Below, piece by piece: positions 1 to 64,000 of a DNA stretch of 64,000 nt (within the stretch, counting starts at the first letter, position 1; every line of letters begins with the position of its first letter). The DNA is from Vagococcus sp. CY52-2 (GTDB lineage: Bacteria; Bacillota; Bacilli; Lactobacillales; Vagococcaceae), in the NCBI RefSeq assembly GCF_022655055.1, contig NZ_CP093384.1:124001-188000 (forward strand), in the 5' to 3' direction. The notes under the pieces are model-generated. The model saw nothing but the letters and a program-made list of their open reading frames with translations, made no database searches and was not told the DNA's origin. Both the position numbers and the translations under genes were made by a program.

Positions 1-55
1 AGCTAAAAATGGTGCCTATCAATACTTTGTAGATCAATTGAAAGGAGGGTTATAG
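1..55 (+). CDS. cydD: 3' end of cydD (partial): thiol/heme ABC exporter subunit
   Basis: Only the last 17 codons are present, reading AKNGAYQYFVDQLKGGL before a TAG stop at 53-55. The stop lies two bases before the ATG of the next gene, and the end of this frame carries that gene's ribosome binding site (AAAGGAGGG, 41-49), so the two are translationally linked. The product is named from position only: CydC is normally encoded directly after CydD, and the two form the heterodimeric exporter needed to assemble cytochrome bd. The fragment alone is too short to identify. Confidence 0.6.
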   Translation, partial: AKNGAYQYFVDQLKGGL

Positions 56-57
56 AA

Positions 58-1812
58 ATGAAACAAAATTATCTATTATTAACTAAAAAAGATCAATGGG
101 TTAGACCATTTTTTAAAAAGTATAAAAAATTATTAGCTTTAGTTTTGTTTCTTGGGTTTCTAACCTTTTTTTCAGCAGCAGCTTTGATGTTCACATCTGG
201 CTACTTAATCAGTAAGTCCGCTGCAAAACCTGAAAATATTTTGTTAGTTTATGTTCCAATTGTGCTAACACGTGCATTTGGTATAGCAAGACCAACATTT
301 CGATATGTTGAGCGTTTAGGGAGCCACAATTGGGTGTTAAAAATGACCTCTGATATACGTGTTCGTTTATATCGTTCTCTTGAAACTGAAGCGGCAAACA
401 CGAAAGAAAATTATCAGTCAGGAAGTTTATTGGGTATATTATCAGAGGATATTAATCATATTCAAAACCTCTATTTGAGAACGATTTTCCCAATTTGTAC
501 GTCGTATATTTTGTATCTTTTTATTATTATTGGACTAGGTTATTTCTCATTACCATTTGCTGGGTTAATGCTATTATTATTCGCGTTGATTTTAGTGGTA
601 TTACCACTAGCAGCAGTGTTGGTTAATAATGCTAGAGTATATCGTAAAAAAGCAAAGAAACATGATCTCTATAATGATTTAACGGACGCAGTATTAGGTG
701 TTGCTGATTGGCAATATAGTGGACGATATGAAGAGTTTTTAACACGATATAATGAGGCAGAAGCTAACGTTAGAAAAGAGGATTACCAATTAAATCGTTA
801 CTCTCGTTTAGAAGGTATTATGAAGCAATTGATTTTTGGTATCATAGCTGTTGTTTTATTTATATGGGCTGGTAATTATTTTATTAGCCAAGGTAATCAA
901 GCAGCCTTAAATTGGATAGCAGCCTTTGTTTTATCATTTTTCCCATTATTAGATGCTTTTGGGCCGGTGAGTGATTCGGTAAAAGAGTTGCCAATCTATG
1001 AAGATACTGTGCAACGTTTATCTAAGTTACCAAATCCTGAAAAGAAAGAAATGCATGAAGTAAAAGAAGAGATGACATTAACTAATACAACAATTGAATT
1101 AGAAGCTGTTAGCTTTAAATATCCTCAAGGTAAAAGAGCGTTATTATCCCATTTTAATCTGACTATACCAGAAGGACAAGTTGTGGCGTTACTTGGAAAA
1201 AGTGGAACAGGAAAAACAACGTTAACTCAGATTATTCGGGGTGATTTAGTACCAACTACTGGGAAAGTTTTAGTAGGTGGCATAGATATAAAAGAATTAG
1301 TAGGACAACAAGCAAACTATTTTGGCGTATTAAATCAACACCCTTACTTGTTTAACACAAGTTTGAAAAATAACGTGCGTCTAGGTAATTTGGATGCGAC
1401 AGATGAGGAAGTATTAGAAGCGATTGAAGCAGCAGGGTTAAAACGCGTGGTTGAACGTCTTCCCCAAGGAATGGATACGTTAGTTGAAGAAGGTGGTAAA
1501 AGGTTTTCTGGTGGAGAACAGCAGCGTATTGCATTAGCAAGAATTTTATTACAAGATGTACCTATTGTTATTATTGATGAACCAACCATAGGATTAGACC
1601 CATTAACTGAAAAGCAGTTGTTAGAAACTGTCTTTGTAGCATTAAAGAATAAAACAGTTATTTGGATTACTCATCACTTAGTTGGCATCCATCACGCTGA
1701 TAAAGTGGTCTTTATTGAAGATGGTAACATTGATATGTCAGGTAGCCCTAAGGAGTTATTAGAGACTAATAATCGATTTGAACAACTTTATCAAATGGAC
1801 GTTTACGAGTAA
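58..1812 (+). CDS. cydC: CydC, thiol reductant ABC exporter subunit (TMD-NBD fusion)
   Basis: A half-size ABC exporter of 584 residues, usual for CydC. Residues about 20-320 hold hydrophobic membrane segments. The nucleotide-binding domain follows, with Walker A GKSGTGKTT from residue 380, the signature SGGEQQR from about 484 and Walker B IVIIDEP near 515. CydCD exports glutathione/cysteine (and has been linked to heme) across the membrane for cytochrome bd maturation. The start is the ATG after AAAGGAGGG. Placement directly after another ABC-like C-terminus supports a cydDC pair, with cydAB presumably just outside the window. A strong terminator follows, so the operon ends here. A generic multidrug exporter is the alternative. 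Confidence 0.85.
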   Translation: MKQNYLLLTKKDQWVRPFFKKYKKLLALVLFLGFLTFFSAAALMFTSGYLISKSAAKPENILLVYVPIVLTRAFGIARPTFRYVERLGSHNWVLKMTSDIRVRLYRSLETEAANTKENYQSGSLLGILSEDINHIQNLYLRTIFPICTSYILYLFIIIGLGYFSLPFAGLMLLLFALILVVLPLAAVLVNNARVYRKKAKKHDLYNDLTDAVLGVADWQYSGRYEEFLTRYNEAEANVRKEDYQLNRYSRLEGIMKQLIFGIIAVVLFIWAGNYFISQGNQAALNWIAAFVLSFFPLLDAFGPVSDSVKELPIYEDTVQRLSKLPNPEKKEMHEVKEEMTLTNTTIELEAVSFKYPQGKRALLSHFNLTIPEGQVVALLGKSGTGKTTLTQIIRGDLVPTTGKVLVGGIDIKELVGQQANYFGVLNQHPYLFNTSLKNNVRLGNLDATDEEVLEAIEAAGLKRVVERLPQGMDTLVEEGGKRFSGGEQQRIALARILLQDVPIVIIDEPTIGLDPLTEKQLLETVFVALKNKTVIWITHHLVGIHHADKVVFIEDGNIDMSGSPKELLETNNRFEQLYQMDVYE

Positions 1813-1849
1813 AAAAGACACTCCTGACTAATGGGAGTGTCTTTTTTAT
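1813..1849 (+). terminator. Intrinsic terminator after cydC
   Basis: Stem AAGACACTCC (1815-1824) pairs with GGGAGTGTCTT (1833-1843), followed by a T-run. It closes the cydDC operon. Confidence 0.9.
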
Positions 1850-1925
1850 TAAAAATTAAACAAAATATATATTTTTGATTGATTCAATATACTAAAACAA
1901 CTTTACAATTACCAACAGAAAAGGT

Positions 1926-1954
1926 AGTATTAATACGAGTATCCAATTAATACT
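1926..1954. promoter_or_regulatory. Inverted repeat upstream of the coiled-coil gene
   Basis: AGTATTAAT (1926-1934) is repeated inverted as ATTAATACT (1946-1954), with an 11-base spacer, about 45 bases before the next gene. It could be an operator or a leader hairpin. No convincing -35/-10 pair is visible nearby, although TATACT (1888-1893) and TACAAT (1904-1909) are possible -10 boxes. Confidence 0.4.
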
Positions 1955-2000
1955 GATACACGTTAGTGAGTAAGATGAATAGTGGAGGGAGCATAGTATT

Positions 2001-4130
2001 ATGCCGTTAGAGGAGTCTGTTATAGACGTTCAATTATATCAAGATGAAACGAAAAAACCAACTGAACGAAGTATTATCTTATTACCTGTTCAGAATATTA
2101 CGACTAAGAAAAATCAATTATTATTAAAGTGGTCAAATCGTAAACAAAAATTATCACAATCAATTATTACAAAAGCAGTAACGTTATTTATGGCTGAGTG
2201 GGAAAAAATATTTTCATTATATCCTATTGACCGTGTGTTCTTAGACTATACTGCACATGAAAGAATAGAACTGTTAGTCACGTTTGATGCAAGTAGATTA
2301 TATTCTAATACTCAAATTAGAAATATAAAAACGAACGCTCCAAGAATTTTCAAAGAGACGATGAGAGAAGCATATGATCAATTAGGAATTTTAGAACAAC
2401 CATCCCAAATTAATGGTACTTTTACTAGTATGGACTATGATAATTACGATAACACTCAAGCAAGAGTACCTAGTATTAGTCAATCAACATCTACACCGAA
2501 AAATCATCATTCACAAGATTTTTTAGATGATGGATTATTAGAAAAGCAACAAAGAATTTATGAGTTAGAACAAAAAATTGCAGAAAATGCTCAAGTCATT
2601 AAATCATTTGAATTGGATTTAAAAACAGCACAACGTGAGTATGAATTAAAAATCAATCAAATGAGTCAAGAAAATGACAGCTTAAAACAAAAAGTAATCT
2701 CATATCAAGATAACGAGATTGATTACAGACAACAACTACAAATAAAGCAATCTGAAATATTAGATTTAAAAAATAACGTGAACGAGCTAAACTCATCACT
2801 TGAACAAGATGTAGAGTCTTGGAAGCAAAGATACCAACAAACTCAATATGAAAATGAAGAACTTCGCTTAGTTATTACTGAAAATCAACAATTTGAAGAA
2901 CAAGTACAAGAATCATTACGAGAAGCGACTCTTAAACTTAAACAAAAGGAAGATGAATTAGCGAATCTTATACAAGAAAATAATCTAAGTCAAAAAGAAT
3001 CGCAACTAAGAGAACAACAGCTACATTCAGAAAATGAACGTCTTCAAGATCAACAAGATAAACTAGATCGATTACTTGAAGAAAGACAAATGATTATTCA
3101 ACAATTAACTGATGAGTTGACTCATAAAGAACAAGAAATGAAGAAACTAACGTTTGAACATCAACAAGCAGTGCAAGAATATCAACATCAGTTAGATCAA
3201 AAGGATAAAGAATTTGAAAATCTTAATTATTCTAAAAATGAAGAAATTAAGCGATTATCACAAAGATTAGAAAAACAACAAGAACTAGTTAATCAGTTAA
3301 TGAGTTCACAAGAATTAACGCAAGCTAAATGGCAAGATAACTATACTCGTTTGGAGTCTAATTATCGAACGGCAGCTAGTCGAGTATTTGATTTAGAAAA
3401 AGAATTAGCTAAACTAAAACAATCAAATTATGCCAAATTGAATATGCAAAATTCTGATTTTTCTTCTATTTCGTTGGAAAATGAAACTGTTACACCAAGT
3501 ATTGATCTTCCAAAGGCATCTGACGTTCCCGTATTTGACCCAGTAGATATGGTGACAGAAGAAAATAGTTCAGTTGAATCAAGTGACTTGGAAGCATCAT
3601 CACAGATTGATTTGGACGATACTCTCAACCAGTCTTATCATTATACAGATGAAGAGGATAGTTATGATGAAGATGAGTATGACTATGAAGATGAGTATGA
3701 CTATGAAGATGAGTATGACTATGAAGATGAGTATGACTATGAAGATGAGTATGACTATGAGTATGATGACGATATTTTAGGATATGATGATGAAACGATT
3801 ATGGACGATGTTGATAGCATATTAAGTGATACTGAGGATGAAGAAGGCAAAGAAAAAGTTCGTAAAAAAGAATTTTTAGCATTTGAAAGTCAGCTTGATT
3901 TATTGTCTGAACGTTGGAAAAAACTTGACAAGCAAGACATTAAATTTAAAAAATGGGCTGAACCCAAAATGAAACAATTTGATCGCTTTTATAAAAAATT
4001 AGATGAAAATATTAAAGCCCCAAAATTGTTATCAAGAAAATATGTTATGACCGAAGAAGTTTGGGGAGAAATTCAAGCGTATGGACTAATCAGTCGTCAT
4101 CTACAAACAATTTTAGATTATGAAGGTTAA
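2001..4130 (+). CDS. Unrecognised coiled-coil protein with acidic DEYDYE repeat
   Basis: 709 residues that I cannot assign to a family. Residues 1-135 look globular, with no signal peptide. Residues about 180-490 are a long Gln/Glu/Lys-rich region with heptad-like periodicity typical of a coiled coil. A very acidic stretch follows (about 515-615). It contains five tandem DEYDYE units (558-587), encoded by 18-bp repeats of which four are identical. The last 90 residues are basic and rich in Lys and Trp. No membrane segment or wall anchor is visible, so the protein should be cytoplasmic, perhaps a scaffold or filament. The start is the ATG after GGAGGGAG. It is monocistronic, bounded by terminators. 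Function unknown. Confidence 0.85.
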   Translation: MPLEESVIDVQLYQDETKKPTERSIILLPVQNITTKKNQLLLKWSNRKQKLSQSIITKAVTLFMAEWEKIFSLYPIDRVFLDYTAHERIELLVTFDASRLYSNTQIRNIKTNAPRIFKETMREAYDQLGILEQPSQINGTFTSMDYDNYDNTQARVPSISQSTSTPKNHHSQDFLDDGLLEKQQRIYELEQKIAENAQVIKSFELDLKTAQREYELKINQMSQENDSLKQKVISYQDNEIDYRQQLQIKQSEILDLKNNVNELNSSLEQDVESWKQRYQQTQYENEELRLVITENQQFEEQVQESLREATLKLKQKEDELANLIQENNLSQKESQLREQQLHSENERLQDQQDKLDRLLEERQMIIQQLTDELTHKEQEMKKLTFEHQQAVQEYQHQLDQKDKEFENLNYSKNEEIKRLSQRLEKQQELVNQLMSSQELTQAKWQDNYTRLESNYRTAASRVFDLEKELAKLKQSNYAKLNMQNSDFSSISLENETVTPSIDLPKASDVPVFDPVDMVTEENSSVESSDLEASSQIDLDDTLNQSYHYTDEEDSYDEDEYDYEDEYDYEDEYDYEDEYDYEDEYDYEYDDDILGYDDETIMDDVDSILSDTEDEEGKEKVRKKEFLAFESQLDLLSERWKKLDKQDIKFKKWAEPKMKQFDRFYKKLDENIKAPKLLSRKYVMTEEVWGEIQAYGLISRHLQTILDYEG
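3672..3761 (+). repeat. Five tandem 18-bp units encoding DEYDYE
   Basis: The unit GATGAGTATGACTATGAA is repeated four times without change. A fifth unit differs only in its last codon (GAG for GAA). The array is in frame in the coiled-coil gene. Near-identity at the DNA level suggests recent expansion and a length that may vary between strains. Confidence 0.95.
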
Positions 4131-4135
4131 GTATA

Positions 4136-4167
4136 AAAAGCCCCTTTTTTAAAAGGGACTTTTTTAT
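4136..4167 (+). terminator. Intrinsic terminator after the coiled-coil gene
   Basis: AAGCCCCTTTT pairs with AAAAGGGACTT, followed by a T-run that ends near 4166. Confidence 0.85.
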
Positions 4168-4216
4168 AATATTGGGATTAAAAAATACGATAAATCTTTA
4201 CAAGAGATGCAACAAT

Positions 4217-4244
4217 TTGATAGATTTATTAGTGTAGGTATAAA
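4217..4244 (+). promoter_or_regulatory. Promoter of the NapA-like gene
   Basis: TTGATA (4217-4222), 16 bases, then TATAAA (4239-4244). Transcription would start near 4251, giving a very short leader before the ATG at 4265. Confidence 0.6.
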
Positions 4245-4264
4245 AAAAGAGTAGGGGATGACGT

Positions 4265-5416
4265 ATGGAATTATTGTTTACTATTGTTTTAATATTATTT
4301 TCAACTAAAGTTGCTGGGCATTTATCTGTTAGACTTGGTCAACCAGCAGTTTTGGGGAAACTACTGATTGGTATTTTAATTGGACCAGCAGTTTTAGGAT
4401 TAGTACAAGACTCAGCTATTTTTCAAGAATTTTCAGAAATAGGGGTTTTATTGTTGATGTTTTTAGCTGGACTTGAAACAGATGCAGATCAGTTAAAAGA
4501 AAATTGGAAACCATCAGTTGCTGTGGCGGTATTAGGTATCATAGTACCATTTGCTAGTGCTTTTGCTATGGGAGAATTATTTGGGTTTTCTTTCAATGAA
4601 GGAATCTTTTTAGGCGTTCTTTTCTCTGCTACTAGTGTGAGCATTACCGTTCAAGTGTTAAAAGAAATGGGCATGATGCAAACAAGAGAAGCTACAACCA
4701 TATTAGGTGCAGCCGTTGTGGATGACATTTTAGTTGTGACGTTGTTAGCGTTTGTGATGTCCTTTATGGGAGAAGATACATCTAGTTCTTCTGTTCCATT
4801 GTTACTATTCAAAAAAGTTCTATTCTTTGTTGTAGCATCTGTTGTAGGCGTTTATATTGTTCCTAAATTCCTAACATTATTTTCAAAGTTTAAAGTCACT
4901 GCTCCTGTAACAGCAGGTGCGTTAATTGTAGCATTTGGCTTTGCTTATTTTGGTGAAATGCTAGGTATGGCTGGGATTATTGGAACCTTTTTAGCAGGAT
5001 TATTTATTTCTCAGACGTCTTTCCAACATGAAGTGGAAAAAACAGTTGATCCGATTGCGAATGCCTTATTTGTACCATTTTTCTATGTCAGTGTAGGTAT
5101 AAGCATTTCGTTTGATGGGGTACTAAGTCAAATGGGATTCTTAGTTGCTTGTACAATCATAGCTATTTTATCTAAACTATTTGGTGGCTTCTTAGGAGCG
5201 AAGATGACAGGATTTGATAATCATGCATCGCTTGCTGTGGGTTCAGGTATGGTATCACGAGGTGAGGTAGCCCTGATTATTGGAACAACAGGATTAGCAA
5301 CAGGCCTACTATCACAAGAATATTACACAACAGTTATTATTTCAGTGATATTAACAACGTTGATTGCTCCACCAATGTTAAAACATTACTTTATGAAACT
5401 ATATCCAAAAAAATAA
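4265..5416 (+). CDS. napA: NapA-like Na+(K+)/H+ antiporter (CPA2 family)
   Basis: A 383-residue membrane protein made almost wholly of hydrophobic helices, the same length as Enterococcus hirae NapA and opening with a similar sequence. The family exchanges cytoplasmic sodium (or potassium) for protons for pH and salt homeostasis. The paired acidic residues in VVDDILVV (D153, D154) match the ion-binding aspartates of CPA2 antiporters. No C-terminal TrkA-N (NAD-binding) domain is present, which separates it from KefB/KefC. It is monocistronic, with its own promoter and terminator. Membership of the CPA2 family is certain. The exact ion preference is inferred from NapA. Confidence 0.85.
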   Translation: MELLFTIVLILFSTKVAGHLSVRLGQPAVLGKLLIGILIGPAVLGLVQDSAIFQEFSEIGVLLLMFLAGLETDADQLKENWKPSVAVAVLGIIVPFASAFAMGELFGFSFNEGIFLGVLFSATSVSITVQVLKEMGMMQTREATTILGAAVVDDILVVTLLAFVMSFMGEDTSSSSVPLLLFKKVLFFVVASVVGVYIVPKFLTLFSKFKVTAPVTAGALIVAFGFAYFGEMLGMAGIIGTFLAGLFISQTSFQHEVEKTVDPIANALFVPFFYVSVGISISFDGVLSQMGFLVACTIIAILSKLFGGFLGAKMTGFDNHASLAVGSGMVSRGEVALIIGTTGLATGLLSQEYYTTVIISVILTTLIAPPMLKHYFMKLYPKK

Positions 5417-5422
5417 TTTAAT

Positions 5423-5456
5423 CAAACAGTCGAAATATTTCGGCTGTTTTTTCTTA
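5423..5456 (+). terminator. Intrinsic terminator after the NapA-like gene
   Basis: AAACAGTCGAAAT (5424-5436) pairs with ATTTCGGCTGTTT (5437-5449), followed by a T-rich tract. Confidence 0.8.
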
Positions 5457-5458
5457 TA

Positions 5459-5488
5459 TTAAGTAAGCATATAATTTTACTTACTTAA
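5459..5488. promoter_or_regulatory. Operator-like inverted repeat before the nitroreductase
   Basis: Perfect 9-bp arms TTAAGTAAG (5459-5467) and CTTACTTAA (5480-5488) are separated by 12 bases. The right arm overlaps a weak -35 (TTACTT, 5477-5482), which lies 16 bases from a -10 (TATAGT, 5499-5504). This is a position suited to a repressor. Redox-sensing MarR/HxlR-type regulators use comparable sites, but no such regulator is adjacent. Confidence 0.55.
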
Positions 5489-5540
5489 TGTTAGCTGATA
5501 TAGTATAAACATCAAATAAATAAAAAGGATTGATTAACAC

Positions 5541-6137
5541 ATGTCAAATTTTGTAGAACTATTAAAAAAACGTCGTTCAATATATAATCTTGGGAAAAAT
5601 ATCTCTCTATCTAATGATGAAATTGTAGAATTAGTAACAGAAGTTGTCAGAGAATCTCCTACTGCTTTTAATTCTCAAAGTCAACGTGTAGTATTTTTAT
5701 TTGATGGTGCACATGAAAAATTATGGAGTATGACTGAAGAGTTATTAAAACCTTTAACACCACCAGAGGCATTTGAAAATACAAAAGAAAAATTAAAAGG
5801 ATTTGCTAATGGAAAAGCAACCATTTTATTTTTTGAAGACACAGATATTGTGAAAGGATTACAAGAACAATTTGCGTTATATGCAGAAAACTTTCCTATT
5901 TGGTCGGAACAGGCAAGTGGTCTAACTCAATCCAATGTTTGGACAGCCCTTGCAGAAAAAAATATCGGGGCTAATTTACAACATTACAATCCAATTATTG
6001 ATGAATCCGTATCAAATGAGTGGGGTATTCCACAGAATTGGAAATTACGTGGCCAATTAGTGATTGGATCCATTGAGTCTCCTGCTCTAGAAAAAGAATA
6101 TATGGAAAATGTCGATCGTTTTAAACGTTTTAATTAA
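5541..6137 (+). CDS. Nitroreductase family protein (Frm2/Hbn1/CinD-like)
   Basis: 198 residues forming a single nitroreductase fold: the N-terminal LLKKRRSIYNLGK motif that contacts FMN, the central SPTAFNSQSQR segment, and the C-terminal NWKLRGQLVIG. The short length and lack of a separate NADPH domain fit the fungal Frm2/Hbn1 and lactococcal CinD branch, which reduces nitro compounds and quinones and is often induced by copper or oxidative stress. The start ATG follows AAAGGA with suitable spacing. The gene stands alone behind an operator-like inverted repeat, so it is probably stress-inducible. The natural substrate cannot be read from the sequence. Confidence 0.8.
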   Translation: MSNFVELLKKRRSIYNLGKNISLSNDEIVELVTEVVRESPTAFNSQSQRVVFLFDGAHEKLWSMTEELLKPLTPPEAFENTKEKLKGFANGKATILFFEDTDIVKGLQEQFALYAENFPIWSEQASGLTQSNVWTALAEKNIGANLQHYNPIIDESVSNEWGIPQNWKLRGQLVIGSIESPALEKEYMENVDRFKRFN

Positions 6138-6166
6138 TACTTGATGGATTCATAAAAAGTTCTTAT

Positions 6167-6195
6167 TTGAATAGAAGAAATATCATATTTATTAT
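6167..6195 (+). promoter_or_regulatory. Promoter of small RNA copy A
   Basis: TTGAAT (6167-6172), 17 bases, then TATTAT (6190-6195). The predicted start is near 6203, leading straight into the small-RNA candidate. The RNA ends at a terminator about 105 bases on and contains no gene, which supports a dedicated RNA promoter. Confidence 0.65.
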
Positions 6196-6202
6196 CTACT
6201 CT

Positions 6203-6310
6203 ATAAGCATACCAACAAAACAACCCTAACAAACTTTTTCATTTTATTTACTCCTCCAAAGTAAATAAAACAACTCCTTTAGTCACTAGTATAAACTAGT
6301 GACTTTTTTA
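6203..6310 (+). ncRNA. Candidate small RNA, copy A (anti-SD hairpin family)
   Basis: About 106 nt from the predicted start to the T-run. The 5' part is unpaired and contains ACAACCCTAAC. A perfect 11-bp hairpin follows: TTTTATTTACT (6242-6252) with AGTAAATAAAA (6260-6270), loop CCTCCAA. Next comes single-stranded CAACTCCTTT, then a terminator with a 10-bp stem AGTCACTAGT/ACTAGTGACT (6281-6290, 6295-6304), loop ATAA and six Ts. The loop and linker are complementary to Shine-Dalgarno sequences. The stretch 6239-6256 is the exact complement of an SD plus AUG. Related copies lie at 48143-48243 and 61779-61889. The assignment as an RNA is inferred from promoter, terminator and conserved structure. 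Confidence 0.7.
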
Positions 6311-6550
6311 TGACGATTAAAGTGCTATTCAAATAACAAATACATTCTTTTTTTGATTAACAATACATTTCAATTAATCTGAAAATCGATTAAAAACAGA
6401 ATAACGAAAGTAGAATGAAATGTTTTTGTAACATTTCCTTTATCTATTTGACATATCACTATGTTAAAATAACGGAGTCGTCAAGGAAAGAGAAATTAAT
6501 AATTAAACACATTTTATATAAATTTAGACAAGTTATTCGGAGGAAGAAAA
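6311..6550. other. Leader region of the CHAP hydrolase gene, nothing definite
   Basis: 240 AT-rich bases between the small-RNA terminator and the CHAP gene. TTGACA at 6448-6453 has no -10 at proper spacing, so the promoter is uncertain. The leader after it would be close to 90 bases. I see no riboswitch or stable hairpin here. Confidence 0.5.
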
Positions 6551-7876
6551 TTGAAGAAGAATATTTTATCAACGATTATGGTATGTTCTATTGCATTAAC
6601 AGCTGTAGCTAGTCCAAGTATTGCATTAGCAGATTCTGTGGATGTTCAAATTAAACAACAAGATGAAAAAATTAACGCTTTAAAAGGTCAACAAGAAAAA
6701 GCACAAGCTGAAATTAATGCTTTGGAATCAAAAGTAGCTTCTGTGAACGAAAAAGTTTCATCTTTAGAAGCTAAACAAGCTAAATTAAGCCAAGATACTG
6801 AAAAATTACAGAGTGAGATTGCAACATTAAAAGTTAGAATTGCAAAACGTGAAAAATCAATCCAAAAACAAGCACGTGATGCACAAACAAATGGACAAAG
6901 TACAAACTATGTGAATGCTGTTTTAGAAGCTGATTCATTATCAGATGCCATTAGTCGTGTTCATGCAATGAGTACCATTGTAAATGCAAACAACGATTTA
7001 GTAAAACAACAAAAAAGAGATCAACAATCAGTTGAAGAAAATATTCAAGAAAATGAAGCAAAAATAAGTGAAATGGCTTCAACACAAAAAGAATTACAAA
7101 GTCAAAAAGATTCATTAGCTTCACAACAAGCTGAATTAAATGTACTAAAAACAACTTTAGCAGCGGAACAAGCAACAGCTGAAGGCGATAAAGCTAAATT
7201 AAATAAACAAAAAGAAGAAGCAAAAGCTGCACAAATCAAAGTGTTAAAAGCGCAACAAGAAGCTTCTGAAAAACCTGTAGCTGTTAAAGCTGTTAAAGCA
7301 GAAAAAACAGTAGACGAGAAGAAAACTGAGACAACAACACAGAATAGTACATCATCGTCAAGTGAACAATCAAGTTCAACAGTACAAGAAAGTAAACCGG
7401 TAGAAAAACCAACTACTGAAACAACTACGTCATCAAGTGAAACAACTACATCATCAAATGAGACACCAAGTTCAACTCCTAGTGGAAATACAACTTCTAA
7501 CGGTAGTGGAGTAGATCATTCAGGGTCAGGAAATATGTATGCTGTGGGGCAATGTACTTGGTACGTGAAAAGTGTTGCTCCGTGGGTAGGTACTTATTGG
7601 GGTAACGGTTGCCAATGGGGAGCTTCTGCTGCGGCAGATGGTTACACTGTTAATTCGACCCCAGCAGCAGGTGCGGTAGTAGTATTTGCAGCAGGTCAAT
7701 CTGTTGGTGGACAATGGACAGCAGATGGTTCTTATGGACATGTTGCTTATGTTGATTCTTACAATGCTTCAAATAATACTATTACAATTTCGCAAGGTGG
7801 TACTGGATTTTCTTCACCAACTGGACCAAACAGCCAAACAATTAGTGCGTCAGGATATACTTATATTCATCGCTAA
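6551..7876 (+). CDS. Secreted CHAP-domain peptidoglycan hydrolase (PcsB/SagA-like)
   Basis: 441 residues starting at TTG after CGGAGGAAG. A signal peptide (about residues 1-27, ending SIALA) precedes a long coiled coil (about 30-245), a Ser/Thr-rich low-complexity linker (about 255-320) and a C-terminal CHAP amidase/endopeptidase domain. In the CHAP domain, C335 (GQCTWY) and H397 (GHVAYV) fit the catalytic pair. This architecture is that of streptococcal PcsB. PcsB is held inactive by its coiled coil, activated by the FtsEX complex and splits the septal wall. Enterococcal SagA has the same layout but an NlpC/P60 domain instead. FtsEX is not in the window. The gene is monocistronic with a strong terminator. 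Confidence 0.85.
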   Translation: MKKNILSTIMVCSIALTAVASPSIALADSVDVQIKQQDEKINALKGQQEKAQAEINALESKVASVNEKVSSLEAKQAKLSQDTEKLQSEIATLKVRIAKREKSIQKQARDAQTNGQSTNYVNAVLEADSLSDAISRVHAMSTIVNANNDLVKQQKRDQQSVEENIQENEAKISEMASTQKELQSQKDSLASQQAELNVLKTTLAAEQATAEGDKAKLNKQKEEAKAAQIKVLKAQQEASEKPVAVKAVKAEKTVDEKKTETTTQNSTSSSSEQSSSTVQESKPVEKPTTETTTSSSETTTSSNETPSSTPSGNTTSNGSGVDHSGSGNMYAVGQCTWYVKSVAPWVGTYWGNGCQWGASAAADGYTVNSTPAAGAVVVFAAGQSVGGQWTADGSYGHVAYVDSYNASNNTITISQGGTGFSSPTGPNSQTISASGYTYIHR

Positions 7877-7890
7877 GATTAAATAATTTG

Positions 7891-7933
7891 AAACACACAA
7901 CATATTATATGCTATATGTTGTGTGTTTTTTTA
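7891..7933 (+). terminator. Intrinsic terminator after the CHAP hydrolase
   Basis: A long stem of about 15 bp: AAACACACAACATAT pairs with ATATGTTGTGTGTTT around a short AT loop, followed by Ts. Confidence 0.9.
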
Positions 7934-8017
7934 TAAAAATATTTCTTAAATAAATCGACTTTTTATCATTTTTTAGTAGTATAGTATTGTATGATAGGAA
8001 AAAAAGGAGGAATTAGT

Positions 8018-8302
8018 ATGATAAATGGTTTAGATACATTGTTTATCTCAAAAGAAAATTATGACTTGTTTTTAAAAACAGTGGAAGAAAAACTTAGTGA
8101 TGAAAGTAAACTAGCGATTGTATTAGATGAATTAAAGGAAAAAATAGAAAATGGAATCAAAGATCTTGATATTAAAGAGAACGACAAATGGAATATATTG
8201 ACAGTTGTGTTATCTAGTCAATATTTTTCTCCACAAAAAGTTTTTATATGTGATGTTCATTTAATTAAACAACCAGATGGACATATTAAAATTAAATATT
8301 AA
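8018..8302 (+). CDS. Small hypothetical protein, 94 aa
   Basis: I do not recognise this protein. The start is placed at the ATG at 8018, because AAAGGAGG lies at 8003-8010 with good spacing. An upstream ATG at 7991 precedes that site and has none of its own. The product is Lys/Glu/Asp-rich and soluble, with predicted helices in the first 60 residues and a strand-rich end (KVFICDVHLIKQPDGHIKIKY, split at QPDG). There is no signal peptide or membrane segment. It has its own terminator, so it is probably monocistronic. Confidence 0.7.
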   Translation: MINGLDTLFISKENYDLFLKTVEEKLSDESKLAIVLDELKEKIENGIKDLDIKENDKWNILTVVLSSQYFSPQKVFICDVHLIKQPDGHIKIKY

Positions 8303-8320
8303 CGATAAAAATTCGAGTAG

Positions 8321-8349
8321 CCCCCTACCAATATGTGTAGGGTTTTTTG
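8321..8349 (+). terminator. Intrinsic terminator after the 94-aa gene
   Basis: CCCTAC pairs with GTAGGG around an 8-base loop, followed by six Ts (8343-8348). Confidence 0.8.
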
Positions 8350-8350
8350 T

Positions 8351-8356
8351 TATAAT
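8351..8356 (+). promoter_or_regulatory. -10 box (TATAAT) before the MazG-like gene
   Basis: A perfect TATAAT directly after the previous terminator. Transcription would begin near 8363, almost on top of the first ATG of the next gene. That gene is either leaderless or uses an internal start. Confidence 0.5.
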
Positions 8357-8364
8357 AGAAATAA

Positions 8365-8676
8365 ATGATAGAAAGTGTGATAAGGTTGACATCGATAGAG
8401 AGAATCAATGAATTTAGAAAAGCACGTGGGTGGAATCATGCAAGCAAGGAAAAGGATTTAGCTATTTCTATTTCTTTAGAAGCTAATGAGTTACTAGAAT
8501 TATTTCAATGGTTAGATAATTCAGAAGCAGTGAAACAAACAGAGCGTCTCGAAGAAGAATTAGCAGACGTATTAATTTATTCTTATACTTTAGCAGATAA
8601 ACTAGGGTTTAACATAGATGATATCATTGAGAAAAAACTGATAAAGAATGCTCAAAAATATCCTGTTAACAGATGA
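8365..8676 (+). CDS. MazG-like nucleotide pyrophosphohydrolase
   Basis: 103 residues of the all-alpha NTP pyrophosphohydrolase superfamily (MazG/RS21-C6 branch). These enzymes hydrolyse NTPs or dNTPs to monophosphate and pyrophosphate, often as house-cleaning of modified nucleotides. The metal-binding pattern is visible: EANELLELFQW (E-x2-E type helix) and EELADVLIYSYTLAD (E-x-x-D helix). The length is normal for single-domain members. The start is uncertain. ATG 8365 lacks a ribosome binding site, and GTG 8377 or TTG 8386 are alternatives. Conserved sequence begins near SIERINEF, so all three would give a complete domain. Confidence 0.8.
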   Translation: MIESVIRLTSIERINEFRKARGWNHASKEKDLAISISLEANELLELFQWLDNSEAVKQTERLEEELADVLIYSYTLADKLGFNIDDIIEKKLIKNAQKYPVNR

Positions 8677-8746
8677 TATAACAGTATGTCTTTTTTTGTG
8701 TTTAAGTTATAATATAAGAGTAAATAAAGGTATTGGAGGAGAAGAA

Positions 8747-9292
8747 ATGTTTGAACAAAAAAAAGTATACAAAAGTTTGGAAAATAGGCAGTTTACTCCG
8801 CAAAGTTTACTAGCAGAATTATCAGATTTAAAACAGTTTGAATTTGAAAATATTTCTTATACAGGTATTAGTTTAAATATAGAAATGTTAATTACACAAT
8901 ATATACGTGATGATAAATTTCGATTAATTGAAGCTAAAGGAGGATTGGCTAAAAAAAGTTATGATATGTGGTATCATGATTTATCATTGGCTATAGAAAT
9001 CTTTAATCATTTTGCTGAATATACAAAATTAAACTTTGATATTTATGTGAAAGAAGCACATAAATTTGAAAAGGAGACAGGTTTTTCTAATACCTCTAAA
9101 GAATATAAAGAATATTTTGAACAAGGAAATTCAATGTATTTTCACGACATGCTACACATCGTATTTGATTTATCTAGAAAAATTGATTTGAGTATCGAAG
9201 ATTTTAAAGAAGCACTAATAGCTGATGGTGAAGATATCACTCAGTATAAGTTACCTAAAAAAAATGTATTTGAAGGTAAAGACACCATATAA
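8747..9292 (+). CDS. Hypothetical protein, 181 aa
   Basis: Not recognised. The ATG at 8747 is chosen because GGAGGAG lies 6-7 bases upstream and a TATAAT (8710-8715) lies about 30 bases upstream, beyond which the open frame is non-coding in character. The protein is soluble, without signal peptide or membrane segment, rich in aromatic residues and charged helices (for example KSYDMWYHDLSLAIEIFNHF). The C-terminus (EGKDTI) is polar. Genes on both sides are small and unrelated, so the context gives no function. Confidence 0.7.
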   Translation: MFEQKKVYKSLENRQFTPQSLLAELSDLKQFEFENISYTGISLNIEMLITQYIRDDKFRLIEAKGGLAKKSYDMWYHDLSLAIEIFNHFAEYTKLNFDIYVKEAHKFEKETGFSNTSKEYKEYFEQGNSMYFHDMLHIVFDLSRKIDLSIEDFKEALIADGEDITQYKLPKKNVFEGKDTI

Positions 9293-9420
9293 ACATAAAA
9301 TTTATGAGTCGGTTTTTTCATTCAATAATCAAAAAAGGTTAATAGCAGTGCTTTGTAGGTAAGTTCGCGTGTCTTTTATTTTTATTTGCTATTAATTAAA
9401 TGAAAAACTGTAAAAATTAA
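9293..9420. other. Intergenic stretch with a 9-bp inverted repeat
   Basis: TTAATAGCA (9339-9347) is repeated inverted as TGCTATTAA (9387-9395), with a 39-base spacer. It does not match insertion-sequence ends that I know. It could be a footprint at the edge of the decayed remnant that follows. Confidence 0.35.
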
Positions 9421-9650
9421 GGATTATCGTTTTATAGAGCAAGAGATTTATTCAAGATTACGACAAGGTATGTCTAAAAGTGATAGTATCTTTTTTCTTT
9501 CAATTAATTAACAAGCTAAAAAAGATTTTGATCAAAAAGTTAAACATTAACGGTCTGATTATCCATAAAGTACTGGAAAAAATCAGCCATGGGGAAAGGA
9601 TCGTCATGGCATTGACTTAAAAATTATTCACTTTGTCATAGAATCTAAAA
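9421..9650 (+). pseudogene. Decayed coding remnant, family unknown
   Basis: The + strand carries peptide-like stretches broken by stops. From 9422 it reads DYRFIEQEIYSRLRQGMSKS, then a stop. After a frame change there is QAKKDFDQKVKH, and finally STGKNQPWGKDRHGIDLKII near 9570-9630. The amphipathic IEQEIYSRLRQGMSKS resembles a helix-turn-helix of the kind found in transposases and phage proteins. No start codon with a ribosome binding site precedes it. A terminator at 9710-9743 may be what is left of its transcription unit. The coding origin is inferred from residue composition only. Confidence 0.35.
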
Positions 9651-9709
9651 TAGTTTGATTATTGATAATAAGTTATTAGAGAGTTACTCTAGTTTTGAAA
9701 CTAATATTT

Positions 9710-9743
9710 ATCCTTAGAAAGATCGTCCTTCTAAGGAATTTTT
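9710..9743 (+). terminator. Intrinsic terminator before the proS promoter
   Basis: TCCTTAGAA (9711-9719) pairs with TTCTAAGGA (9729-9737), then TTTTTG. No intact gene precedes it, so it probably ended the decayed unit upstream. Confidence 0.75.
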
Positions 9744-9747
9744 GTGA

Positions 9748-9776
9748 TTGACAAAAATTATTGTAGATGCTAGATT
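9748..9776 (+). promoter_or_regulatory. Promoter of proS
   Basis: Perfect -35 TTGACA (9748-9753), 17 bases, then -10 TAGATT (9771-9776). Transcription would start near 9783, just before the T-box leader. Confidence 0.8.
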
Positions 9777-9782
9777 TACGTT

Positions 9783-9988
9783 ATACAGATATTGTCTTGG
9801 AATAGTAGAGGGTGAGTTTTATTTTAGAGAGGAGTCGGGTGGTGGAAAGACTCTATCAAGCCCCCTTGAACCTACCAAGAAGCATCGTTTAGTTAACGTT
9901 ATCAACTAATGAAGTTGTAAAGTATGATTCTACTTTAAAGCAAGGTGGCACCGCCTATTTTGGTCCTTGCAAAGTAGAGTCTTTTTTT
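9783..9988 (+). promoter_or_regulatory. T-box riboswitch, proline-specific, controlling proS
   Basis: The T-box sequence AAGGTGGCACCGCC (9943-9956 region) is diagnostic. It lies inside a terminator whose stem joins GATTCTACTTT...GCAAGG (from 9926) with CCTTGC...AGTAGAGTC (9964-9981), followed by seven Ts. The Stem I region shows AGAGAGGAG and GGTGGTGGAAA. The specifier context GAACCTACC places a CCU proline codon in the usual GAA-codon-ACC setting. T-boxes read uncharged tRNA: uncharged tRNA-Pro would stabilise the antiterminator and allow proS transcription. The specifier reading agrees with the gene controlled. Confidence 0.93.
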
Positions 9989-10019
9989 ATACATAAAAAT
10001 AGACAGGAGAAGAGATTAA

Positions 10020-11465
10020 ATGGCTAAAAAACAAGGCTTTGTCAAACAAATTACAAGTAGAGAGGATGATTTTGCAAAATGGTATACAGATGTTTGCCTT
10101 AAGTCGGAACTGTGTGATTACTCTAGCGTAAAAGGATCAATGGTTATCCGACCAACAGGAACCGCAATTTGGGAAAAAATCCGTGATGTAGTGGATGCCA
10201 GGTTAAAGGAAACAGGGCATCAAAATGTGATGATGCCACTACTTGTCCCAGAACATTTATTATTAAAAGAAGCGGAGCATGTTGAGGGATTTGCTCCAGA
10301 AGTTGCTTGGGTAACAATGGGCGGTGAAACAAAGTTAAGTGAACGCTTAGCGATTCGTCCAACGTCAGAAGTGTTGTTTTGTGAGCATTTTAAAACAGTG
10401 ATTCATTCTCATCGTGATTTACCAGTCTTGTATAATCAATGGGCGAATGTCATGCGTTGGGAAAAAAATACTCGCCCGTTTTTACGCACAACAGAATTTT
10501 TTTGGCAAGAGGGTCATACTTGTCATGTGAGTCATGAAGAAGCAGAGAAAGAAGCGTTAATGATTCTTGATATGTATGTGGATGTTTGTGAAAATATTCT
10601 AGCTATCCCCGTAGTAACAGGTGTTAAATCAGAAAGTGAAAAATTTGCTGGAGCAGAAAAAACCTATACAAATGAAACGTTGATGTATGATGGAAAAGCA
10701 TTGCAAATTAATACCTCTCATCATTTAGGAGATCATTTTGGTAAAGCATTTGACATCACTTACACAGATAAGGAAGGAAAAGAGCAGTTTGTTTATACAA
10801 CGTCATGGGGGCTAACAACACGTACTATTGGTGGAATGATTATGGTTCATAGTGACGATCGTGGGTTAGTTTTACCTCCAAGAATTGCTCCAATACAGGT
10901 TATCATCATCCCTATCGCCCAACATAAAGAAGGTGTCTTAGATAAAGCAGATGAATTAAAAGGTATGTTATCAGATGTGGCAACGATTAAAGTAGACGAT
11001 AGCGACAAGCAACCTGGCTGGAAATTTAGTGAAGCTGAAATGAAAGGCTATCCTATTCGTATTGAAATGGGACCTAAAGATATTGAAAATAATCAAGTTA
11101 TTGTCGTTCGACGAGATACCCTAGAAAAAATAACCGTACCGTTTGATGACACATTGCCAACCGTTATCTCTGAATTATTAGAAGCCATTCACCATGACAT
11201 GTTAGCTAAAGCACGAAAACGTCAAGAAGAAAAAACGCGTATTGCCACAACAAAAGAAGAGTTTAATCGATTAATCGAAGAAGGCGGATTTGTATTAGCA
11301 CCATGGTCAGGTGATGAAGCTGTGGAAGAGTTAATCAAAGAACAAACAGGTGCTACGTCTCGTTGCTGGAGTTTTGATCATCAACAAGATGATTTAACAG
11401 GATTGAAAGATTTATGGAACGGTAAGCCCGCTAAGTACATGATGCATTGGGCAAAAGCTTATTAA
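10020..11465 (+). CDS. proS: Prolyl-tRNA synthetase, archaeal/eukaryotic type
   Basis: 481 residues, a class II synthetase that attaches proline to tRNA-Pro. It starts at ATG after CAGGAGAAG. Visible motifs include RPTGTAIWE, the RPTSE of motif 2, WGLTTRTIGG near motif 3 and IRIEMGPKDIENNQVIVVRRD in the anticodon-binding domain (written in parts: IRIEMGPKDI, NNQVIVVRRD). It ends in Tyr (MMHWAKAY), as archaeal/eukaryotic-type enzymes do. The bacterial-type enzyme is near 570 residues with an editing insertion, which is absent here. The gene is controlled by the proline T-box directly upstream. A second, bacterial-type ProRS may exist elsewhere, but that cannot be judged from this window. Confidence 0.95.
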   Translation: MAKKQGFVKQITSREDDFAKWYTDVCLKSELCDYSSVKGSMVIRPTGTAIWEKIRDVVDARLKETGHQNVMMPLLVPEHLLLKEAEHVEGFAPEVAWVTMGGETKLSERLAIRPTSEVLFCEHFKTVIHSHRDLPVLYNQWANVMRWEKNTRPFLRTTEFFWQEGHTCHVSHEEAEKEALMILDMYVDVCENILAIPVVTGVKSESEKFAGAEKTYTNETLMYDGKALQINTSHHLGDHFGKAFDITYTDKEGKEQFVYTTSWGLTTRTIGGMIMVHSDDRGLVLPPRIAPIQVIIIPIAQHKEGVLDKADELKGMLSDVATIKVDDSDKQPGWKFSEAEMKGYPIRIEMGPKDIENNQVIVVRRDTLEKITVPFDDTLPTVISELLEAIHHDMLAKARKRQEEKTRIATTKEEFNRLIEEGGFVLAPWSGDEAVEELIKEQTGATSRCWSFDHQQDDLTGLKDLWNGKPAKYMMHWAKAY

Positions 11466-11471
11466 TAATAA

Positions 11472-11508
11472 CAAAAAGACAGTCACCTAAACAGGTGCTG
11501 TCTTTTTA
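11472..11508. terminator. Bidirectional terminator between proS and the phosphatase
   Basis: AAAAAGACAG...CACCT pairs with AGGTG...CTGTCTTTTT with flanking A- and T-runs, so it can serve both converging genes. Confidence 0.85.
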
Positions 11509-12090
11509 AAATGTGTGGTTAATTGCTTCTATAAATTCAAATTTTCCGTTATCAAAGGCAAATTTTAAAATACAACAATTTGAAAACGAGATGGATGTTA
11601 CTTTTTCGTACTCTAACCATGCTTGAATAAACAAATACATCGCACCACCATGGCTAACAGCCAACACAGTATCTTGAGGATCATTTGTCATAACATCTGT
11701 TAGAGTGTCTACCATTCGTTGTTGGACGTCTTTAGACGACTCGCCACCATAGGCTACAAATGAATCTCCAAACGAGGTGTCACCTTTTTTTCGTTTAGGG
11801 TTGAGTCGTTCACTTTCGCCTTCAAATAAACCAAAATTCCATTCTTTTATTCCTTTTAATCGTGTGTATTCAGTGTGTCCGGCGATGATTTCTAGCGTGT
11901 CGCATGCTCGTTCTTGAGTAGAAGAATAAAATGAATCGATGTTGATATTGTTGTCATCAAAATACTTTTTAGCGATAGTTGCCTGTCTAATCCCTTCATC
12001 GGTTAATGGTGAATCACAAGCTCCTTGCACCTTGCCAAGTTGGTTAAACAGTGTTTGACCGTGCCTCATTAAATAAAGTGTCTTTGCCAA
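11506..12090 (-). CDS. Histidine phosphatase family protein (phosphoglycerate mutase-like)
   Basis: 194 residues with the defining LMRHGQT near the N-terminus (phospho-accepting His) and the second catalytic His in AVSHGGAMY. The DSFYSSTQERACDT segment carries the conserved Arg. The family contains cofactor-dependent phosphoglycerate mutases and many small phosphatases. The short length and weak similarity to GpmA suggest a phosphatase with unknown substrate. The start is TTG at 12090, after GAAAGGA. It lies 29 bases downstream of the pseudouridine synthase gene on the same strand, so the two are probably co-transcribed. Confidence 0.85.
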   Translation of the reverse strand: MAKTLYLMRHGQTLFNQLGKVQGACDSPLTDEGIRQATIAKKYFDDNNINIDSFYSSTQERACDTLEIIAGHTEYTRLKGIKEWNFGLFEGESERLNPKRKKGDTSFGDSFVAYGGESSKDVQQRMVDTLTDVMTNDPQDTVLAVSHGGAMYLFIQAWLEYEKVTSISFSNCCILKFAFDNGKFEFIEAINHTF

Positions 12091-12119
12091 TTAACATCAG
12101 TCCTTTCTTTAATAGGTAA

Positions 12120-12983
12120 TTAGTCAAATAAAAAAGGTGTCGCTTGTACGTTTATTTCTTCCTTAGTAAAAGGATGAATGAGATGGAGAGATTTAGCATG
12201 TAATTGAAGTCTCTTTGCATGCGACGTTGGATTGTATAGTGGGTCACCGATAATTGGATGATGAATACTTTCCAAATGAACACGTATTTGATGTGTGCGA
12301 CCAGTATCTAATTGACATTCTATTCGCGTTTTGTTATTTAATCGCTCTACGACTGTTACATGTGTAGTGGCTTTATCTCCTTTTTTGGAATCAATGACTC
12401 GTTTCCTACGATCGTGGCGATGCCTTCCGATAGGTTGATTGATTGTAAAGTGTGTCTTTTTTATTAAACCACTTACCTCTGCTTCATAATACCTATTTAT
12501 TTCTTTTTGTTCAAGTAATCTACCTAAAACTGGTAATATAACAGGATTTTTTGCAAATACAATCGCTCCACTGGTTTCCTTATCTAATCGATGGACAACA
12601 TATGGGAGTTGATTTTTAGGCTTTAAGTAAGCAGTAAGGTCATTTAATAATGTATCGGTTTCTTTTGGTTGGTTTGGATGTGTTTTTTGTCCGTGAGGTT
12701 TATTCACAATAATTAGATGGTCATCTTCCCATAGCACATTAATAGCCTTGGCATTACCAGAAATAATATGAGGAATAGTGTAATCATCTTCTTCAAAGAT
12801 TAAAGTAATCCTATCTCCAGGCTCGACAGTTTCGTGAAACATGACGGGAGCATTATTTTTTAACACATTTTTACGCGTTCTAAGGAAATGTCTTACTTTT
12901 CTAGGAATAAGCCACTCTGTTTCTAATAGTTCTCGAACAGTTGTTTGAGTTGTTGAGGGAGGTAGAACAATAGAAAATTGCAT
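12120..12983 (-). CDS. RluA-family pseudouridine synthase
   Basis: 287 residues. The catalytic motif HRLDKETSGAIVFAK contains the aspartate that attacks the uridine. RTHQIRVHLESIHHPIIGD is the conserved C-terminal RluA motif. An S4-like N-terminal part (residues about 15-80, RKVRHFLRTRKNVLKN) should bind RNA. These enzymes convert uridines to pseudouridine in 23S rRNA or tRNA. Which site this one modifies cannot be told from sequence, since Firmicutes carry several paralogues. The start ATG follows AAAAAGGAG. It is first in a two-gene minus-strand unit with the phosphatase. Confidence 0.9.
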   Translation of the reverse strand: MQFSIVLPPSTTQTTVRELLETEWLIPRKVRHFLRTRKNVLKNNAPVMFHETVEPGDRITLIFEEDDYTIPHIISGNAKAINVLWEDDHLIIVNKPHGQKTHPNQPKETDTLLNDLTAYLKPKNQLPYVVHRLDKETSGAIVFAKNPVILPVLGRLLEQKEINRYYEAEVSGLIKKTHFTINQPIGRHRHDRRKRVIDSKKGDKATTHVTVVERLNNKTRIECQLDTGRTHQIRVHLESIHHPIIGDPLYNPTSHAKRLQLHAKSLHLIHPFTKEEINVQATPFLFD

Positions 12984-13152
12984 ATATAGACTCCTTTTTC
13001 TAATTTAAAGGTTTTTTAAAAAATAACATGTAGTAATTTAATTTTTAAATGGTATATTAAAGTAACTTATGAAGATAAGTCTTTAGACGTATTAGTTATT
13101 TCTGATAATATGATACACTAAATTTATAAAATTTAATAGAAAGGACATTATC

Positions 13153-15309
13153 ATGGAGTATATTAAGAAGTATTTTGAAGTGATAAAATCCTGGTTAATA
13201 AGGTTTGGTACGTGGCTGCAGCCTCATTGGCAAACGTTTCGTGTCCATCAAAAAAGAATATGGAAAAAATATCATATTAATAAAATTATTGTGTTAGTGA
13301 CATTAACCGTTATTTTAGTCACAAGTCTTTATTTATTTTACCTAGCTAAAAGTATGAATGTGTCAGGATTAAAAGCTGGTTTGGAACAATCAACGACGAT
13401 TTATGATAAAGATGGAGATGAGGCAGGTAAGCTTCGAAAAAATGGTGGAACATTTGTAACGCTAGATAATATTTCCCCTCATGTAGTAGACGCACTTATC
13501 TCAACAGAAGATCGTCGTTTTTATAAACATAAGGGATATGATGTAAAAGGGATTATGAGAGCGGCTGTTAGAAAAATTATCAGACGAAATAATAGTGGCG
13601 GTGGCGGTAGTACCATTACACAACAGCTAGCTAAAAATGCCTTTTTAGACCAACAGCAAAATTTTACTCGTAAAGCAAAAGAACTTTTTCTAGCAATCGA
13701 ACTTGAAAAAGAGTACTCAAAAGATGAAATATTGGAAATGTACTTGAATAAATCTTACTTTGGTAGTGGGGTTTGGGGAATTCAAGACGCGTCAAAAAAA
13801 TATTTTGGTAAAGATGCTAAAGATTTGACTGTTGATGAAGCAGCTGTATTAGTCGGCGCCTTGAAAGGTCCTAGTTTATATAACCCGATTGATCATATGG
13901 ACTATGCTGTAAACAGACGTAATACAGTCTTATCTGTGATGGTGGATAACGGAAAATTAGATAAAGCAACCGCAGATAGGCTGATGAAAGAACCGATATA
14001 TTTAACAGATACATATGTCCCGGATAAAGATACCTATAAATATCCTTATTATTTTGACGCGGTCATTTCTGAAGCGGTTGATAAAACGAAATTGACTGAC
14101 GCTGACATTTCAAGTGGTGGTTACAAAATATACACAGCACTAGATCAAGTGTATCAACAGGGAATGGATCAAACCTTTGCTAATGATAGTTTATTTCCAC
14201 CAGCAGCATCAGATGGTGAAATTGTAGAAGGGACATCTGTTGCGATTAATCCTAGTTCTGGTGGTGTGATGGGGATTGTCGGGGGACGTGGTGAGTATAC
14301 TTATCGGGGCTGGAATCGTGCGACTAACTCTTATTTATCACCAGGATCAACAATGAAGCCTTTATCTGTTTATACATCGGCATTAGAAGCAGGGTATAAA
14401 CCAGATGATATGTTAAAAGATGAAGAATTACCTTATTATGATGTACATAATTTTTCGCATACATATAGTGGTGAGACATCTATGACGAATGCCTTGATTC
14501 ATAGTTTAAATGCTCCTGCTGTTTGGTTAATGCATGAAATTGGCATTGATAGAGGGTATAAAAAAGTGGAACAATTTGGTGTTAAACTAGATGAAAAAGA
14601 TAAATATTACGGTTTAGCGTTAGGTGGACTAACCAAAGGAGCTAGACCAATTGATATGGCAAGTGCATACACCGTATTTGCTAATGAGGGAGTTAGAAAC
14701 GAAACACATTTTATTACCAAGATTGAGGATTCACATGGTGTGATTATTTATGAAAATCAAAAGCCGAAATCTACACGCGTGACAACGCCTGAAGTAGCTG
14801 AAGAGATGACTAGCATGCTTCAAGGGGTTTATAGTACGGGAACAGGTGCTGCAGCTCAGCCGTATGGTTATCAAATAGCCGGTAAAACAGGAACGACTGA
14901 GAATATTAATGCAGATGGTATGTCGAAAGATCAATGGATGATTGGTTATACTCCTGACGTGGTAGTCGCAACATGGATTGGTTTTGATAAAAGTGGGCCG
15001 GATCATTATTTGCCAGGTAATGACAGTAGTTATATTTCTAATATTTTCAGAACAGAGATGCAAAGTATATTAGGAGCTTCTCCAAACACACCATTTCCAG
15101 TGAAAGATGTGACACAGTCAACGGATTATATCGATAATCAAGAAAATGATACAAGGACTGATGGTAAATTAGATGGAATTGGTGACAAACTAAACGATGT
15201 TGGTGGAAAAATTAAACAAGGTGCAGACACTGTAGGAGACGGCATCAAAAAAGGATTAGACAAAGTGGGTGAAGTTTGGCAAGGTATCTGGGGTAAGGTA
15301 ACTCAATAA
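13153..15309 (+). CDS. pbp2A: Class A penicillin-binding protein (PBP2A type)
   Basis: 718 residues: a cytoplasmic Lys/Trp-rich N-terminus, one membrane helix (about 44-66), a glycosyltransferase domain (EDRRFYKHKGYD with the catalytic Glu, then STITQQLAKNAFL) and a transpeptidase domain. The active-site motifs are S399-T-M-K402, S451-L-N453 and K578-T-G580. The enzyme polymerises lipid II and cross-links peptidoglycan outside the membrane. A C-terminal tail of about 60 residues is rich in Asp, Gly and Lys and looks unstructured. Two class A paralogues are usual in this group. The 2A assignment rests on general resemblance and is less sure than the class. It is monocistronic. Confidence 0.9.
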   Translation: MEYIKKYFEVIKSWLIRFGTWLQPHWQTFRVHQKRIWKKYHINKIIVLVTLTVILVTSLYLFYLAKSMNVSGLKAGLEQSTTIYDKDGDEAGKLRKNGGTFVTLDNISPHVVDALISTEDRRFYKHKGYDVKGIMRAAVRKIIRRNNSGGGGSTITQQLAKNAFLDQQQNFTRKAKELFLAIELEKEYSKDEILEMYLNKSYFGSGVWGIQDASKKYFGKDAKDLTVDEAAVLVGALKGPSLYNPIDHMDYAVNRRNTVLSVMVDNGKLDKATADRLMKEPIYLTDTYVPDKDTYKYPYYFDAVISEAVDKTKLTDADISSGGYKIYTALDQVYQQGMDQTFANDSLFPPAASDGEIVEGTSVAINPSSGGVMGIVGGRGEYTYRGWNRATNSYLSPGSTMKPLSVYTSALEAGYKPDDMLKDEELPYYDVHNFSHTYSGETSMTNALIHSLNAPAVWLMHEIGIDRGYKKVEQFGVKLDEKDKYYGLALGGLTKGARPIDMASAYTVFANEGVRNETHFITKIEDSHGVIIYENQKPKSTRVTTPEVAEEMTSMLQGVYSTGTGAAAQPYGYQIAGKTGTTENINADGMSKDQWMIGYTPDVVVATWIGFDKSGPDHYLPGNDSSYISNIFRTEMQSILGASPNTPFPVKDVTQSTDYIDNQENDTRTDGKLDGIGDKLNDVGGKIKQGADTVGDGIKKGLDKVGEVWQGIWGKVTQ

Positions 15310-15378
15310 GATTAGGCTTTTTCTTTGAAACATGTTACAATATTAGGAGAATAAATTTCTATTTAAAGGAGCTTATAT

Positions 15379-15726
15379 ATGTCAAGTAATATTTATGATA
15401 GTGCTAACCAAATTGAACGTGAAATTCGCCAAATGGATGAATTTTTAGCATTGAGTGATGCTTTTGACGCAGTGAAAGAAAATGAAGAAGCTTTTGAATT
15501 ATTCAAAGCTTTCCAAGAATTGCAAATGACATTACAACAAAAACAAATGCAAGGTGAAGAATTTTCGGATGAAGATGCTAAACAAGCACAAGAAATGGCT
15601 GAAAAAGTTCAAGGTGAAGCATTAATTCAAGATTTAATGCAAAAAGAACAAGCATTTAGCATGATTGTTAATGACTTAAACCGCATCATTATGCAACCAG
15701 TTCAAGATTTATATACGTTAGATTAA
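15379..15726 (+). CDS. YlbF/YheA family protein (UPF0342)
   Basis: 115 residues, all-helical, Glu/Gln-rich, with the pattern of the YlbF/YmcA/YheA superfamily ([14 protein letters not shown], then a long amphipathic helix with [10 protein letters not shown]). In Bacillus, YlbF and YmcA associate with YaaT and influence RNase Y. YheA itself has no settled role. It starts at ATG after AAAGGAG. The upstream class A PBP ends 69 bases earlier with no clear terminator, so some co-transcription is possible. A strong terminator follows. Confidence 0.85.
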
Positions 15727-15739
15727 TCGACACAATAAT

Positions 15740-15780
15740 GGGTGGTTAAGCAAAGAGCTTAACCACCTATATTTTTTATA
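15740..15780 (+). terminator. Intrinsic terminator after the YheA-like gene
   Basis: GGTGGTTAAGC pairs with GCTTAACCACC, then an AT/T-rich run. Confidence 0.9.
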
Positions 15781-15828
15781 GAACTTATTCTGATTAATCA
15801 TTATGAATAGCTAAAGGGAGTGTGACAC

Positions 15829-17043
15829 ATGAAATTTATTCATATGGCAGATTTGCATATCGATCAACCTTTTTCTGGTATTACAACAGAAGATGTAACA
15901 TTTCAAAAAGAGATACAACAAATAAATTATAAAGTGTTTGAGACCATTATAGAAAATTGTATTAAGGAGTCAGTTGATTTCTTATTGATAGTTGGAGATA
16001 CGTTCCATCAAGCAACATCGTCTATTTATACACAAAAATTTGTAATGGATCAATTTAGGCGTCTAGAAGAAGAACAAATCAAAGTAGTGATGTCTTTTGG
16101 AAATCATGATTATTATACGAAAAGTCGTTACTGGTTTGAATGGCCACAAAACGTCATATTATTTGATACTGAAGAAGTTACGACAAAGGTTCTACAAATG
16201 ACAAATGGACAAAGTGTTTCTATTAGTGGTTTTTCTTATGAACATCAGTGGATTAAAGGCAATAAAGCGTTAGATTATCCAAGTAGAAGTATGGAAACAG
16301 ATTATCACATTGGATTTTATCATGGTGAGATAGCACAAGAAGGAAAATATGCTCCGTTTCTTTTATCTGATTTAAAACCAACATATGATTATTGGGCATT
16401 AGGGCATATTCATAAGACAGAGGTGTTAACAGATAAACCACTAACTATTTATCCAGGAACTCCTCAAGGACATACTCGAAAAGAGAGACAGACTAAGGGA
16501 GTTGGTCTGGTTGAAGTCAATGGCTCTAGTGTATCGCAAAAATTTATCGATGTAAGTAAAGCAGCATGGGTGCAACAAGATATCTCATTAAAAGAAATAA
16601 CACGATCAGATCAACTAACAAAAATTGAAAAAGAAATCATGGCAGCAAAATATACAAAAGAGGTAACCTTACTAGTAGTAAAATTGAGTCCATCTTCTGA
16701 AGAAGGACTAAGTGAGCTACTTTTAAATAAAGAAGAAATATTAGGTTATCTTCAACGTCAATTATTAAGAAAAACTTCTTATTATATTTGGTTAGTCGAT
16801 ATAATGATTGAGCCAATCGAGATAGATCAACTTATTATGGGATTTGATTCAAGTTTAGTCGATGATTTAGCACAACATTTCTTGAAGCGTAATGAATTTA
16901 ATGATGTTGCGAAGGATATTGTGCAACAACCAGTAATTGGAACGAATATTGTATTTGATGAAGAAGATATGGAACGTATTGTAGAAGAAAGTAGCCAATT
17001 AGTGAAGGACAAAATGATTTTTAAAAATGGAGTAGGCCAATGA
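15829..17043 (+). CDS. yhaO: YhaO: Mre11/SbcD-like metallophosphoesterase
   Basis: 404 residues. The N-terminal half carries the calcineurin-like phosphoesterase motifs: ADLHID (D8, H10), GDTFH, GNHDYY and GHIH, which bind two metal ions. It resembles the Mre11/SbcD nucleases. The C-terminal half is typical of YhaO and probably binds the ATPase partner. The last four bases overlap the next gene (ATGA), so yhaO, yhaN and yhaM form one operon, the same order as in Bacillus. A role as a DNA-processing nuclease is inferred from the family. This is one of two Mre11-like proteins in the window (see sbcD). Confidence 0.9.
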   Translation: MKFIHMADLHIDQPFSGITTEDVTFQKEIQQINYKVFETIIENCIKESVDFLLIVGDTFHQATSSIYTQKFVMDQFRRLEEEQIKVVMSFGNHDYYTKSRYWFEWPQNVILFDTEEVTTKVLQMTNGQSVSISGFSYEHQWIKGNKALDYPSRSMETDYHIGFYHGEIAQEGKYAPFLLSDLKPTYDYWALGHIHKTEVLTDKPLTIYPGTPQGHTRKERQTKGVGLVEVNGSSVSQKFIDVSKAAWVQQDISLKEITRSDQLTKIEKEIMAAKYTKEVTLLVVKLSPSSEEGLSELLLNKEEILGYLQRQLLRKTSYYIWLVDIMIEPIEIDQLIMGFDSSLVDDLAQHFLKRNEFNDVAKDIVQQPVIGTNIVFDEEDMERIVEESSQLVKDKMIFKNGVGQ

Positions 17044-19808
17044 AAATAAGACGATTATACATTAATGGATTTGGAAAATTTAATAATCAAGTATTTAACT
17101 TAAAAGAAGATAATCAACTCATTTTTGGTGATAATGAATCAGGAAAATCCACATTATATCATTTTATACGGACTATTTTATTTGGTTTTCCTAAAAAACG
17201 TGATATGACACGTGATTTTACACCAGTAGCTGGAGCGACATATGGTGGGCATTTAATTATCGATCACCCAGTTCATGGTGAAATTTACGTTGAGCGATTT
17301 AAAGAAAAAAATAAAGGGCAGGCATATGTGCGTTTAGAAGATGGTCAAGTAGGAGACGAGAGACTTCTAACAACTATTTTATCACCTTTAACACGTGAAA
17401 TTTTTGATGAGGTGTTTAGCTTTCAGCAAGAACAGTTGGTTGATTTAAATGATTTAAATGAAGTTAGATTGCAACGTTTACTGTTGACAGTTGGTTTAAC
17501 AGGAAGTGAACGACTAACTGCCATATCAAATGATTTTCTAAAAGATAGACAACAAATATATAAACCTTCTGGACGAATTCCGTTATTAAATCAACAATTA
17601 AAAGAATTCAACCGTTTGGAACAGAGTATTCGTTTAGTTGAAGAACAAGAACAAACTTACCAAAATAAATGGGATCGACGAATAGAATTAGAAGAGTTGT
17701 TGGAAAAAGAACGTAAGGAGTTGGAAGATAGCTATTCTTTAGAAAAGACATTACTAGATCAGCAAAAATATTTTCCTCTATACACCGAATGGCAAACATT
17801 GAACAGGGAGACCGGTGGAAAGAAAGAAAAAGACGCTGCCCCACAAACAACCATTAAGAGTGTGTCAGACGCATTACAGGAATATCGTTTCTTAACAAAA
17901 AAAGAGACTGAACTATTAGAAAATCAAAGTGAAATCATTAAAGACATTACCCCAGCTGTTCAATTTTATCTTGAGAATCAAGAATTATTTGAACAATTAT
18001 TAGATGATCAATTGAGTGTTCAATCAATCAGTGAGCGACAAGAGGTTATGCAACAGCAACTCGATGCCTATATATCAAATAAAAAAGAATTATATGAAAA
18101 ATATCGTTTATCAGATGCATTACTTGATGTGGTAATTGAAGAACAGGAAGAAATATCATTAAAAGAATTGGCAGAAGTTGAGGAAGAATTATTACGGAAA
18201 CAAGTGATATTATCCAATGAACAAAGCCGATTATCCATTCGTCAGCGAAAACTAGATCATGAATTATCTGAATCAGAAAATCAATTAGATACTTCATCTG
18301 CATCGATTAATGAGGAACATCTAGATAATAGCCCATTTCTTGATTCATTTACGATAAAAATGTTTTCAGGGCTCTCAATAGCGATTGCTATTATGATGCT
18401 ACTACTGGCAATTGTGTTAGGTGTATCATGGCTATATGTGATTGTCGTTATTTTTGCGGGGTTAGGTATTTATGGTTTTATGAATACATCTAGGGTACCA
18501 AAGTCGTCATCTGTGACCCCAGAAGAAGCCAAAACATTATATAAACAACAATTAGGCGAGGCGGATCAACTAGCTGGCGAGTTATATGAATTGGAAAAAG
18601 AACTAGCTAATTTTGAAGAACAGGATGCGTTAGTAAAAAAACAAAAAGAACAATGGGCGACAGCATATGGCTTCTCTACAGATGAGACGGTTTCAATGTG
18701 GTTAACTACATTACCTGTTTTTAGTCAATTACGTGACATTCAAAAAAATGAACAAGAGATGCAACAACAGCTTGAAACGATTGATAAAGCAATTGATTCT
18801 TATAAACAATCACTTTCTTTTGCTAAAGAGTGGATTCCTTTAGAAGATAAAAATATTCGTGATGGCTTTAAAGAAGTCAAACAATTTGTTGAGGCACAAA
18901 AAGAAGCAATTAATCGTCTGGAAGGTAGTGAAACAAGCAATATTCAAAGTGAACTAGCCTCTATTCGACATCAAAAAGCGGCTAGTCAACAATTGGTTAA
19001 TCAATTAATTGATCAACATGAGGCTACGCCAATTGATATAGCTAAAGAATGGTTAAATCATCAAGAACAGCTAAATCAAAATGCTAAACGTTTAAGCGAA
19101 TTAGAACGTCAGTTAGAGCACGTGTTCGATTTATCTAAAGAATACAAATTACTTTCAATTAACCGCGAAGTAATGAAGGTAAAAGAAATTCAGGATGAAC
19201 TGAAAGATAAACAACGAATGTATCAAACAGAATGGCAACAAATTGATTATGATATGAAGCAAATGGAAAAAAATGGCTCATTAGATGATTTGAGACAAGA
19301 AAGAGCCACTCAATTAGCAAAAATTGAAGAAATGACAGAGCAATGGTTAACGTTACGATTTTCTGAAGAGTTGATTCAACGGCTATTTCAATACTTATCA
19401 GATCAACAATTACCAACATTACTTGGTACAGTCACAGGTTATTTCAATCTATTAACTAATAAAAAATATCATAAGGTATTAATAGAAGATGGTAGATTAT
19501 GGGTCGTTGATACCACGCAACAGTCTTGGACAATTGATCAACTATCTACTGGGACAAAAGATCAATTATATATGGCTTTTCGTCTAGCTTTTATTCATTT
19601 ACATAGTGAGGATTACGGTTCACCAATTGTTATAGATGATGGCTGGCTCCATTTTGATGATTCGCGTAAGGCAACTTTGTTTAATTTATTAGATATGTTA
19701 GGAAAAGATAATCAAGTTATTTGTTTAACATCTGATAAAGCAATGAGAGAATATTTTAAAATGAAAGATCAATCTGTTTTGGTTATCGGAGAGGAAGAAA
19801 CAGCATGA
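17040..19808 (+). CDS. yhaN: YhaN: Rad50/SMC-like AAA ATPase with membrane segments
   Basis: 922 residues. Walker A (GDNESGKST, 30-38) opens the protein and the other half of the ATPase (LSTGTKDQLYMAFRLAF, then IVIDDGWLHFDD) closes it. Long coiled coils lie between, an SMC/Rad50 layout. Unlike Rad50, two hydrophobic segments at about residues 437-482 would place the middle in the membrane, as known for Bacillus YhaN. No CxxC zinc hook is seen. It should act with YhaO on nucleic acid ends, perhaps at the membrane. The start overlaps yhaO by four bases, and its end overlaps yhaM by four bases. Confidence 0.9.
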   Translation: MKIRRLYINGFGKFNNQVFNLKEDNQLIFGDNESGKSTLYHFIRTILFGFPKKRDMTRDFTPVAGATYGGHLIIDHPVHGEIYVERFKEKNKGQAYVRLEDGQVGDERLLTTILSPLTREIFDEVFSFQQEQLVDLNDLNEVRLQRLLLTVGLTGSERLTAISNDFLKDRQQIYKPSGRIPLLNQQLKEFNRLEQSIRLVEEQEQTYQNKWDRRIELEELLEKERKELEDSYSLEKTLLDQQKYFPLYTEWQTLNRETGGKKEKDAAPQTTIKSVSDALQEYRFLTKKETELLENQSEIIKDITPAVQFYLENQELFEQLLDDQLSVQSISERQEVMQQQLDAYISNKKELYEKYRLSDALLDVVIEEQEEISLKELAEVEEELLRKQVILSNEQSRLSIRQRKLDHELSESENQLDTSSASINEEHLDNSPFLDSFTIKMFSGLSIAIAIMMLLLAIVLGVSWLYVIVVIFAGLGIYGFMNTSRVPKSSSVTPEEAKTLYKQQLGEADQLAGELYELEKELANFEEQDALVKKQKEQWATAYGFSTDETVSMWLTTLPVFSQLRDIQKNEQEMQQQLETIDKAIDSYKQSLSFAKEWIPLEDKNIRDGFKEVKQFVEAQKEAINRLEGSETSNIQSELASIRHQKAASQQLVNQLIDQHEATPIDIAKEWLNHQEQLNQNAKRLSELERQLEHVFDLSKEYKLLSINREVMKVKEIQDELKDKQRMYQTEWQQIDYDMKQMEKNGSLDDLRQERATQLAKIEEMTEQWLTLRFSEELIQRLFQYLSDQQLPTLLGTVTGYFNLLTNKKYHKVLIEDGRLWVVDTTQQSWTIDQLSTGTKDQLYMAFRLAFIHLHSEDYGSPIVIDDGWLHFDDSRKATLFNLLDMLGKDNQVICLTSDKAMREYFKMKDQSVLVIGEEETA

Positions 19809-20746
19809 AAAAATTAAGGGAACTTTCTGTAGATGAAACATTTGAAGCATTTGTCTTATTAAAAACAGCGGATGTTCGAGTAGCGAGAAATGGAAAAAAA
19901 TTCATTGCGTTTACATTCCAAGATAATTCAGGCACGATAGATGGTAAGTACTGGGGAGCATCAGAAGAAGATATTGAGCTATTTACAACTGGTAAAGTTG
20001 TGTTCTTAAATGGTAAACGTGAGCTGTATCAAAATATGCCTCAAATCAAAATTCTTCATATGCGTTTAGCTAAAAATGATGAACCGGTTGATCCGTCTTT
20101 ATACATGGAAAAAGCACCTATTGATATTGATGAGATGAAACAGGAATTTAATGATTACTTACTAGATATTACTCAAGCAAAATGGCACCGTATTGTCCGT
20201 CATATTCTTAGTAAGTATCAAAAAGAATTTTTTGAATACCCAGCAGCAAAACGAAACCATCATGCGTTTGCAGGAGGGTTGGCTTTCCATACTTTAACCA
20301 TGTTACGCTTAGCAAAATCTGTCTCACAAGAATACACAGAACTAAATCTGTCTTTGTTATATGCAGGTGTTATGTTGCATGACTTGGGGAAAGTACATGA
20401 ACTATCAGGTCCTGTCGCAACAGAGTATACCTTAGCAGGAAATTTATTAGGACATATTGTGATGATTGATGAAGAAATAACAAAGGCTTGTATAGAATTA
20501 AATATTTCAGAACTAGATGAGGAAGTACTAGTTCTTAAGCATGTTGTATTAGCACACCATGGTTTGTTGGAATATGGATCACCTGTTAGGCCTAAAATTA
20601 TGGAAGCAGAAATATTGCATCATTTAGATAATTTAGACGCATCAATGCAAATGATGTTAGGATCATTAAAACAAGTAAATCCTGGGGAGTATACAGAACG
20701 TATTTTTGGATTGGACAATCGAAATTTTTATTTACCAAATATTTAA
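19805..20746 (+). CDS. yhaM: YhaM: 3'-5' exoribonuclease (OB fold + HD domain)
   Basis: 313 residues. An OB-fold nucleic-acid-binding domain occupies about residues 10-95. It is followed by an HD metal-dependent phosphohydrolase domain with HHAFAGGLAFHT, the HD pair in GVMLHDLGK and the downstream His in LAHHGLLEYGSP. Bacillus YhaM is a Mn-dependent 3'-5' exonuclease that trims single-stranded RNA and DNA. In streptococci it trims mRNA 3' ends. The ATG overlaps the yhaN stop by four bases, so expression is coupled. A bidirectional terminator separates it from srtA. Confidence 0.95.
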   Translation: MKKLRELSVDETFEAFVLLKTADVRVARNGKKFIAFTFQDNSGTIDGKYWGASEEDIELFTTGKVVFLNGKRELYQNMPQIKILHMRLAKNDEPVDPSLYMEKAPIDIDEMKQEFNDYLLDITQAKWHRIVRHILSKYQKEFFEYPAAKRNHHAFAGGLAFHTLTMLRLAKSVSQEYTELNLSLLYAGVMLHDLGKVHELSGPVATEYTLAGNLLGHIVMIDEEITKACIELNISELDEEVLVLKHVVLAHHGLLEYGSPVRPKIMEAEILHHLDNLDASMQMMLGSLKQVNPGEYTERIFGLDNRNFYLPNI

Positions 20747-20790
20747 AAAGCATTGAACATAAGAAACATTCTTGTGTTCAATGCTTTTTA
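20746..20790. terminator. Bidirectional terminator between yhaM and srtA
   Basis: AAAAGCATTGAACA (20746-20759) pairs with TGTTCAATGCTTTT (20775-20788), with T-runs on both strands. Confidence 0.9.
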
Positions 20791-20795
20791 CTATA

Positions 20796-21587
20796 TTAAT
20801 AATAATTGTTTTGTGCTAATTCAAAAGCATCACGCATATCCTTTGGTGCTTTTTTTCCATTCACTTTTTTTACGAGTTCACCTTGTAAAATAAGACGGTG
20901 TTCACCAGATGTATCACAAGTGACTAAAGTAACCTGACGTTTTTCAGGAACATCTTCAATAACATCTACTCTTGTTGGTTCTACATATTCTTTCATGGTA
21001 ACTTTATATTCATAGATATACTCTAAATCTGTGAGATAAATAGAAGATCCAAGTTCCACTCGGACTAAAGGAGCAAATAACAAAGTAGGATCATACATAT
21101 AATGACTAGCTAAAGCATAGTTTCCAAACCCCATTTTCTGATCGGGTTTCATCGTTCCAGCTCCAACAGAAATAACGTAATTAGAAACCCCTTTTAGAAT
21201 CGGTAAATTTAAATCCACACTGGGTATAGCAATACCACCCACAACATCTCCGACATCACGGCCACGTGATTTAGTGACAGTATTGAAATCTAGCGATTCT
21301 ACTTGATCAAAATCAAAAGTTGCTTCTTTTTGTTCATTTTTAACAACATCATCTCGAGTTATTTTATTGACTTGATATTGTGCCGTATTTTCTTTTACAA
21401 GATAATTTTTAATCTGGTTATTAAAAATTAATGCAATCCCTACTAAAAAGAGAATAATCATGATTAGATTAAAAAAGAAATGTTTAAATCGTTGCCCAAT
21501 CGATTTTTTTTTGGTTTGATGTTTTGTTGAACGTTTTTTTTGTGATGAATCATTTTTGTTAGAGATGATATTAGCCCCCTTTTTCAT
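20796..21587 (-). CDS. srtA: Class A sortase (housekeeping)
   Basis: 263 residues. A basic N-terminus and one membrane helix (FFFNLIMIILFLVGIALIF) anchor the enzyme with its catalytic domain outside. The catalytic triad is visible: His in LASHYM, Cys in TLVTCDTSGE and Arg in HRLILQGEL. Class A sortases cleave LPXTG proteins and join them to the wall. The N-terminal extension before the helix (about 40 residues, Lys/Ser-rich) is longer than usual. The ATG at 21587 has no clear ribosome binding site, and a TATGAT box lies about 20 bases upstream, so the leader is very short. No intact LPXTG substrate gene is in the window, only the remnant at 39617-39817. Confidence 0.9.
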   Translation of the reverse strand: MKKGANIISNKNDSSQKKRSTKHQTKKKSIGQRFKHFFFNLIMIILFLVGIALIFNNQIKNYLVKENTAQYQVNKITRDDVVKNEQKEATFDFDQVESLDFNTVTKSRGRDVGDVVGGIAIPSVDLNLPILKGVSNYVISVGAGTMKPDQKMGFGNYALASHYMYDPTLLFAPLVRVELGSSIYLTDLEYIYEYKVTMKEYVEPTRVDVIEDVPEKRQVTLVTCDTSGEHRLILQGELVKKVNGKKAPKDMRDAFELAQNNYY

Positions 21588-21804
21588 GTAATTCTATCAA
21601 CTATCATACCATAATAATTTTAAAAATAAAGAAAGTAGGGTGATAAAACAACATTACGTTATTATGCCGTTTTTTTAAATATCTCACTAGATTTGTAATA
21701 CAAACGTAATTAAACTGCTAGGGTTTATGTGTTCATTTTGTTAAGGAAAAATGGTATAGTTGTATTAATGGAAATTACTAGTAGAAGAAAGATAGGTGAA
21801 GGTG

Positions 21805-22569
21805 TTGCGACGAAATATATATGTTCATTTAGATGGTATTAGTAACTCGGTTTTAACAAAGGGACTTAGCCATCAAGACTTTGATCGTTATACTATTCAT
21901 CGTCCCAAAAACTTACTATTGCTAGATGCTAGTGAGCTAGAGGGGGAGTATGAAGCGCATACTGGATTTAGGGTAATACGCGGCCAGGAAAATGTTGATC
22001 GATATTTAAGCAATTTAAATTATAATAAAAGGCGAGAAATTAAATGGTTAGATTTTGAAGAATATGATACATTAAAACGTTTGACAGCAAATGAAATTGC
22101 TGAAATATTGTATTTATCCCATATGAAGATGCAATTGCGTTCGCCTTTTTTTTATAAATTACAAAATAATTATGCTTTTTTTGAGACAGAACAAGAAGTG
22201 ATGAAAGTATATTATCGAAATATAGACGAATTTTATCAGTCTTTATCTCAAAAAATTACTGATAAAGTTTTATACCAATTAAATGCTAATCGCTCTCTAT
22301 TCTCAAAACGCTATACTAATATAACGCCTTTACCATACGATATAGTAAAAGAGTTAAAAAGTATTATGCAAGAAGGGACTGTATTTGAGTTTTCACAAGT
22401 TGGTCTAGATAATGGGGAGTATAAAATACCCGTACATGTTGTTGAAGATAATCTTAGAAAAATTGAGAGTAATCAATTATTTTTGGAAGAAAAAGTAGGT
22501 GTTTTAATCTATCAACATCAAAAGATGTCATGGTATTTTAAGACGGTAGATAACCCGATATTGTTTTAG
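21805..22569 (+). CDS. Hypothetical protein, about 254 aa
   Basis: I do not recognise a family. The protein is soluble, aromatic- and charge-rich, starting RRNIYVHLDGIS and ending DNPILF. There is no signal peptide, membrane helix or obvious catalytic motif. The start is uncertain. AGGTGA (21794-21799) is a good match to the 16S 3' end and best serves the TTG at 21805. GTG 21796 and GTG 21802 are in the same frame. A TATAGT -10 box precedes it. It sits between srtA (divergent) and ddl. No terminator is obvious before ddl, but ddl has its own TATAAT. Confidence 0.7.
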   Translation: MRRNIYVHLDGISNSVLTKGLSHQDFDRYTIHRPKNLLLLDASELEGEYEAHTGFRVIRGQENVDRYLSNLNYNKRREIKWLDFEEYDTLKRLTANEIAEILYLSHMKMQLRSPFFYKLQNNYAFFETEQEVMKVYYRNIDEFYQSLSQKITDKVLYQLNANRSLFSKRYTNITPLPYDIVKELKSIMQEGTVFEFSQVGLDNGEYKIPVHVVEDNLRKIESNQLFLEEKVGVLIYQHQKMSWYFKTVDNPILF

Positions 22570-22667
22570 TGCAGTGCTTCTTTTATTTATATAGATAAAA
22601 AATAAGGAATAGAATTTTGCTGAAAACTGGAGTATAATTAAGTCCTAGTAAATTTAGGAGGACAACC

Positions 22668-23717
22668 ATGAAGATTTTTTTAGTATATGGTGGTAAAAGT
22701 GCTGAACATGATGTATCAATTCTATCGGCCTTTTCAATTTTACAAGCAATTTATTATAACTATTATTCAGTTCAATTAGTTTATATTACGAAAGATGGTA
22801 ATTGGCTAAAGGGACCTGTGTATCATGAGGCACCTTTAAATAAAGAATCTCTACACTTAACGATTGCCAATGCTCAACCTATTTTACCAAGTGATTTAAA
22901 AGAAGGAAATGCGGTTATTTTTCCAGTATTACATGGTCCTAATGGAGAAGATGGTACGATTCAAGGATTATTTGAAGTATTAAATATGCCGTATGTTGGT
23001 GCGGGAGTTTTGGCTAGTGCATGTGCTATGGATAAAATCATTGGTAAACAGTTATTCCAGCAAGTCGGTATTCCTCAATTACCATATGTTGCAGTAACTA
23101 AAACGGGCTATAAAGATCACCAAGAAGACATTTTGTTAGAGTGTGAAGGTAGTTTGATTTACCCAATGTTTGTTAAACCAGCTAACATGGGTTCAAGTGT
23201 CGGTATTAATAAAGCTGAATCTCGTGAAGAATTAGTTCAGGCAATAGATGAGGCATTCCGTTTTGATCGACGTGTCATTGTGGAGCAAGGAATTGAAGCA
23301 CGCGAATTAGAAGTTGCCGTATTGGGTAATGATGAAATCAGAACAACTTTAGCTGGAGAGATTGTTAAAGATGTGGCATTTTATACATACGAATCAAAAT
23401 ATTTGGACAATAAAGTGGAATTACAAATTCCAGCAGATATTTCAGCTGAATTACAAGAAACATTACAATATTATGCTAAAAAAGCGTACCAAACACTAGA
23501 TGGTAGTGGATTGAGTCGCTGTGACTTCTTTTTAACAGCTAATAATGAGGTATTCCTAAATGAAGTGAATACGATGCCAGGTTTTACACCATTTAGTATG
23601 TATCCGTTACTATGGAAAAATATGGGATTAAATTATGGTGACTTGCTAGAAGAATTGATTCAATTAGCTAAACTACGTTTTGAAAAAAAACAACAAATTG
23701 AAGTTGAGCAGTTGTAG
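22668..23717 (+). CDS. ddl: D-alanine--D-alanine ligase
   Basis: 349 residues of the ATP-grasp superfamily. The N-terminal motif GGKSAEHDVSILSA, the ATP-binding MVKPAN-type loop (MFVKPANMGSSVGI) and the C-terminal metal-binding NEVNTMPGFTPFSMYP are present. The omega-loop reads FYTYESKY with a Tyr-Lys pair, as expected for D-Ala-D-Ala rather than D-Ala-D-Lac ligases, so no intrinsic vancomycin resistance is suggested. The product supplies the dipeptide that MurF adds next, and murF follows directly. The start ATG follows TTAGGAGG. A terminator-like hairpin sits just after the stop. Confidence 0.95.
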   Translation: MKIFLVYGGKSAEHDVSILSAFSILQAIYYNYYSVQLVYITKDGNWLKGPVYHEAPLNKESLHLTIANAQPILPSDLKEGNAVIFPVLHGPNGEDGTIQGLFEVLNMPYVGAGVLASACAMDKIIGKQLFQQVGIPQLPYVAVTKTGYKDHQEDILLECEGSLIYPMFVKPANMGSSVGINKAESREELVQAIDEAFRFDRRVIVEQGIEARELEVAVLGNDEIRTTLAGEIVKDVAFYTYESKYLDNKVELQIPADISAELQETLQYYAKKAYQTLDGSGLSRCDFFLTANNEVFLNEVNTMPGFTPFSMYPLLWKNMGLNYGDLLEELIQLAKLRFEKKQQIEVEQL

Positions 23718-23743
23718 AGTTGGACGCTTGTTCAGCTTTTTTT
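23718..23743 (+). terminator. Terminator-like hairpin between ddl and murF
   Basis: AGTTGGAC (23718-23725) pairs fully, with G-U wobbles, to GTTCAGCT (23730-23737) around loop GCTT, followed by seven Ts. It starts at the first base after the ddl stop and could attenuate transcription into murF. Confidence 0.7.
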
Positions 23744-23768
23744 GTTGATAAGAGAAAGAAGGAGAGCT

Positions 23769-25142
23769 ATGAACTTATTAATTAAAGAGATTGTCGCGGC
23801 GGTAGAAGGCATCAATTATGCTCAACATTTAGATGACCAAACGATTTCCTCTGTTGAGTTTGATACACGAAAAGTGCGAGAAAATAGCTTGTTTGTTCCA
23901 CTAAAAGGAGCAAGAGATGGTCATGATTTTATTCCGCAAGCCATTGATAACGGAGCTTCTTTAGTTTTATCAGAAAAAGATTTATCTGAAGATATTGCGT
24001 ATATTAAAGTCGAAGATACATTAATTGCCTTACAAAAATTATCTCGTTTTTATTTAGAAAAAAGTGCACCTAAAGTAATAGGAATTACAGGGAGTAACGG
24101 GAAAACAACAACAAAAGATATGACGGCAGCTGTGTTATCACAAGCATTTAAAACATATAAAACACAAGGTAATTATAATAATCATATTGGCTTGCCTTAC
24201 ACGATTTTATCCATGCCAGAAGATACAGAGATGTTAGTTTTAGAGATGGGGATGGATCATAAAGGTGAAATTGAAGTCTTGTCAAATCTTGCGACACCAG
24301 ATATTGCAGCCATCACATTGATTGGGGAATCTCATATCGAATACTTAGGATCACGAGCTGGCATTGCTGAAGCTAAAATGGAAATCACTTCAGGTCTTAA
24401 AAAAGAAGGCATTTTAATTATCCCAAATGATGAGCCATTGTTAAAACGATTGATAGTGGATATCTCACAAGAGGTTGAAAGTTTTGGGATAGATACGCAA
24501 GCAACTTTATCAGCTTCCATACTTTCAGAAACGAAAGTTGATACACAGTTTGAAACTAATCTATTTGAAGGTGAAGTATTTTCAATTCCGGTTTTGGGTG
24601 GCTATAATGTCAAAAATGCTTTGATTGCTTTATTGATTGGAAATCATTTTGGCATACCTGTTTCAAAAATGAAAAATGGGCTAGAAACATTTGATTTAAC
24701 TAAAAATAGAACAGAATGGTTGAAAACAAATGACGGCATTGATATCTTAAGTGATGTATACAATGCCAATCCAACTGCAATGAAATTAGTGTTAGACACA
24801 TTTTCTGCGTTAGAATTAGAAGGCAAGAAATATATTGTGTTAGGTGACATGCTAGAATTAGGGGAACTATCTAGCCAGATGCATGAAAGTATCTCCGAGC
24901 ATATTTCACCAAATCATATTGATCAAGTTTATTTGTATGGCGAGCAAATGAACGCTCTTTATAATCTGTTAAATGATAGAATGCCAAAAGGTTCTCTTCA
25001 TTTTTACCATAAAACAGAAAAAAAAGAATTAATGAAACATTTATCAAGTCAACTGCAATCAAAAGATACGGTTTTTCTGAAAGCAAGCAATGGAATGGGA
25101 TTAAATGAAGTTGTTGATTTTTTATTAAAAAACCATGAATAG
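23769..25142 (+). CDS. murF: MurF: UDP-MurNAc-tripeptide--D-Ala-D-Ala ligase
   Basis: 457 residues. It adds D-Ala-D-Ala to the UDP-MurNAc-tripeptide, the last cytoplasmic step of stem-peptide synthesis. Mur-ligase motifs: EFDTRK near the N-terminus (uracil-binding), GITGSNGKTTTKDM (ATP loop), EMGMDHKGEI and YNANPTAM. The ATG at 23769 is chosen because AAGGAG lies 6-7 bases upstream. A TTG at 23742 in the same frame has none and falls in the T-run of the hairpin. The pairing ddl-murF is the conserved order in Enterococcus and Bacillus, and cshA follows as it does there. Confidence 0.95.
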   Translation: MNLLIKEIVAAVEGINYAQHLDDQTISSVEFDTRKVRENSLFVPLKGARDGHDFIPQAIDNGASLVLSEKDLSEDIAYIKVEDTLIALQKLSRFYLEKSAPKVIGITGSNGKTTTKDMTAAVLSQAFKTYKTQGNYNNHIGLPYTILSMPEDTEMLVLEMGMDHKGEIEVLSNLATPDIAAITLIGESHIEYLGSRAGIAEAKMEITSGLKKEGILIIPNDEPLLKRLIVDISQEVESFGIDTQATLSASILSETKVDTQFETNLFEGEVFSIPVLGGYNVKNALIALLIGNHFGIPVSKMKNGLETFDLTKNRTEWLKTNDGIDILSDVYNANPTAMKLVLDTFSALELEGKKYIVLGDMLELGELSSQMHESISEHISPNHIDQVYLYGEQMNALYNLLNDRMPKGSLHFYHKTEKKELMKHLSSQLQSKDTVFLKASNGMGLNEVVDFLLKNHE

Positions 25143-25198
25143 GCAAGGTTTTATTGTTAATTATTTAAGAATGTGATAGTATTATACGAATGCCTATT
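25138..25198. other. Long-range inverted repeat in the cshA leader
   Basis: AATAGGCA (25138-25145, overlapping the murF stop) is repeated inverted as TGCCTATT (25191-25198), then several Ts. It could act as a weak terminator for murF or as a 5'-leader structure of cshA. The leader between murF and cshA is 121 bases. Confidence 0.4.
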
Positions 25199-25263
25199 TT
25201 CATTTTTTTTCATTATATAAAAAGAAAAGCAGTCGATTTAGCAACAAACTAGGAGGATATCAT

Positions 25264-26811
25264 TTGAAATTTAGTGAATTACAGTTAGAAAAAAGTTTAT
25301 TACAAGCTATCGAAAATATTGGGTTTGAGGAAGCAACACCTGTACAGAGTGCGACAATACCATTAGCGTTAGAAGGAAGAGATGTTATTGGTCAAGCTCA
25401 AACTGGTACTGGTAAAACAGCCGCTTTTGGGTTACCAATGTTAAATAAAATTGACTCTAATAGACCTGAGTTACAAGCATTAGTTATTGCACCAACACGT
25501 GAATTAGCTATTCAAACACAAGAAGAATTATACCGTTTAGGTAAAGAAAAAAAAGTTAAAGTTCAATCAGTTTATGGTGGGGCAGATATTGGTCGACAAA
25601 TTCGTGCGTTAAAAAACAAACCACATATTGTTGTGGGAACTCCTGGCCGTTTATTAGACCATATTAATCGTCGTACGTTGAAACTAGATACAGTGGAAAC
25701 TCTTGTATTAGATGAAGCTGATGAAATGTTAAATATGGGATTCTTAGATGATATCGAAGCCATCATCTCAAAAGTTCCAGCAGAACGCCAAACATTATTA
25801 TTCTCAGCAACAATGCCAGATTCAATCAAACGTATTGGGGTTAAATTCATGCAAGACCCTGAACATGTTCGTATCAAAGCAAAAGAAATGACAGCTAACC
25901 TAATTGATCAATATTACGTTCGTTGTAAAGAATTTGAGAAATTTGATATTATGACTCGTTTGTTTGATGTACAATCACCTGAGTTGACAATTGTTTTTGG
26001 CCGTACAAAACGTCGCGTCGATGAATTGGCTCGTGGACTTGAAATGCGTGGTTATAAAGCAGAAGGTATCCATGGAGACTTACCACAGCACAAACGTATG
26101 AGTATTTTAAAAGCCTTTAAAAATGGCGAATTAGATATCTTAGTTGCAACAGACGTCGCAGCTCGTGGATTAGATATTTCTGGTGTGAGTCATGTTTACA
26201 ACTATGATATTCCACAAGATCCAGAAAGTTATGTTCACCGTATCGGTCGTACAGGTCGTGCTGGCAAAGAAGGTATGTCAGTAACCTTTGTTACACCTAA
26301 TGAAATGGGTTATTTACATGTTATTGAAGACTTAACGAAAAAACGTATGACACCACTTCGTCCACCTTCTAAAAAAGAAGCAGTAGAAGGACAAATTGGT
26401 GCAGCGATTACTGAAATTAAAGATTTATTAGCAGCTAATGGCTTAGAAAAATATCAATTAGCAGCAAGTGATTTATTAGAAGACTACACAGCAGAAGATT
26501 TAGTGGCGTTGTTAATTAAACAAATTTCTAAAGATGATGCAGCTGAAGTCCCTGTAAAAATCACACCAGAACGCCCATTACCAAACCGTCGTGGTAATAA
26601 TAAAAATAGTGGCCGTGGTAAAGGTGGTAACTATAACCGTCGTAATAACAACAAAGGTGGCGGCCGTGGTGGCAAGGAACAATATAACAAGAAAAAACGT
26701 TATAACAATTCTGATGCACCTAAAAAAAATAATAACAACAAATCAAACAACAAACCTTCGCAGAAAAAAGATGGTGGCCGTGGATTTGTTATTCGTAACA
26801 ACGATAAATAA
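25264..26811 (+). CDS. cshA: CshA: DEAD-box RNA helicase
   Basis: 515 residues. Q motif [13 protein letters not shown], Walker [16 protein letters not shown] box [24 protein letters not shown] and [13 protein letters not shown] are all intact. The C-terminal extension (from about 430) is a basic Arg/Gly/Asn-rich tail that binds RNA. CshA unwinds mRNA and rRNA structure, associates with the RNA degradosome and ribosome assembly, and supports growth in the cold. The start is TTG at 25264 after AGGAGGAT. The TTG start and long AT-rich leader suggest translational control. A strong terminator follows. Confidence 0.95.
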
Positions 26812-26812
26812 T

Positions 26813-26853
26813 AGTTATACCAATCTAATAAGATTAGATTGGTATTTTTTATT
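26813..26853 (+). terminator. Intrinsic terminator after cshA
   Basis: A perfect 13-bp stem, ATACCAATCTAAT (26817-26829) with ATTAGATTGGTAT (26833-26845), loop AAG, then Ts. Confidence 0.95.
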
Positions 26854-26929
26854 TGTAATAAAATGATTCTATTCGCTTTTTTGTTTTAATGTCGTTATAA
26901 TAACATTATCGTCAAAAGGGAGTGCTAAT

Positions 26930-27280
26930 ATGATTATGGGAATTGGTATAGATGCTGTAGAGCTATATCGCATAGAAGATATTATAAAGAATAATCCTAA
27001 ATTTATTTCCCGTGTGCTAACGTCTCGTGAGTTGGAAATTTTTGAAACGTTAAAAATAAAGAGACAAACAGAATTTCTAGGGGGTCGTTTTGCGTGTAAA
27101 GAAGCTTTCTCAAAAGCGTATGGGACAGGAATTGGAAAAGTAGGATTTCAAGATATTGAGGTGTTATCAGAAGAAAGTGGTCGACCAATAGTGTATCAGT
27201 CTATATTTGAAGGGCAGGTTCATGTGTCCATTACTCATACAGACAAAGTAGCCTTCGCTCAGATTATTTTAGAAAAATAA
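26930..27280 (+). CDS. acpS: AcpS: holo-[acyl-carrier-protein] synthase
   Basis: 116 residues, the normal size. It transfers phosphopantetheine from CoA to the serine of apo-ACP; the likely substrate is encoded at 47856. Motifs: GIGIDAVELYRIE (Mg-binding Asp) and GGRFACKEAFSKAYGTG (catalytic KEA). The ATG at 26930 follows GGGAG. A second ATG two codons later (MGIGID) is equally plausible. In many relatives alr follows acpS, but here a terminator and an opposing gene follow, so the usual acpS-alr pair is broken. Confidence 0.95.
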   Translation: MIMGIGIDAVELYRIEDIIKNNPKFISRVLTSRELEIFETLKIKRQTEFLGGRFACKEAFSKAYGTGIGKVGFQDIEVLSEESGRPIVYQSIFEGQVHVSITHTDKVAFAQIILEK

Positions 27281-27315
27281 AATAAACGAAACAATTGTTG
27301 TCGTTTCGCTTATTT
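27280..27315. terminator. Bidirectional terminator between acpS and the 127-aa gene
   Basis: AAATAAACGAAAC (27280-27292) pairs with GTTTCGCTTATTT (27303-27315) with one mismatch. AT-rich flanks serve both strands. Confidence 0.7.
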
Positions 27316-27693
27316 ACTAATTGATAAATTTTGAGAATGATTAGGGTGGATGATGGATATTTTCCTTATATAGTTAGCTGAAATCATACGGATTTCATTC
27401 GATTTTTGTAATTTAATGACTAAGGCATTGCGATTAATCGCATGTTGGTAAATTCTGCCAACGAGTGTTTCATAACTAGCTTGTGATGGCTCTTGATATT
27501 GAAGAACCACCAGACTCTTTTGAAGTATGGCTTTACTAATTTGTTGCTGGATAAGAGCTAAATGCTTTTCCTTTTCTGACTCATCATCTAAAAAAGAAGA
27601 AATAAATCTCTGTGATGAACGGGAGATAAAACGAGTAAACTTTTTGACATGATTTTCTTTATTAGGCTTTGTAGACGGTTGCTTTTTTATCAT
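27310..27693 (-). CDS. Hypothetical protein, 127 aa
   Basis: Not recognised. The first 35 residues are strongly basic (KKQPSTKPNKENHVKKF). A helical middle follows (about 40-65), then a strand-rich end (SLVVLQYQEP, LVGRIYQHAINRNALVIKL, RMISANYIRKISI) resembling a small beta-barrel. The combination of basic tail and barrel hints at nucleic-acid binding, but this is inference. The ATG follows AAAGGAGAATGACTG. It stands alone on the minus strand between acpS and the patatin gene. Confidence 0.7.
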   Translation of the reverse strand: MIKKQPSTKPNKENHVKKFTRFISRSSQRFISSFLDDESEKEKHLALIQQQISKAILQKSLVVLQYQEPSQASYETLVGRIYQHAINRNALVIKLQKSNEIRMISANYIRKISIIHPNHSQNLSISK

Positions 27694-27817
27694 CAGTCAT
27701 TCTCCTTTTAAGTCTTTCTTTCTCTTATTATACGGAGCAGAGATAGGTTAGTCAAACAAATAATAGTAGTGAAAACAGTGGGATATTTGTGAAAAAAAGT
27801 GAAAAGGTGGTGATATA

Positions 27818-29497
27818 ATGTTAAAAGAGTGGCTTCCATCAGATTTATATAAATTAAGTCGTTATCAAACTAAAGAGTGGTTACCATTTCAAAATAGTCA
27901 TAAAAAAGCATTAAAAGCACTTTATAAAAATAGTCTTTCATTGCGAGATGATTATCTAGTAGTTGGATGGTATAAAGGAAATCAATTATTGGCTGTATGT
28001 GATGGTGAAATTAAGGATAATGTTTTTTGTGTAACAAATATTGTAAGTACGTCCTATTTATTTGGATTTAGTGAATGTATGATGTTGCTTGATGAGATTG
28101 CCAAGAGTCGTCTTTTATCAGAAGTGTATTTACCTGATTTTTCGGATGTTTCATTGGTCAAAAATAAATTGTTAGATTTAGGTTTTGTTAGAAAAAATCA
28201 TCCCAAACCAGGGTATTATTATCACGTAAACTATCATACTGGAATTGTTTTAGGTGGTGGTGGTGCTAGAGGATCTTATCAAATAGGTGCATGGCGCGCG
28301 TTAAAAGAGTTAGGTGTTACCTATAGTATGATAAGTGGAACATCAGTAGGTGCATTAAATGGAGCGTTTATGGTACAAGGTAATTTAAATGACGCTGAAG
28401 ATATGTGGCGTGATATTGCGACGAATAAAATATTAAACTTATCGCTTAATGATAAAGAAAATAAAACAAGAGAAAACTTGATTCAAGGTGTCAAAAACCT
28501 TACTTTATCCGCACTAAAAGAAAACGGCACTGATAGCACACCTTTGTACCATATGATTGAAACGATGATTGATGAAGACCAAATGTTTGATCCAGATAAA
28601 AAACCAATTGATTTTTATTTTGTGATAACTCTTGCACCAAAAATGGAAGAGATAGTGAAGTCATTAAAAGATGTACCAAAGGATGAATTAAGTAAATGGC
28701 TATTAGCTACATCGTCATTTTACCCTGCGATGAGGGCATGTGAAATCAATGGACAGTATTATGTAGATGGTGGTTATCGTAATAATATACCTAAAGATAT
28801 CTTGCTTAATCATGGAGCAAAAGAATTAATTGTAATCGATGTGAAAGGACCGGGTGTTATTAAACCTGTAAAAATCCCTCGTGATATTTGCGAGATTACG
28901 ATTAGTAGTAAATGGGGATTAGGCACGGTATTATTGTTTGATAAAGAACGAGCTATTTGGAATATGCAACTAGGCTATTTGGATACAATGAGAACTTTCC
29001 ACCGATATGAGGGAAATTGGTATGCTCTAGAACCAAATAATTATAAAAAAGAAGCGGTGAAATTAACTAAACATTTTTTAATGTACCTTAAATCACAAGA
29101 AGCCATTAAACAGTTAGGTAAGAAAGTAACTCCTCGATGGATGGTTCAACATCATGTTCAACCAGAATTATTTAGCATTTATTTGTTAGAAGAGACTGCC
29201 CGTATATTATCGGTAGATCCTTCAAGAGTATATACTATAGATGAATTATCAGATGAAATTGTCACAGTATTTAATGAGAAAAATGATGACGTCAACGATC
29301 AAATGCTTTTATCACTTAGTGAATGGTTAGCAGATTATGTGAAACAAACTGTCCCACTGTCTGAAAAAACTGTTTTGACATATAATTATCATTTGATTGA
29401 AACAAAAGTAGAAATAATTGGTAGGCTATTTGATATTAGTTGGAAACCAGTCTTACAAGCGTTATTTATTCATTTTTTAAAGGAGAGAAAAATATGA
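27818..29497 (+). CDS. Patatin-like phospholipase with N-terminal extension
   Basis: 559 residues. The patatin core begins near 140 with the oxyanion loop VLGGGGARGSYQIG. The nucleophile is S176 in GTSVG and the catalytic Asp is D317 in DGGYRNN, so the Ser-Asp dyad is intact. Such enzymes hydrolyse acyl chains from lipids. The first 140 residues are an added domain (VVGWYKGNQLLAVCDGEI ... LVKNKLLDLGFVRKN) with a look of a degenerate GNAT fold, which is inference. About 230 residues after the core are unassigned. There is no signal peptide, so it is cytoplasmic or peripheral. Its stop overlaps the ydbC start (ATGA), so the two are translationally coupled. Confidence 0.8.
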   Translation: MLKEWLPSDLYKLSRYQTKEWLPFQNSHKKALKALYKNSLSLRDDYLVVGWYKGNQLLAVCDGEIKDNVFCVTNIVSTSYLFGFSECMMLLDEIAKSRLLSEVYLPDFSDVSLVKNKLLDLGFVRKNHPKPGYYYHVNYHTGIVLGGGGARGSYQIGAWRALKELGVTYSMISGTSVGALNGAFMVQGNLNDAEDMWRDIATNKILNLSLNDKENKTRENLIQGVKNLTLSALKENGTDSTPLYHMIETMIDEDQMFDPDKKPIDFYFVITLAPKMEEIVKSLKDVPKDELSKWLLATSSFYPAMRACEINGQYYVDGGYRNNIPKDILLNHGAKELIVIDVKGPGVIKPVKIPRDICEITISSKWGLGTVLLFDKERAIWNMQLGYLDTMRTFHRYEGNWYALEPNNYKKEAVKLTKHFLMYLKSQEAIKQLGKKVTPRWMVQHHVQPELFSIYLLEETARILSVDPSRVYTIDELSDEIVTVFNEKNDDVNDQMLLSLSEWLADYVKQTVPLSEKTVLTYNYHLIETKVEIIGRLFDISWKPVLQALFIHFLKERKI

Positions 29498-29712
29498 GTC
29501 AAGAATTTTCTTATGAAATTTTGGAAGAAATTGCCGTATTATCTGAAAATAATAAAGGATGGACAAAAGAATTAAATCTTATTAGCTGGAATAATCGACC
29601 AGCAAAATTTGATTTACGTGATTGGGCGCCCAATCATGAAAAAATGGGAAAAGGCATAACGTTAACTAACGAAGAGTTTGCTGTATTAAAAGAAACTCTA
29701 ACTAACATGTAG
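29494..29712 (+). CDS. ydbC: YdbC family, PC4-like ssDNA-binding protein
   Basis: 72 residues from the ATG at 29494, which overlaps the patatin stop and follows AAAGGAGAG. The sequence (FSYEILEEIAVLSEN, GWTKELNLISWN, KFDLRDWAPNHEKMGKGITL) matches the lactococcal YdbC family. This is a bacterial homologue of the eukaryotic coactivator PC4 that binds single-stranded DNA as a dimer. KFDLRDW is the family hallmark strand. Its cellular role in Firmicutes is not settled. Coupling to a patatin-like gene is unexpected. Confidence 0.85.
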   Translation: MSQEFSYEILEEIAVLSENNKGWTKELNLISWNNRPAKFDLRDWAPNHEKMGKGITLTNEEFAVLKETLTNM

Positions 29713-29721
29713 GGGTAAAAT

Positions 29722-30609
29722 ATGAAGAGTATGACAGGCTATGGGCATGGAGAATGTCAAAGAGAAGATTATCAGATAGTGGTTGAGATAAAATCAGTCA
29801 ACCACCGTTTTTTAGATACACAAGTTCGTTTACCAAGAGAGTACAATCATCTTGAAATGGAGATGAAAAAAGTACTAAAAAATAAATTATCTAGAGGAAG
29901 AGTAGAATGCTTCATCACTTTAACAAAAGAAAGCTCATCTTCTAAGGAGTTAATGATTAATTGGCCTGTATTAGATAGATTAGTTCAGGATTTAGGTGAT
30001 GCTGAATTTCATCGTTATAAAAAGCAACCATTTTCTGCTGAGCGATTTTTAGAAGGAGGAATATTACATCCTGCATTAATTGAGGTAGTAGAAAAAAATG
30101 ATGCGACAAGTGATATTGAAGTAGATTTATTGGCAGTATTTAAGCAAGCGTTAGAAGCACTAAATGGAAGTAGACAAACTGAAGGAGAGGGAATTCAATC
30201 CTTTTTTTATGAATATGTCAACTTAATTAACCAAGAGATATCAATGATATCAAAAAAAACAGAGACCATAAAACAAGAACATTACGATAAACTGAAACAA
30301 AAAATGACTAGTTTGATGGAAGATATTCCTATTGATGAGTCTAGGTTGTTAAGTGAAGTGGCTATTTTAATTGATAAGGGAGATATATCTGAAGAGTTGG
30401 ATAGATTAAGTGTACATGTGAATGCCATGATGCAATTACTTAAAAAGAATGGTCCCGTTGGTAAAGAACTAGATTTTTTAATTCAAGAGATGAATCGAGA
30501 AGTCAATACAATTGGATCAAAGTCAACTAATTTAGATGTTAAATCTAGTGTGATTCAATTGAAAACGTTGATTGAACAAATTAGAGAACAAGTTCAAAAT
30601 ATTGAATAA
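29722..30609 (+). CDS. yicC: YicC family endoribonuclease
   Basis: 295 residues, full length. The N-terminal MKSMTGYGHGE and SVNHRFLDTQVRLPRE are highly conserved in YicC/YloC. The C-terminal DUF1732 part has FLIQEMNREVNTIGSKST. YicC proteins are stress-linked endoribonucleases that affect small-RNA turnover. In Firmicutes the gene precedes gmk and rpoZ, as here. It lies 9 bases after ydbC. A separate promoter for gmk follows. Confidence 0.9.
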   Translation: MKSMTGYGHGECQREDYQIVVEIKSVNHRFLDTQVRLPREYNHLEMEMKKVLKNKLSRGRVECFITLTKESSSSKELMINWPVLDRLVQDLGDAEFHRYKKQPFSAERFLEGGILHPALIEVVEKNDATSDIEVDLLAVFKQALEALNGSRQTEGEGIQSFFYEYVNLINQEISMISKKTETIKQEHYDKLKQKMTSLMEDIPIDESRLLSEVAILIDKGDISEELDRLSVHVNAMMQLLKKNGPVGKELDFLIQEMNREVNTIGSKSTNLDVKSSVIQLKTLIEQIREQVQNIE

Positions 30610-30632
30610 TTGATAAAAATTATCATAGACAC

Positions 30633-30661
30633 TTGCAAAAATATTCTCTAGGGTGCATTAT
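30633..30661 (+). promoter_or_regulatory. Promoter of gmk
   Basis: TTGCAA (30633-30638), 17 bases, then CATTAT (30656-30661), about 40 bases before the gmk ATG. Confidence 0.55.
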
Positions 30662-30702
30662 AGAAGGTAAACTAAGAAAATTGTAAGTGAGAGGACGACA
30701 CG

Positions 30703-31317
30703 ATGTCAGAACGAGGGTTACTAATTGTATTATCAGGTCCATCCGGTGTTGGAAAAGGGACAGTTAGAAAGGCGTTATTTGAAAAAGATGACAATCAATT
30801 TGAGTATTCTATTTCAATGACAACACGCCAAATGCGTCAAGGTGAAGTGGAAGGTGTAGATTATTTCTTTCGATCAAAAGAAGAATTTGAGCAATTAATA
30901 TCTGAAGGAAAAATGTTAGAATATGCCGAGTATGTTGGTAATTATTATGGTACGCCATTAGATTATGTTAATCAGACATTAGATGAAGGCAAAGATGTCT
31001 TTTTAGAAATTGAAGTGCAAGGAGCCATGAAAGTCAAAGAAAAAATGCCAGATGGTGTCTTTATTTTTTTAACCCCTCCAGATTTTAGTGAATTAAAAGC
31101 ACGAATCGTTAATCGTGGAACAGATGCGTTATCAGTGATAGAAAAGCGTATGTCGAAAGCAAAAGAAGAAATTGAAATGATGCGTCATTATGACTATGCT
31201 GTAGTCAACGATGAGGTTGAATTAGCAGTACAACGGATTAAAAAAATTATCGAAAGCGAACATTACCGTGTAGATCACGTGATTGATCGCTATGAAAATA
31301 TGTTAAAGGAGTTATAA
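30703..31317 (+). CDS. gmk: Guanylate kinase
   Basis: 204 residues, normal length. It phosphorylates GMP to GDP with ATP. The P-loop [12 protein letters not shown] lies near residue 10, followed by the GMP-binding [19 protein letters not shown] and [16 protein letters not shown]. It starts at ATG after GAGAGGACG. rpoZ follows after three bases, the standard Firmicutes pair linking nucleotide supply and RNA polymerase. Guanylate kinase is inhibited by (p)ppGpp in many Firmicutes, a known family property. Confidence 0.97.
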
Positions 31318-31320
31318 ACT

Positions 31321-31629
31321 ATGTTATATCCATCAATAGATTCATTATTAGAGCAAGTCGATTCAAAATATTCATTGGTTATTTTAGCAAGTAAGAGAGC
31401 TCATGAATTAGACGAAGGTGCGCAACCAATGATTGAACCAGATAAATTTGTCTCTGTCAAAAATGTCGGTCGTGCTCTTGAAGAAATCGCTGTAGGAGAT
31501 GTGGTTATTGACCCAAATCCAGAGCTAAAAAGAGAATTACTTAGAAGACAAGAAGAAGAGAAAAAAGCATTAAAACGCCGTGAACATCAAGAACTTGAAG
31601 CACGTATCCAATTTGAGAAAAAAATGTAA
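31321..31629 (+). CDS. rpoZ: RNA polymerase omega subunit
   Basis: 102 residues. The N-terminal [28 protein letters not shown] contacts beta-prime and is conserved (read in two parts: [28 protein letters not shown]). The tail is charged and helical. Omega helps assemble and stabilise RNA polymerase. Three bases separate it from gmk. A terminator follows, so priA is transcribed separately. Confidence 0.95.
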
Positions 31630-31634
31630 CATAT

Positions 31635-31667
31635 AAAACCTAAGAGATAGACCTCTTGGGTTTTTTT
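31635..31667 (+). terminator. Intrinsic terminator after rpoZ
   Basis: AACCTAAGAG pairs with CTCTTGGGTT (one G-U) around loop ATAGAC, followed by Ts. Confidence 0.85.
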
Positions 31668-31701
31668 ATTCGAGTAGAATGCAAAAAAAGAAGGTGAAGA
31701 A

Positions 31702-34116
31702 ATGCCCAAAATAGCACATGTGATAGTTGATGTTCCAACGATGCAAACAGATCAACCTTTTACTTATTTAATTCCAAATGATATGGAAGAAGCCATTGAA
31801 GTAGGTGTGAGAGTCGATGTGCCATTTGGTAATGGAAATCGTCGAATACAAGGTTTTGTTGTTGATATAGAAAGTGAAAAAGAGGTAGATAACTTAAAAC
31901 CAATAAAAGCTGTTTTAGATTTACACCCTGTAGTGAATGATGAGTTGTTGCTCTTGGCTGAAGAAATGGCAAAGACGACTTTTTCATTTAAAATTACGTG
32001 TCTTCAAACGATGTTACCCAGTGTGATGCGTTCAACTTACAAAAAATGGTTAGTATCAGTGGGAGATATCCCGACTCATATTGAAGAAGAGGTGTTTTTA
32101 GGATTAGCAGAGCGTGATTGGGAAGAAATAAAGGATACCCCTTATTTGTCCGAGCTACATCGTTTGAGGCAAGAGGGAGCAGTTGATATTCGTTATGAAG
32201 TGACAACCAAAAATAAAGTTAAAACGATGAAAGTTGTGCAAGCAAACTTACCCAAAGAAACACTGCAAGACATTCAAACGCACATTAGGAAAAATGCTCA
32301 TCAAAAACACAAATTATTAGATTTGTTTATTTCTGAACAAACCGGTGAATTCTCAGTAAAAGAATTAGTTGAGCATTATGACTTATCCAGACAAGTGATT
32401 AAAGAAGCAGTGGAATTAGGTTGGTTAGTACAAGATGAACGAGAAGTTTACCGAGATCCATATAAAAATCGGTTGTTTCAACAAGATGACGCATTGGTAT
32501 TAAATAAAGAGCAACAAGTTGCTTTAGATGCTGTCAGCCAATCTGTTTCAGATCATCAAAATGATGTGTTCTTATTAGAAGGCATTACAGGTAGTGGAAA
32601 AACTGAAGTTTATTTACAGGCTATTTCCCATGTATTGGAAGAAGGAAAAACAGCTATTATGCTTGTTCCAGAAATCTCCCTAACTCCTCAAACCGTAACA
32701 CGATTTAAACGACGCTTTGGAGATAAAGTCGCAGTGTTACATAGCGGCTTGTCTCAAGGTGAAAAATACGATGAGTGGCGAAAAATTGAGCGTAAAGAAG
32801 CACAAGTCGTCGTTGGGGCTAGGTCAGCTGTTTTTGCTCCACTAGAAAATATCGGGTTAATTATTATTGATGAGGAACATGAAACAAGTTATAAACAAGA
32901 TGAATCACCGAGGTATCATGCTAGAAACTTAGCAATTTGGCGAGGAGAGTATCATCGCTGTCCAGTGTTACTTGGAAGTGCGACGCCATCTTTAGAATCA
33001 CGAGCAAGGGCACAAAAAAATGTGTATCACTTGTTGCAGTTAACCAAACGAGCTTCGGATAATGCTATTTTACCAACTGTATCAGTGGTAGACATGCGAC
33101 GTGAGTTGAAACAAGGTGTCACAGGTAGTTTTTCAACATCTTTATTAAATGAATTGACTGAGCGTCTAGAGAAAAAAGAGCAGTCGGTCTTGATGTTAAA
33201 TCGTCGTGGGTATTCTTCCTTTATGATGTGTCGAGATTGTGGTTACGTGTTGCCTTGTCCAAACTGTGATATCTCATTAACGCTTCACATGGATACAAAA
33301 TCAATGAAGTGTCATTATTGCGGCCATGAAGAAGGTATTCCACAATGTTGCCCAATTTGTGATAGTAAAAAAATTCGTTATTATGGAACAGGGACACAAA
33401 AAGTCGAAGAAGAATTGCAACAATTATTACCAGATGCTAGAATTTTGCGCATGGATGTTGATACAACACGTAAAAAAGGAAGTCACGAACGATTATTACA
33501 AAAATTCGAAGCCAAAGAAGCAGATATTTTACTTGGCACACAAATGATAGCAAAAGGGCTCGATTTTCCAAATGTGACATTAGTTGGTGTGTTAAACGCA
33601 GATACAGCATTAAATCTACCTGATTTTCGTTCAAGTGAGCGGACGTTTCAGTTATTAACACAAGTAAGTGGTCGTGCCGGACGTGGAGAAAAACTAGGTC
33701 AAGTGATTATTCAAACCTTTAACCCAGAACATTACGCGATTACTTTAGCAAAAAATCAGCATTACGAAGCATTTTATCAGCATGAGATGAATTTGCGAAG
33801 ACAAGGGAAATACCCACCTTACTATTACACCGTACAACTTGTGGTGAGCCATGAAGAAGAGCTTCAAGCAGCAAAAAAAATGCACGAGATAGCAAATAAA
33901 ATCAAACAAGCCTTAACCCCACAAGCCGTCATTTTAGGTCCAACACCAAAACCAATGGCAAGGATGAATCGTCGTTACTTTTATCAAACGGTGATAAAAT
34001 ATCGATTTGAAGAAAATTTAGGGCGAGTACTAGAAGAAATATTACAAGAGAGTCAAAAAGATATTAGAAGCGGCTTGCGCGTTAGTATCGATATGGAACC
34101 ACAGCATTTTATTTAG
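31702..34116 (+). CDS. priA: PriA: primosomal replication-restart helicase
   Basis: 804 residues, standard size. Order: N-terminal DNA 3'-end-binding domain, Walker A GITGSGKTE, DEEH box IIIDEEHETS, then zinc-binding cysteines (CRDCGYVLPCPNCD, CHYCGH, CCPICDS) inserted in the helicase core, and AGRAGRGEK motif VI. PriA rebuilds the replisome at collapsed forks, acting with RecG at the same structures. It is first in the conserved block priA-def-fmt-rsmB-stp-prkC. Start ATG 31702 follows AAGGTGAAG. Confidence 0.97.
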   Translation: MPKIAHVIVDVPTMQTDQPFTYLIPNDMEEAIEVGVRVDVPFGNGNRRIQGFVVDIESEKEVDNLKPIKAVLDLHPVVNDELLLLAEEMAKTTFSFKITCLQTMLPSVMRSTYKKWLVSVGDIPTHIEEEVFLGLAERDWEEIKDTPYLSELHRLRQEGAVDIRYEVTTKNKVKTMKVVQANLPKETLQDIQTHIRKNAHQKHKLLDLFISEQTGEFSVKELVEHYDLSRQVIKEAVELGWLVQDEREVYRDPYKNRLFQQDDALVLNKEQQVALDAVSQSVSDHQNDVFLLEGITGSGKTEVYLQAISHVLEEGKTAIMLVPEISLTPQTVTRFKRRFGDKVAVLHSGLSQGEKYDEWRKIERKEAQVVVGARSAVFAPLENIGLIIIDEEHETSYKQDESPRYHARNLAIWRGEYHRCPVLLGSATPSLESRARAQKNVYHLLQLTKRASDNAILPTVSVVDMRRELKQGVTGSFSTSLLNELTERLEKKEQSVLMLNRRGYSSFMMCRDCGYVLPCPNCDISLTLHMDTKSMKCHYCGHEEGIPQCCPICDSKKIRYYGTGTQKVEEELQQLLPDARILRMDVDTTRKKGSHERLLQKFEAKEADILLGTQMIAKGLDFPNVTLVGVLNADTALNLPDFRSSERTFQLLTQVSGRAGRGEKLGQVIIQTFNPEHYAITLAKNQHYEAFYQHEMNLRRQGKYPPYYYTVQLVVSHEEELQAAKKMHEIANKIKQALTPQAVILGPTPKPMARMNRRYFYQTVIKYRFEENLGRVLEEILQESQKDIRSGLRVSIDMEPQHFI

Positions 34117-34139
34117 TGCTTAAAATAAAGGAGTTTGAC

Positions 34140-34631
34140 ATGAGAGACATAATAAAATATCCTAACACTGTATTAACTACCCCGACAAAAAAAGTGACAG
34201 AAATTGATGATGAGTTGATAGATTTATTAGATGAAATGCATGCCATTATGCTTGAAAAGGATGGAATAGGACTTGCAGCTAACCAAGTTGGCGTGTCATC
34301 TCGAGTGGCTATTGTCCATATAGATGACGAATCAGGTATCTTTGAGATGATTAATCCAGAAATTATAAAAAAATCAGGAAAAACCATCGATGTCGAAGGG
34401 TGTTTAAGCTTTCCGGAAGTTTATGGAACAGTGGAGAGATTTGATGATATTACAGTGAGATTTGTTGACAGAGAAGGATATGAAGTTGAGGTTGAGGCCT
34501 CAGATTATTTATCGCGTGTGATGCAGCATGAGATAGAACATTTGGATGGTGGGCTATTTATTGATAAAATAATAAAAAGGCTATCACCAGATGAATTAAT
34601 TGATTACATGGAGGAACATGGTTATGACTAA
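34140..34631 (+). CDS. def: Peptide deformylase
   Basis: 163 residues. Removes the N-formyl group from nascent proteins. All three motifs are present: GIGLAANQVG, EGCLSFPE (metal-binding Cys) and QHEIEHLDGG (two His and catalytic Glu). The ATG at 34140 is chosen for its AAAGGAG. A GTG at 34116 in the same frame overlaps the priA stop and lacks one. The gene overlaps fmt by eight bases. The pair def-fmt removes and adds the formyl group respectively. Confidence 0.97.
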   Translation: MRDIIKYPNTVLTTPTKKVTEIDDELIDLLDEMHAIMLEKDGIGLAANQVGVSSRVAIVHIDDESGIFEMINPEIIKKSGKTIDVEGCLSFPEVYGTVERFDDITVRFVDREGYEVEVEASDYLSRVMQHEIEHLDGGLFIDKIIKRLSPDELIDYMEEHGYD

Positions 34632-35568
34632 AATAGTATTTATGGGAACACCGGCGTTTTCAGTGCCAATTTTAGAAGGATTAGTGAGTGAAGGGTATGA
34701 TGTGGTTGGCGTTGTAACTCAACCAGATAGACCAGTTGGAAGAAAACGTGTGTTAACTCCGCCTCCAGTAAAGCAAGCAGCTCTTGATTTAAAATTACCA
34801 GTATATCAACCAGAAAAAATCAGTCAATCAGCTGAATTAGAAGAGATTATCGCGCTTAATCCAGATTTAATCGTCACGGCAGCATTCGGTCAATTTTTAC
34901 CTGAACGCTTGTTAAAGACTCCTAAATTTGGTGCGATTAATGTCCATGCATCATTATTACCAAAGTATCGTGGAGGAGCACCTGTTCACTATTCAATCAT
35001 CAATGGTGACAAAGAAACGGGTGTCACAATTATGGAAATGATTAAAAAAATGGATGCAGGAGATATTTTAGCCCAAGAAGCCATTCCTATATTAGATACA
35101 GATGATGTTGGAAGTATGTTTGATAAATTAAGTCTTTTAGGCAAGGAATTGTTGTTAAAAACATTGCCAGATTTATTAGCTAACAAGATGACACCAACGC
35201 CACAAGATGAATCATTGGTCAGTTTTTCTCCAAATATTTCACGTGAAGAAGAAAGAATTGATTGGAATAAAACAGCCCAAGAAATCGACTGCCAAGTTAG
35301 AGGCATGCGCCCATGGCCAGTAGCTTACGCAATGTATCAAGATAAGAGATGGAAAATGTGGGATGTAACCCCATTGCCAGAAAAAACAACAGATAAATCG
35401 CCAGGGACAATTATTTTAAAAGATAAGCATTGTTTGCAAGTAGCATGTGGTAAGTCGAGTGTTTTACAATTAAATACTATCCAACCAGCAGGAAAAGGCC
35501 AATTAAGTGTGACAGATTTTCTAAATGGAATCGGAAAAACAGTGGAAGTAGGAGACGTTCTTGAGTAA
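34624..35568 (+). CDS. fmt: Methionyl-tRNA formyltransferase
   Basis: 314 residues. It formylates initiator Met-tRNA using 10-formyl-THF. Motifs: FMGTPAFSVPIL at the start, NVHASLLPKYRGGAPV (catalytic Asn and His) and the C-terminal tRNA-binding domain. The ATG at 34624 follows GGAGG by nine bases and overlaps the end of def. The last eight bases overlap rsmB. The tight overlaps imply translational coupling through def-fmt-rsmB. Confidence 0.97.
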   Translation: MTKIVFMGTPAFSVPILEGLVSEGYDVVGVVTQPDRPVGRKRVLTPPPVKQAALDLKLPVYQPEKISQSAELEEIIALNPDLIVTAAFGQFLPERLLKTPKFGAINVHASLLPKYRGGAPVHYSIINGDKETGVTIMEMIKKMDAGDILAQEAIPILDTDDVGSMFDKLSLLGKELLLKTLPDLLANKMTPTPQDESLVSFSPNISREEERIDWNKTAQEIDCQVRGMRPWPVAYAMYQDKRWKMWDVTPLPEKTTDKSPGTIILKDKHCLQVACGKSSVLQLNTIQPAGKGQLSVTDFLNGIGKTVEVGDVLE

Positions 35569-36931
35569 ACAAAAACAAGTACCAAAACACATTAAACATA
35601 CAGCTCGTTATACAGCGTTAGATTTACTAACGAAAATTGCCAATAACCAAGCTTATTCAAATGTTTTAATCAATGAAGCAATCAAACGCCATCAGCTATC
35701 TGATAAAGATGCCCGTTTGATGACAGAAATTGTCTATGGCACAATCAGTCGTCAATTGACATTAGAGTATTATTTAGCTCCTTTTATTAAAAAAGCTAAA
35801 AAAGTCGATATGTGGGTAAAACAATTATTATACCTATCAATGTATCAAATGATTTATTTAGATAAAGTACCAGAATATAGCATTTTTAATGACGCTGTGA
35901 CCATTGCTAAAGCAAAAGGAAATCCAGGCATTGGAAAATTTGTTAATGGTGTATTGCGTAACATTCAACGTCATGGAGTGCCTTCTTTAGATAAGATTAA
36001 AGATGAAGTAGAACGTTTATCCATTGAAATTAGTATGCCTTTATGGTTAACTAAACGTTTGATAGATGATATTGGATTTGAAGAGACAAAACAACTAGGA
36101 GAATCACTTTTGACACCAAGTCATGTGAGTGCACGAATAGATACACGAGTCATTGCAAGAGATGAAGCCATAAATGTGTTGTGTGAAGAAGGATTAGACG
36201 TAGAAGAAAGTCAGGTCTCACCTTATGGAGTCGTTGCTAAAAAAGGATTTTTAGCAAGTAGCTCATTGTTTAAAGAAGGAAAAATGACCATTCAAGATGA
36301 AAGTTCTATGTTAGTTGCACCAAGTATGCAAATCAATGCAAATGATACTGTGTTAGATGCCTGTGCAGCACCTGGTGGGAAGACGACACATATCGCGACT
36401 TTTTTAGAAGCGGATAAAGGCGGAAAAGTCATTTCATTAGACATTCATCAACACAAAATAAAATTGATCAAGTCAAATGCGGAAAGATTACATGTTGAAG
36501 ATGTTGTTGAGGCGATATTACTAGATGCAAGAGAAGTGAAAAATAACTTTCCAGATGATTATTTTGACCGTGTCTTAATTGACGCACCGTGTTCTGGATT
36601 AGGATTATTACGTCGAAAACCAGACATTAAATACCATAAAACTCCCGAAGATTTTATGAATTTACAACGGATTCAATTGGAAATTTTAGAAAGTATTGTG
36701 CCAAAAGTAGCACAATGGGGTATAATTACATATAGCACATGTACATTGACTCATGAAGAAAATAAAGATGTGGTAGCGATATTTTTAAACAAACATCCTG
36801 AATTTGAGCTAATAGATGTTTTAGAAGCAGCGCATTTATCTAAGAGCTATCATGATAAACAGTTGCAGTTGTACCCACATCATTATCACACAGATGGATT
36901 TTTTATCAGTTGTTTTAGACGAAAAGCATAG
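35561..36931 (+). CDS. rsmB: RsmB: 16S rRNA (cytosine-967) C5-methyltransferase
   Basis: 456 residues. An N-terminal NusB-like RNA-binding domain (about 10-140) precedes a Rossmann methyltransferase with DACAAPGGKTTH (SAM-binding) and the two catalytic cysteines in IDAPCSGLGLLRR and TYSTCTL. It methylates C967 of 16S rRNA (E. coli numbering). It starts at TTG 35561 after AGTAGGAGACG, inside the end of fmt. It is usual between fmt and stp in Firmicutes. Confidence 0.95.
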   Translation: MSKQKQVPKHIKHTARYTALDLLTKIANNQAYSNVLINEAIKRHQLSDKDARLMTEIVYGTISRQLTLEYYLAPFIKKAKKVDMWVKQLLYLSMYQMIYLDKVPEYSIFNDAVTIAKAKGNPGIGKFVNGVLRNIQRHGVPSLDKIKDEVERLSIEISMPLWLTKRLIDDIGFEETKQLGESLLTPSHVSARIDTRVIARDEAINVLCEEGLDVEESQVSPYGVVAKKGFLASSSLFKEGKMTIQDESSMLVAPSMQINANDTVLDACAAPGGKTTHIATFLEADKGGKVISLDIHQHKIKLIKSNAERLHVEDVVEAILLDAREVKNNFPDDYFDRVLIDAPCSGLGLLRRKPDIKYHKTPEDFMNLQRIQLEILESIVPKVAQWGIITYSTCTLTHEENKDVVAIFLNKHPEFELIDVLEAAHLSKSYHDKQLQLYPHHYHTDGFFISCFRRKA

Positions 36932-36948
36932 ATTAAGGGAGTGTAAGC

Positions 36949-37701
36949 ATGCAAATTGAATTCCAAACGAGTGTAGGACGTAAAAGAAAAAATAATCAAG
37001 ATACAGTTGGTGTTTATCAAAATAAAAAAGACATTACATTAGCGATTGTCGCAGATGGAATGGGAGGACACCAAGCTGGAGATACAGCAAGTTATCTTGC
37101 CGTTACTGGATTAGGCGAAGTTTGGGAAGAAACCATGTTAACTCAAAAAGACGAGGTATGTGAGTGGTTAGTTTCTCACATTCAAGAAGAAAATACACGA
37201 ATTTTTGATAAAGGCAGTACCAATCCAGAGATGTTTGGGATGGGTACGACTATTGTATCAACTGTTATTTTAGAAAAAGAATTAATTTTAGCACATGTAG
37301 GTGATAGCCGAGCTTATATTGTGAGGAATCAGGAAATTAAACAATTGACTGAAGATCATTCGCTGGTTAATGAACTAATTAAAACGGGTGAAATATCTGT
37401 TGAAATGGCTCAAAATCATCCGAAAAAAAATATTTTAGTAAGATCAATTGGCGTACCAGGTGAAGTTGAAGTTGATATATCACTGATCAATTGTCAGGAA
37501 AAAGATATAATTTTATTATGTTCAGATGGGTTAACTAATATGTTATCTAATGAAGATATTAAAATGATTATGTCAAATGGCAAGTCACTGAATAGTCGGG
37601 TTAATGAGTTAATCGAACAAGCAAATGAAGCTGGCGGAACAGATAATATTACTGTGCTACTGATAGACTTTGATGATGAGTTACAGGAGGATACACCATG
37701 A
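36949..37701 (+). CDS. stp: PP2C-type serine/threonine phosphatase
   Basis: 250 residues. PP2C motifs binding the metal pair: VADGMGGHQAGD, GDSRAYIV, LLCSDGLTN and GGTDNITVLL. It reverses phosphorylation by the PASTA kinase encoded next. The genes overlap by four bases (ATGA), so the antagonists are made together. The enterococcal counterpart is IreP, acting with IreK in cephalosporin tolerance and wall stress. ATG follows AAGGGAG. Confidence 0.95.
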   Translation: MQIEFQTSVGRKRKNNQDTVGVYQNKKDITLAIVADGMGGHQAGDTASYLAVTGLGEVWEETMLTQKDEVCEWLVSHIQEENTRIFDKGSTNPEMFGMGTTIVSTVILEKELILAHVGDSRAYIVRNQEIKQLTEDHSLVNELIKTGEISVEMAQNHPKKNILVRSIGVPGEVEVDISLINCQEKDIILLCSDGLTNMLSNEDIKMIMSNGKSLNSRVNELIEQANEAGGTDNITVLLIDFDDELQEDTP

Positions 37702-39557
37702 TAAATATAGGGACAAAAATAGGGGAACGCTATGAAATAATAGGGAATATTGGTAGTGGTGGAATGGCAAATGTTTATTTGGCACGTGACTTGATTTTAA
37801 ATCGTGAAGTGGCAATTAAAGTATTACGTTTCGATTTTCAAGATGATCAAAATGCGATTCGACGGTTTCAACGTGAAGCTCTTGCCGCAACAGAAATGGT
37901 TCATCCTAATATTGTTAGTGTGTATGATGTAGGAGAAGAAAATGGCATGCAATATATTGTCATGGAATATGTTCGAGGAACTGACTTAAAACATTATATT
38001 CGCAATTATTCTCCTATCCCATTAGATACAGTCGTTTACATGATGGAACAGATTTTATCAGCAGTGTCTTTGGCACATGAACATGGTATTATTCATAGAG
38101 ACTTAAAACCACAAAATGTTTTAGTTGATGAACAAGGAAATGTAAAGATTACAGATTTTGGGATTGCGATTGCTCTATCAGAAACATCATTGACTCAAAC
38201 TAATACATTGCTCGGGTCAGTACATTACCTGTCACCAGAACAAGCAAGAGGTGGTATGTCAACAAGACAATCTGACATTTATGCATTAGGGATTATTTTA
38301 TATGAGTTATTGACAGGAACTGTACCGTTTGAGGGGGAATCGGCTGTTTCAATAGCTTTGAAACATTTTCAAAAAGATGTTCCATCTGTTCGACAATATA
38401 ACCCTAATATTCCACAGGCATTGGAAAATGTGGTGCTCCATGCTACAGCAAAAGAAATTTCAGATCGATATAAAACAGTAAATGACATGTATTCTGATTT
38501 AAGTACATCCTTAAGTCCAGAAAGAGCAAATGAACCAATCTATACACCAAGCTCTATGACAGATGAAACGATTATGTTAACACCTGTAAAAGAACCCGAT
38601 CCAATCGTTTCAAAGATACCTTTGAAAGAATCTGAACTAGATTTATCTGAAGAAGAAAAACCAAAGAAAAAGTCTTCGTCTAAAAGAAATAAAGTTATTT
38701 TTAGTCTCCTTGCTATCTTGGTGGCAATTGGCGTGGGATTATTTGCATTAGGGACACGACAAGATGAGGTAGAAATCCCTGATGTCGAAAATATGTCACA
38801 GACAGAAGCTATCAATGCATTAGATGCAAAAAAAATAAAAGTTAATTCGAAAATAGAAGAAGTGTCAGATGATAAAATAGCAGAAGGTAATGTTGTTAAG
38901 ACACAACCGCCAATTGGCACCCGAGTCAAAAAAAAATCTGAAGTAACTTTGTATGTAAGTAAAGGTAAGCAGACTGTTTCGATGATTGAAGTGGAAGGAT
39001 TAGCTTCTAATAAGGCAAAAAAAGCCTTATTAGATTTAGGTTTTAAAGAAGACAATATACTTGAGAAAAACGAGTCATCGAATGAAGTGGAAAAAGATAC
39101 TGTTATTTCTCAAAGTATTAAGCAAGGAACAGATATTGTTCCTGAGAACGAGACAATCACCTTAACAATTAGCAAAGGACCAGACAACTTTTCTTTAGCT
39201 TATTTAGCGGGTTATACTAGGGATCAAGTTCTTCGTTATATTGATAGCGAAGGATTAATCCTTCAAGGTGAATCGCAAGAATACAGTGCGACTGTTCCAC
39301 AAGGTCAGGTTATTTATACATCTCCTGCTGGTGGAACACCTGTTAAAAAAGGTGATTATATTCAAGTTGTTTACTCAATGGGTCCAGAACCAGTTAAAAC
39401 ACAACCAAGTAGTTCAACGACGTCTTCAAGTGAAACCACTGAATCAAGTGAAACGACTCAGAGTTCAGAACCTGAAAACGAAGAAAATCATAATAATCAC
39501 AATAAAGGTAGTAACACCAAACCTAGTCAAAGTGAGCCAAAAGATAAAAAAGATTAA
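37698..39557 (+). CDS. prkC: PASTA-domain serine/threonine kinase (PrkC/IreK type)
   Basis: 619 residues. The kinase domain (about 10-275) has GSGGMANVYLAR (P-loop), AIKVL (Lys), HRDLKPQNVL (catalytic loop), DFGIA and an activation loop rich in Thr. One membrane helix (VIFSLLAILVAIGVGLFAL, about 337-355) is followed by three PASTA repeats (about 360-565) that bind muropeptides or lipid II. It ends in a Ser/Thr/Glu-rich tail of about 50 residues. The kinase senses wall state and phosphorylates division and wall proteins. Three PASTA repeats and the disordered tail are at the low end for the group. It is coupled to stp and ends the priA block with a terminator. Confidence 0.95.
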   Translation: MINIGTKIGERYEIIGNIGSGGMANVYLARDLILNREVAIKVLRFDFQDDQNAIRRFQREALAATEMVHPNIVSVYDVGEENGMQYIVMEYVRGTDLKHYIRNYSPIPLDTVVYMMEQILSAVSLAHEHGIIHRDLKPQNVLVDEQGNVKITDFGIAIALSETSLTQTNTLLGSVHYLSPEQARGGMSTRQSDIYALGIILYELLTGTVPFEGESAVSIALKHFQKDVPSVRQYNPNIPQALENVVLHATAKEISDRYKTVNDMYSDLSTSLSPERANEPIYTPSSMTDETIMLTPVKEPDPIVSKIPLKESELDLSEEEKPKKKSSSKRNKVIFSLLAILVAIGVGLFALGTRQDEVEIPDVENMSQTEAINALDAKKIKVNSKIEEVSDDKIAEGNVVKTQPPIGTRVKKKSEVTLYVSKGKQTVSMIEVEGLASNKAKKALLDLGFKEDNILEKNESSNEVEKDTVISQSIKQGTDIVPENETITLTISKGPDNFSLAYLAGYTRDQVLRYIDSEGLILQGESQEYSATVPQGQVIYTSPAGGTPVKKGDYIQVVYSMGPEPVKTQPSSSTTSSSETTESSETTQSSEPENEENHNNHNKGSNTKPSQSEPKDKKD

Positions 39558-39559
39558 TG

Positions 39560-39612
39560 AAAAATACCCAAGAGTAAAAGGTCGTAACAACCTATCTCTT
39601 GGGTATTTTTTA
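39560..39612. terminator. Bidirectional terminator after prkC
   Basis: A perfect 15-bp stem, AAAAATACCCAAGAG (39560-39574) with CTCTTGGGTATTTTT (39596-39610). It would also end the minus-strand remnant that stops at 39617. Confidence 0.9.
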
Positions 39613-39616
39613 TTGA

Positions 39617-39817
39617 TTAAACTAATTTTCTTCTGAGAATAAAAGTACCTACACTAGTAATAATGGTAGAAGCACCTAAAAGTATAAGTGATTGTGAATG
39701 GCTATCTGACGTTTTTAGTAAAGTTTTATTAGGATTTCTTGGCTTTTCTGAAGACGAATTTGATGTTGTGACGGCTTTTATATTTACTGTAATGTCAGTG
39801 GGGTTTTCTATTAAGTG
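39617..39817 (-). pseudogene. Remnant of an LPXTG wall-anchored surface protein
   Basis: The minus strand reads 66 codons open to an in-frame stop upstream (near 39818), with no start codon or ribosome binding site. It has ENPTDITVNIKAV, like the end of an Ig-like repeat, then a Ser/Pro/Asn linker. The sorting-signal layout follows: LLKTSD in place of LPKTGD, a hydrophobic stretch (SLILLGASTIITSVGTFIL) and the tail RRKLV. Two substitutions destroy the sortase motif. The C-terminus of a surface protein thus survives without its body. A weak open frame on the opposite strand is a shadow of it. Confidence 0.65.
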
Positions 39818-39901
39818 TTATTATGCTATATTTTTTCTTAAATAAAAGTGAAATATGGTACAATAACCCTAGAATGATATGACTACTAAAGGAGGAAATA
39901 A

Positions 39902-40786
39902 ATGCCTAAAGGACAGATATGTAAAGCATTAAGCGGGTTTTATTACATTGATTATAAAGGTAAACGTTATCAAACACGAGCACGAGGTAATTTTAGAAAT
40001 CGAAATATTACACCACTTGTCGGAGATTGGGTAGAATTTGAGAGTACAAATGAAACAGACGGTTATATTTTAGATGTTTATGAGCGTAAAAATGATTTAG
40101 TTAGACCACCAGTCGCTAATATTGATCAGGGCGTTGTCGTATCAAGCTGTGTTGAACCTAATTTTTCAACGAATCTTTTAGATCGCTTTTTAGTTACTCT
40201 ATCTGAAAAAGACATCGACCCGATTATTTATGTGACTAAAATGGATTTAGCCAATGAAGAAGAACGTAATCATATAGCAGTCATTCAAACAGAATATGAA
40301 AAAATAGGCTATCCTGTTTTATTAGCTGACAAAAACTCATTAGAGGATTTAACGCGTTTTTTCAAAGACAAACTAACTGTGTTTATGGGGCAATCAGGTG
40401 CAGGTAAGTCGACTTTATTAAATCAATTATCACCAGATTTATCATTAAAAGTAGGAGAGATTTCCGAAAGTTTGGGACGTGGTCGCCATACAACGAGACA
40501 TGTTGAACTGATTGATTTATTTGGCGGATTAGTAGCAGATACTCCCGGTTTTAGTTCAATTGATTTCTTAGAAATGACACTGGATGAATTGCCGAAACGT
40601 TTTCCAGAATTTGTTGAAGCGTCAGTTTACTGTAAATTTAGAGAATGCAAACATCGTCATGAACCAAAATGTGAAGTGAAAAGAAGAGTTGAAATAGGTG
40701 AAATATTATCTAGTCGATATGATCACTATTTACAATTTTATGATGAGATTGATAACCGAAAACCAGTATATAAAAAAAATAAATAA
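39902..40786 (+). CDS. rsgA: RsgA: ribosome small-subunit-dependent GTPase
   Basis: 294 residues. An OB fold (about 1-70), then a circularly permuted GTPase with TKMDL (G4) before the P-loop [12 protein letters not shown] and DTPGF. It ends in a zinc knuckle (CKFREC, H, C). RsgA checks late 30S assembly and is inhibited by (p)ppGpp. ATG follows AAAGGAGG. A TACAAT -10 lies about 45 bases upstream, so the unit rsgA-rpe-thiN begins here. Sixteen bases separate it from rpe. Confidence 0.95.
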
Positions 40787-40802
40787 AAGTGAGGAAAAAA
40801 CT

Positions 40803-41456
40803 ATGGTAAAGATAGCACCATCAATATTAAGTGCAGATTTTTCAAAATTGGGAGAAGATGTTAAACGCGTTGATAAAGCAGGAGCAGATTATATTCACAT
40901 TGATGTCATGGATGGCCAGTTTGTTCCCAATATTACATTTGGTCCGGCACTTATTTCATCTATTAGACCAGTCACTGATTTAGTGTTTGACGTACATTTG
41001 ATGATGGTTGAACCAGAGCGTTTTATTGAAGAGTTTGCTAAGGTAGGATCTGATATTATTACCGTACATGCTGAAAGTACGAAACATTTACACCGTGTCA
41101 TTCAACAAATTAAAGCAAGTGGCGTAAAAGCAGGAGTTGTCATTAACCCAGGAACACCAGTTGAGATGATTAAGCCTGTTTTATCAATGGTTGATTTAGT
41201 CTTAGTAATGACAGTTAACCCAGGATTTGGTGGTCAAAAATTCATCTCAGAATGTTTAGATAAAGTAAGTGAACTAGCAGAGTTACGACAAGCTAAAGGA
41301 TACACTTATGAAATTGAAGTTGACGGTGGCGTGGATGATAAGACTGCAAAAGAATGTGTTGAAGCAGGAGCAGATGTGTTAGTGGCCGGATCATATGTTT
41401 ATAAATATGATGATGTCGCTGAGCCGATTAAAAAATTAAAAGAAGCAGGTAAGTAA
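40803..41456 (+). CDS. rpe: Ribulose-phosphate 3-epimerase
   Basis: 217 residues, a TIM barrel. It interconverts ribulose-5-phosphate and xylulose-5-phosphate in the pentose phosphate pathway. Motifs: [11 protein letters not shown] and DVHLMM (metal-binding), [10 protein letters not shown] and EVDGGV (phosphate-binding). The ATG at 40803 follows GTGAGG. An open frame continues upstream into rsgA, but that part is not rpe. The stop overlaps the thiN start (TAATG). Confidence 0.97.
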
Positions 41457-42106
41457 TGAAAAAGTCGGTTATTGTGTTGGCCGGTAGTGATAAATCATTA
41501 TGGCCAAGCATGGATAGATTTGATGAAGCAAGTCATATTATTGGGGTTGATAGGGGAGCTTACGAAGGTGTTCGTCATGGGTTATCTGTTGATGTGGCGG
41601 TAGGTGATTTTGACTCACTAAGTTCTGAAGAACTGTCTTATGTTAAAGAACATGTAGAAAAAGTGACACAATACCCAGCTGAAAAAGATGAAACGGATAC
41701 TGAAATTGGTATTTCTGTCGCTAGTGAACTATCAGAAGACGCTAAAATCATCCTAATAGGTGGTACTGGCGGGCGAATAGATCATTTTCTAGCTAATCTA
41801 TGGTTGCCATTGCAAGATCGCTTTAAATCAGTCGCTACAAGGCTTGTGATAAAAGACAATCAAAATACGATTTCTTATTTTCTGCCAGGAGATTATACAA
41901 TTGAAAAAGAGCCAGATAAAAAATATTTAGCATATGTTTGTTTAACACCTATGACACATTTATCGTTATATGATGCGAAGTATCGTTTAGATGATGTTGA
42001 TGTGATGCAACCAACTTCCTATGCAAGTAATGAATTCATTGGTAAAACAACAAGATTTTCATTTTCAAGTGGCATGATGTGTGTCATTCAATCTAAAGAC
42101 AAATAA
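41456..42106 (+). CDS. thiN: Thiamine pyrophosphokinase
   Basis: 216 residues. Transfers pyrophosphate from ATP to thiamine, making the cofactor used by transketolase beside Rpe's substrate. Motifs GVDRGAYEGVRHG, VAVGDFDSL and KDETDTEIG form the Mg/ATP site. GGTGGRIDHFLANL is also typical. The start overlaps the rpe stop. It ends the rsgA-rpe-thiN operon at a terminator shared with rpmB. The order is common to Firmicutes. Confidence 0.93.
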   Translation: MKKSVIVLAGSDKSLWPSMDRFDEASHIIGVDRGAYEGVRHGLSVDVAVGDFDSLSSEELSYVKEHVEKVTQYPAEKDETDTEIGISVASELSEDAKIILIGGTGGRIDHFLANLWLPLQDRFKSVATRLVIKDNQNTISYFLPGDYTIEKEPDKKYLAYVCLTPMTHLSLYDAKYRLDDVDVMQPTSYASNEFIGKTTRFSFSSGMMCVIQSKDK

Positions 42107-42138
42107 AAAAAGCAGCCTCTAGTTAGGTTGCTTTTTTA
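42104..42138. terminator. Bidirectional terminator between thiN and rpmB
   Basis: AAAAAAGCAGCCT pairs with AGGTTGCTTTTTT (one G-U), with A- and T-runs on both sides. Confidence 0.9.
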
Positions 42139-42150
42139 ATATCTATTTTA

Positions 42151-42339
42151 TTAAACGCGTTCAACTTTACCAGATTTCAAAGCACGAGCAGAAACCCAAA
42201 CTTTTTTTGGTTTACCGTCAACTAAAATACGAACTTTTTGAAGATTAGCTCCCCAAGTACGTTTAGATGCGTTCATTGCGTGAGAACGGTTGTTACCAGT
42301 TCTTGCTTTACGACCAGTTATATAACATTGTTTTGCCAT
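42151..42339 (-). CDS. rpmB: Ribosomal protein bL28
   Basis: 62 residues, basic. It begins [20 protein letters not shown] after the initiator and has the usual [19 protein letters not shown]. It is a structural protein of the 50S subunit. The Cys4 zinc form is absent; only one Cys is seen, so this is a zinc-independent paralogue type. ATG follows AAAGGAGGG. It is divergent from the asp23-like gene, the conserved arrangement in Firmicutes. Confidence 0.97.
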
Positions 42340-42557
42340 GATATTCCCTCCTTTGCTTTGCTGGCATTTTTACGATTCTATTAATCATACTAAAACAATT
42401 TATCATAAAAAGAAACAAAAAGCAATAAAAAATATGATAAAGTTACAATAAAAGCGATGTTATAAGCGTTTAAAGATAATTATTCTTTAATAAAAATCGT
42501 GTTTATGATAAACTAAAGAATGATAATGGGTAATACTGACTTTGAGGAGGTAGTAAA

Positions 42558-42920
42558 ATGGCTGTAAAAATTAAAACACAAGCTGGAACCATTGAAATTT
42601 CAAATGATGTTATAGCAACAGTTGTCGGTGGTGCTGCCACAGATATTTACGGGATTGTTGGTATGGCAAGCAAAAATCAAATTAAAGACAATTTAAATGA
42701 TATTTTAGGTAAAGAAAACTATTCTCGTGGGGTAGTAGTACGCCAAGAAGAAAACGGTGTAGCAGTGGATGTGTACATCATGGTAAGTTACGGAACAAAA
42801 ATTTCTGAAGTAAGTCGTAATGTGCAAGAAAAAGTCAAATACAATCTTGAAACAATGCTTGGCGTTGTTGCAAACTCAGTAAATGTTTTTATACAAGGCG
42901 TGCGTGTGCAACCTGAATAA
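42558..42920 (+). CDS. Asp23/Gls24 family protein (YloU-like)
   Basis: 120 residues. The family signature is clear: GTIEISNDVIATVVGGAATDIYGIVGMA (in two parts: GTIEISNDVIATVVGG, ATDIYGIVGMA) and VDVYIMVSYGTKISEVSRNV. Members are small envelope-stress proteins, some anchored at the membrane through AmaP. YloU is always paired with the DAK2 gene that follows, which suggests a joint role around fatty-acid kinase. ATG follows TTGAGGAGG. It starts an operon with the fakA-like gene 45 bases later. Confidence 0.93.
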   Translation: MAVKIKTQAGTIEISNDVIATVVGGAATDIYGIVGMASKNQIKDNLNDILGKENYSRGVVVRQEENGVAVDVYIMVSYGTKISEVSRNVQEKVKYNLETMLGVVANSVNVFIQGVRVQPE

Positions 42921-42965
42921 AATCATGTGCTATTAAGTGTTAAACATACGAGGAGGAACATTTTA

Positions 42966-44642
42966 GTGGAACTAAAAGCAATCAACGGAGGGCAATTTCA
43001 AGCAATGGTACAAGTTGGAGCCAATAGACTGAACCAAAACGCCGAATTTGTCAATTCTTTAAATGTTTTCCCGGTACCAGATGGTGACACGGGAACAAAT
43101 ATGGATTTATCGATGACTAGTGGAGCAAAAGCTGTTAGAGAGGCAACAACGGAACATGCTGGAGAATTAGCTGCAATCTTATCTAAAGGCCTTTTAATGG
43201 GTGCACGTGGTAACTCTGGCGTTATCTTGTCACAATTATTCAGAGGATTCTCAAAAAAAATTGAAGATAAAGAAGAATTAAACGCACAAGACTTAGCAGA
43301 TGCGTTTAAAAATGGTGTAGAAGTTGCGTATAAAGCAGTGATGAAACCTGTTGAAGGAACAATTTTAACTGTCTCTAGAGGTGCTGCGATTGCCGCTGAG
43401 AAAAAAGCAAAAGAGAGTGATGATGCATTAGAAGTCATGGAAGCTGCTCTAAAAGGTGCTAAAAAAGCGTTAGCTAAAACACCTGATATGTTGCCTGTCT
43501 TAAAAGAAGTTGGTGTTGTCGATAGTGGTGGACAAGGACTTGTTTTTATCTATGAAGGTTTCGTTGAGTCTTTATCTGGCAAAGTAGTTGAAAGTGAAAT
43601 TTATCAACCATCACCAGCTCAAATGGAAGAGATGGTTAATGCTGAACATCATCGTAGTGTTCAAAGCCATATGTCAACTGAAGACATTAAATTTGGCTAC
43701 TGTACAGAAATTATGGTAAAAATTGGTGAAGGACCAACAGTTGATAGTACGTTTGATTATGACACATTTAGAAATTACTTAAATGAAATTGGTGATTCAT
43801 TATTAGTTGTAGCCGATGATGAAATCATCAAAGTTCATGTTCATACAGAGCAACCTGGTAAAGTCATGAATTATGGTCAAAAATTTGGTTCATTAATCAA
43901 AATTAAAGTAGATAACATGCGCTTGCAACACGAATCATTACTTGACACTCCAAGTGCACCAGTTGCAGAAGAACCAAAAGAAAAAGTACCTTATGGTATT
44001 ATTTCAATTGCTGCTGGTAAAGGAGTTCAAGACTTGTTTAGTAGCATGGGTGTTAATCATGTGATTAGTGGTGGACAAACAATGAATCCAAGTACAGAAG
44101 ATATTATGTTAGCAATCCAATCAGTGAACGCTGAAAACGTGATTATCTTACCTAATAATAAAAATATCTTCATGGCAGCTGATCAAGCAGCAGAAGTCAG
44201 TGATGTGCCAACGATCGTGATTCCATCGAAAACAATTTCTCAAGGAATGACGGCACTATTAGGATTTAATGATCAAGTATCACTTGAAGAAAACCAAAAA
44301 AACATGTTAGAAATGCTTGATGGTGTAACAAGCGGTCAAGTCACAACGGCTGTTCGTGACACAAGCATTGATGGCGTTGAAATTAAAACAGACGATAACT
44401 TGGGCATGGTTGAAGGAAAAATTGTGGTATCAACTCCAAGTCGTTTTGATGCATGTTTAGAAACATTAAAACAAATGATTGATGATGACACTGAAATTGT
44501 GACAATCTTAATTGGAGAAGATGGAACAAATGAAGAAGCATCATTATTAGAAGAAGCGTTGCTTGAAATGGATAGTGATTTAGAAGTTGAGATTCATCAA
44601 GGAGATCAACCAGTTTATCCATATTTATTTGCAGCTGAATAA
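42966..44642 (+). CDS. fakA: DAK2-domain fatty acid kinase FakA-like (YloV)
   Basis: 558 residues from GTG 42966, chosen for GAGGAGG ten bases upstream. The in-frame codons before it are non-coding. The N-terminal DAK2 domain has PVPDGDTGTNMDLSM (Mg/ATP) and GARGNSGVILSQLFRG. The C-terminal EDD-like part binds the FakB-fatty acid complex. FakA phosphorylates exogenous fatty acids held by FakB, giving acyl-phosphate that PlsX and PlsY use. plsX lies 2.1 kb downstream, so the region gathers lipid-supply genes. It ends at a strong terminator. Confidence 0.9.
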   Translation: MELKAINGGQFQAMVQVGANRLNQNAEFVNSLNVFPVPDGDTGTNMDLSMTSGAKAVREATTEHAGELAAILSKGLLMGARGNSGVILSQLFRGFSKKIEDKEELNAQDLADAFKNGVEVAYKAVMKPVEGTILTVSRGAAIAAEKKAKESDDALEVMEAALKGAKKALAKTPDMLPVLKEVGVVDSGGQGLVFIYEGFVESLSGKVVESEIYQPSPAQMEEMVNAEHHRSVQSHMSTEDIKFGYCTEIMVKIGEGPTVDSTFDYDTFRNYLNEIGDSLLVVADDEIIKVHVHTEQPGKVMNYGQKFGSLIKIKVDNMRLQHESLLDTPSAPVAEEPKEKVPYGIISIAAGKGVQDLFSSMGVNHVISGGQTMNPSTEDIMLAIQSVNAENVIILPNNKNIFMAADQAAEVSDVPTIVIPSKTISQGMTALLGFNDQVSLEENQKNMLEMLDGVTSGQVTTAVRDTSIDGVEIKTDDNLGMVEGKIVVSTPSRFDACLETLKQMIDDDTEIVTILIGEDGTNEEASLLEEALLEMDSDLEVEIHQGDQPVYPYLFAAE

Positions 44643-44645
44643 GAT

Positions 44646-44677
44646 AAAAAAGTCAAACATTGGTTTGACTTTTTTTA
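44646..44677 (+). terminator. Intrinsic terminator after the fakA-like gene
   Basis: AGTCAAAC (44651-44658) pairs with GTTTGACT (44663-44670), extended by A/T runs, loop ATTG. Confidence 0.9.
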
Positions 44678-44699
44678 CAGTTAAAAAGGAGGAGTCAAA

Positions 44700-46739
44700 G
44701 TGAAACAGTTAAGTGATAGTGTCGCGACACTTAGTGGTGTTGGCCCAAAGCGTGTGGAGACACTCAAAACATTACACATAGAAACGATTAATGATTTACT
44801 GACACATTATCCGTTTCGCTATGACGATATCCAAGAAAAAAAGTTAGAAGAAATTAGTGATCAAGAAAAAGTAGTCTTAAAAGGTATTGCCATTTCTGAT
44901 GGGGTAGTCAATTACTATGGGCATAAAAAAAGCCGTTTAGTTTTTCGAATGATGGTGGAGCAAGCTGTTATAACTGTGACGTTTTTCAATCAACCCTTTT
45001 TAAAAAATAAAATTCGTTCGTCAGAAGAAATTGCCATTTTTGGTAAATGGGATGCAAAGAGAAAGTCGTTAACAGGTCTAAAAATAATGGCGACACAGCA
45101 GCAAGAAGAAGAGTTTACTCCCATTTATAGTGTGAATAAACATATCAAACAACAAACACTGGTTCAACTGATTAAACAGGGGTTTGAAGGGTACGGTGAG
45201 TTGGTTGAAGAAAACTTACCAGATTATTTATTGGACAAATATAAGCTGATGCCTAAACAACAAGCTGTTAGAGCGATGCATTTTCCAGAATCAATTGAAG
45301 AAAATCGTTTAGCCAAAAGGCGATTAACTTTTGAAGAATTTTTCTTATTCCAATTAAAGATGATTCAATTAAAGGAGGAAGAAACAGCCAAAGAACACGG
45401 CAATCCTATTTTATATGATGTGGATGAGTTGAAACAGTTTATTAAGACATTACCGTTTGAATTAACGAATGCTCAAAAACGAGTTGTCAACGAAATTTGT
45501 GCTGACATGAGAAGTCCTTATCATATGCATCGCTTACTGCAAGGAGATGTTGGTAGCGGGAAAACGATGGTGGCAGCGCTGGCTTTATTTGCAGCCCACA
45601 CGGCATCCTATCAAGGAGCGTTGATGGTACCAACCGAAATTTTAGCAGAGCAACATATGGAAAGTCTAAGTGAATTGTTTGAAAATACGCCAGTTAGAGT
45701 ATCATTATTAACAGGTTCGACAAAGACCAAAGCACGTCGACAAATATTAGCTGAACTAGCAGAAGGTGAAATTGATATTTTAGTTGGGACACATGCCTTA
45801 ATCCAAGAAGAAGTTCAATTCAAAAATTTAGGTCTTGTCATCACAGATGAGCAACATCGTTTTGGTGTAAATCAGCGAAAAATATTACGAGAAAAAGGCA
45901 ATCATCCAGATGTGTTGTTTATGACAGCGACACCAATACCTAGAACGTTGGCCATCACAGCTTATGGCGAAATGGATGTGTCGATTATTGATGAGTTACC
46001 AGCCGGACGAAAACCCATTGAAACACGTTGGGCCTTGCCGAAACAATTGGATAGTATTTTAGCAACTATGCGTGAGTTACTAAGACAAGGGCAACAAGCG
46101 TATGTGATTTGTCCGTTGATTGAAGAGTCAGAGATGCTAGATGTAAAAAATGCAACGGAAATTTACGAACACTTATCTACCTTTTTCTCTCCGACGTATC
46201 ATGTTGATTTATTACATGGCAAGATGAAGGCTGATGAAAAAGACACCATCATGCAAAAGTTCAAAGACAATGACACACAAGTATTGGTTTCAACAACTGT
46301 TATTGAGGTTGGAGTAAATGTCCCAAATGCCACGATGATGGTTATTATTGATGCTGATCGTTTTGGTTTAGCCCAGCTTCATCAGTTACGTGGACGTGTT
46401 GGACGTGGGAAAAAAGCGTCTTATTGTGTGTTGATAGCTAATCCAAAGAGTGAGCAAGGTAAAGAGCGAATGAAAATCATGACTGAAACGACAGATGGTT
46501 TTGTATTGAGTCAAAAAGATTTGGAAATGCGAGGTCCTGGAGACTTTTTCGGCGCCAAACAATCTGGTTTGCCTGAATTTAAAGTGGGGGATATGGTAGC
46601 TGATTTTATTATGTTAGAAACAGCAAGAGAAGAAGCCATCAGTCTTTGGAAAACGCCTGATTGGGTACAGGATAAATCGTTTGTACCATTAGCTAAGAGT
46701 ATCAAGAGCACAACATATCAATTAAATCATTTAGATTAA
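44700..46739 (+). CDS. recG: RecG: ATP-dependent DNA helicase
   Basis: 679 residues, standard. An N-terminal wedge/OB domain that holds forked DNA is followed by helicase motifs GDVGSGKTMVAAL, TDEQHRFG, MTATPIPRTL and LRGRVGRG, and a C-terminal RecG anchor. RecG reverses stalled forks and remodels recombination intermediates. Start GTG 44700 after AAAAGGAGGAG. Its GGAGGAGT (44688-44695) is complementary to the loop of the small RNA family described at 6203. The unit continues into plsX, though plsX also has its own promoter. Confidence 0.97.
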   Translation: MKQLSDSVATLSGVGPKRVETLKTLHIETINDLLTHYPFRYDDIQEKKLEEISDQEKVVLKGIAISDGVVNYYGHKKSRLVFRMMVEQAVITVTFFNQPFLKNKIRSSEEIAIFGKWDAKRKSLTGLKIMATQQQEEEFTPIYSVNKHIKQQTLVQLIKQGFEGYGELVEENLPDYLLDKYKLMPKQQAVRAMHFPESIEENRLAKRRLTFEEFFLFQLKMIQLKEEETAKEHGNPILYDVDELKQFIKTLPFELTNAQKRVVNEICADMRSPYHMHRLLQGDVGSGKTMVAALALFAAHTASYQGALMVPTEILAEQHMESLSELFENTPVRVSLLTGSTKTKARRQILAELAEGEIDILVGTHALIQEEVQFKNLGLVITDEQHRFGVNQRKILREKGNHPDVLFMTATPIPRTLAITAYGEMDVSIIDELPAGRKPIETRWALPKQLDSILATMRELLRQGQQAYVICPLIEESEMLDVKNATEIYEHLSTFFSPTYHVDLLHGKMKADEKDTIMQKFKDNDTQVLVSTTVIEVGVNVPNATMMVIIDADRFGLAQLHQLRGRVGRGKKASYCVLIANPKSEQGKERMKIMTETTDGFVLSQKDLEMRGPGDFFGAKQSGLPEFKVGDMVADFIMLETAREEAISLWKTPDWVQDKSFVPLAKSIKSTTYQLNHLD

Positions 46740-46741
46740 CA

Positions 46742-46750
46742 TGATATAAT
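46742..46750 (+). promoter_or_regulatory. Extended -10 promoter of plsX
   Basis: TGATATAAT combines a TGN extension with a perfect TATAAT (46745-46750), just after the recG stop. A start near 46757 leaves a short leader with GAGGAAA before the plsX ATG. Confidence 0.6.
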
Positions 46751-46784
46751 GAATGTAAATTGTAAAAAAGTGAGGAAATCAATC

Positions 46785-47789
46785 ATGAAAATAGCGGTAG
46801 ATGCTATGGGTGGAGACAACGCGCCAAAAGCAATTGTTGAAGGTGTGATGTTAGCCAAAAAAGATTTTCCAGATATTGAATTTTTATTATTTGGAAAAGA
46901 ATCAGCCATTAAAGAATATGTGACAGACGATAAAAATATTACGATTATTCACACAGATGAAAAAATAGAAAGTGATGATGAGCCAGTTAGAGCGATTCGA
47001 CGAAAAAAACAAGCATCAATGGTTTTAGCAGCTCAAGCTGTTAAAGAAAAACAAGCAGACGCGTTGTTTTCTGCAGGTAATACAGGTGCTCTTTTAGCAG
47101 CTGGGCTATTTATTGTGGGACGTATCAAACAAGTGGAGCGACCAGGCTTGATGACAACGATGCCAGTTTTTACAGGTGAAAAAGGGGCTGGATTTGATTT
47201 TATTGATATGGGAGCAAATGCTGATAATAAGCCAGAACATTTGTTAACGTATGGTATTTTAGCGTCTTATTATGCCAGTCAAGTTCGTGCCGTGAAAAAT
47301 CCTCGTGTCGGTCTTTTAAACAATGGGACGGAAGATACTAAAGGAAGCGAGCTAACGAAAAAAGCATTTGAATTATTAAAAGAAGAACCAAGTTTAAATT
47401 TTGTCGGAAATGTTGAAGCAAGAGATTTATTTAATGGTGTCGCAGATGTGGTTGTGACAGATGGGTTTACTGGAAATGCCGTGTTAAAATCCATTGAAGG
47501 AACAGCTCAAGCTATTATGAGTAATTTAAAATCATCAATTTTAGATAGTGGATTAAAAGGCAAAATGGGCGCATTGCTATTAAAAGATAGCTTAAAAGAA
47601 TTAAAACAAAAAATGGACTACTCAAATCATGGCGGAGCTGTCTTGTTTGGTGTCAAAGCACCTGTTGTTAAAACACATGGCTCAACAGGACCAGATGCGG
47701 TGAGACACACAATTAGACAAATCCATACGATGCTTGAAAAAGATGTAGTAAATAATTTAGTTGCTTATTTTGATGAGCATCAAGCATAG
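46785..47789 (+). CDS. plsX: PlsX: phosphate acyltransferase
   Basis: 334 residues from ATG 46785, after GTGAGGAAA. In-frame codons upstream of it are discounted. PlsX exchanges the acyl chain between ACP and phosphate, producing acyl-phosphate for PlsY. Motifs: [41 protein letters not shown] and [10 protein letters not shown]. The neighbouring acpP supplies the carrier, and FakA upstream supplies acyl-phosphate from outside fatty acids. The order recG-plsX-acpP is conserved in Firmicutes. Confidence 0.97.
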
Positions 47790-47855
47790 ACAAAAAAAGC
47801 ATTTACAAGTAAAATACTAAGTAGAGTGAGTGGCTTAATAAAAGGAGGAACTTAC

Positions 47856-48095
47856 ATGTCTAGAGATGACGTATTTGGTAAAATCCAAACAATTATCGTT
47901 GAGCACTTTGAAGTAGATGAAGATAAAGTGACTGAAACAACAAATATCAAAGAAGATTTAGATGCAGATTCAATTAGCATTATGGAATTTGTTTTAGAAT
48001 TAGAAGATGTCTTTGATGCAGAAATTTCTGATGAAGATGCAGAAAAAATTGAAACAGTTGGCGCAGCAGTTGATTATATCGTTGCAAACCAATAA
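47856..48095 (+). CDS. acpP: Acyl carrier protein
   Basis: 79 residues, acidic and helical. The phosphopantetheine serine is S39 in DLDADSISIMEF. The canonical motif is DSL; here it is DSI. ATG 47856 follows AAAGGAGGAAC. It is linked to plsX. A second ACP within a fab cluster is common in enterococci; only this one is in the window. It ends at a terminator. Confidence 0.95.
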   Translation: MSRDDVFGKIQTIIVEHFEVDEDKVTETTNIKEDLDADSISIMEFVLELEDVFDAEISDEDAEKIETVGAAVDYIVANQ

Positions 48096-48100
48096 TAAGT

Positions 48101-48131
48101 AGGGTATCACATAAAGTGGTACTCTTTTTTA
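48101..48131 (+). terminator. Intrinsic terminator after acpP
   Basis: AGGGTATCAC (48101-48110) pairs with GTGGTACTCT (48116-48125, with G-U pairs), followed by Ts. Confidence 0.85.
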
Positions 48132-48142
48132 TTGCCATAAAA

Positions 48143-48243
48143 TAAAAAACTACCAGTCATATGACTGGTAGAAAAAAGGAGTTGTTTTATTTACTTTGGG
48201 GGAGTAAATAAAGTAAAAAAATGTAGGGTTGTTTGTTACTACA
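48143..48243 (-). ncRNA. Candidate small RNA, copy B
   Basis: Read on the minus strand it has the same plan as copy A. A -10 TATTAT (48250-48255 complement) precedes an unpaired ACAACCCTAC. A hairpin follows (arms 48186-48195 and 48203-48212 in window coordinates) with loop CCCCCAA, then single-stranded CAACTCCTTTTTTC. The terminator is a 22-base perfect palindrome (48150-48171) with six Ts. The terminator stem shares no sequence with copies A and C, but the hairpin and anti-SD segments are kept. The CAT next to the hairpin in copies A and C is changed here. No convincing -35 is seen. Confidence 0.65.
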
Positions 48244-48313
48244 TAAAGAATAATAAATCTTAGCTATGAAATAAATATGAAGACATGTGTGCAATTATTT
48301 GAATAAAATTCGA

Positions 48314-48577
48314 TTAATTATCGGCTAAATACGCTTCTTTTTTAAGACGTGTTAATTGTTTAAAGGCATATTCTTTTTTCATGGCTTCACTTTTTGTTTC
48401 AAATACTTCATGGTGAATCATTTTTGCCGGTCGTCTTTTTTTTAGTCTAGTATATTTTGACCCCTTACCAGAGTTATGCTCATCTAGTCGTCTTTCTAAG
48501 TTTGTGGTATAACCAGCATAAAAAGTATTGTCAGCACATAATAATACGTAAAAATAGTGATGTTTAGCTTGTGCCAT
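48314..48577 (-). CDS. GIY-YIG domain protein (UPF0213/YhbQ type)
   Basis: 87 residues from the ATG at 48577, after AAGGGG. In-frame codons further upstream fall within the methyltransferase gene. The GIY-YIG nuclease core is visible: HYFYVLLCADNTFYAGYT, then NLERRLDEHNSGKGSKYTR with the catalytic Arg. Stand-alone proteins of this type are small nucleases of unclear duty, possibly in DNA repair. The start overlaps the end of the methyltransferase by 14 bases, and this pair is conserved in Firmicutes (yabB-yazA). Confidence 0.9.
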   Translation of the reverse strand: MAQAKHHYFYVLLCADNTFYAGYTTNLERRLDEHNSGKGSKYTRLKKRRPAKMIHHEVFETKSEAMKKEYAFKQLTRLKKEAYLADN

Positions 48578-49310
48578 GAAGCATCCCCTTAATCTCTGGT
48601 AAATACTCATTATCCTCACCATAAACATAAAGAGGGGGAAGAATTCTTAATCCATCTGTTTTCCCATCTTTAATTCCTTCAATAAGTAATGTATTGGCTT
48701 CTTTATTCGTTTTGGGGTAGACAAATTGGATTCGTTTTGGGGCAATACGATTTTTTTCCATACTATGTAAAATATCAATCAGTCGATCCGGTCTGTGTAC
48801 CATCGCAATTTTCCCATTCATTTTTAATAGCTTAGAGGCTTGTTGAAACACATCATCAATTCCTAAATGAATTTCATGACGCGCAATGGCTAAATAAGGA
48901 TTAGGATTTTTTTTACTATTGGGTGCTTCTTTAAAGTAAGGTGGGTTACACGTGATAAAATCTACTGAATCGGGTTTGATAAATTGCGCGATGTTTTTAA
49001 TATCAGCATGAATCATGGTCATAGAGTCGTTAAACTGGTTTAATTCGATACTGCGTTTCGCCATATCATAGAGCTTTTCTTGTAGTTCAACGCCAGTAAT
49101 CGTTGCGTGTGTTCTAGGGCGCATAAATAGGCCGATAGCACCATTTCCAGCGCAAAAGTCGACGATAGTCCCTCTTTTAGGAATCGAGGCAAAATAGGCC
49201 AATAAAACGGCATCTAAAGAAAATGAAAACACCTCTGAACTTTGAATGATTTGTATATTCTGGGACAACAGCTGATCGATGCGTTCCCCTGGAAAAAGTT
49301 TGGTAGTCAA
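48564..49310 (-). CDS. tRNA1(Val) A37 N6-methyltransferase-like protein (YabB/TrmN6)
   Basis: 248 residues if begun at TTG 49310. A SAM-dependent methyltransferase: VDFCAGNGAIGLF binds SAM, and ITCNPPYF is the NPPY motif of N6-adenine methylation. VFSFSLDAVLLA near the start is typical of TrmN6/YabB, which modifies A37 of tRNA-Val in E. coli. Start choice: AAAGGA at 49321-49326 suits TTG 49310. An in-frame ATG at 49334 sits almost on the expected transcription start (a TATAAT complement at 49341-49346) and would be leaderless. It overlaps the GIY-YIG gene. Confidence 0.88.
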   Translation of the reverse strand: MTTKLFPGERIDQLLSQNIQIIQSSEVFSFSLDAVLLAYFASIPKRGTIVDFCAGNGAIGLFMRPRTHATITGVELQEKLYDMAKRSIELNQFNDSMTMIHADIKNIAQFIKPDSVDFITCNPPYFKEAPNSKKNPNPYLAIARHEIHLGIDDVFQQASKLLKMNGKIAMVHRPDRLIDILHSMEKNRIAPKRIQFVYPKTNKEANTLLIEGIKDGKTDGLRILPPLYVYGEDNEYLPEIKGMLHGTS

Positions 49311-49378
49311 TAAAGTCACATCCTTTGATATCATTTGTATATTATATCAAAGATACCTCGAAATAGAATAAGAAAAAC

Positions 49379-49407
49379 TTGCAAGTTTTGATAGAATTCG
49401 GCATACT
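49379..49407 (+). promoter_or_regulatory. Promoter of plsC
   Basis: TTGCAA (49379-49384), 17 bases, then CATACT (49402-49407), about 32 bases before the chosen ATG. Confidence 0.65.
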
Positions 49408-49438
49408 AATAGGGAATTTAATGTAAAGGATGAAAAAA

Positions 49439-50077
49439 ATGTATCGAGTACTTTTAGCGGTTGTTCGATTTTTAACGTTTGTTATTAATACTAACTCAAG
49501 ATTTGTTGGTAAAGACAATCTACCAAAAGATAAAAATTATGTCCTAGTCAGCCCACATAGAACATGGTTTGAACCATTGTACTTTGCTATGGGAGCTTGG
49601 CCGAAAAAATTTGCTTTTATGGCAAAAAAAGAATTATTTAAAAATCCGATCTTATCTTATATCTTGAAAAAATGTCATGCTTTTCCTGTGGATCGTGATA
49701 ATCCTGGCCCTAGTGTGATTAAAACACCAGTTAAAACATTGAAAAACACTGATTTAAGCGTCATGGTCTTTCCTAGTGGCAGTCGTTACTCTGAAGAACT
49801 AAAAGGTGGTGCGGCACTTATCGCAAAAATGGGGAAAGTTGATATTATTCCAGCTGTGTACCAAGGACCATTGACATTCGGTGGATTGTTTACAAAACGT
49901 CGTGTGACAGTTGCGTATGGAACGCCAATTGATATCTCAGATATTAAAAAAATGGACAAAGATGGCATTGCAGAAGTGGAAAGACGTATGCAAGAAGCAT
50001 TTAATCAATTAGATTATCAAGTCAATCCAGATTTCGTTTATGTGCCACCAGTTAAAAAAGAAAAAATAGACTCTTAG
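49439..50077 (+). CDS. plsC: PlsC-like lysophospholipid acyltransferase
   Basis: 212 residues from ATG 49439, which has AAAGGA at eight bases. The ATG at 49430 overlaps that site and cannot use it. The family adds the second acyl chain to lysophosphatidate at the membrane. Motif I reads SPHRTWFEP, so the usual H-x4-D is H-x4-E. Motif III reads VFPSGSRYS, where FPEGTRS is standard. FPSGSR is seen in a Firmicutes subfamily, but the Asp-to-Glu change is notable. A hydrophobic N-terminus (VLLAVVRFLTFVI) would attach to the membrane. It is monocistronic, and a terminator overlaps the stop. Confidence 0.85.
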   Translation: MYRVLLAVVRFLTFVINTNSRFVGKDNLPKDKNYVLVSPHRTWFEPLYFAMGAWPKKFAFMAKKELFKNPILSYILKKCHAFPVDRDNPGPSVIKTPVKTLKNTDLSVMVFPSGSRYSEELKGGAALIAKMGKVDIIPAVYQGPLTFGGLFTKRRVTVAYGTPIDISDIKKMDKDGIAEVERRMQEAFNQLDYQVNPDFVYVPPVKKEKIDS

Positions 50078-50106
50078 AAATTATTCTAAGGGTTTTTATT
50101 TTTTAT
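50071..50106 (+). terminator. Intrinsic terminator overlapping the plsC stop
   Basis: CTCTTAGAA (50071-50079) pairs with TTCTAAGGG (50084-50092), followed by a T-rich run. Confidence 0.85.
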
Positions 50107-50286
50107 TGTTGACATGTAGTTAATACAACATCACGTTTGATGGGCATATTTAAATTTTAAATGAATAAAAATGAGAGGTCGTGTTCTTAACTAATAGGTT
50201 ATTATTTGTAAGGTCATAGTAGTTTTGTTCAAAAATCTGTATATAAAGAAGTTAACAGAAATACTAAAATAAGACTAATATGATCG
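50107..50286. other. Intergenic stretch, no feature seen
   Basis: 180 AT-rich bases. A TTGACA at 50109-50114 has no matching -10. I see no open frame with a ribosome binding site and no stable hairpin. Confidence 0.5.
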
Positions 50287-50386
50287 TAAAAAATAAAAAA
50301 CTCTCACCATAAAATGATGAGAGAAGGAAGGAAAAAATAAAAAATTTATTTAGCTATTTATTTCTTTTTGGGGGAAAAGAAATAAC
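50287..50386 (-). ncRNA. Candidate small RNA, divergent copy D
   Basis: On the minus strand this shows the layout of copies A-C with different sequence. It has a perfect 11-bp hairpin (arms 50358-50368 and 50375-50385) with loop CCCCCA, an AT-rich linker containing CCTTCCTT, then a terminator (arms 50301-50310 and 50314-50323, one mismatch) with six Ts. The stem and linker sequences differ from A-C, so either it is a distant relative with compensated changes or it arose independently. A tRNA-like segment lies directly upstream (50387-50476), and the two may be one transcript. Confidence 0.45.
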
Positions 50387-50476
50387 GTGGATGGTAGGAT
50401 TCGAACCTACACCTCAAAGGATAAAGAATGAACTGTCTGTTAAATCTCAATGAGTCAAAACACCTCGTTCACCCAC
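50387..50476 (-). other. tRNA-like segment, probably not a functional tRNA
   Basis: The minus strand opens with GTGGGTG and closes with CATCCAC, a 7-bp acceptor-type stem. Before the closing half stands a perfect T-arm, GTAGG-TTCGAAT-CCTAC. The 90-base length would fit a class II tRNA. No D-arm with the conserved GG loop and no anticodon arm can be formed, and no CCA follows. It may be a decayed tRNA or tRNA mimic. It leads directly into copy D. Confidence 0.4.
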
Positions 50477-50619
50477 AACATAATTAAGTTGTATCAATTA
50501 ACTATAAACATAGTTTAGCGTGAACCCCTTAAATTTAGCTTAAAAAAGTCTATAGAATTTATGAAATGTGAGAAAAAGTTTTCGTAAAAAAAGTAAGTAG
50601 GTCAAGATAAGGAATCCAT

Positions 50620-50648
50620 TAAACAATCTGATTAAAGTTTGTTATAAT
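50620..50648 (+). promoter_or_regulatory. Promoter of the sbcDC operon
   Basis: A perfect -10 TATAAT (50643-50648) with a weak -35 TAAACA (50620-50625) at 17 bases. GGAGG and the sbcD ATG follow 30 bases later. Confidence 0.65.
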
Positions 50649-50676
50649 GGAGAGAAGACCTTTTTGGAGGAATACG

Positions 50677-51810
50677 ATGAAATTTTTACAGACAGCTGAT
50701 TGGCATATAGGACGTAAATTAAATGGATTCAGTCTACTAGAAGAACAACGAGATGCATTTGATAAAATGCTACAGGTTGCGACAGAACAAGATGTCGATG
50801 CAATTGTTGTCGCAGGAGATTTATACGATCGCTCGATGCCGTCTGTTGAGGCAGTTGAGTTGTTAAATACGATGATGATTGAGATGAATCTGGTGCATCA
50901 ATTTCCTGTCTTAGCCATTTCAGGCAATCATGACAGTGCGACAAGATTATCAACAGGATCTCCTTGGCTGGAAAAAGAGCAATTCTATTTATACACACAG
51001 TTGGAACAATTTTTCTCTCCTGTTGTGGTAGGTGATACACAGTTCTTTTTACTGCCTTACATTGAGCCGGTTCATGCAAGATTGTATTTTAATGACGATA
51101 CACTAGTGACTATTCCACTTGTTATGGAACGTCTTATGACAGAAGCAAAATCATTATTTCTACCAGATAAATACCATGTGTTAGTTAGCCACTTTTTTGT
51201 GACTGGCGCGTGTAAAAGTGAATCTGAGACACCGCTTGAAGTTGGAGGGCTTTCTAGTGTACCAGCTGATATGTTTGAGCTGTTTGACTATGTGGCATTA
51301 GGGCATTTGCATGATAAAAATGCATTAAGCAATCAAGCGTTGATTAAATACAGTGGGTCATTACTGAAATACTCATTATCTGAGAGAAATCAGGATAAAG
51401 GTGTCCGTGTAGTGACTCTAAAAGATGACGGCGTAGACAGTCAGTTTATTCCAATAGCCCCTTTACGAGATGTGGCCCTTTTACGTGGCGAATTTTCAGA
51501 ATTAACAGATTATGAGTTCTATCAAGACGTAAATCGTGAAAATTATATTGCAGTTGAGTTAACTGATAAAACGAGTGTGCCAAATGCTTTATCAGAACTT
51601 AGACAAATTTATCCACGAATGATTAGTTTAGAACGTATCAGCGAACAAAAAGATATCACGGATGAGCGCTATGACGATATCGAGATAAAAAAAGTCTCCC
51701 CAAAAGAAGTCATTGCAAACTACTTTGAAGACGTGACCGATGAATCTCTAACCACAAAGCAACATGAATGGTTAGAAGAAGTATTGATTGATGTAGAGAA
51801 AGAAAAATAG
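50677..51810 (+). CDS. sbcD: SbcD: exonuclease subunit
   Basis: 377 residues from ATG 50677, chosen for TTGGAGG. An ATG 30 bases upstream overlaps the -10 box. Mre11-type motifs: TADWHIGRKL (D8, H10), GDLYDR, GNHDS and GHLHD coordinate two Mn ions. With SbcC it forms a nuclease that opens hairpins and trims blocked DNA ends. The stop is 10 bases before sbcC. It is paralogous in its nuclease domain to YhaO at 15829. Confidence 0.96.
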   Translation: MKFLQTADWHIGRKLNGFSLLEEQRDAFDKMLQVATEQDVDAIVVAGDLYDRSMPSVEAVELLNTMMIEMNLVHQFPVLAISGNHDSATRLSTGSPWLEKEQFYLYTQLEQFFSPVVVGDTQFFLLPYIEPVHARLYFNDDTLVTIPLVMERLMTEAKSLFLPDKYHVLVSHFFVTGACKSESETPLEVGGLSSVPADMFELFDYVALGHLHDKNALSNQALIKYSGSLLKYSLSERNQDKGVRVVTLKDDGVDSQFIPIAPLRDVALLRGEFSELTDYEFYQDVNRENYIAVELTDKTSVPNALSELRQIYPRMISLERISEQKDITDERYDDIEIKKVSPKEVIANYFEDVTDESLTTKQHEWLEEVLIDVEKEK

Positions 51811-51820
51811 GAGGGAAATC

Positions 51821-54800
51821 ATGAAGCCTTTAACATTAACGTTAGAACATTTTGGACCATATGAAGATGAGACGATTGATTTTTCTTCTTTTTACGCACA
51901 ATCATTGTTTTTAATTTCAGGTAAAACAGGTTCTGGGAAGACAACACTTTTTGATGCGATGAGTTATGCATTATACGGAAATACATCAGGTGACGCTCGT
52001 GAAGCAAAAGAAATGCGGTCAAATTTTTCGACGATTGATGATGTGACACGCGTAACATTTGTGTTTGAACATGACAAAAAAACGTATCATATCGTTCGTG
52101 AGCCGGAGCAATTACGTAGAAGGTTACGTGGTGAGGGAGAAAAATTAGAAAAAGCCAAATCAGTTTTGACGATTTTTGATGAAGATGGGAAAGAAGAAGC
52201 ACAGTATACCAAACAAATGGATGTTAACATTCATATCCAAGAGTTATTACAACTTAGTGCAAAACAATTTTCGCAAATCGTGATGTTGCCACAAGGTGAT
52301 TTTCAACGGTTTCTACAATCTGATAGTGACAATAAAGAAGCAGTTTTACGCCAGTTATTTGATACTTCTAAGTATCAAGAAATCGCTAGAAAGCTTAAAG
52401 ATAAGAAAAAAGAACAATCTAACGAGTTAAAGAAAGAACAACAAAAATTACAAACGCTCTTTGAACAAGTCGAATGGGATGAAGAATTCCTAGAAACTGT
52501 GTCAGGTGATAGGACAATCGAAGAAAAATTAGCGTTATATGATAAACAAAAACAAAAAAAAGAGCAACACATTGCTGATTTAAATGATAATGTGACGTTA
52601 GTTAAGAAAGAACGGGATGACCAACTTGCTAGGTTAGAAGTAGCTCGAGCGTTAGAAAAATTATTTGTCGAAAAAGAAGAAACCGAAAAAATGCTAGAGA
52701 AACGATTGCTTGAAACAGAGAAAATCAATGACTTGAAACAACGTATGACACGTTTTTCTCAATTAGAACCATTAGAAAAAGTACTGATTGATATCAGCGC
52801 TTCTCAGATAAAGCTAGATGAACAAGAGCAACAACAAACGATAACCAAAACAGAACTCCACGAGGTAGAAAAACATTACTTGGAATTAGTTGATAAGAAA
52901 AGAGCACTAGATAATCAAGAAACAACGATAAAAGAGCTTGAAACTTATTTGGTGAAATTAGAAGAACGTCTGCCATTATTTGAAGAAGAAGCACAGTTAG
53001 TTAAAAAACTAGCAGAGTTAGTCATAGAAGAAGAAAAACAAGCAGTTGAATTAAAAAAGTTTGAAACACATGTTGAAAAAGCTAAGAAAAGCCAAGATGA
53101 GTTGCAACAAGCAGTGGATACTATTCCTTCTTTATACAAGGAACTGACTAACTTAAAAGAAAAACAAGTGAAAGAAACAGCATTATTAGACGATGTGACA
53201 TCTTTTCAAACTTATCTTGGTGAAGAAGAGTCTTTAAAAAAAGAGTATGAAAAACATGAAGAGACAATGTCGTTACGACAAAAAGAATTAGAGGACTTAA
53301 AGCTTAAATTAGCAGAGAAAAAAGATTCGTGGGCACGAGGTCAAATTGCTAGATTGAGTTTAGATTTGATAAACGGTGAACCTTGTCCAGTTTGTGGCGC
53401 GATTGACCATCCAGAACCTGCTCATGTAACACAACTATCCAAAGAAGAGTTTGATGTCTTAGAACAGGAAATAGAAGGTCTCACAACAAAAGAAGAGCAG
53501 TTAGTTCAAGATATCAGTCATCTACAAGCACAAAAAGATGCGATACAAGATAAAGTAACTAGTTTAGTATCCAAACAAACCAGTTTATCAGAGAAAATAT
53601 CAACTAATATGGCAGAGGTAGATAAGACACATTGGTTAGAAACAGTGACTAAACAAGTTAAAATAACCACTCAACAAGTGAGTGATTATACACAACAGCT
53701 AACAGAACTTGAAGTCAAACAAGAAGAGTTGGAACAAGCTAAGGCTGAGTTAGGTCAGCTTGATAAAAAACGAAGTGAAAGTCAGGTTACTATCCAGCAA
53801 ATCAAAGAAGAAAAACGATTGTGTCAACATAGTAATGATGAGTTGAAAAAACGTATAGGAACAGATATCACTTCTTTTGAAGAAGCAAAAAAAGAACAGA
53901 AAACAATCAAGCAACAAATTGATACTTGGTATGAAGAAAGCAAACAATGTGACAAATCATTATCTGAGATGATGACTGATAAAACGAAATTACAAACAAG
54001 GCTAGAGGAATTAGAACATAATAAACAAGTCCTACAAAACGAATTAACCGAACTTGAAAAAAGTAAAACAGCCTTTTTATTTGATTATCAGTGGGATGAA
54101 GAGATGCTTCAAACTATCTTAGCCGATAAAGAAAATAAAGTCAGGTATGAAGAAACCATTGCTCAATTTGAAAAAGAAATTTACTCATTAAAAGAAACGT
54201 TATCGAGCTTGAAAGATAAAACGAAAGAAGCAGATAAACCAGATTTAACAAAATTAGAGAAACTATACCAAGTAGCAAACCAAAAGTATGAACAAGTGAT
54301 AGATGATAAACGTCAACAAGAAATTAAATTGGAGAATAACAATAAAACAATTCAAACGATTCAGATATTGATGACAGATATCAAAGAAGATATGCGAGTA
54401 TTGCATGAGCTGAGTGTGTTATCAGATGTGTTAAATGGAGATAGTGACCATAAATTAAGCATTGAGCGATATGTGTTGCAAAGCTATCTGCGTAAAATTT
54501 TGGCCGTTGCAAACCACACATTGAAAAAACTCACACGAGGTCGATATACCTTTGCATTAAGAGATGCTAAACAATCCTCGAAGAAAAAAACAGGTTTAGA
54601 AATTGATATTTTTGATGACAATGTGGGGCAACTAAGAGGAGTCAATACTCTGTCAGGTGGCGAGAGTTTTATTGCGTCTCTTACATTAGCATTGGCACTA
54701 GCTGAAGTGATTCAAAGTGAAGCAGGCGGTGTGAAAATTGATGCGATGTTTGTTGACGAAGGGTTTGGCTCGCTAGATGAGGAAGCACTTGAAACAGCGA

Positions 54801-54952
54801 TTCGTGCGCTTGAAACAATGGGTGAGAGTAATCGATTGATTGGCATTATTTCTCATGTTAATGAATTAAAAGAAAGAATCCCACAACAATTAAAAATATC
54901 AGTGTCTAAAGACAATCGAAGTCATGCGACACCACAGCTAGAATTCACGTAA
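51821..54952 (+). CDS. sbcC: SbcC: Rad50-like ATPase subunit
   Basis: 1043 residues. Walker A GKTGSGKT (34-41), long coiled coil, zinc hook CPVC (522-525) at the apex, returning coil, then the ABC signature LSGGESF (from 944) and Walker B FVDEGFGSLDE. The ATPase gates SbcD on DNA ends. The length is normal. ATG follows AGGAGGG. Eleven bases separate it from the SNF2-type gene, so the three genes form one unit with a likely shared role in DNA metabolism. Confidence 0.97.
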   Translation: MKPLTLTLEHFGPYEDETIDFSSFYAQSLFLISGKTGSGKTTLFDAMSYALYGNTSGDAREAKEMRSNFSTIDDVTRVTFVFEHDKKTYHIVREPEQLRRRLRGEGEKLEKAKSVLTIFDEDGKEEAQYTKQMDVNIHIQELLQLSAKQFSQIVMLPQGDFQRFLQSDSDNKEAVLRQLFDTSKYQEIARKLKDKKKEQSNELKKEQQKLQTLFEQVEWDEEFLETVSGDRTIEEKLALYDKQKQKKEQHIADLNDNVTLVKKERDDQLARLEVARALEKLFVEKEETEKMLEKRLLETEKINDLKQRMTRFSQLEPLEKVLIDISASQIKLDEQEQQQTITKTELHEVEKHYLELVDKKRALDNQETTIKELETYLVKLEERLPLFEEEAQLVKKLAELVIEEEKQAVELKKFETHVEKAKKSQDELQQAVDTIPSLYKELTNLKEKQVKETALLDDVTSFQTYLGEEESLKKEYEKHEETMSLRQKELEDLKLKLAEKKDSWARGQIARLSLDLINGEPCPVCGAIDHPEPAHVTQLSKEEFDVLEQEIEGLTTKEEQLVQDISHLQAQKDAIQDKVTSLVSKQTSLSEKISTNMAEVDKTHWLETVTKQVKITTQQVSDYTQQLTELEVKQEELEQAKAELGQLDKKRSESQVTIQQIKEEKRLCQHSNDELKKRIGTDITSFEEAKKEQKTIKQQIDTWYEESKQCDKSLSEMMTDKTKLQTRLEELEHNKQVLQNELTELEKSKTAFLFDYQWDEEMLQTILADKENKVRYEETIAQFEKEIYSLKETLSSLKDKTKEADKPDLTKLEKLYQVANQKYEQVIDDKRQQEIKLENNNKTIQTIQILMTDIKEDMRVLHELSVLSDVLNGDSDHKLSIERYVLQSYLRKILAVANHTLKKLTRGRYTFALRDAKQSSKKKTGLEIDIFDDNVGQLRGVNTLSGGESFIASLTLALALAEVIQSEAGGVKIDAMFVDEGFGSLDEEALETAIRALETMGESNRLIGIISHVNELKERIPQQLKISVSKDNRSHATPQLEFT

Positions 54953-54963
54953 GGAGTGGTAAA

Positions 54964-57900
54964 ATGAAGTGGTCCATACCGGAAAAAGTAATAGAAGAAG
55001 GACGAGAGTGTGCCAAAGAAGGCAGGGTTGTCTCTTGGTCTAAAAATCTAGAAAGACGTGTATGGTACGCTGAAGTCATCGGAAGTGACATGCTTTATGT
55101 TGAACTAGACGGAACAGCTAAAGAAGATGATGTATGCCAGTGTATGTATTGGGAACAACATGGTTATTGCAAGCACACAGTAGCAGTAGAACTTGCAATG
55201 CGTGAACAAGGGGTATCACGATTTATTCCTCGTACGGAATTAAAAGAAACAGATGCACCAAAAGTTATTTCTCCAGCTGTTGTTTTCACAAAAGGATTTG
55301 AACGACTGCAAGAAGCAGAACTTAGAAAACTGATTAGACAAACAGATGATTTGTTTTTAACATATGGAATAGACATTGTCCCAACGTCTGAGTATCATGA
55401 TGAACAATCCGTTTTGGGACTCCATTTAAGAATCGGAAGACGAGATACACCAAATAAAACGTATGTTGTAAAAAATATGGATGAATTTTTAGAAGCATAT
55501 AAACAAGATAGGGAAATTCGGATTAGCACGATTAATTGGAAAGTCGGAGCAACTGCATTTAATTCAGAAGATAATGCATTGATTCGTAGTATGTTGGCTA
55601 TGAAAGAACAACAAACATTAGTCGTTAATAGTCGCTCACAAGCTAAATCTGTGATTGATAGACGCTATATGATATTAAGTAAGCAAGAAGCACGTGAGTT
55701 ATTTGATCACTTTAAACATGACAAGTCATTTGTTATAAAAGGGTTTGATACTCAGATTAAACGTGCGGTGATTCATCAAGGGAAGATTCCGTTGACAGTA
55801 ACTTTATCACCAGTGGGTTTAACGGATTACGAATTGACAATTATTGATCCGTTTATTGTGTTTTTAGAAGAATACCAATGGTTAGTTGGAACAGATGGCT
55901 TTTACGAATTAACAGAAGAGCAAGCATCTAGTTATCAAGTATTAACCCAAATGCTGAAACGACTTGATAAGCCAACAATTTACTATACCAAAGATCAGGT
56001 GAGTTCACTCTTTTCGTATGTTTTACCTCAACTAGCATTGTTGTGTGACTTTGAATTACCCGAATCATTAGATGATGAGGTATTACGATATCCATTAGAT
56101 ATTAAGTTGTACTTCCACAAAGAAGAGGCATCATTAGTAGTTCGTGTTGATTTTTGTTACGGGGATTATGTCTTTTCAAATGAATCGAAATATAGCACGT
56201 CCATCGGTGAAGAAGGTGTCGTGTTACGTGATAAAGTACAAGAGGAACGGCTACTGACACTATTACGTCATTATGGGTACGGAACTTATGCACAAAAATA
56301 TAGCAAAACTTTTCCAAATGATTTGGAACGTTTTTACTTCTTCACAAGAGAAATTCCAACGTTTGAAACATATACGACTGTGCATCTTTCAGATGATATT
56401 AAAGCTTTGTATTTAACAGCAGATGAGCATCAACCAAAAGCTCGTATTATTGAAAATGGGTCATGGTTTGATATCCAATTTGATATTTCATCTGTTGATG
56501 AAACAGAAGTCAATGACGTATTAAGTAGTTTAATGAAAAATAAAGAGTATCATCAGCTACGCAATGGTCAGGTGTTGATGCTTGATGATGATGCATATAA
56601 AGAAACCAATCAAATGCTACGCTTGTTGCGTGAAGATATTCGTCTAGATGGTAATCGTTTAGAAGTCCCAACGTATCGTAGTTTAGTATTGAGTGAAGCT
56701 ATGACACAGTTATCAGATGTTGAGACGAGTGATTATTTTGAAACGATGGTTGACGAGTTGACCCATCCTGAAAAGGTTGAAGTTTCTTTACCGAATAAAT
56801 TAAATGCCACGTTACGTGACTATCAAATCACGGGATTTAAATGGTTTAAAACACTTAGTAAGTATCATTTTGGTGGCATATTAGCTGATGATATGGGGTT
56901 AGGTAAAACCATTCAGACTATTGCGTATTTACTGTCAGAAAAAGAAGATGGCGAGCTGACAAAACCAAGTGTCATCGTAGCTCCAGCTAGTTTGTTGTAT
57001 AATTGGCAACTTGAGTTAGAAAAATTTGCACCAAGTTTAAAATCTAAGTTGATTATCGGTGGAAAAGAAGAGAGAAACGAACAAATTGCGTCACTTGATG
57101 ATGTTGATGTGGCGATTATTTCTTATTCAACGTTACGTCAAGATAGTACAGAATTTAGAAAAATTGATTGTCACAGTGTGATTTTAGATGAAGCACAAAT
57201 GGTGAAAAATTCGACAACAAAAACGTTCCAATCAATATCTGGATTAAAATCAGATCGCGTATTTGCTTTAAGTGGGACGCCAATTGAAAATAGATTAGAA
57301 GAATTATGGTCATTATTTAAATTATTGATGCCGGGATTTTTCCCACCAAAACGTCGGTTTAAGCAGCTTGAAACAACTGAAGTTGCCACAATGATTAAGC
57401 CTTTTGTATTACGTCGAGTGAAAAAAGAAGTCTTACAAGATTTACCAGATAAAGTGGAAACAGATCGATATTCTCAATTAACAGAGGAACAAAAAACCGT
57501 GTACGTGGCTTATTTAAAACAAATTCAAGAATCTATGTCACAGCTTAATGAAAAAGATTTCAACAAACAACGTATGTCAATTTTAGCTGGTATTACTCGG
57601 CTGCGTCAGATTTGTTGTCATCCAGGATTATTCATTGATGGTTACACAGGTGGTTCGGGAAAAATGGATCAAGCACTTGATTTGATTGAACAAGCCAAAA
57701 GTAATGGTCGACGCGTATTGTTATTTTCTCAATTTACTGGAATGCTAAGCATTTTAGAAGATGAGTTAGCAAAAAGAGACGTTGGCACGTTTTACTTGCG
57801 TGGCAGTACACCGGTGAAAGAGCGTCAAGAATTAGTGGAGCGATTTAATCGTGGCGAAAAAGATGTTTTCTTGATTTCACTTAAAGCTGGTGGAACAGGA

Positions 57901-58182
57901 TTAAACCTTACAGGAGCAGATACGGTCATTTTATATGATTTATGGTGGAATCCAGCAGTTGAGGAACAAGCAACGGGTCGAGCTCATCGTATAGGTCAAA
58001 CAAAAAAAGTAGAAGTATGGCGATTATTAGCTGAAGGCACCATTGAAGAACGAATGAATCAACTTCAATTAGAAAAGAAAGCCTTGTTCCAAAAAGTCCT
58101 TCATTCAGAAGATGCACCAGAATTGTCATCAATGACTATGGATGATATTAAACATATTTTAGCCATTGGTGATGAGGATTAA
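54964..58182 (+). CDS. SWIM zinc finger / SNF2-family helicase
   Basis: 1072 residues. A SWIM zinc finger near the N-terminus is formed by C58, C60, C69 and H71. A middle region of about 500 residues matches the bacterial SNF2-associated domain in position. The SNF2 motor follows: ADDMGLGKTIQ (from 640), DEAQ (742-745), LSGTPIENRLEELWS, and QATGRAHRIGQ (from 1002). These are DNA translocases that move protein-DNA complexes. The bacterial members are poorly studied. ATG follows AAGGAGTGG. It is in the same transcription unit as sbcDC, which hints at DNA-repair work. A terminator follows. Confidence 0.92.
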   Translation: MKWSIPEKVIEEGRECAKEGRVVSWSKNLERRVWYAEVIGSDMLYVELDGTAKEDDVCQCMYWEQHGYCKHTVAVELAMREQGVSRFIPRTELKETDAPKVISPAVVFTKGFERLQEAELRKLIRQTDDLFLTYGIDIVPTSEYHDEQSVLGLHLRIGRRDTPNKTYVVKNMDEFLEAYKQDREIRISTINWKVGATAFNSEDNALIRSMLAMKEQQTLVVNSRSQAKSVIDRRYMILSKQEARELFDHFKHDKSFVIKGFDTQIKRAVIHQGKIPLTVTLSPVGLTDYELTIIDPFIVFLEEYQWLVGTDGFYELTEEQASSYQVLTQMLKRLDKPTIYYTKDQVSSLFSYVLPQLALLCDFELPESLDDEVLRYPLDIKLYFHKEEASLVVRVDFCYGDYVFSNESKYSTSIGEEGVVLRDKVQEERLLTLLRHYGYGTYAQKYSKTFPNDLERFYFFTREIPTFETYTTVHLSDDIKALYLTADEHQPKARIIENGSWFDIQFDISSVDETEVNDVLSSLMKNKEYHQLRNGQVLMLDDDAYKETNQMLRLLREDIRLDGNRLEVPTYRSLVLSEAMTQLSDVETSDYFETMVDELTHPEKVEVSLPNKLNATLRDYQITGFKWFKTLSKYHFGGILADDMGLGKTIQTIAYLLSEKEDGELTKPSVIVAPASLLYNWQLELEKFAPSLKSKLIIGGKEERNEQIASLDDVDVAIISYSTLRQDSTEFRKIDCHSVILDEAQMVKNSTTKTFQSISGLKSDRVFALSGTPIENRLEELWSLFKLLMPGFFPPKRRFKQLETTEVATMIKPFVLRRVKKEVLQDLPDKVETDRYSQLTEEQKTVYVAYLKQIQESMSQLNEKDFNKQRMSILAGITRLRQICCHPGLFIDGYTGGSGKMDQALDLIEQAKSNGRRVLLFSQFTGMLSILEDELAKRDVGTFYLRGSTPVKERQELVERFNRGEKDVFLISLKAGGTGLNLTGADTVILYDLWWNPAVEEQATGRAHRIGQTKKVEVWRLLAEGTIEERMNQLQLEKKALFQKVLHSEDAPELSSMTMDDIKHILAIGDED

Positions 58183-58211
58183 CATGAAAGGCCACTCTTT
58201 CATGTTTTTCT
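58182..58211 (+). terminator. Intrinsic terminator after the SNF2 gene
   Basis: ACATGAAAG (58182-58190) pairs with CTTTCATGT (58197-58205), loop GCCACT, then Ts. Confidence 0.9.
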
Positions 58212-58263
58212 TTTTGTATGTTATAGTTAGTTTATTTTACAGCATTTATTTAGGAGGAGTTAG

Positions 58264-59979
58264 ATGGTAAAACGATTCTTTTCGTATTATCGACCGTATA
58301 AAGCATTATTCATTGTCGATTTTACAGGTGCAATTATCGCAGCATTACTTGAATTATCATTTCCGGTTATTGTTAATCAAGTGATTGATAAAATTATGCC
58401 GTTAAAAAATATTCGCTTGATTTTATTAGTCAGTGCGGCATTGTTTGGATTTTATGTCATCAATACCACATTACAGTATGTCGTGGTTTATTTTGGACAT
58501 AAGTTAGGGGTTAATATCGAAACGGATATGCGTAATGAGTTATTTACGCACTTGCAAAAACAACCTTACGATTATTATGACAACCAAAAAACAGGAAAGT
58601 TGATGACACGTTTAACGAGTGATTTATTTGAAATTTCAGAACTGGCTCATCATGGACCAGAAGATGTGTTCATCACGATTATGACACTTGTAGGGGTATT
58701 TTTATTGATGTTTCAAATTCATCCTCAACTAGCTTTTGCGACAGCTGTGATGGTGCCTTTCATTACGATTGCATTAGTCTTTTTCAATAAAAAAATGACA
58801 AAAGTCAATACAACGATTTATGAAAATCTTGGTGAATTTAACGCAGGAATTGAAGCCAGTGTGAGTGGAATTCGTGTGACGCAAGCTTTTGCCAATGAAG
58901 AACATGAGGTCACTCGGTTTGCCGGACTAAATGAATTATATCGTCAATCAAAACTAGCTTTTTATAAAACGATGGCAGTGAGTTCATCATATAACTATTT
59001 GATGATTCGGTTGATTAATTTATTTGCTTTATTATTTGGGTCTTATTACACGATACGTGGGGACATAACCAATGGGAATTTCGTTGGGTTTATCTTGTTA
59101 TCAAATGTGTTTGCTAGACCAATTGAGAAAATCAATATTATGATTGAGAGTTATCCAAAAGGGTTTGCCGGATTCAAGCGATTTGTTGAAGAGATTGACA
59201 AAGAGCCCTCTATCCAAGATAGTGACACGGCAGTTGACTTAAAACCAGTGACAGGAAACATTGAATACAGAGATGTTTCATTTAGCTACAGTGATGGCAC
59301 GCAAGTATTTGATAACTTATCTTTAGATATAAAATCAGGGGAAACAGTGGCTTTTGTTGGGCCAAGTGGGGCAGGGAAAACAACCTTATGCCATTTATTA
59401 CCACGCTTTTATGATATTGATAGTGGTGATATTTTGATTGATGGTCAAAACATTCAAGACGTTACATTAAAATCATTGCGTGAACAAATTGGATTAGTCC
59501 AACAAGATGTCTTTTTATTTCCAGGAACGATTAAGGAAAATATTTTATATGGAAGATTAGATGCAACAGAAGAAGATATGCTAGAGGCCGTGAAACTCGC
59601 TCATTTAGAACAAGTTATAGACGGCTTGCCTGATGGGTTAGACACAGTCATCGGCGAACGTGGTGTGAGATTATCAGGCGGACAGAAACAGCGTGTGGCG
59701 ATTGCTCGTATGTTTTTAAAGAATCCACCAATTTTAATTTTAGATGAAGCCACATCAGCTCTTGATACAGAAACAGAACAAGTGATTCAAGAGTCACTAG
59801 GTTCACTGGCTAAAGGACGCACGACTCTGATCATCGCACACCGTTTAGCGACAATTAAGGATGCAACTCGCATTGTTGTCATTGATACAACAGGTATCGT
59901 TGAAAGTGGCACACATGAAGAGTTAATGCAAAAACAAGGAGCATATAAAAAATTATATGACGCACAATTTAGAAACTAA
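58264..59979 (+). CDS. ABC exporter, fused permease/ATPase (multidrug or lipid type)
   Basis: 571 residues. Six membrane helices (about 1-310) and an ATPase with Walker A GPSGAGKTT (near 366), Q-loop GLVQQDVFLFPGT, signature LSGGQKQR, Walker B ILILDEATSALD and the H-loop His. The organisation is a type IV half-transporter that works as a dimer, like MsbA or YknU-type exporters. No partner half-transporter is adjacent, so a homodimer is likely. The substrate cannot be told. ATG follows TAGGAGGAGT, whose GGAGGAGT (58253-58260) is complementary to the small-RNA loop. It has its own terminator. Confidence 0.9.
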   Translation: MVKRFFSYYRPYKALFIVDFTGAIIAALLELSFPVIVNQVIDKIMPLKNIRLILLVSAALFGFYVINTTLQYVVVYFGHKLGVNIETDMRNELFTHLQKQPYDYYDNQKTGKLMTRLTSDLFEISELAHHGPEDVFITIMTLVGVFLLMFQIHPQLAFATAVMVPFITIALVFFNKKMTKVNTTIYENLGEFNAGIEASVSGIRVTQAFANEEHEVTRFAGLNELYRQSKLAFYKTMAVSSSYNYLMIRLINLFALLFGSYYTIRGDITNGNFVGFILLSNVFARPIEKINIMIESYPKGFAGFKRFVEEIDKEPSIQDSDTAVDLKPVTGNIEYRDVSFSYSDGTQVFDNLSLDIKSGETVAFVGPSGAGKTTLCHLLPRFYDIDSGDILIDGQNIQDVTLKSLREQIGLVQQDVFLFPGTIKENILYGRLDATEEDMLEAVKLAHLEQVIDGLPDGLDTVIGERGVRLSGGQKQRVAIARMFLKNPPILILDEATSALDTETEQVIQESLGSLAKGRTTLIIAHRLATIKDATRIVVIDTTGIVESGTHEELMQKQGAYKKLYDAQFRN

Positions 59980-59981
59980 TG

Positions 59982-60018
59982 AAAAGCCAAGAGTCATGTT
60001 ACTCTTGGCTTTTTTATG
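59982..60018 (+). terminator. Intrinsic terminator after the ABC exporter
   Basis: AAAAGCCAAGAGT (59982-59994) pairs perfectly with ACTCTTGGCTTTT (60001-60013), loop CATGTT, then Ts. Confidence 0.95.
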
Positions 60019-60185
60019 TGCTTGGTTTATAGGATAAAATATACCTACTAATAAAAATGGTACCTAAAAAGGCTATAGCCGAATTACATCAAGCATTATA
60101 CTAAAATTTATAATCTATTGTTTAGATTGGATACTTTATTATTTCCTTTTTTTAATACTTGGCACGTTTATAGTGAATGATTTAG

Positions 60186-61619
60186 TTATATGTTTAAGTT
60201 TAACTTTTTAGCTACACGTTCTCCGTAGTCTTTATCCACTTTGTAGAATTGCGCCACTTGACGTTTTTTGATTTCTTCATTTTCAACAAGTGATAGCGAT
60301 GCAACGATGTTATCGGTTAAACGCTCTTTTTCTTCTTCAGAAAAAATATTGTATAAGATGCCAGGTTGAGTATAAAAATCATCATTATAACTATAATTAC
60401 CTACTTCGCCTGTGACTTCGTAATTCGTAGATTTAGCTTGTTTATCTTCTATTGTTCTATCAAAGCTGTTTGGCTCATAATTTATGCTTCCGTTTACATT
60501 TTTATACGCCATAGCACCATCTTGTTGATGATTGTGAACGGTTGCTTTTGGCATGTTTATTGGAAGTTGAGCACTATTAGCACCAACACGGTATCTATGA
60601 GCATCTCCATATGCAAATAAACGACCTTGTAATAATTTGTCAGGTGATACATCAATACCAGGTACAGTGTTACCAGGAGAGAATGTGGCTTGTTCTACTT
60701 CAGAAAAGTAATTTTCCGGGTTACGATTTAATGTCATGACTCCAACTTCAACGAGAGGATAAGTTTTTTGCGATACAGTTTTTGTGACATCAAATAGAGT
60801 CTCTTTCATATTTAGTCCGTCTTCAAAAGGAATGATTTGAACATAGAGTGTCCAAGAAGGAAAGTCATCATGTTTGATAGCATTTGATAAATCTTCAATA
60901 TGATAATCTGGATTTTCACCCGCTAATTTTGCAGCTAATGAAGAATCTAAGTTTTTGACACCTTGGTTTGTTCTAAAATGGTATTTAATAAAATATTTTT
61001 CACCTGTTTGATTTACCCAAGTATATGTATGACTGCCGTAACCATGCATATGACGAAACGTTGCAGGAATACCACGATCACTCATTAAAATAGTCACTTG
61101 GTGTAATGATTCTGGCGAAAGAGACCAAAAATCCCACATAGCAGTCGGGCTTTTTAGATGGGTTCTTGGATCACGTTTTTGTGTATGTATAAAATCTGGA
61201 AATTTTAGAGGATCACGGATAAAAAAGATTGGTGTATTATTTCCTACTAAATCATAATTTCCTTCTTCCGTATAAAATTTAATTGCAAAACCTCTAGGAT
61301 CACGTAATGTATCAGCAGCACCTAATTCTCCAGCTACAGTTGATAATCTGATAAACATGTCTGTTTCTTTACCAACTTCTGATAAAAAATTTGCTTTTGT
61401 ATAATGAGAAACATCATTTGTTACTTTAAAAATACCGTGAGCACCCGCTCCTTTTGCGTGGACAACACGTTCAGGAACACGTTCTCGGTTGAAATGTGCT
61501 AATTTTTCTAATAAATGAACATCTTGAATTAAGACAGGACCAAATTCCCCTGCAGTTAAGGAATTTTGATTATCTCCAACATGTGCCCCATGAGATGTAG
61601 TTAAATAATTTTCATTCAT
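60186..61619 (-). CDS. katA: Heme catalase, clade 3 monofunctional
   Basis: 477 residues from ATG at 61619, after AAGGGGGG. In-frame codons upstream are discounted. It converts hydrogen peroxide to water and oxygen. H54 in [12 protein letters not shown] and the Asn of [14 protein letters not shown] form the distal site. Tyr in [12 protein letters not shown] is the proximal heme ligand. Size and sequence resemble Enterococcus faecalis KatA, which needs heme from outside. That fits the CydDC exporter at the left edge. The promoter overlaps an inverted repeat, suggesting regulation. It is monocistronic. Confidence 0.96.
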
Positions 61620-61651
61620 TTCAATGCCCCCCTTCTTATTTCTTAACGCTA

Positions 61652-61680
61652 ATACTATGTACAAGTAAAAAGAATGTCAA
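61652..61680 (-). promoter_or_regulatory. Promoter of katA
   Basis: On the minus strand a perfect TTGACA (61675-61680), 17 bases, then TAGTAT (61652-61657). The expected start is near 61645, some 25 bases before the ATG. Confidence 0.8.
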
Positions 61681-61687
61681 AGATTCT
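61671..61687. promoter_or_regulatory. Inverted repeat over the katA -35 box
   Basis: AGAAT (61671-61675) and ATTCT (61683-61687) flank 7 bases covering the -35. A repressor bound here would block RNA polymerase. It does not fit the PerR consensus well, so the regulator is open. Confidence 0.4.
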
Positions 61688-61778
61688 AACTTACGATGAT
61701 ATAATTTGTTGTTCATAACCATTAGAAATAGGAAATAATGAAGTAATTAAATCATTATTGTTTTTATAGGTTGAGAAA

Positions 61779-61889
61779 TAAAAAAACCTTGAATGGCTTA
61801 ACCATTCAAGGAAGGAGTTGTTTTTATTTACTTTGGAGGAGTAAATAAAATGAAAAAGTTTGTTAGGGTTGTTTTGTTGGTACATTTAT
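61779..61889 (-). ncRNA. Candidate small RNA, copy C
   Basis: The minus strand repeats copy A almost exactly through the conserved part. It has ACAACCCTAAC, an 11-bp hairpin (arms 61822-61832 and 61840-61850) with loop CCTCCAA, and CAACTCCTTC. The terminator is different: a 10-bp stem (61787-61796 with 61802-61811), loop TTAAG on the minus strand, seven Ts. A -10 TATAGA (61896-61901 complement) lies 17 bases from TTATTA. As in copy A, an 18-nt stretch (61836-61853) is complementary to a full SD-spacer-AUG. An open frame across this region on the minus strand is not a gene. Confidence 0.7.
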
Positions 61890-62028
61890 ATAATATCTAT
61901 AATTTGTGAATTTTTTGTTAATAAATAGTGTAATAATTATAAATAATTGTTAAAGTTACTATTATTACATTAGATAATAATAGGCTAATACATTAAAAAT
62001 ATTATTCATTTTATTAGTTAATTAAATG

Positions 62029-62052
62029 ATGTATAGTGTAGATATGATACAT
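62029..62052. promoter_or_regulatory. Inverted repeat over the marR promoter
   Basis: ATGTAT (62029-62034) and ATACAT (62047-62052), spacer 12, enclose TATAGT and TATGAT, the likely -10 boxes. This fits autoregulation by the MarR protein. Confidence 0.4.
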
Positions 62053-62073
62053 AATACGGTGAGGAATGTGAGT

Positions 62074-62442
62074 ATGGAAAATAAATTAATGGAGAGATGG
62101 TTAGATTATACCAATCAACATAATAAGCTAGAAAAAAAATTAGAAAATACACTAAAAAGAAAAGTGAATTTATCATTAAATGAATATTATGTTTTATATT
62201 ATTTGGGAAAGACACCTAGCCACTGTATTAAATTGATTGATATAAGTAAATATTTTAATTTAAGTCAAAGTGCGATGTCTAGAATGATGGTTAGAATGGA
62301 AAGTGAAGATTATGGTATGATAGAAAGAACGACGTGTCTAGATGACAAACGTGGTATATATATCCATCTAACAAAAAAAGGAAAAAATATGTTGATTGAA
62401 GCTGAGAGATATATAGAAATTATCCTAAATGAACGTTTATGA
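62074..62442 (+). CDS. MarR-family transcriptional regulator
   Basis: 122 residues from ATG 62074, after GTGAGG at eight bases. Earlier in-frame ATGs (62026, 62029) lie within the promoter. The winged helix is clear: LNEYYVLYYLG, IKLIDISKYFNLSQSAMSRMM (recognition helix SQSAMSRMMVRM) and the wing CLDDKRGIYIHLTKKG. MarR proteins are dimeric repressors that sense small molecules or oxidants. The next gene, 102 bases downstream on the same strand, has a near-perfect 20-bp palindrome in its leader, so it is the best candidate target. Confidence 0.85.
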   Translation: MENKLMERWLDYTNQHNKLEKKLENTLKRKVNLSLNEYYVLYYLGKTPSHCIKLIDISKYFNLSQSAMSRMMVRMESEDYGMIERTTCLDDKRGIYIHLTKKGKNMLIEAERYIEIILNERL

Positions 62443-62456
62443 TTAAGTCATTATGC

Positions 62457-62485
62457 TTGCTCATAGACTTTTTTTATTATAACAT
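62457..62485 (+). promoter_or_regulatory. Promoter of the OYE-type gene
   Basis: TTGCTC (62457-62462), 17 bases, then TAACAT (62480-62485). It is weak. The predicted start is just before the palindrome at 62496. Confidence 0.45.
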
Positions 62486-62495
62486 ACTATCCATA

Positions 62496-62515
62496 AAATG
62501 CGTGCGCATGCATTT
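62496..62515. promoter_or_regulatory. 20-bp near-perfect palindrome, likely operator
   Basis: AAATGC, G, TGCGCA, T, GCATTT: 18 of 20 bases are symmetric, with only one pair mismatched. The G/C-rich core stands out from its AT-rich surroundings. It lies right after the predicted -10, where a repressor would block initiation, between the MarR gene and its neighbour. Confidence 0.65.
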
Positions 62516-62544
62516 ATATAAAACTTTCATGAAAGGTGAGGATC

Positions 62545-63654
62545 ATGTTGAAGAATTTTACTGATAGTGTAACATTTAAGCGAGGATTAACATTAAAAAA
62601 TAGATTGTTTATGGCCCCGATGACAACTAAGATGTCTTTTTACGATGGTGTTATTACAACGGATGAAGCAAATTATTATGGGTTGCGCTCAGGTGGCGTG
62701 GGAGCAGTAATCACAGCTGCAGCTAATGTTCAAGAAGATGGTAAAGGATGGGAAGGCGAATTGGGAGTTTATGACGATAGACAGATTCCTGGTTTGAGTA
62801 AACTTGCAAGTAGTATTAAAAAAAATGGCACCAAGGCTATTCTACAAATTTTTCATGCTGGAAGAATGACTAATTCTCAGATTTTACGTGGTACTCAACC
62901 AATTTCAGCAAGCAGTATAGCTGCAGAAAGACCAGATGCGGAAATGCCACGTGAAATGACTGAAAGTGATATTTTACATTTAATCGATAGCTTCAAGCAA
63001 GCGACAATTCGTGCAATCAAGGCAGGATTTGATGGAGTTGAAATACATGGAGCAAATACTTATATTATTCAACAATTTTTCTCACCACATTCTAATCGAC
63101 GAAAAGATGAATGGGGTGGCACATTAGAAAAAAGATACCATTTTATTGATACTATTGTTGATGAAATAATTGATACAGTTGATCAATCAGATGTAGAAAA
63201 TTTTATTATTGGGTATCGATTCTCACCAGAGGAGTTTGAAAATCCTGGTATTAAATTTGAAGATACGTTGTTCTTAATCGATAAATTATCTAATAAAGGA
63301 TTGGATTATCTTCATATTTCTTTAAATGATTATAATCGTAAATCTGTTTCTCCTTCTTATCAGGATAAATCGATGCTTGAATATGTTTATCAAAAAATAA
63401 ATAATAGAGTCCCTTTAATTGGAATAGGTGATGTGAGAACTTTAAAAGATGTCCAAAATGTTCTAGAGAATGCTGATTTTGTAGCAGTTGGTCGTTCTAT
63501 GATTATTGATCCTCATTGGGCACAAAAAATATTGGATAATAAAGAACCTCTGATTAGAACGTCTTTATCTATGTATGACAGAGAAGAATTGTTTATTCAA
63601 GATGGGTTGACTGAATTTCTTGAATTTATGATGCCTGAAAGATTAAAAGAATGA
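62545..63654 (+). CDS. NADH:flavin oxidoreductase, Old Yellow Enzyme family
   Basis: 369 residues from ATG 62545, after AAAGGTGAG. A TIM-barrel flavoprotein: MAPMTTKMSF (FMN-binding), FHAGRM, FDGVEIHGAN (substrate-binding His and Asn) and RKDEWGG, then IGIGDVRTLKDV and VAVGRSMI at the FMN phosphate. No iron-sulfur or second domain follows, so it belongs to the short YqiG/YqjM-like branch that reduces alpha,beta-unsaturated carbonyls and similar electrophiles. With the MarR gene before it, it looks like a detoxification pair. Confidence 0.92.
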   Translation: MLKNFTDSVTFKRGLTLKNRLFMAPMTTKMSFYDGVITTDEANYYGLRSGGVGAVITAAANVQEDGKGWEGELGVYDDRQIPGLSKLASSIKKNGTKAILQIFHAGRMTNSQILRGTQPISASSIAAERPDAEMPREMTESDILHLIDSFKQATIRAIKAGFDGVEIHGANTYIIQQFFSPHSNRRKDEWGGTLEKRYHFIDTIVDEIIDTVDQSDVENFIIGYRFSPEEFENPGIKFEDTLFLIDKLSNKGLDYLHISLNDYNRKSVSPSYQDKSMLEYVYQKINNRVPLIGIGDVRTLKDVQNVLENADFVAVGRSMIIDPHWAQKILDNKEPLIRTSLSMYDREELFIQDGLTEFLEFMMPERLKE

Positions 63655-63680
63655 TGAGATGACTCATCATTCTTTTTTTA
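63648..63680 (+). terminator. Intrinsic terminator overlapping the OYE stop
   Basis: AGAATGATGAG (63648-63658) pairs with CTCATCATTCT (63663-63673), loop ATGA, then seven Ts. Confidence 0.92.
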
Positions 63681-63699
63681 TAATAGGATTTAGTTATTT

Positions 63700-63801
63700 T
63701 TTGATAAAAAATAGACCTAACAGGATTTTGTGCTTTTTGTCGTACGTTTCACATTGGAGTGCCTTTTGTTTCTCCAATAAATCTTAAACACCTGTTAGGT
63801 C
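63700..63801 (-). ncRNA. Structured element, possible small RNA or leader
   Basis: An 11-bp perfect outer stem (GACCTAACAGG 63714-63724, CCTGTTAGGTC 63791-63801) encloses a 7-bp inner hairpin (ATTGGAG 63753-63759, CTCCAAT 63772-63778). On the minus strand the outer stem is followed by TATTTTTTA, which looks like a terminator. No gene lies within. It does not match a riboswitch class that I know. The strand is inferred from the T-run. Confidence 0.45.
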
Positions 63802-64000
63802 TTATTTTGTTAATAAGGAAGATTTCAAATTCCCACGCCTTTCTATCTTGTTTAAACTTCTAATTCACTTACATGTGTTTCTGTTTACATGTCAACCAGT
63901 TACAAATCTTTTAAATATTACCTTTCTCGTTTAAAGCTGATAAGATCTAAATATCTTGTTAACTAATTGTGGGAATTGTAGTTCCTTATATGCTTATAAT
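63802..64000. other. Right-edge intergenic DNA with inverted and direct repeats
   Basis: AATTCCCAC (63828-63836) is repeated inverted as GTGGGAATT (63969-63977). Two TTACATGT copies lie within the span. The minus strand has a TTGACA without a clear -10. I see no open frame with a ribosome binding site. The stretch may belong to the leader of something left of the minus-strand element, or be cut by the window edge. Confidence 0.35.

Follow-up and report, generated by a model that had tools for sequence, protein, structure and literature searches.

What are the short, C-rich elements that recur in this part of a Vagococcus genome, and what might they do? In the window, by which we mean the whole 64,000-nucleotide stretch analysed here, three copies can be read and aligned to one common plan: a leader ACAACCCTA, an AT-rich hairpin, a linker CAACTCCTT and a terminator, with a hairpin loop of CCTCCAA in the 6-kb and 61-kb copies and of CCCCCAA in the 48-kb copy. 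A preliminary description of the sequence had recognized this shared plan, and it holds on reading, alignment and folding. In the folds, the hairpin of each copy is AT-rich and exposes a C-rich loop, the linker CAACUCCUU stays open and a terminator follows; each copy beats all of 200 dinucleotide shuffles (z values in Table 1). The terminator stems are, as was also claimed, unlike in sequence yet perfectly paired in every one of the three window copies. One boundary had to be moved: position 6203, originally given as the 5′ end of the first copy, falls within the −10 element TATAAG, and the RNA start of copy 1, judged from the sequence, is probably near 6210. The covariance model R3 matches all three copies end-to-end, with the next best score in the window at 23.1 bits. 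Because the training set of R3 included the window copies themselves, independent support has to come from the recovery of the family across the genus, from terminators that the core model R1 does not contain, and from covariation.

Table 1. Predicted features of the three copies in the window (positions counted from the first nucleotide of the window)
Feature	Position	Strand	Evidence
Promoter, copy 1: one good half-site TCATATTT, degenerate upstream half-site, −10 TATAAG (6202-6207)	6148..6209	+	R2 20.1 bits, E 0.0016; PSSM 15.7
sRNA copy 1	6210..6310	+	R3 102.9 bits; fold z −7.0; Ref84 35.1 bits (below cut-off 52)
Anti-Shine-Dalgarno loop CCTCCAA in hairpin 1 of copy 1 (hairpin ~6242-6270)	6253..6259	+	Fold; covarying stem in A9
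Single-stranded anti-Shine-Dalgarno linker CAACTCCTT, copy 1	6271..6279	+	Sequence; unpaired in fold
Rho-independent terminator, copy 1, 10-bp stem and T run	6281..6309	+	Sequence, fold, A8 covariation
sRNA copy 2, loop CCCCCAA	48142..48241	-	R3 84.5 bits; fold z −5.9
Promoter, copy 2: TTCATA-N5-TTCATA and TATTAT	48250..48298	-	Sequence; strict box; R2 14.1 bits, E 0.12 (weak)
sRNA copy 3	61781..61882	-	R3 97.2 bits; fold z −5.8
Promoter, copy 3: TTAACA-N5-TTCACA and TATTATATAA	61885..61945	-	R2 20.1 bits, E 0.0016; PSSM 24.0; looser box only

The three copies first described are real, but they are not the full set: the genome contains at least eight. When the host genome was searched with 60 bases, seven strong matches emerged, namely the three of the window and four that form a tandem array outside it (C1:1694744-1695387, 195-bp period). 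The eighth copy, at C1:1794803, is divergent, and a long hairpin resembling a terminator follows some way behind it. A covariance-model search over the genus, which had been proposed as a check, likewise turned out in favour of a family: besides the end-to-end match of all three window copies, R1, a core model without the terminator that was built from five own sequences, gave hits in 14 of 14 genus genomes, with 2-13 copies in each. These amount to 111 hits at E ≤1, 109 of them above 45 bits; counts out of 109 given below omit the two at or below 45 bits, one of which (41.7 bits) is a plausible divergent member and the other (27.7 bits) probably a chance match. The E-values of R1 and R3 are rough, and in identical tandem copies the cores were located by first occurrence, such that flanking pieces may belong to a sister copy. 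In named genomes, where records of the own genome are possibly absent, an exact 25-base search found 40 stretches, 39 in Vagococcus and one in Enterococcus timonensis. Copy 2 keeps both flanking neighbours in three other genomes of the genus, and a fourth genome shares the upstream one. Copies also cluster in groups of two to four, spaced by ~210-280 bp or irregularly, at L139 (G007), L160 (G013), L217 (G051), and L376/L385 and L381/L383 (G346). Some copies depart from the plan: a single copy in each of V. proximus and V. fessus (L182 and L201) retains the CTCCTCC hairpin, while AAGGACCTC replaces the CTCCTT linker and runs into the terminator stem. At L204 (G044), hairpin 1 and the CUCCUU linker are separated by a long insertion in two of the three copies, and an additional inverted repeat precedes the leader in two of the three.

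Is this conservation that of an RNA? In alignment A9, drawn from Vagococcus and from further genera and families and comprising 24 of 44 distinct hairpins, 7 of the 10 pairs of hairpin 1 are altered on both sides, a count as high in 1 of 500 shuffles, and the covariation of 0.330 (0.106 in shuffled alignments) is reached by none of 500. For the terminator, alignment A8 of 29 hand-chosen sequences gives a covariation of 0.641 versus 0.250 (again 0/500), with 8 of 9 pairs altered on both sides, but 54 of 500 shuffles reach that same count. Sliding the partner columns abolishes the covariation signal in hairpin and terminator alike; the shuffles do not remove relatedness. Directly after the core, a perfectly paired stem of 8 bp or more and then a T run are found in 101 of the 111 genus hits versus 14 of 531 control stretches, and the terminator is absent from R1. 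A looser rule accepts 106 of the 111 hits, with 76 distinct stem arms, and also 36/109 and 39/105 controls; as this is about a third of control stretches, we rely on the strict rule. The C-rich parts are indeed constant, as had been stated, with the loop CTCCYCCA in 103 of 109 genus cores, the linker CTCCTT in 103 of 109 and both in 99. The 69-nt core has a median of one G and contains any ATG, GTG or TTG in only 3 of 109 cases, and ORFs of at least 70 aa from a mechanical scan overlap 2 of the 109 copies, leaving 107 outside. Between dispersed copies within one genome, median identity is 0.92 in the core, 0.69 in the terminator, 0.66 in the promoter and 0.59 in the outer flanks. Compensatory changes through hairpin and terminator, together with a promoter consensus in front, bear out the earlier claim of selection on an RNA, and the covariation, the promoter consensus, the position outside ORFs and the scarcity of start codons uphold the description as a dispersed small RNA (sRNA) family with anti-Shine-Dalgarno (anti-SD) loops. 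At the level of sequence comparison, we consider RNA-level selection, the promoter consensus, the terminator and the copy number to be established.

Two readings without a trans-acting RNA have to be weighed against these data. Elements that are multicopy, dispersed and in part arranged in tandem could be a mobile palindromic repeat without function, similar to RUP or BOX; however, both helices carry compensatory changes, the loop stays constant over varying stems in several families, a promoter consensus precedes the copies, copies occupy orthologous positions in several species, and the terminators vary while the core is constant, which makes such a repeat extremely improbable. The preliminary description had named a mobile palindrome without covariation beforehand as one outcome that would speak against an RNA family; the helices covary, and the mobile palindrome is rejected on this ground. 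The elements could also be cis-acting leaders or attenuators of the genes behind them, given that the downstream ORF lies on the same strand in 33 of 109 copies, including a copy before the catalase gene. Against this, by mechanical ORF calls, the downstream ORF is on the opposite strand in 70 of 109 copies and none is within reach in 6; downstream genes vary between copies, and in 101 of 111 hits the RNA closes with a perfectly paired stem of ≥8 bp and a T run. We rejected the cis-leader, which we regard as very unlikely, on the orientation of the downstream ORFs.

Given a family of RNA genes, what switches them on? The logo of 104 unique upstream regions contains TTCAYATTT twice, 11 bp apart, preceded by a third, weaker repeat and followed by a −10 element of type TATTATATAA; a clear −35 is lacking. 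Of the two half-sites, the downstream one hardly varies and the upstream one does. Direct repeats without a −35 element are the promoter layout of genes activated by OmpR-family regulators. Of 102 unique upstream regions from Vagococcus, 31 have a strict TTCAYA-N5-TTCAYA box (0.6% in shuffles) and 60 a looser one (3.9% in shuffles). Within the host genome, the strict box stands at copy 2 and the divergent copy and the looser one at copy 3, with neither at copy 1 and the array copies; as its own copies are degenerate, the exact promoter pattern found no match there. R2, a sequence-only promoter model trained on 49 of these promoters, was run on 14 genomes: among the listed hits with E <0.005, all but one belong to these sRNAs, the lone extra site (in G012) leading into a divergent similar RNA, and weaker hits are many. 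The weak R2 score at copy 2 is due to a longer spacing to the RNA start. Elsewhere, a TTCACA-N5-TTCACA repeat (L268, 118030-118078 of G002:C1) lies upstream of an acyltransferase with an OatA-like look, an unverified label; this gene is a possible protein-coding member of the regulon.

Judging from sequence, a PieR-like two-component system is the best candidate for the regulator of the sRNAs. Its response regulator (the type at L224) is closest to the NCBIfam model PieR, at 319 bits and thus short of the cut-off of 450, and its kinase is closest to PieS. The related Listeria system, PieRS, controls secretion chaperones; the genes under it include prsA1 and prsA2 (PMC12234432). Orthologues are found in 36 of 41 relatives at E ≤1e-70, and the 900 bp before 30 of these 36 operons were scanned for the promoter. 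Five genus genomes carry the full promoter ~460 bp upstream of the PieR-like gene, ahead of a small membrane gene, a sixth carries a weaker version, and one genome of another family has a triple repeat before the operon; no promoter of the sRNA type was found in 23 of the 30 scanned, the host genome's operon included. Across the 41 genomes, the PieR-like gene and the RNA family (both forms, see below) occur together in 31, are both missing in 4 and are discordant in 6 (Fisher p 0.006, uncorrected for kinship).

The same sRNAs could also be driven by a different OmpR-family regulator, of the HssR, PhoP, LisR/CroR or CiaR type, acting on the same 11-bp direct repeats, and we treat this as a possible, if less probable, alternative. 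The half-site TTCATATT resembles the HssR repeat, the host genome's PieR-like operon has no box, and over 14 genomes a good sRNA box does not go along with a good box at the PieR-like operon: the strict sRNA box occurs in 18 of 54 upstream regions from genomes with the operon promoter and in 13 of 48 from genomes without it, showing no significant link (p 0.52), and the looser box in 36/54 versus 24/48 (p 0.11). The limited number of strict boxes and this missing correlation weaken the case for a PieR-like regulator and strengthen that for another one. Pulling in the opposite direction, a scan of 30 of the 31 OmpR-type regulator loci in two genomes, with one locus cut short by a contig end, gave scores above 12 for the two PieR-like operons alone (20.4 and 17.0), the next being 10.0 and the antisense maximum 9.0; both genomes had been picked because their PieR-like operon had the promoter. 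In the host genome, no site above 10 lies upstream of any of 10 regulator loci on the regulator's own strand, and the top one, a PSSM 12.8 site at L224 position 473 (minus strand), is upstream of the PieR-like gene itself and points away from it. The host's CiaR-like gene, labelled from reading the sequence, is also split over two frames, which counts against a CiaR-type regulator; this split response regulator lies at L229, G000:C1:1650783-1650995 and upstream.

Does the family already have a name? That it is not a named family is correct insofar as Rfam gave no match in the 64-kb window at gathering thresholds, the window copies falling below every cut-off, but a related Rfam family exists, Ref84 (RF02846, Enterococcus sRNA 84). 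Its leader UACCAAC, hairpin, ACUCCUUU linker and terminator align end-to-end with our RNAs over model positions 1-87, whereas the scores of the window copies, 38.1, 35.1 and 29.9 bits, stay below the cut-off of 52. Ref84 exceeds this cut-off in none of the 14 genus genomes and in 12 of 60 relatives, all outside the genus. The promoters differ as well: Ref84-type RNAs have the strict TTCAYA box in 0 of 15 cases and a sigma-70-type match in 6 of 15, in contrast to the consensus box of the Vagococcus upstream regions (strict in 31/102). Ref84-type RNAs in other genera of the Vagococcus family mostly have the loop ACTCCTCCAGAGT; genomes inspected hold 1-3 copies, and the loop is degenerate in an Enterococcus-like family (f3). 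PMC7724050, the sole relevant paper on Ref84/RF02846 in the open-licence PMC literature, describes E. faecalis sRNA_109 and E. faecium sRNA_093 as resembling Ref84. A second Rfam family, Hrs12 (RF02630), matches copy 2 (48142-48241, minus strand) with 42.5 bits (cut-off 70, E 0.0017; Ref84 has E 0.3 there), with no match listed for copies 1 and 3 in the Rfam search of the window.

Of the proposed likeness to csRNAs, the anti-SD loop in the first stem-loop holds up, but Ref84, rather than csRNA or RsaE, is the nearest named relative, and the CiaR box is missing. Streptococcal csRNAs depend on CiaR, come in several copies and feature direct repeats with N5 spacing, anti-SD sequences and two stem-loops (PMC4438229). 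Our family resembles them in being multicopy, in its N5-spaced repeats of the response-regulator type, in having two stem-loops and, in the folds, in the anti-SD sequence in the loop of the first stem-loop. It differs in that the CiaR box NTTAAG-N5-TTTAAG is found in 0 of 102 unique upstream regions, a TTCAYA-like repeat standing there instead, in that the nonamer [A/C]UCCUAAA[A/C] is found in 0 of 109 cores, and in that the linker of the folded window copies spans 10-14 nt versus about 40 in csRNAs. Multicopy genes, C-rich loops and a single-stranded segment are also shared with LhrC of Listeria, where lhrC1-4 are arranged in tandem. The LhrC model (RF00616), in contrast, has no window match at E ≤5 and reaches 31.3 bits (cut-off 110) in one of 10 loci, from another family; the LhrC motif UCCC occurs in 5 of 109 cores. 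LhrC1-5 are described as multicopy and two-component-induced, masking ribosome sites with C-rich loops and a single strand (PMC4132741). Overall, our RNA would act in the manner of csRNAs and LhrC, yet among the defining features compared it shares only the anti-SD loop of csRNAs. The RsaE model gave no match for 6100-6400 at E ≤10, nor for the window at E ≤5. Titles and abstract starts in the open-licence PMC literature yielded no Vagococcus RNA of such kind, and among those listed on multicopy anti-SD sRNAs and on PieR with sRNAs, the family is not described.

How could such RNAs act? By a modest preference, we favour the view that they are trans-acting sRNAs of ~100 nt that are activated by an OmpR-family regulator, best a PieR-like one, and block SD regions, with a dose set by copy number. 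An OmpR-family response regulator, presumably a stress-sensing one, would bind the TTCAYA-N5-TTCAYA-like repeats that replace a −35 element and activate transcription of a non-coding sRNA from several near-redundant copies. Two C-rich single-stranded segments in it, the loop ACUCCUCCAAAG and the linker CAACUCCUUU, would copy the 3′ end of 16S rRNA, pair with the SD regions of chosen mRNAs and thereby keep ribosomes off, while the number of copies, tandem array included, would set the sRNA dose. Expression, the identity of the regulator, its signal, SD pairing and targets are what we infer here. The preliminary description was right that loop and linker complement ribosome binding sites, since ACUCCUCCAAAG and CAACUCCUUU are SD complements by sequence. 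Instead of pairing with SD regions, the RNA could titrate a protein or another sRNA, for the C-rich loop and the leader could be a protein site and the duplex ranking below gives no compelling target; this we consider unlikely, as both conserved segments, loop and linker, complement SD sequences and related RNAs that have lost hairpin 1 show a C-rich stretch in their terminator loop, just as a retention of SD pairing predicts.

With SD pairing as the favoured mode of action, we ranked duplexes for 46 of the 104 mechanically called ORFs of the window. Comparing start regions with gene interiors of these 46 genes, mean duplex energies are −8.4 versus −6.2 kcal/mol for the loop and −7.3 versus −5.1 kcal/mol for the linker. 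On the same start regions the reversed segments give −7.8 (loop) and −6.4 kcal/mol (linker), such that the real ones are only somewhat better, and this small gap means that base composition explains much of the start-region pairing. The leader pairs with the start regions of the 46 genes no better than its reverse (−6.2 versus −6.5 kcal/mol). A search with a ribosome binding site pattern gave 43 matches versus 14 for its reverse, as expected of any SD pattern, and neither this search nor the duplex ranking of the 46 window ORFs produced a compelling target. The single exact TTTGGAGGA-N7-ATG match precedes an ORF that reads like an acyl-CoA dehydrogenase (our own label), with no known link, and the best pairing in the window is with an ABC transporter at 58264. 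For the 48-kb copy, the loop reaches −12.3 kcal/mol with the catalase start region, and a long G-run before the ATG is present in 1 of 4 relatives inspected; catalase as the target of this copy is a lead only.

Finally, we would like to place the family in the context of the order. R3, a joint model of 29 sequences of which 4 are Ref84-type, has hits in 178 of 395 sampled Lactobacillales genomes and 42 of 80 genera at E ≤0.01, with at most 10 candidates scored per genome; these counts mix box-form and Ref84-type RNAs. Hits in families f8 and f9 are weak (E about 3e-4 to 0.01), and the one f9 hit inspected looks real. One genus of f3, the family whose Enterococcus-like label is inferred, has up to 9 R3 hits per genome; of the copies inspected there, several have lost hairpin 1, and their terminator has a CCCC loop. 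The inspected loci fall into two forms, a Ref84-type form without the box and a box form, often with a ACTCCTCCAAAGT hairpin. Outside the genus, the strict box precedes 28 of 36 box-form RNAs versus 0 of 15 Ref84-type RNAs (0.8% in shuffles), in sets that were sorted by hand, by RNA type and RF02846 score, after the promoters had been seen; left out of both sets were L206, L212, L214, L217 (a Ref84-type tandem pair), L218, L371, two further L204 copies and some R3 hits.

From these sequences, we would class the window family as a sister group of Ref84 that is amplified and driven by the box, the two together probably making up one order-wide family. More tentatively, and with somewhat less than even odds, anti-SD sRNAs in several Lactobacillales families would form an expandable set under the control of a PieR-type system, a third module beside CiaR-csRNA of streptococci and LisR-LhrC of Listeria. 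If this is true, Ref84 would be a branch that escaped to an ordinary promoter, and a two-component system inducing multicopy blockers of ribosome sites would be a recurrent design in low-GC Gram-positives. What Rfam shows as a sub-threshold match of unknown function becomes a family spread over the order, for which a type of regulator, the active segments and a testable mechanism can be predicted. Ref84 gains an evolutionary context as well, being related to sRNAs that transcriptome maps of E. faecalis and E. faecium report. Local amplification of the sRNA genes seems to be recurrent, and the 2-13 copies per genome, with tandem arrays of near-identical copies, offer a natural experiment in sRNA gene dosage. 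The window also holds another probable RNA element, a T-box leader at 9789-9971 on the plus strand (82.6 bits, cut-off 93, E 2e-16), just upstream of an ORF (10020-11465) that matches prolyl-tRNA synthetase with a ProRS-C_1 domain.
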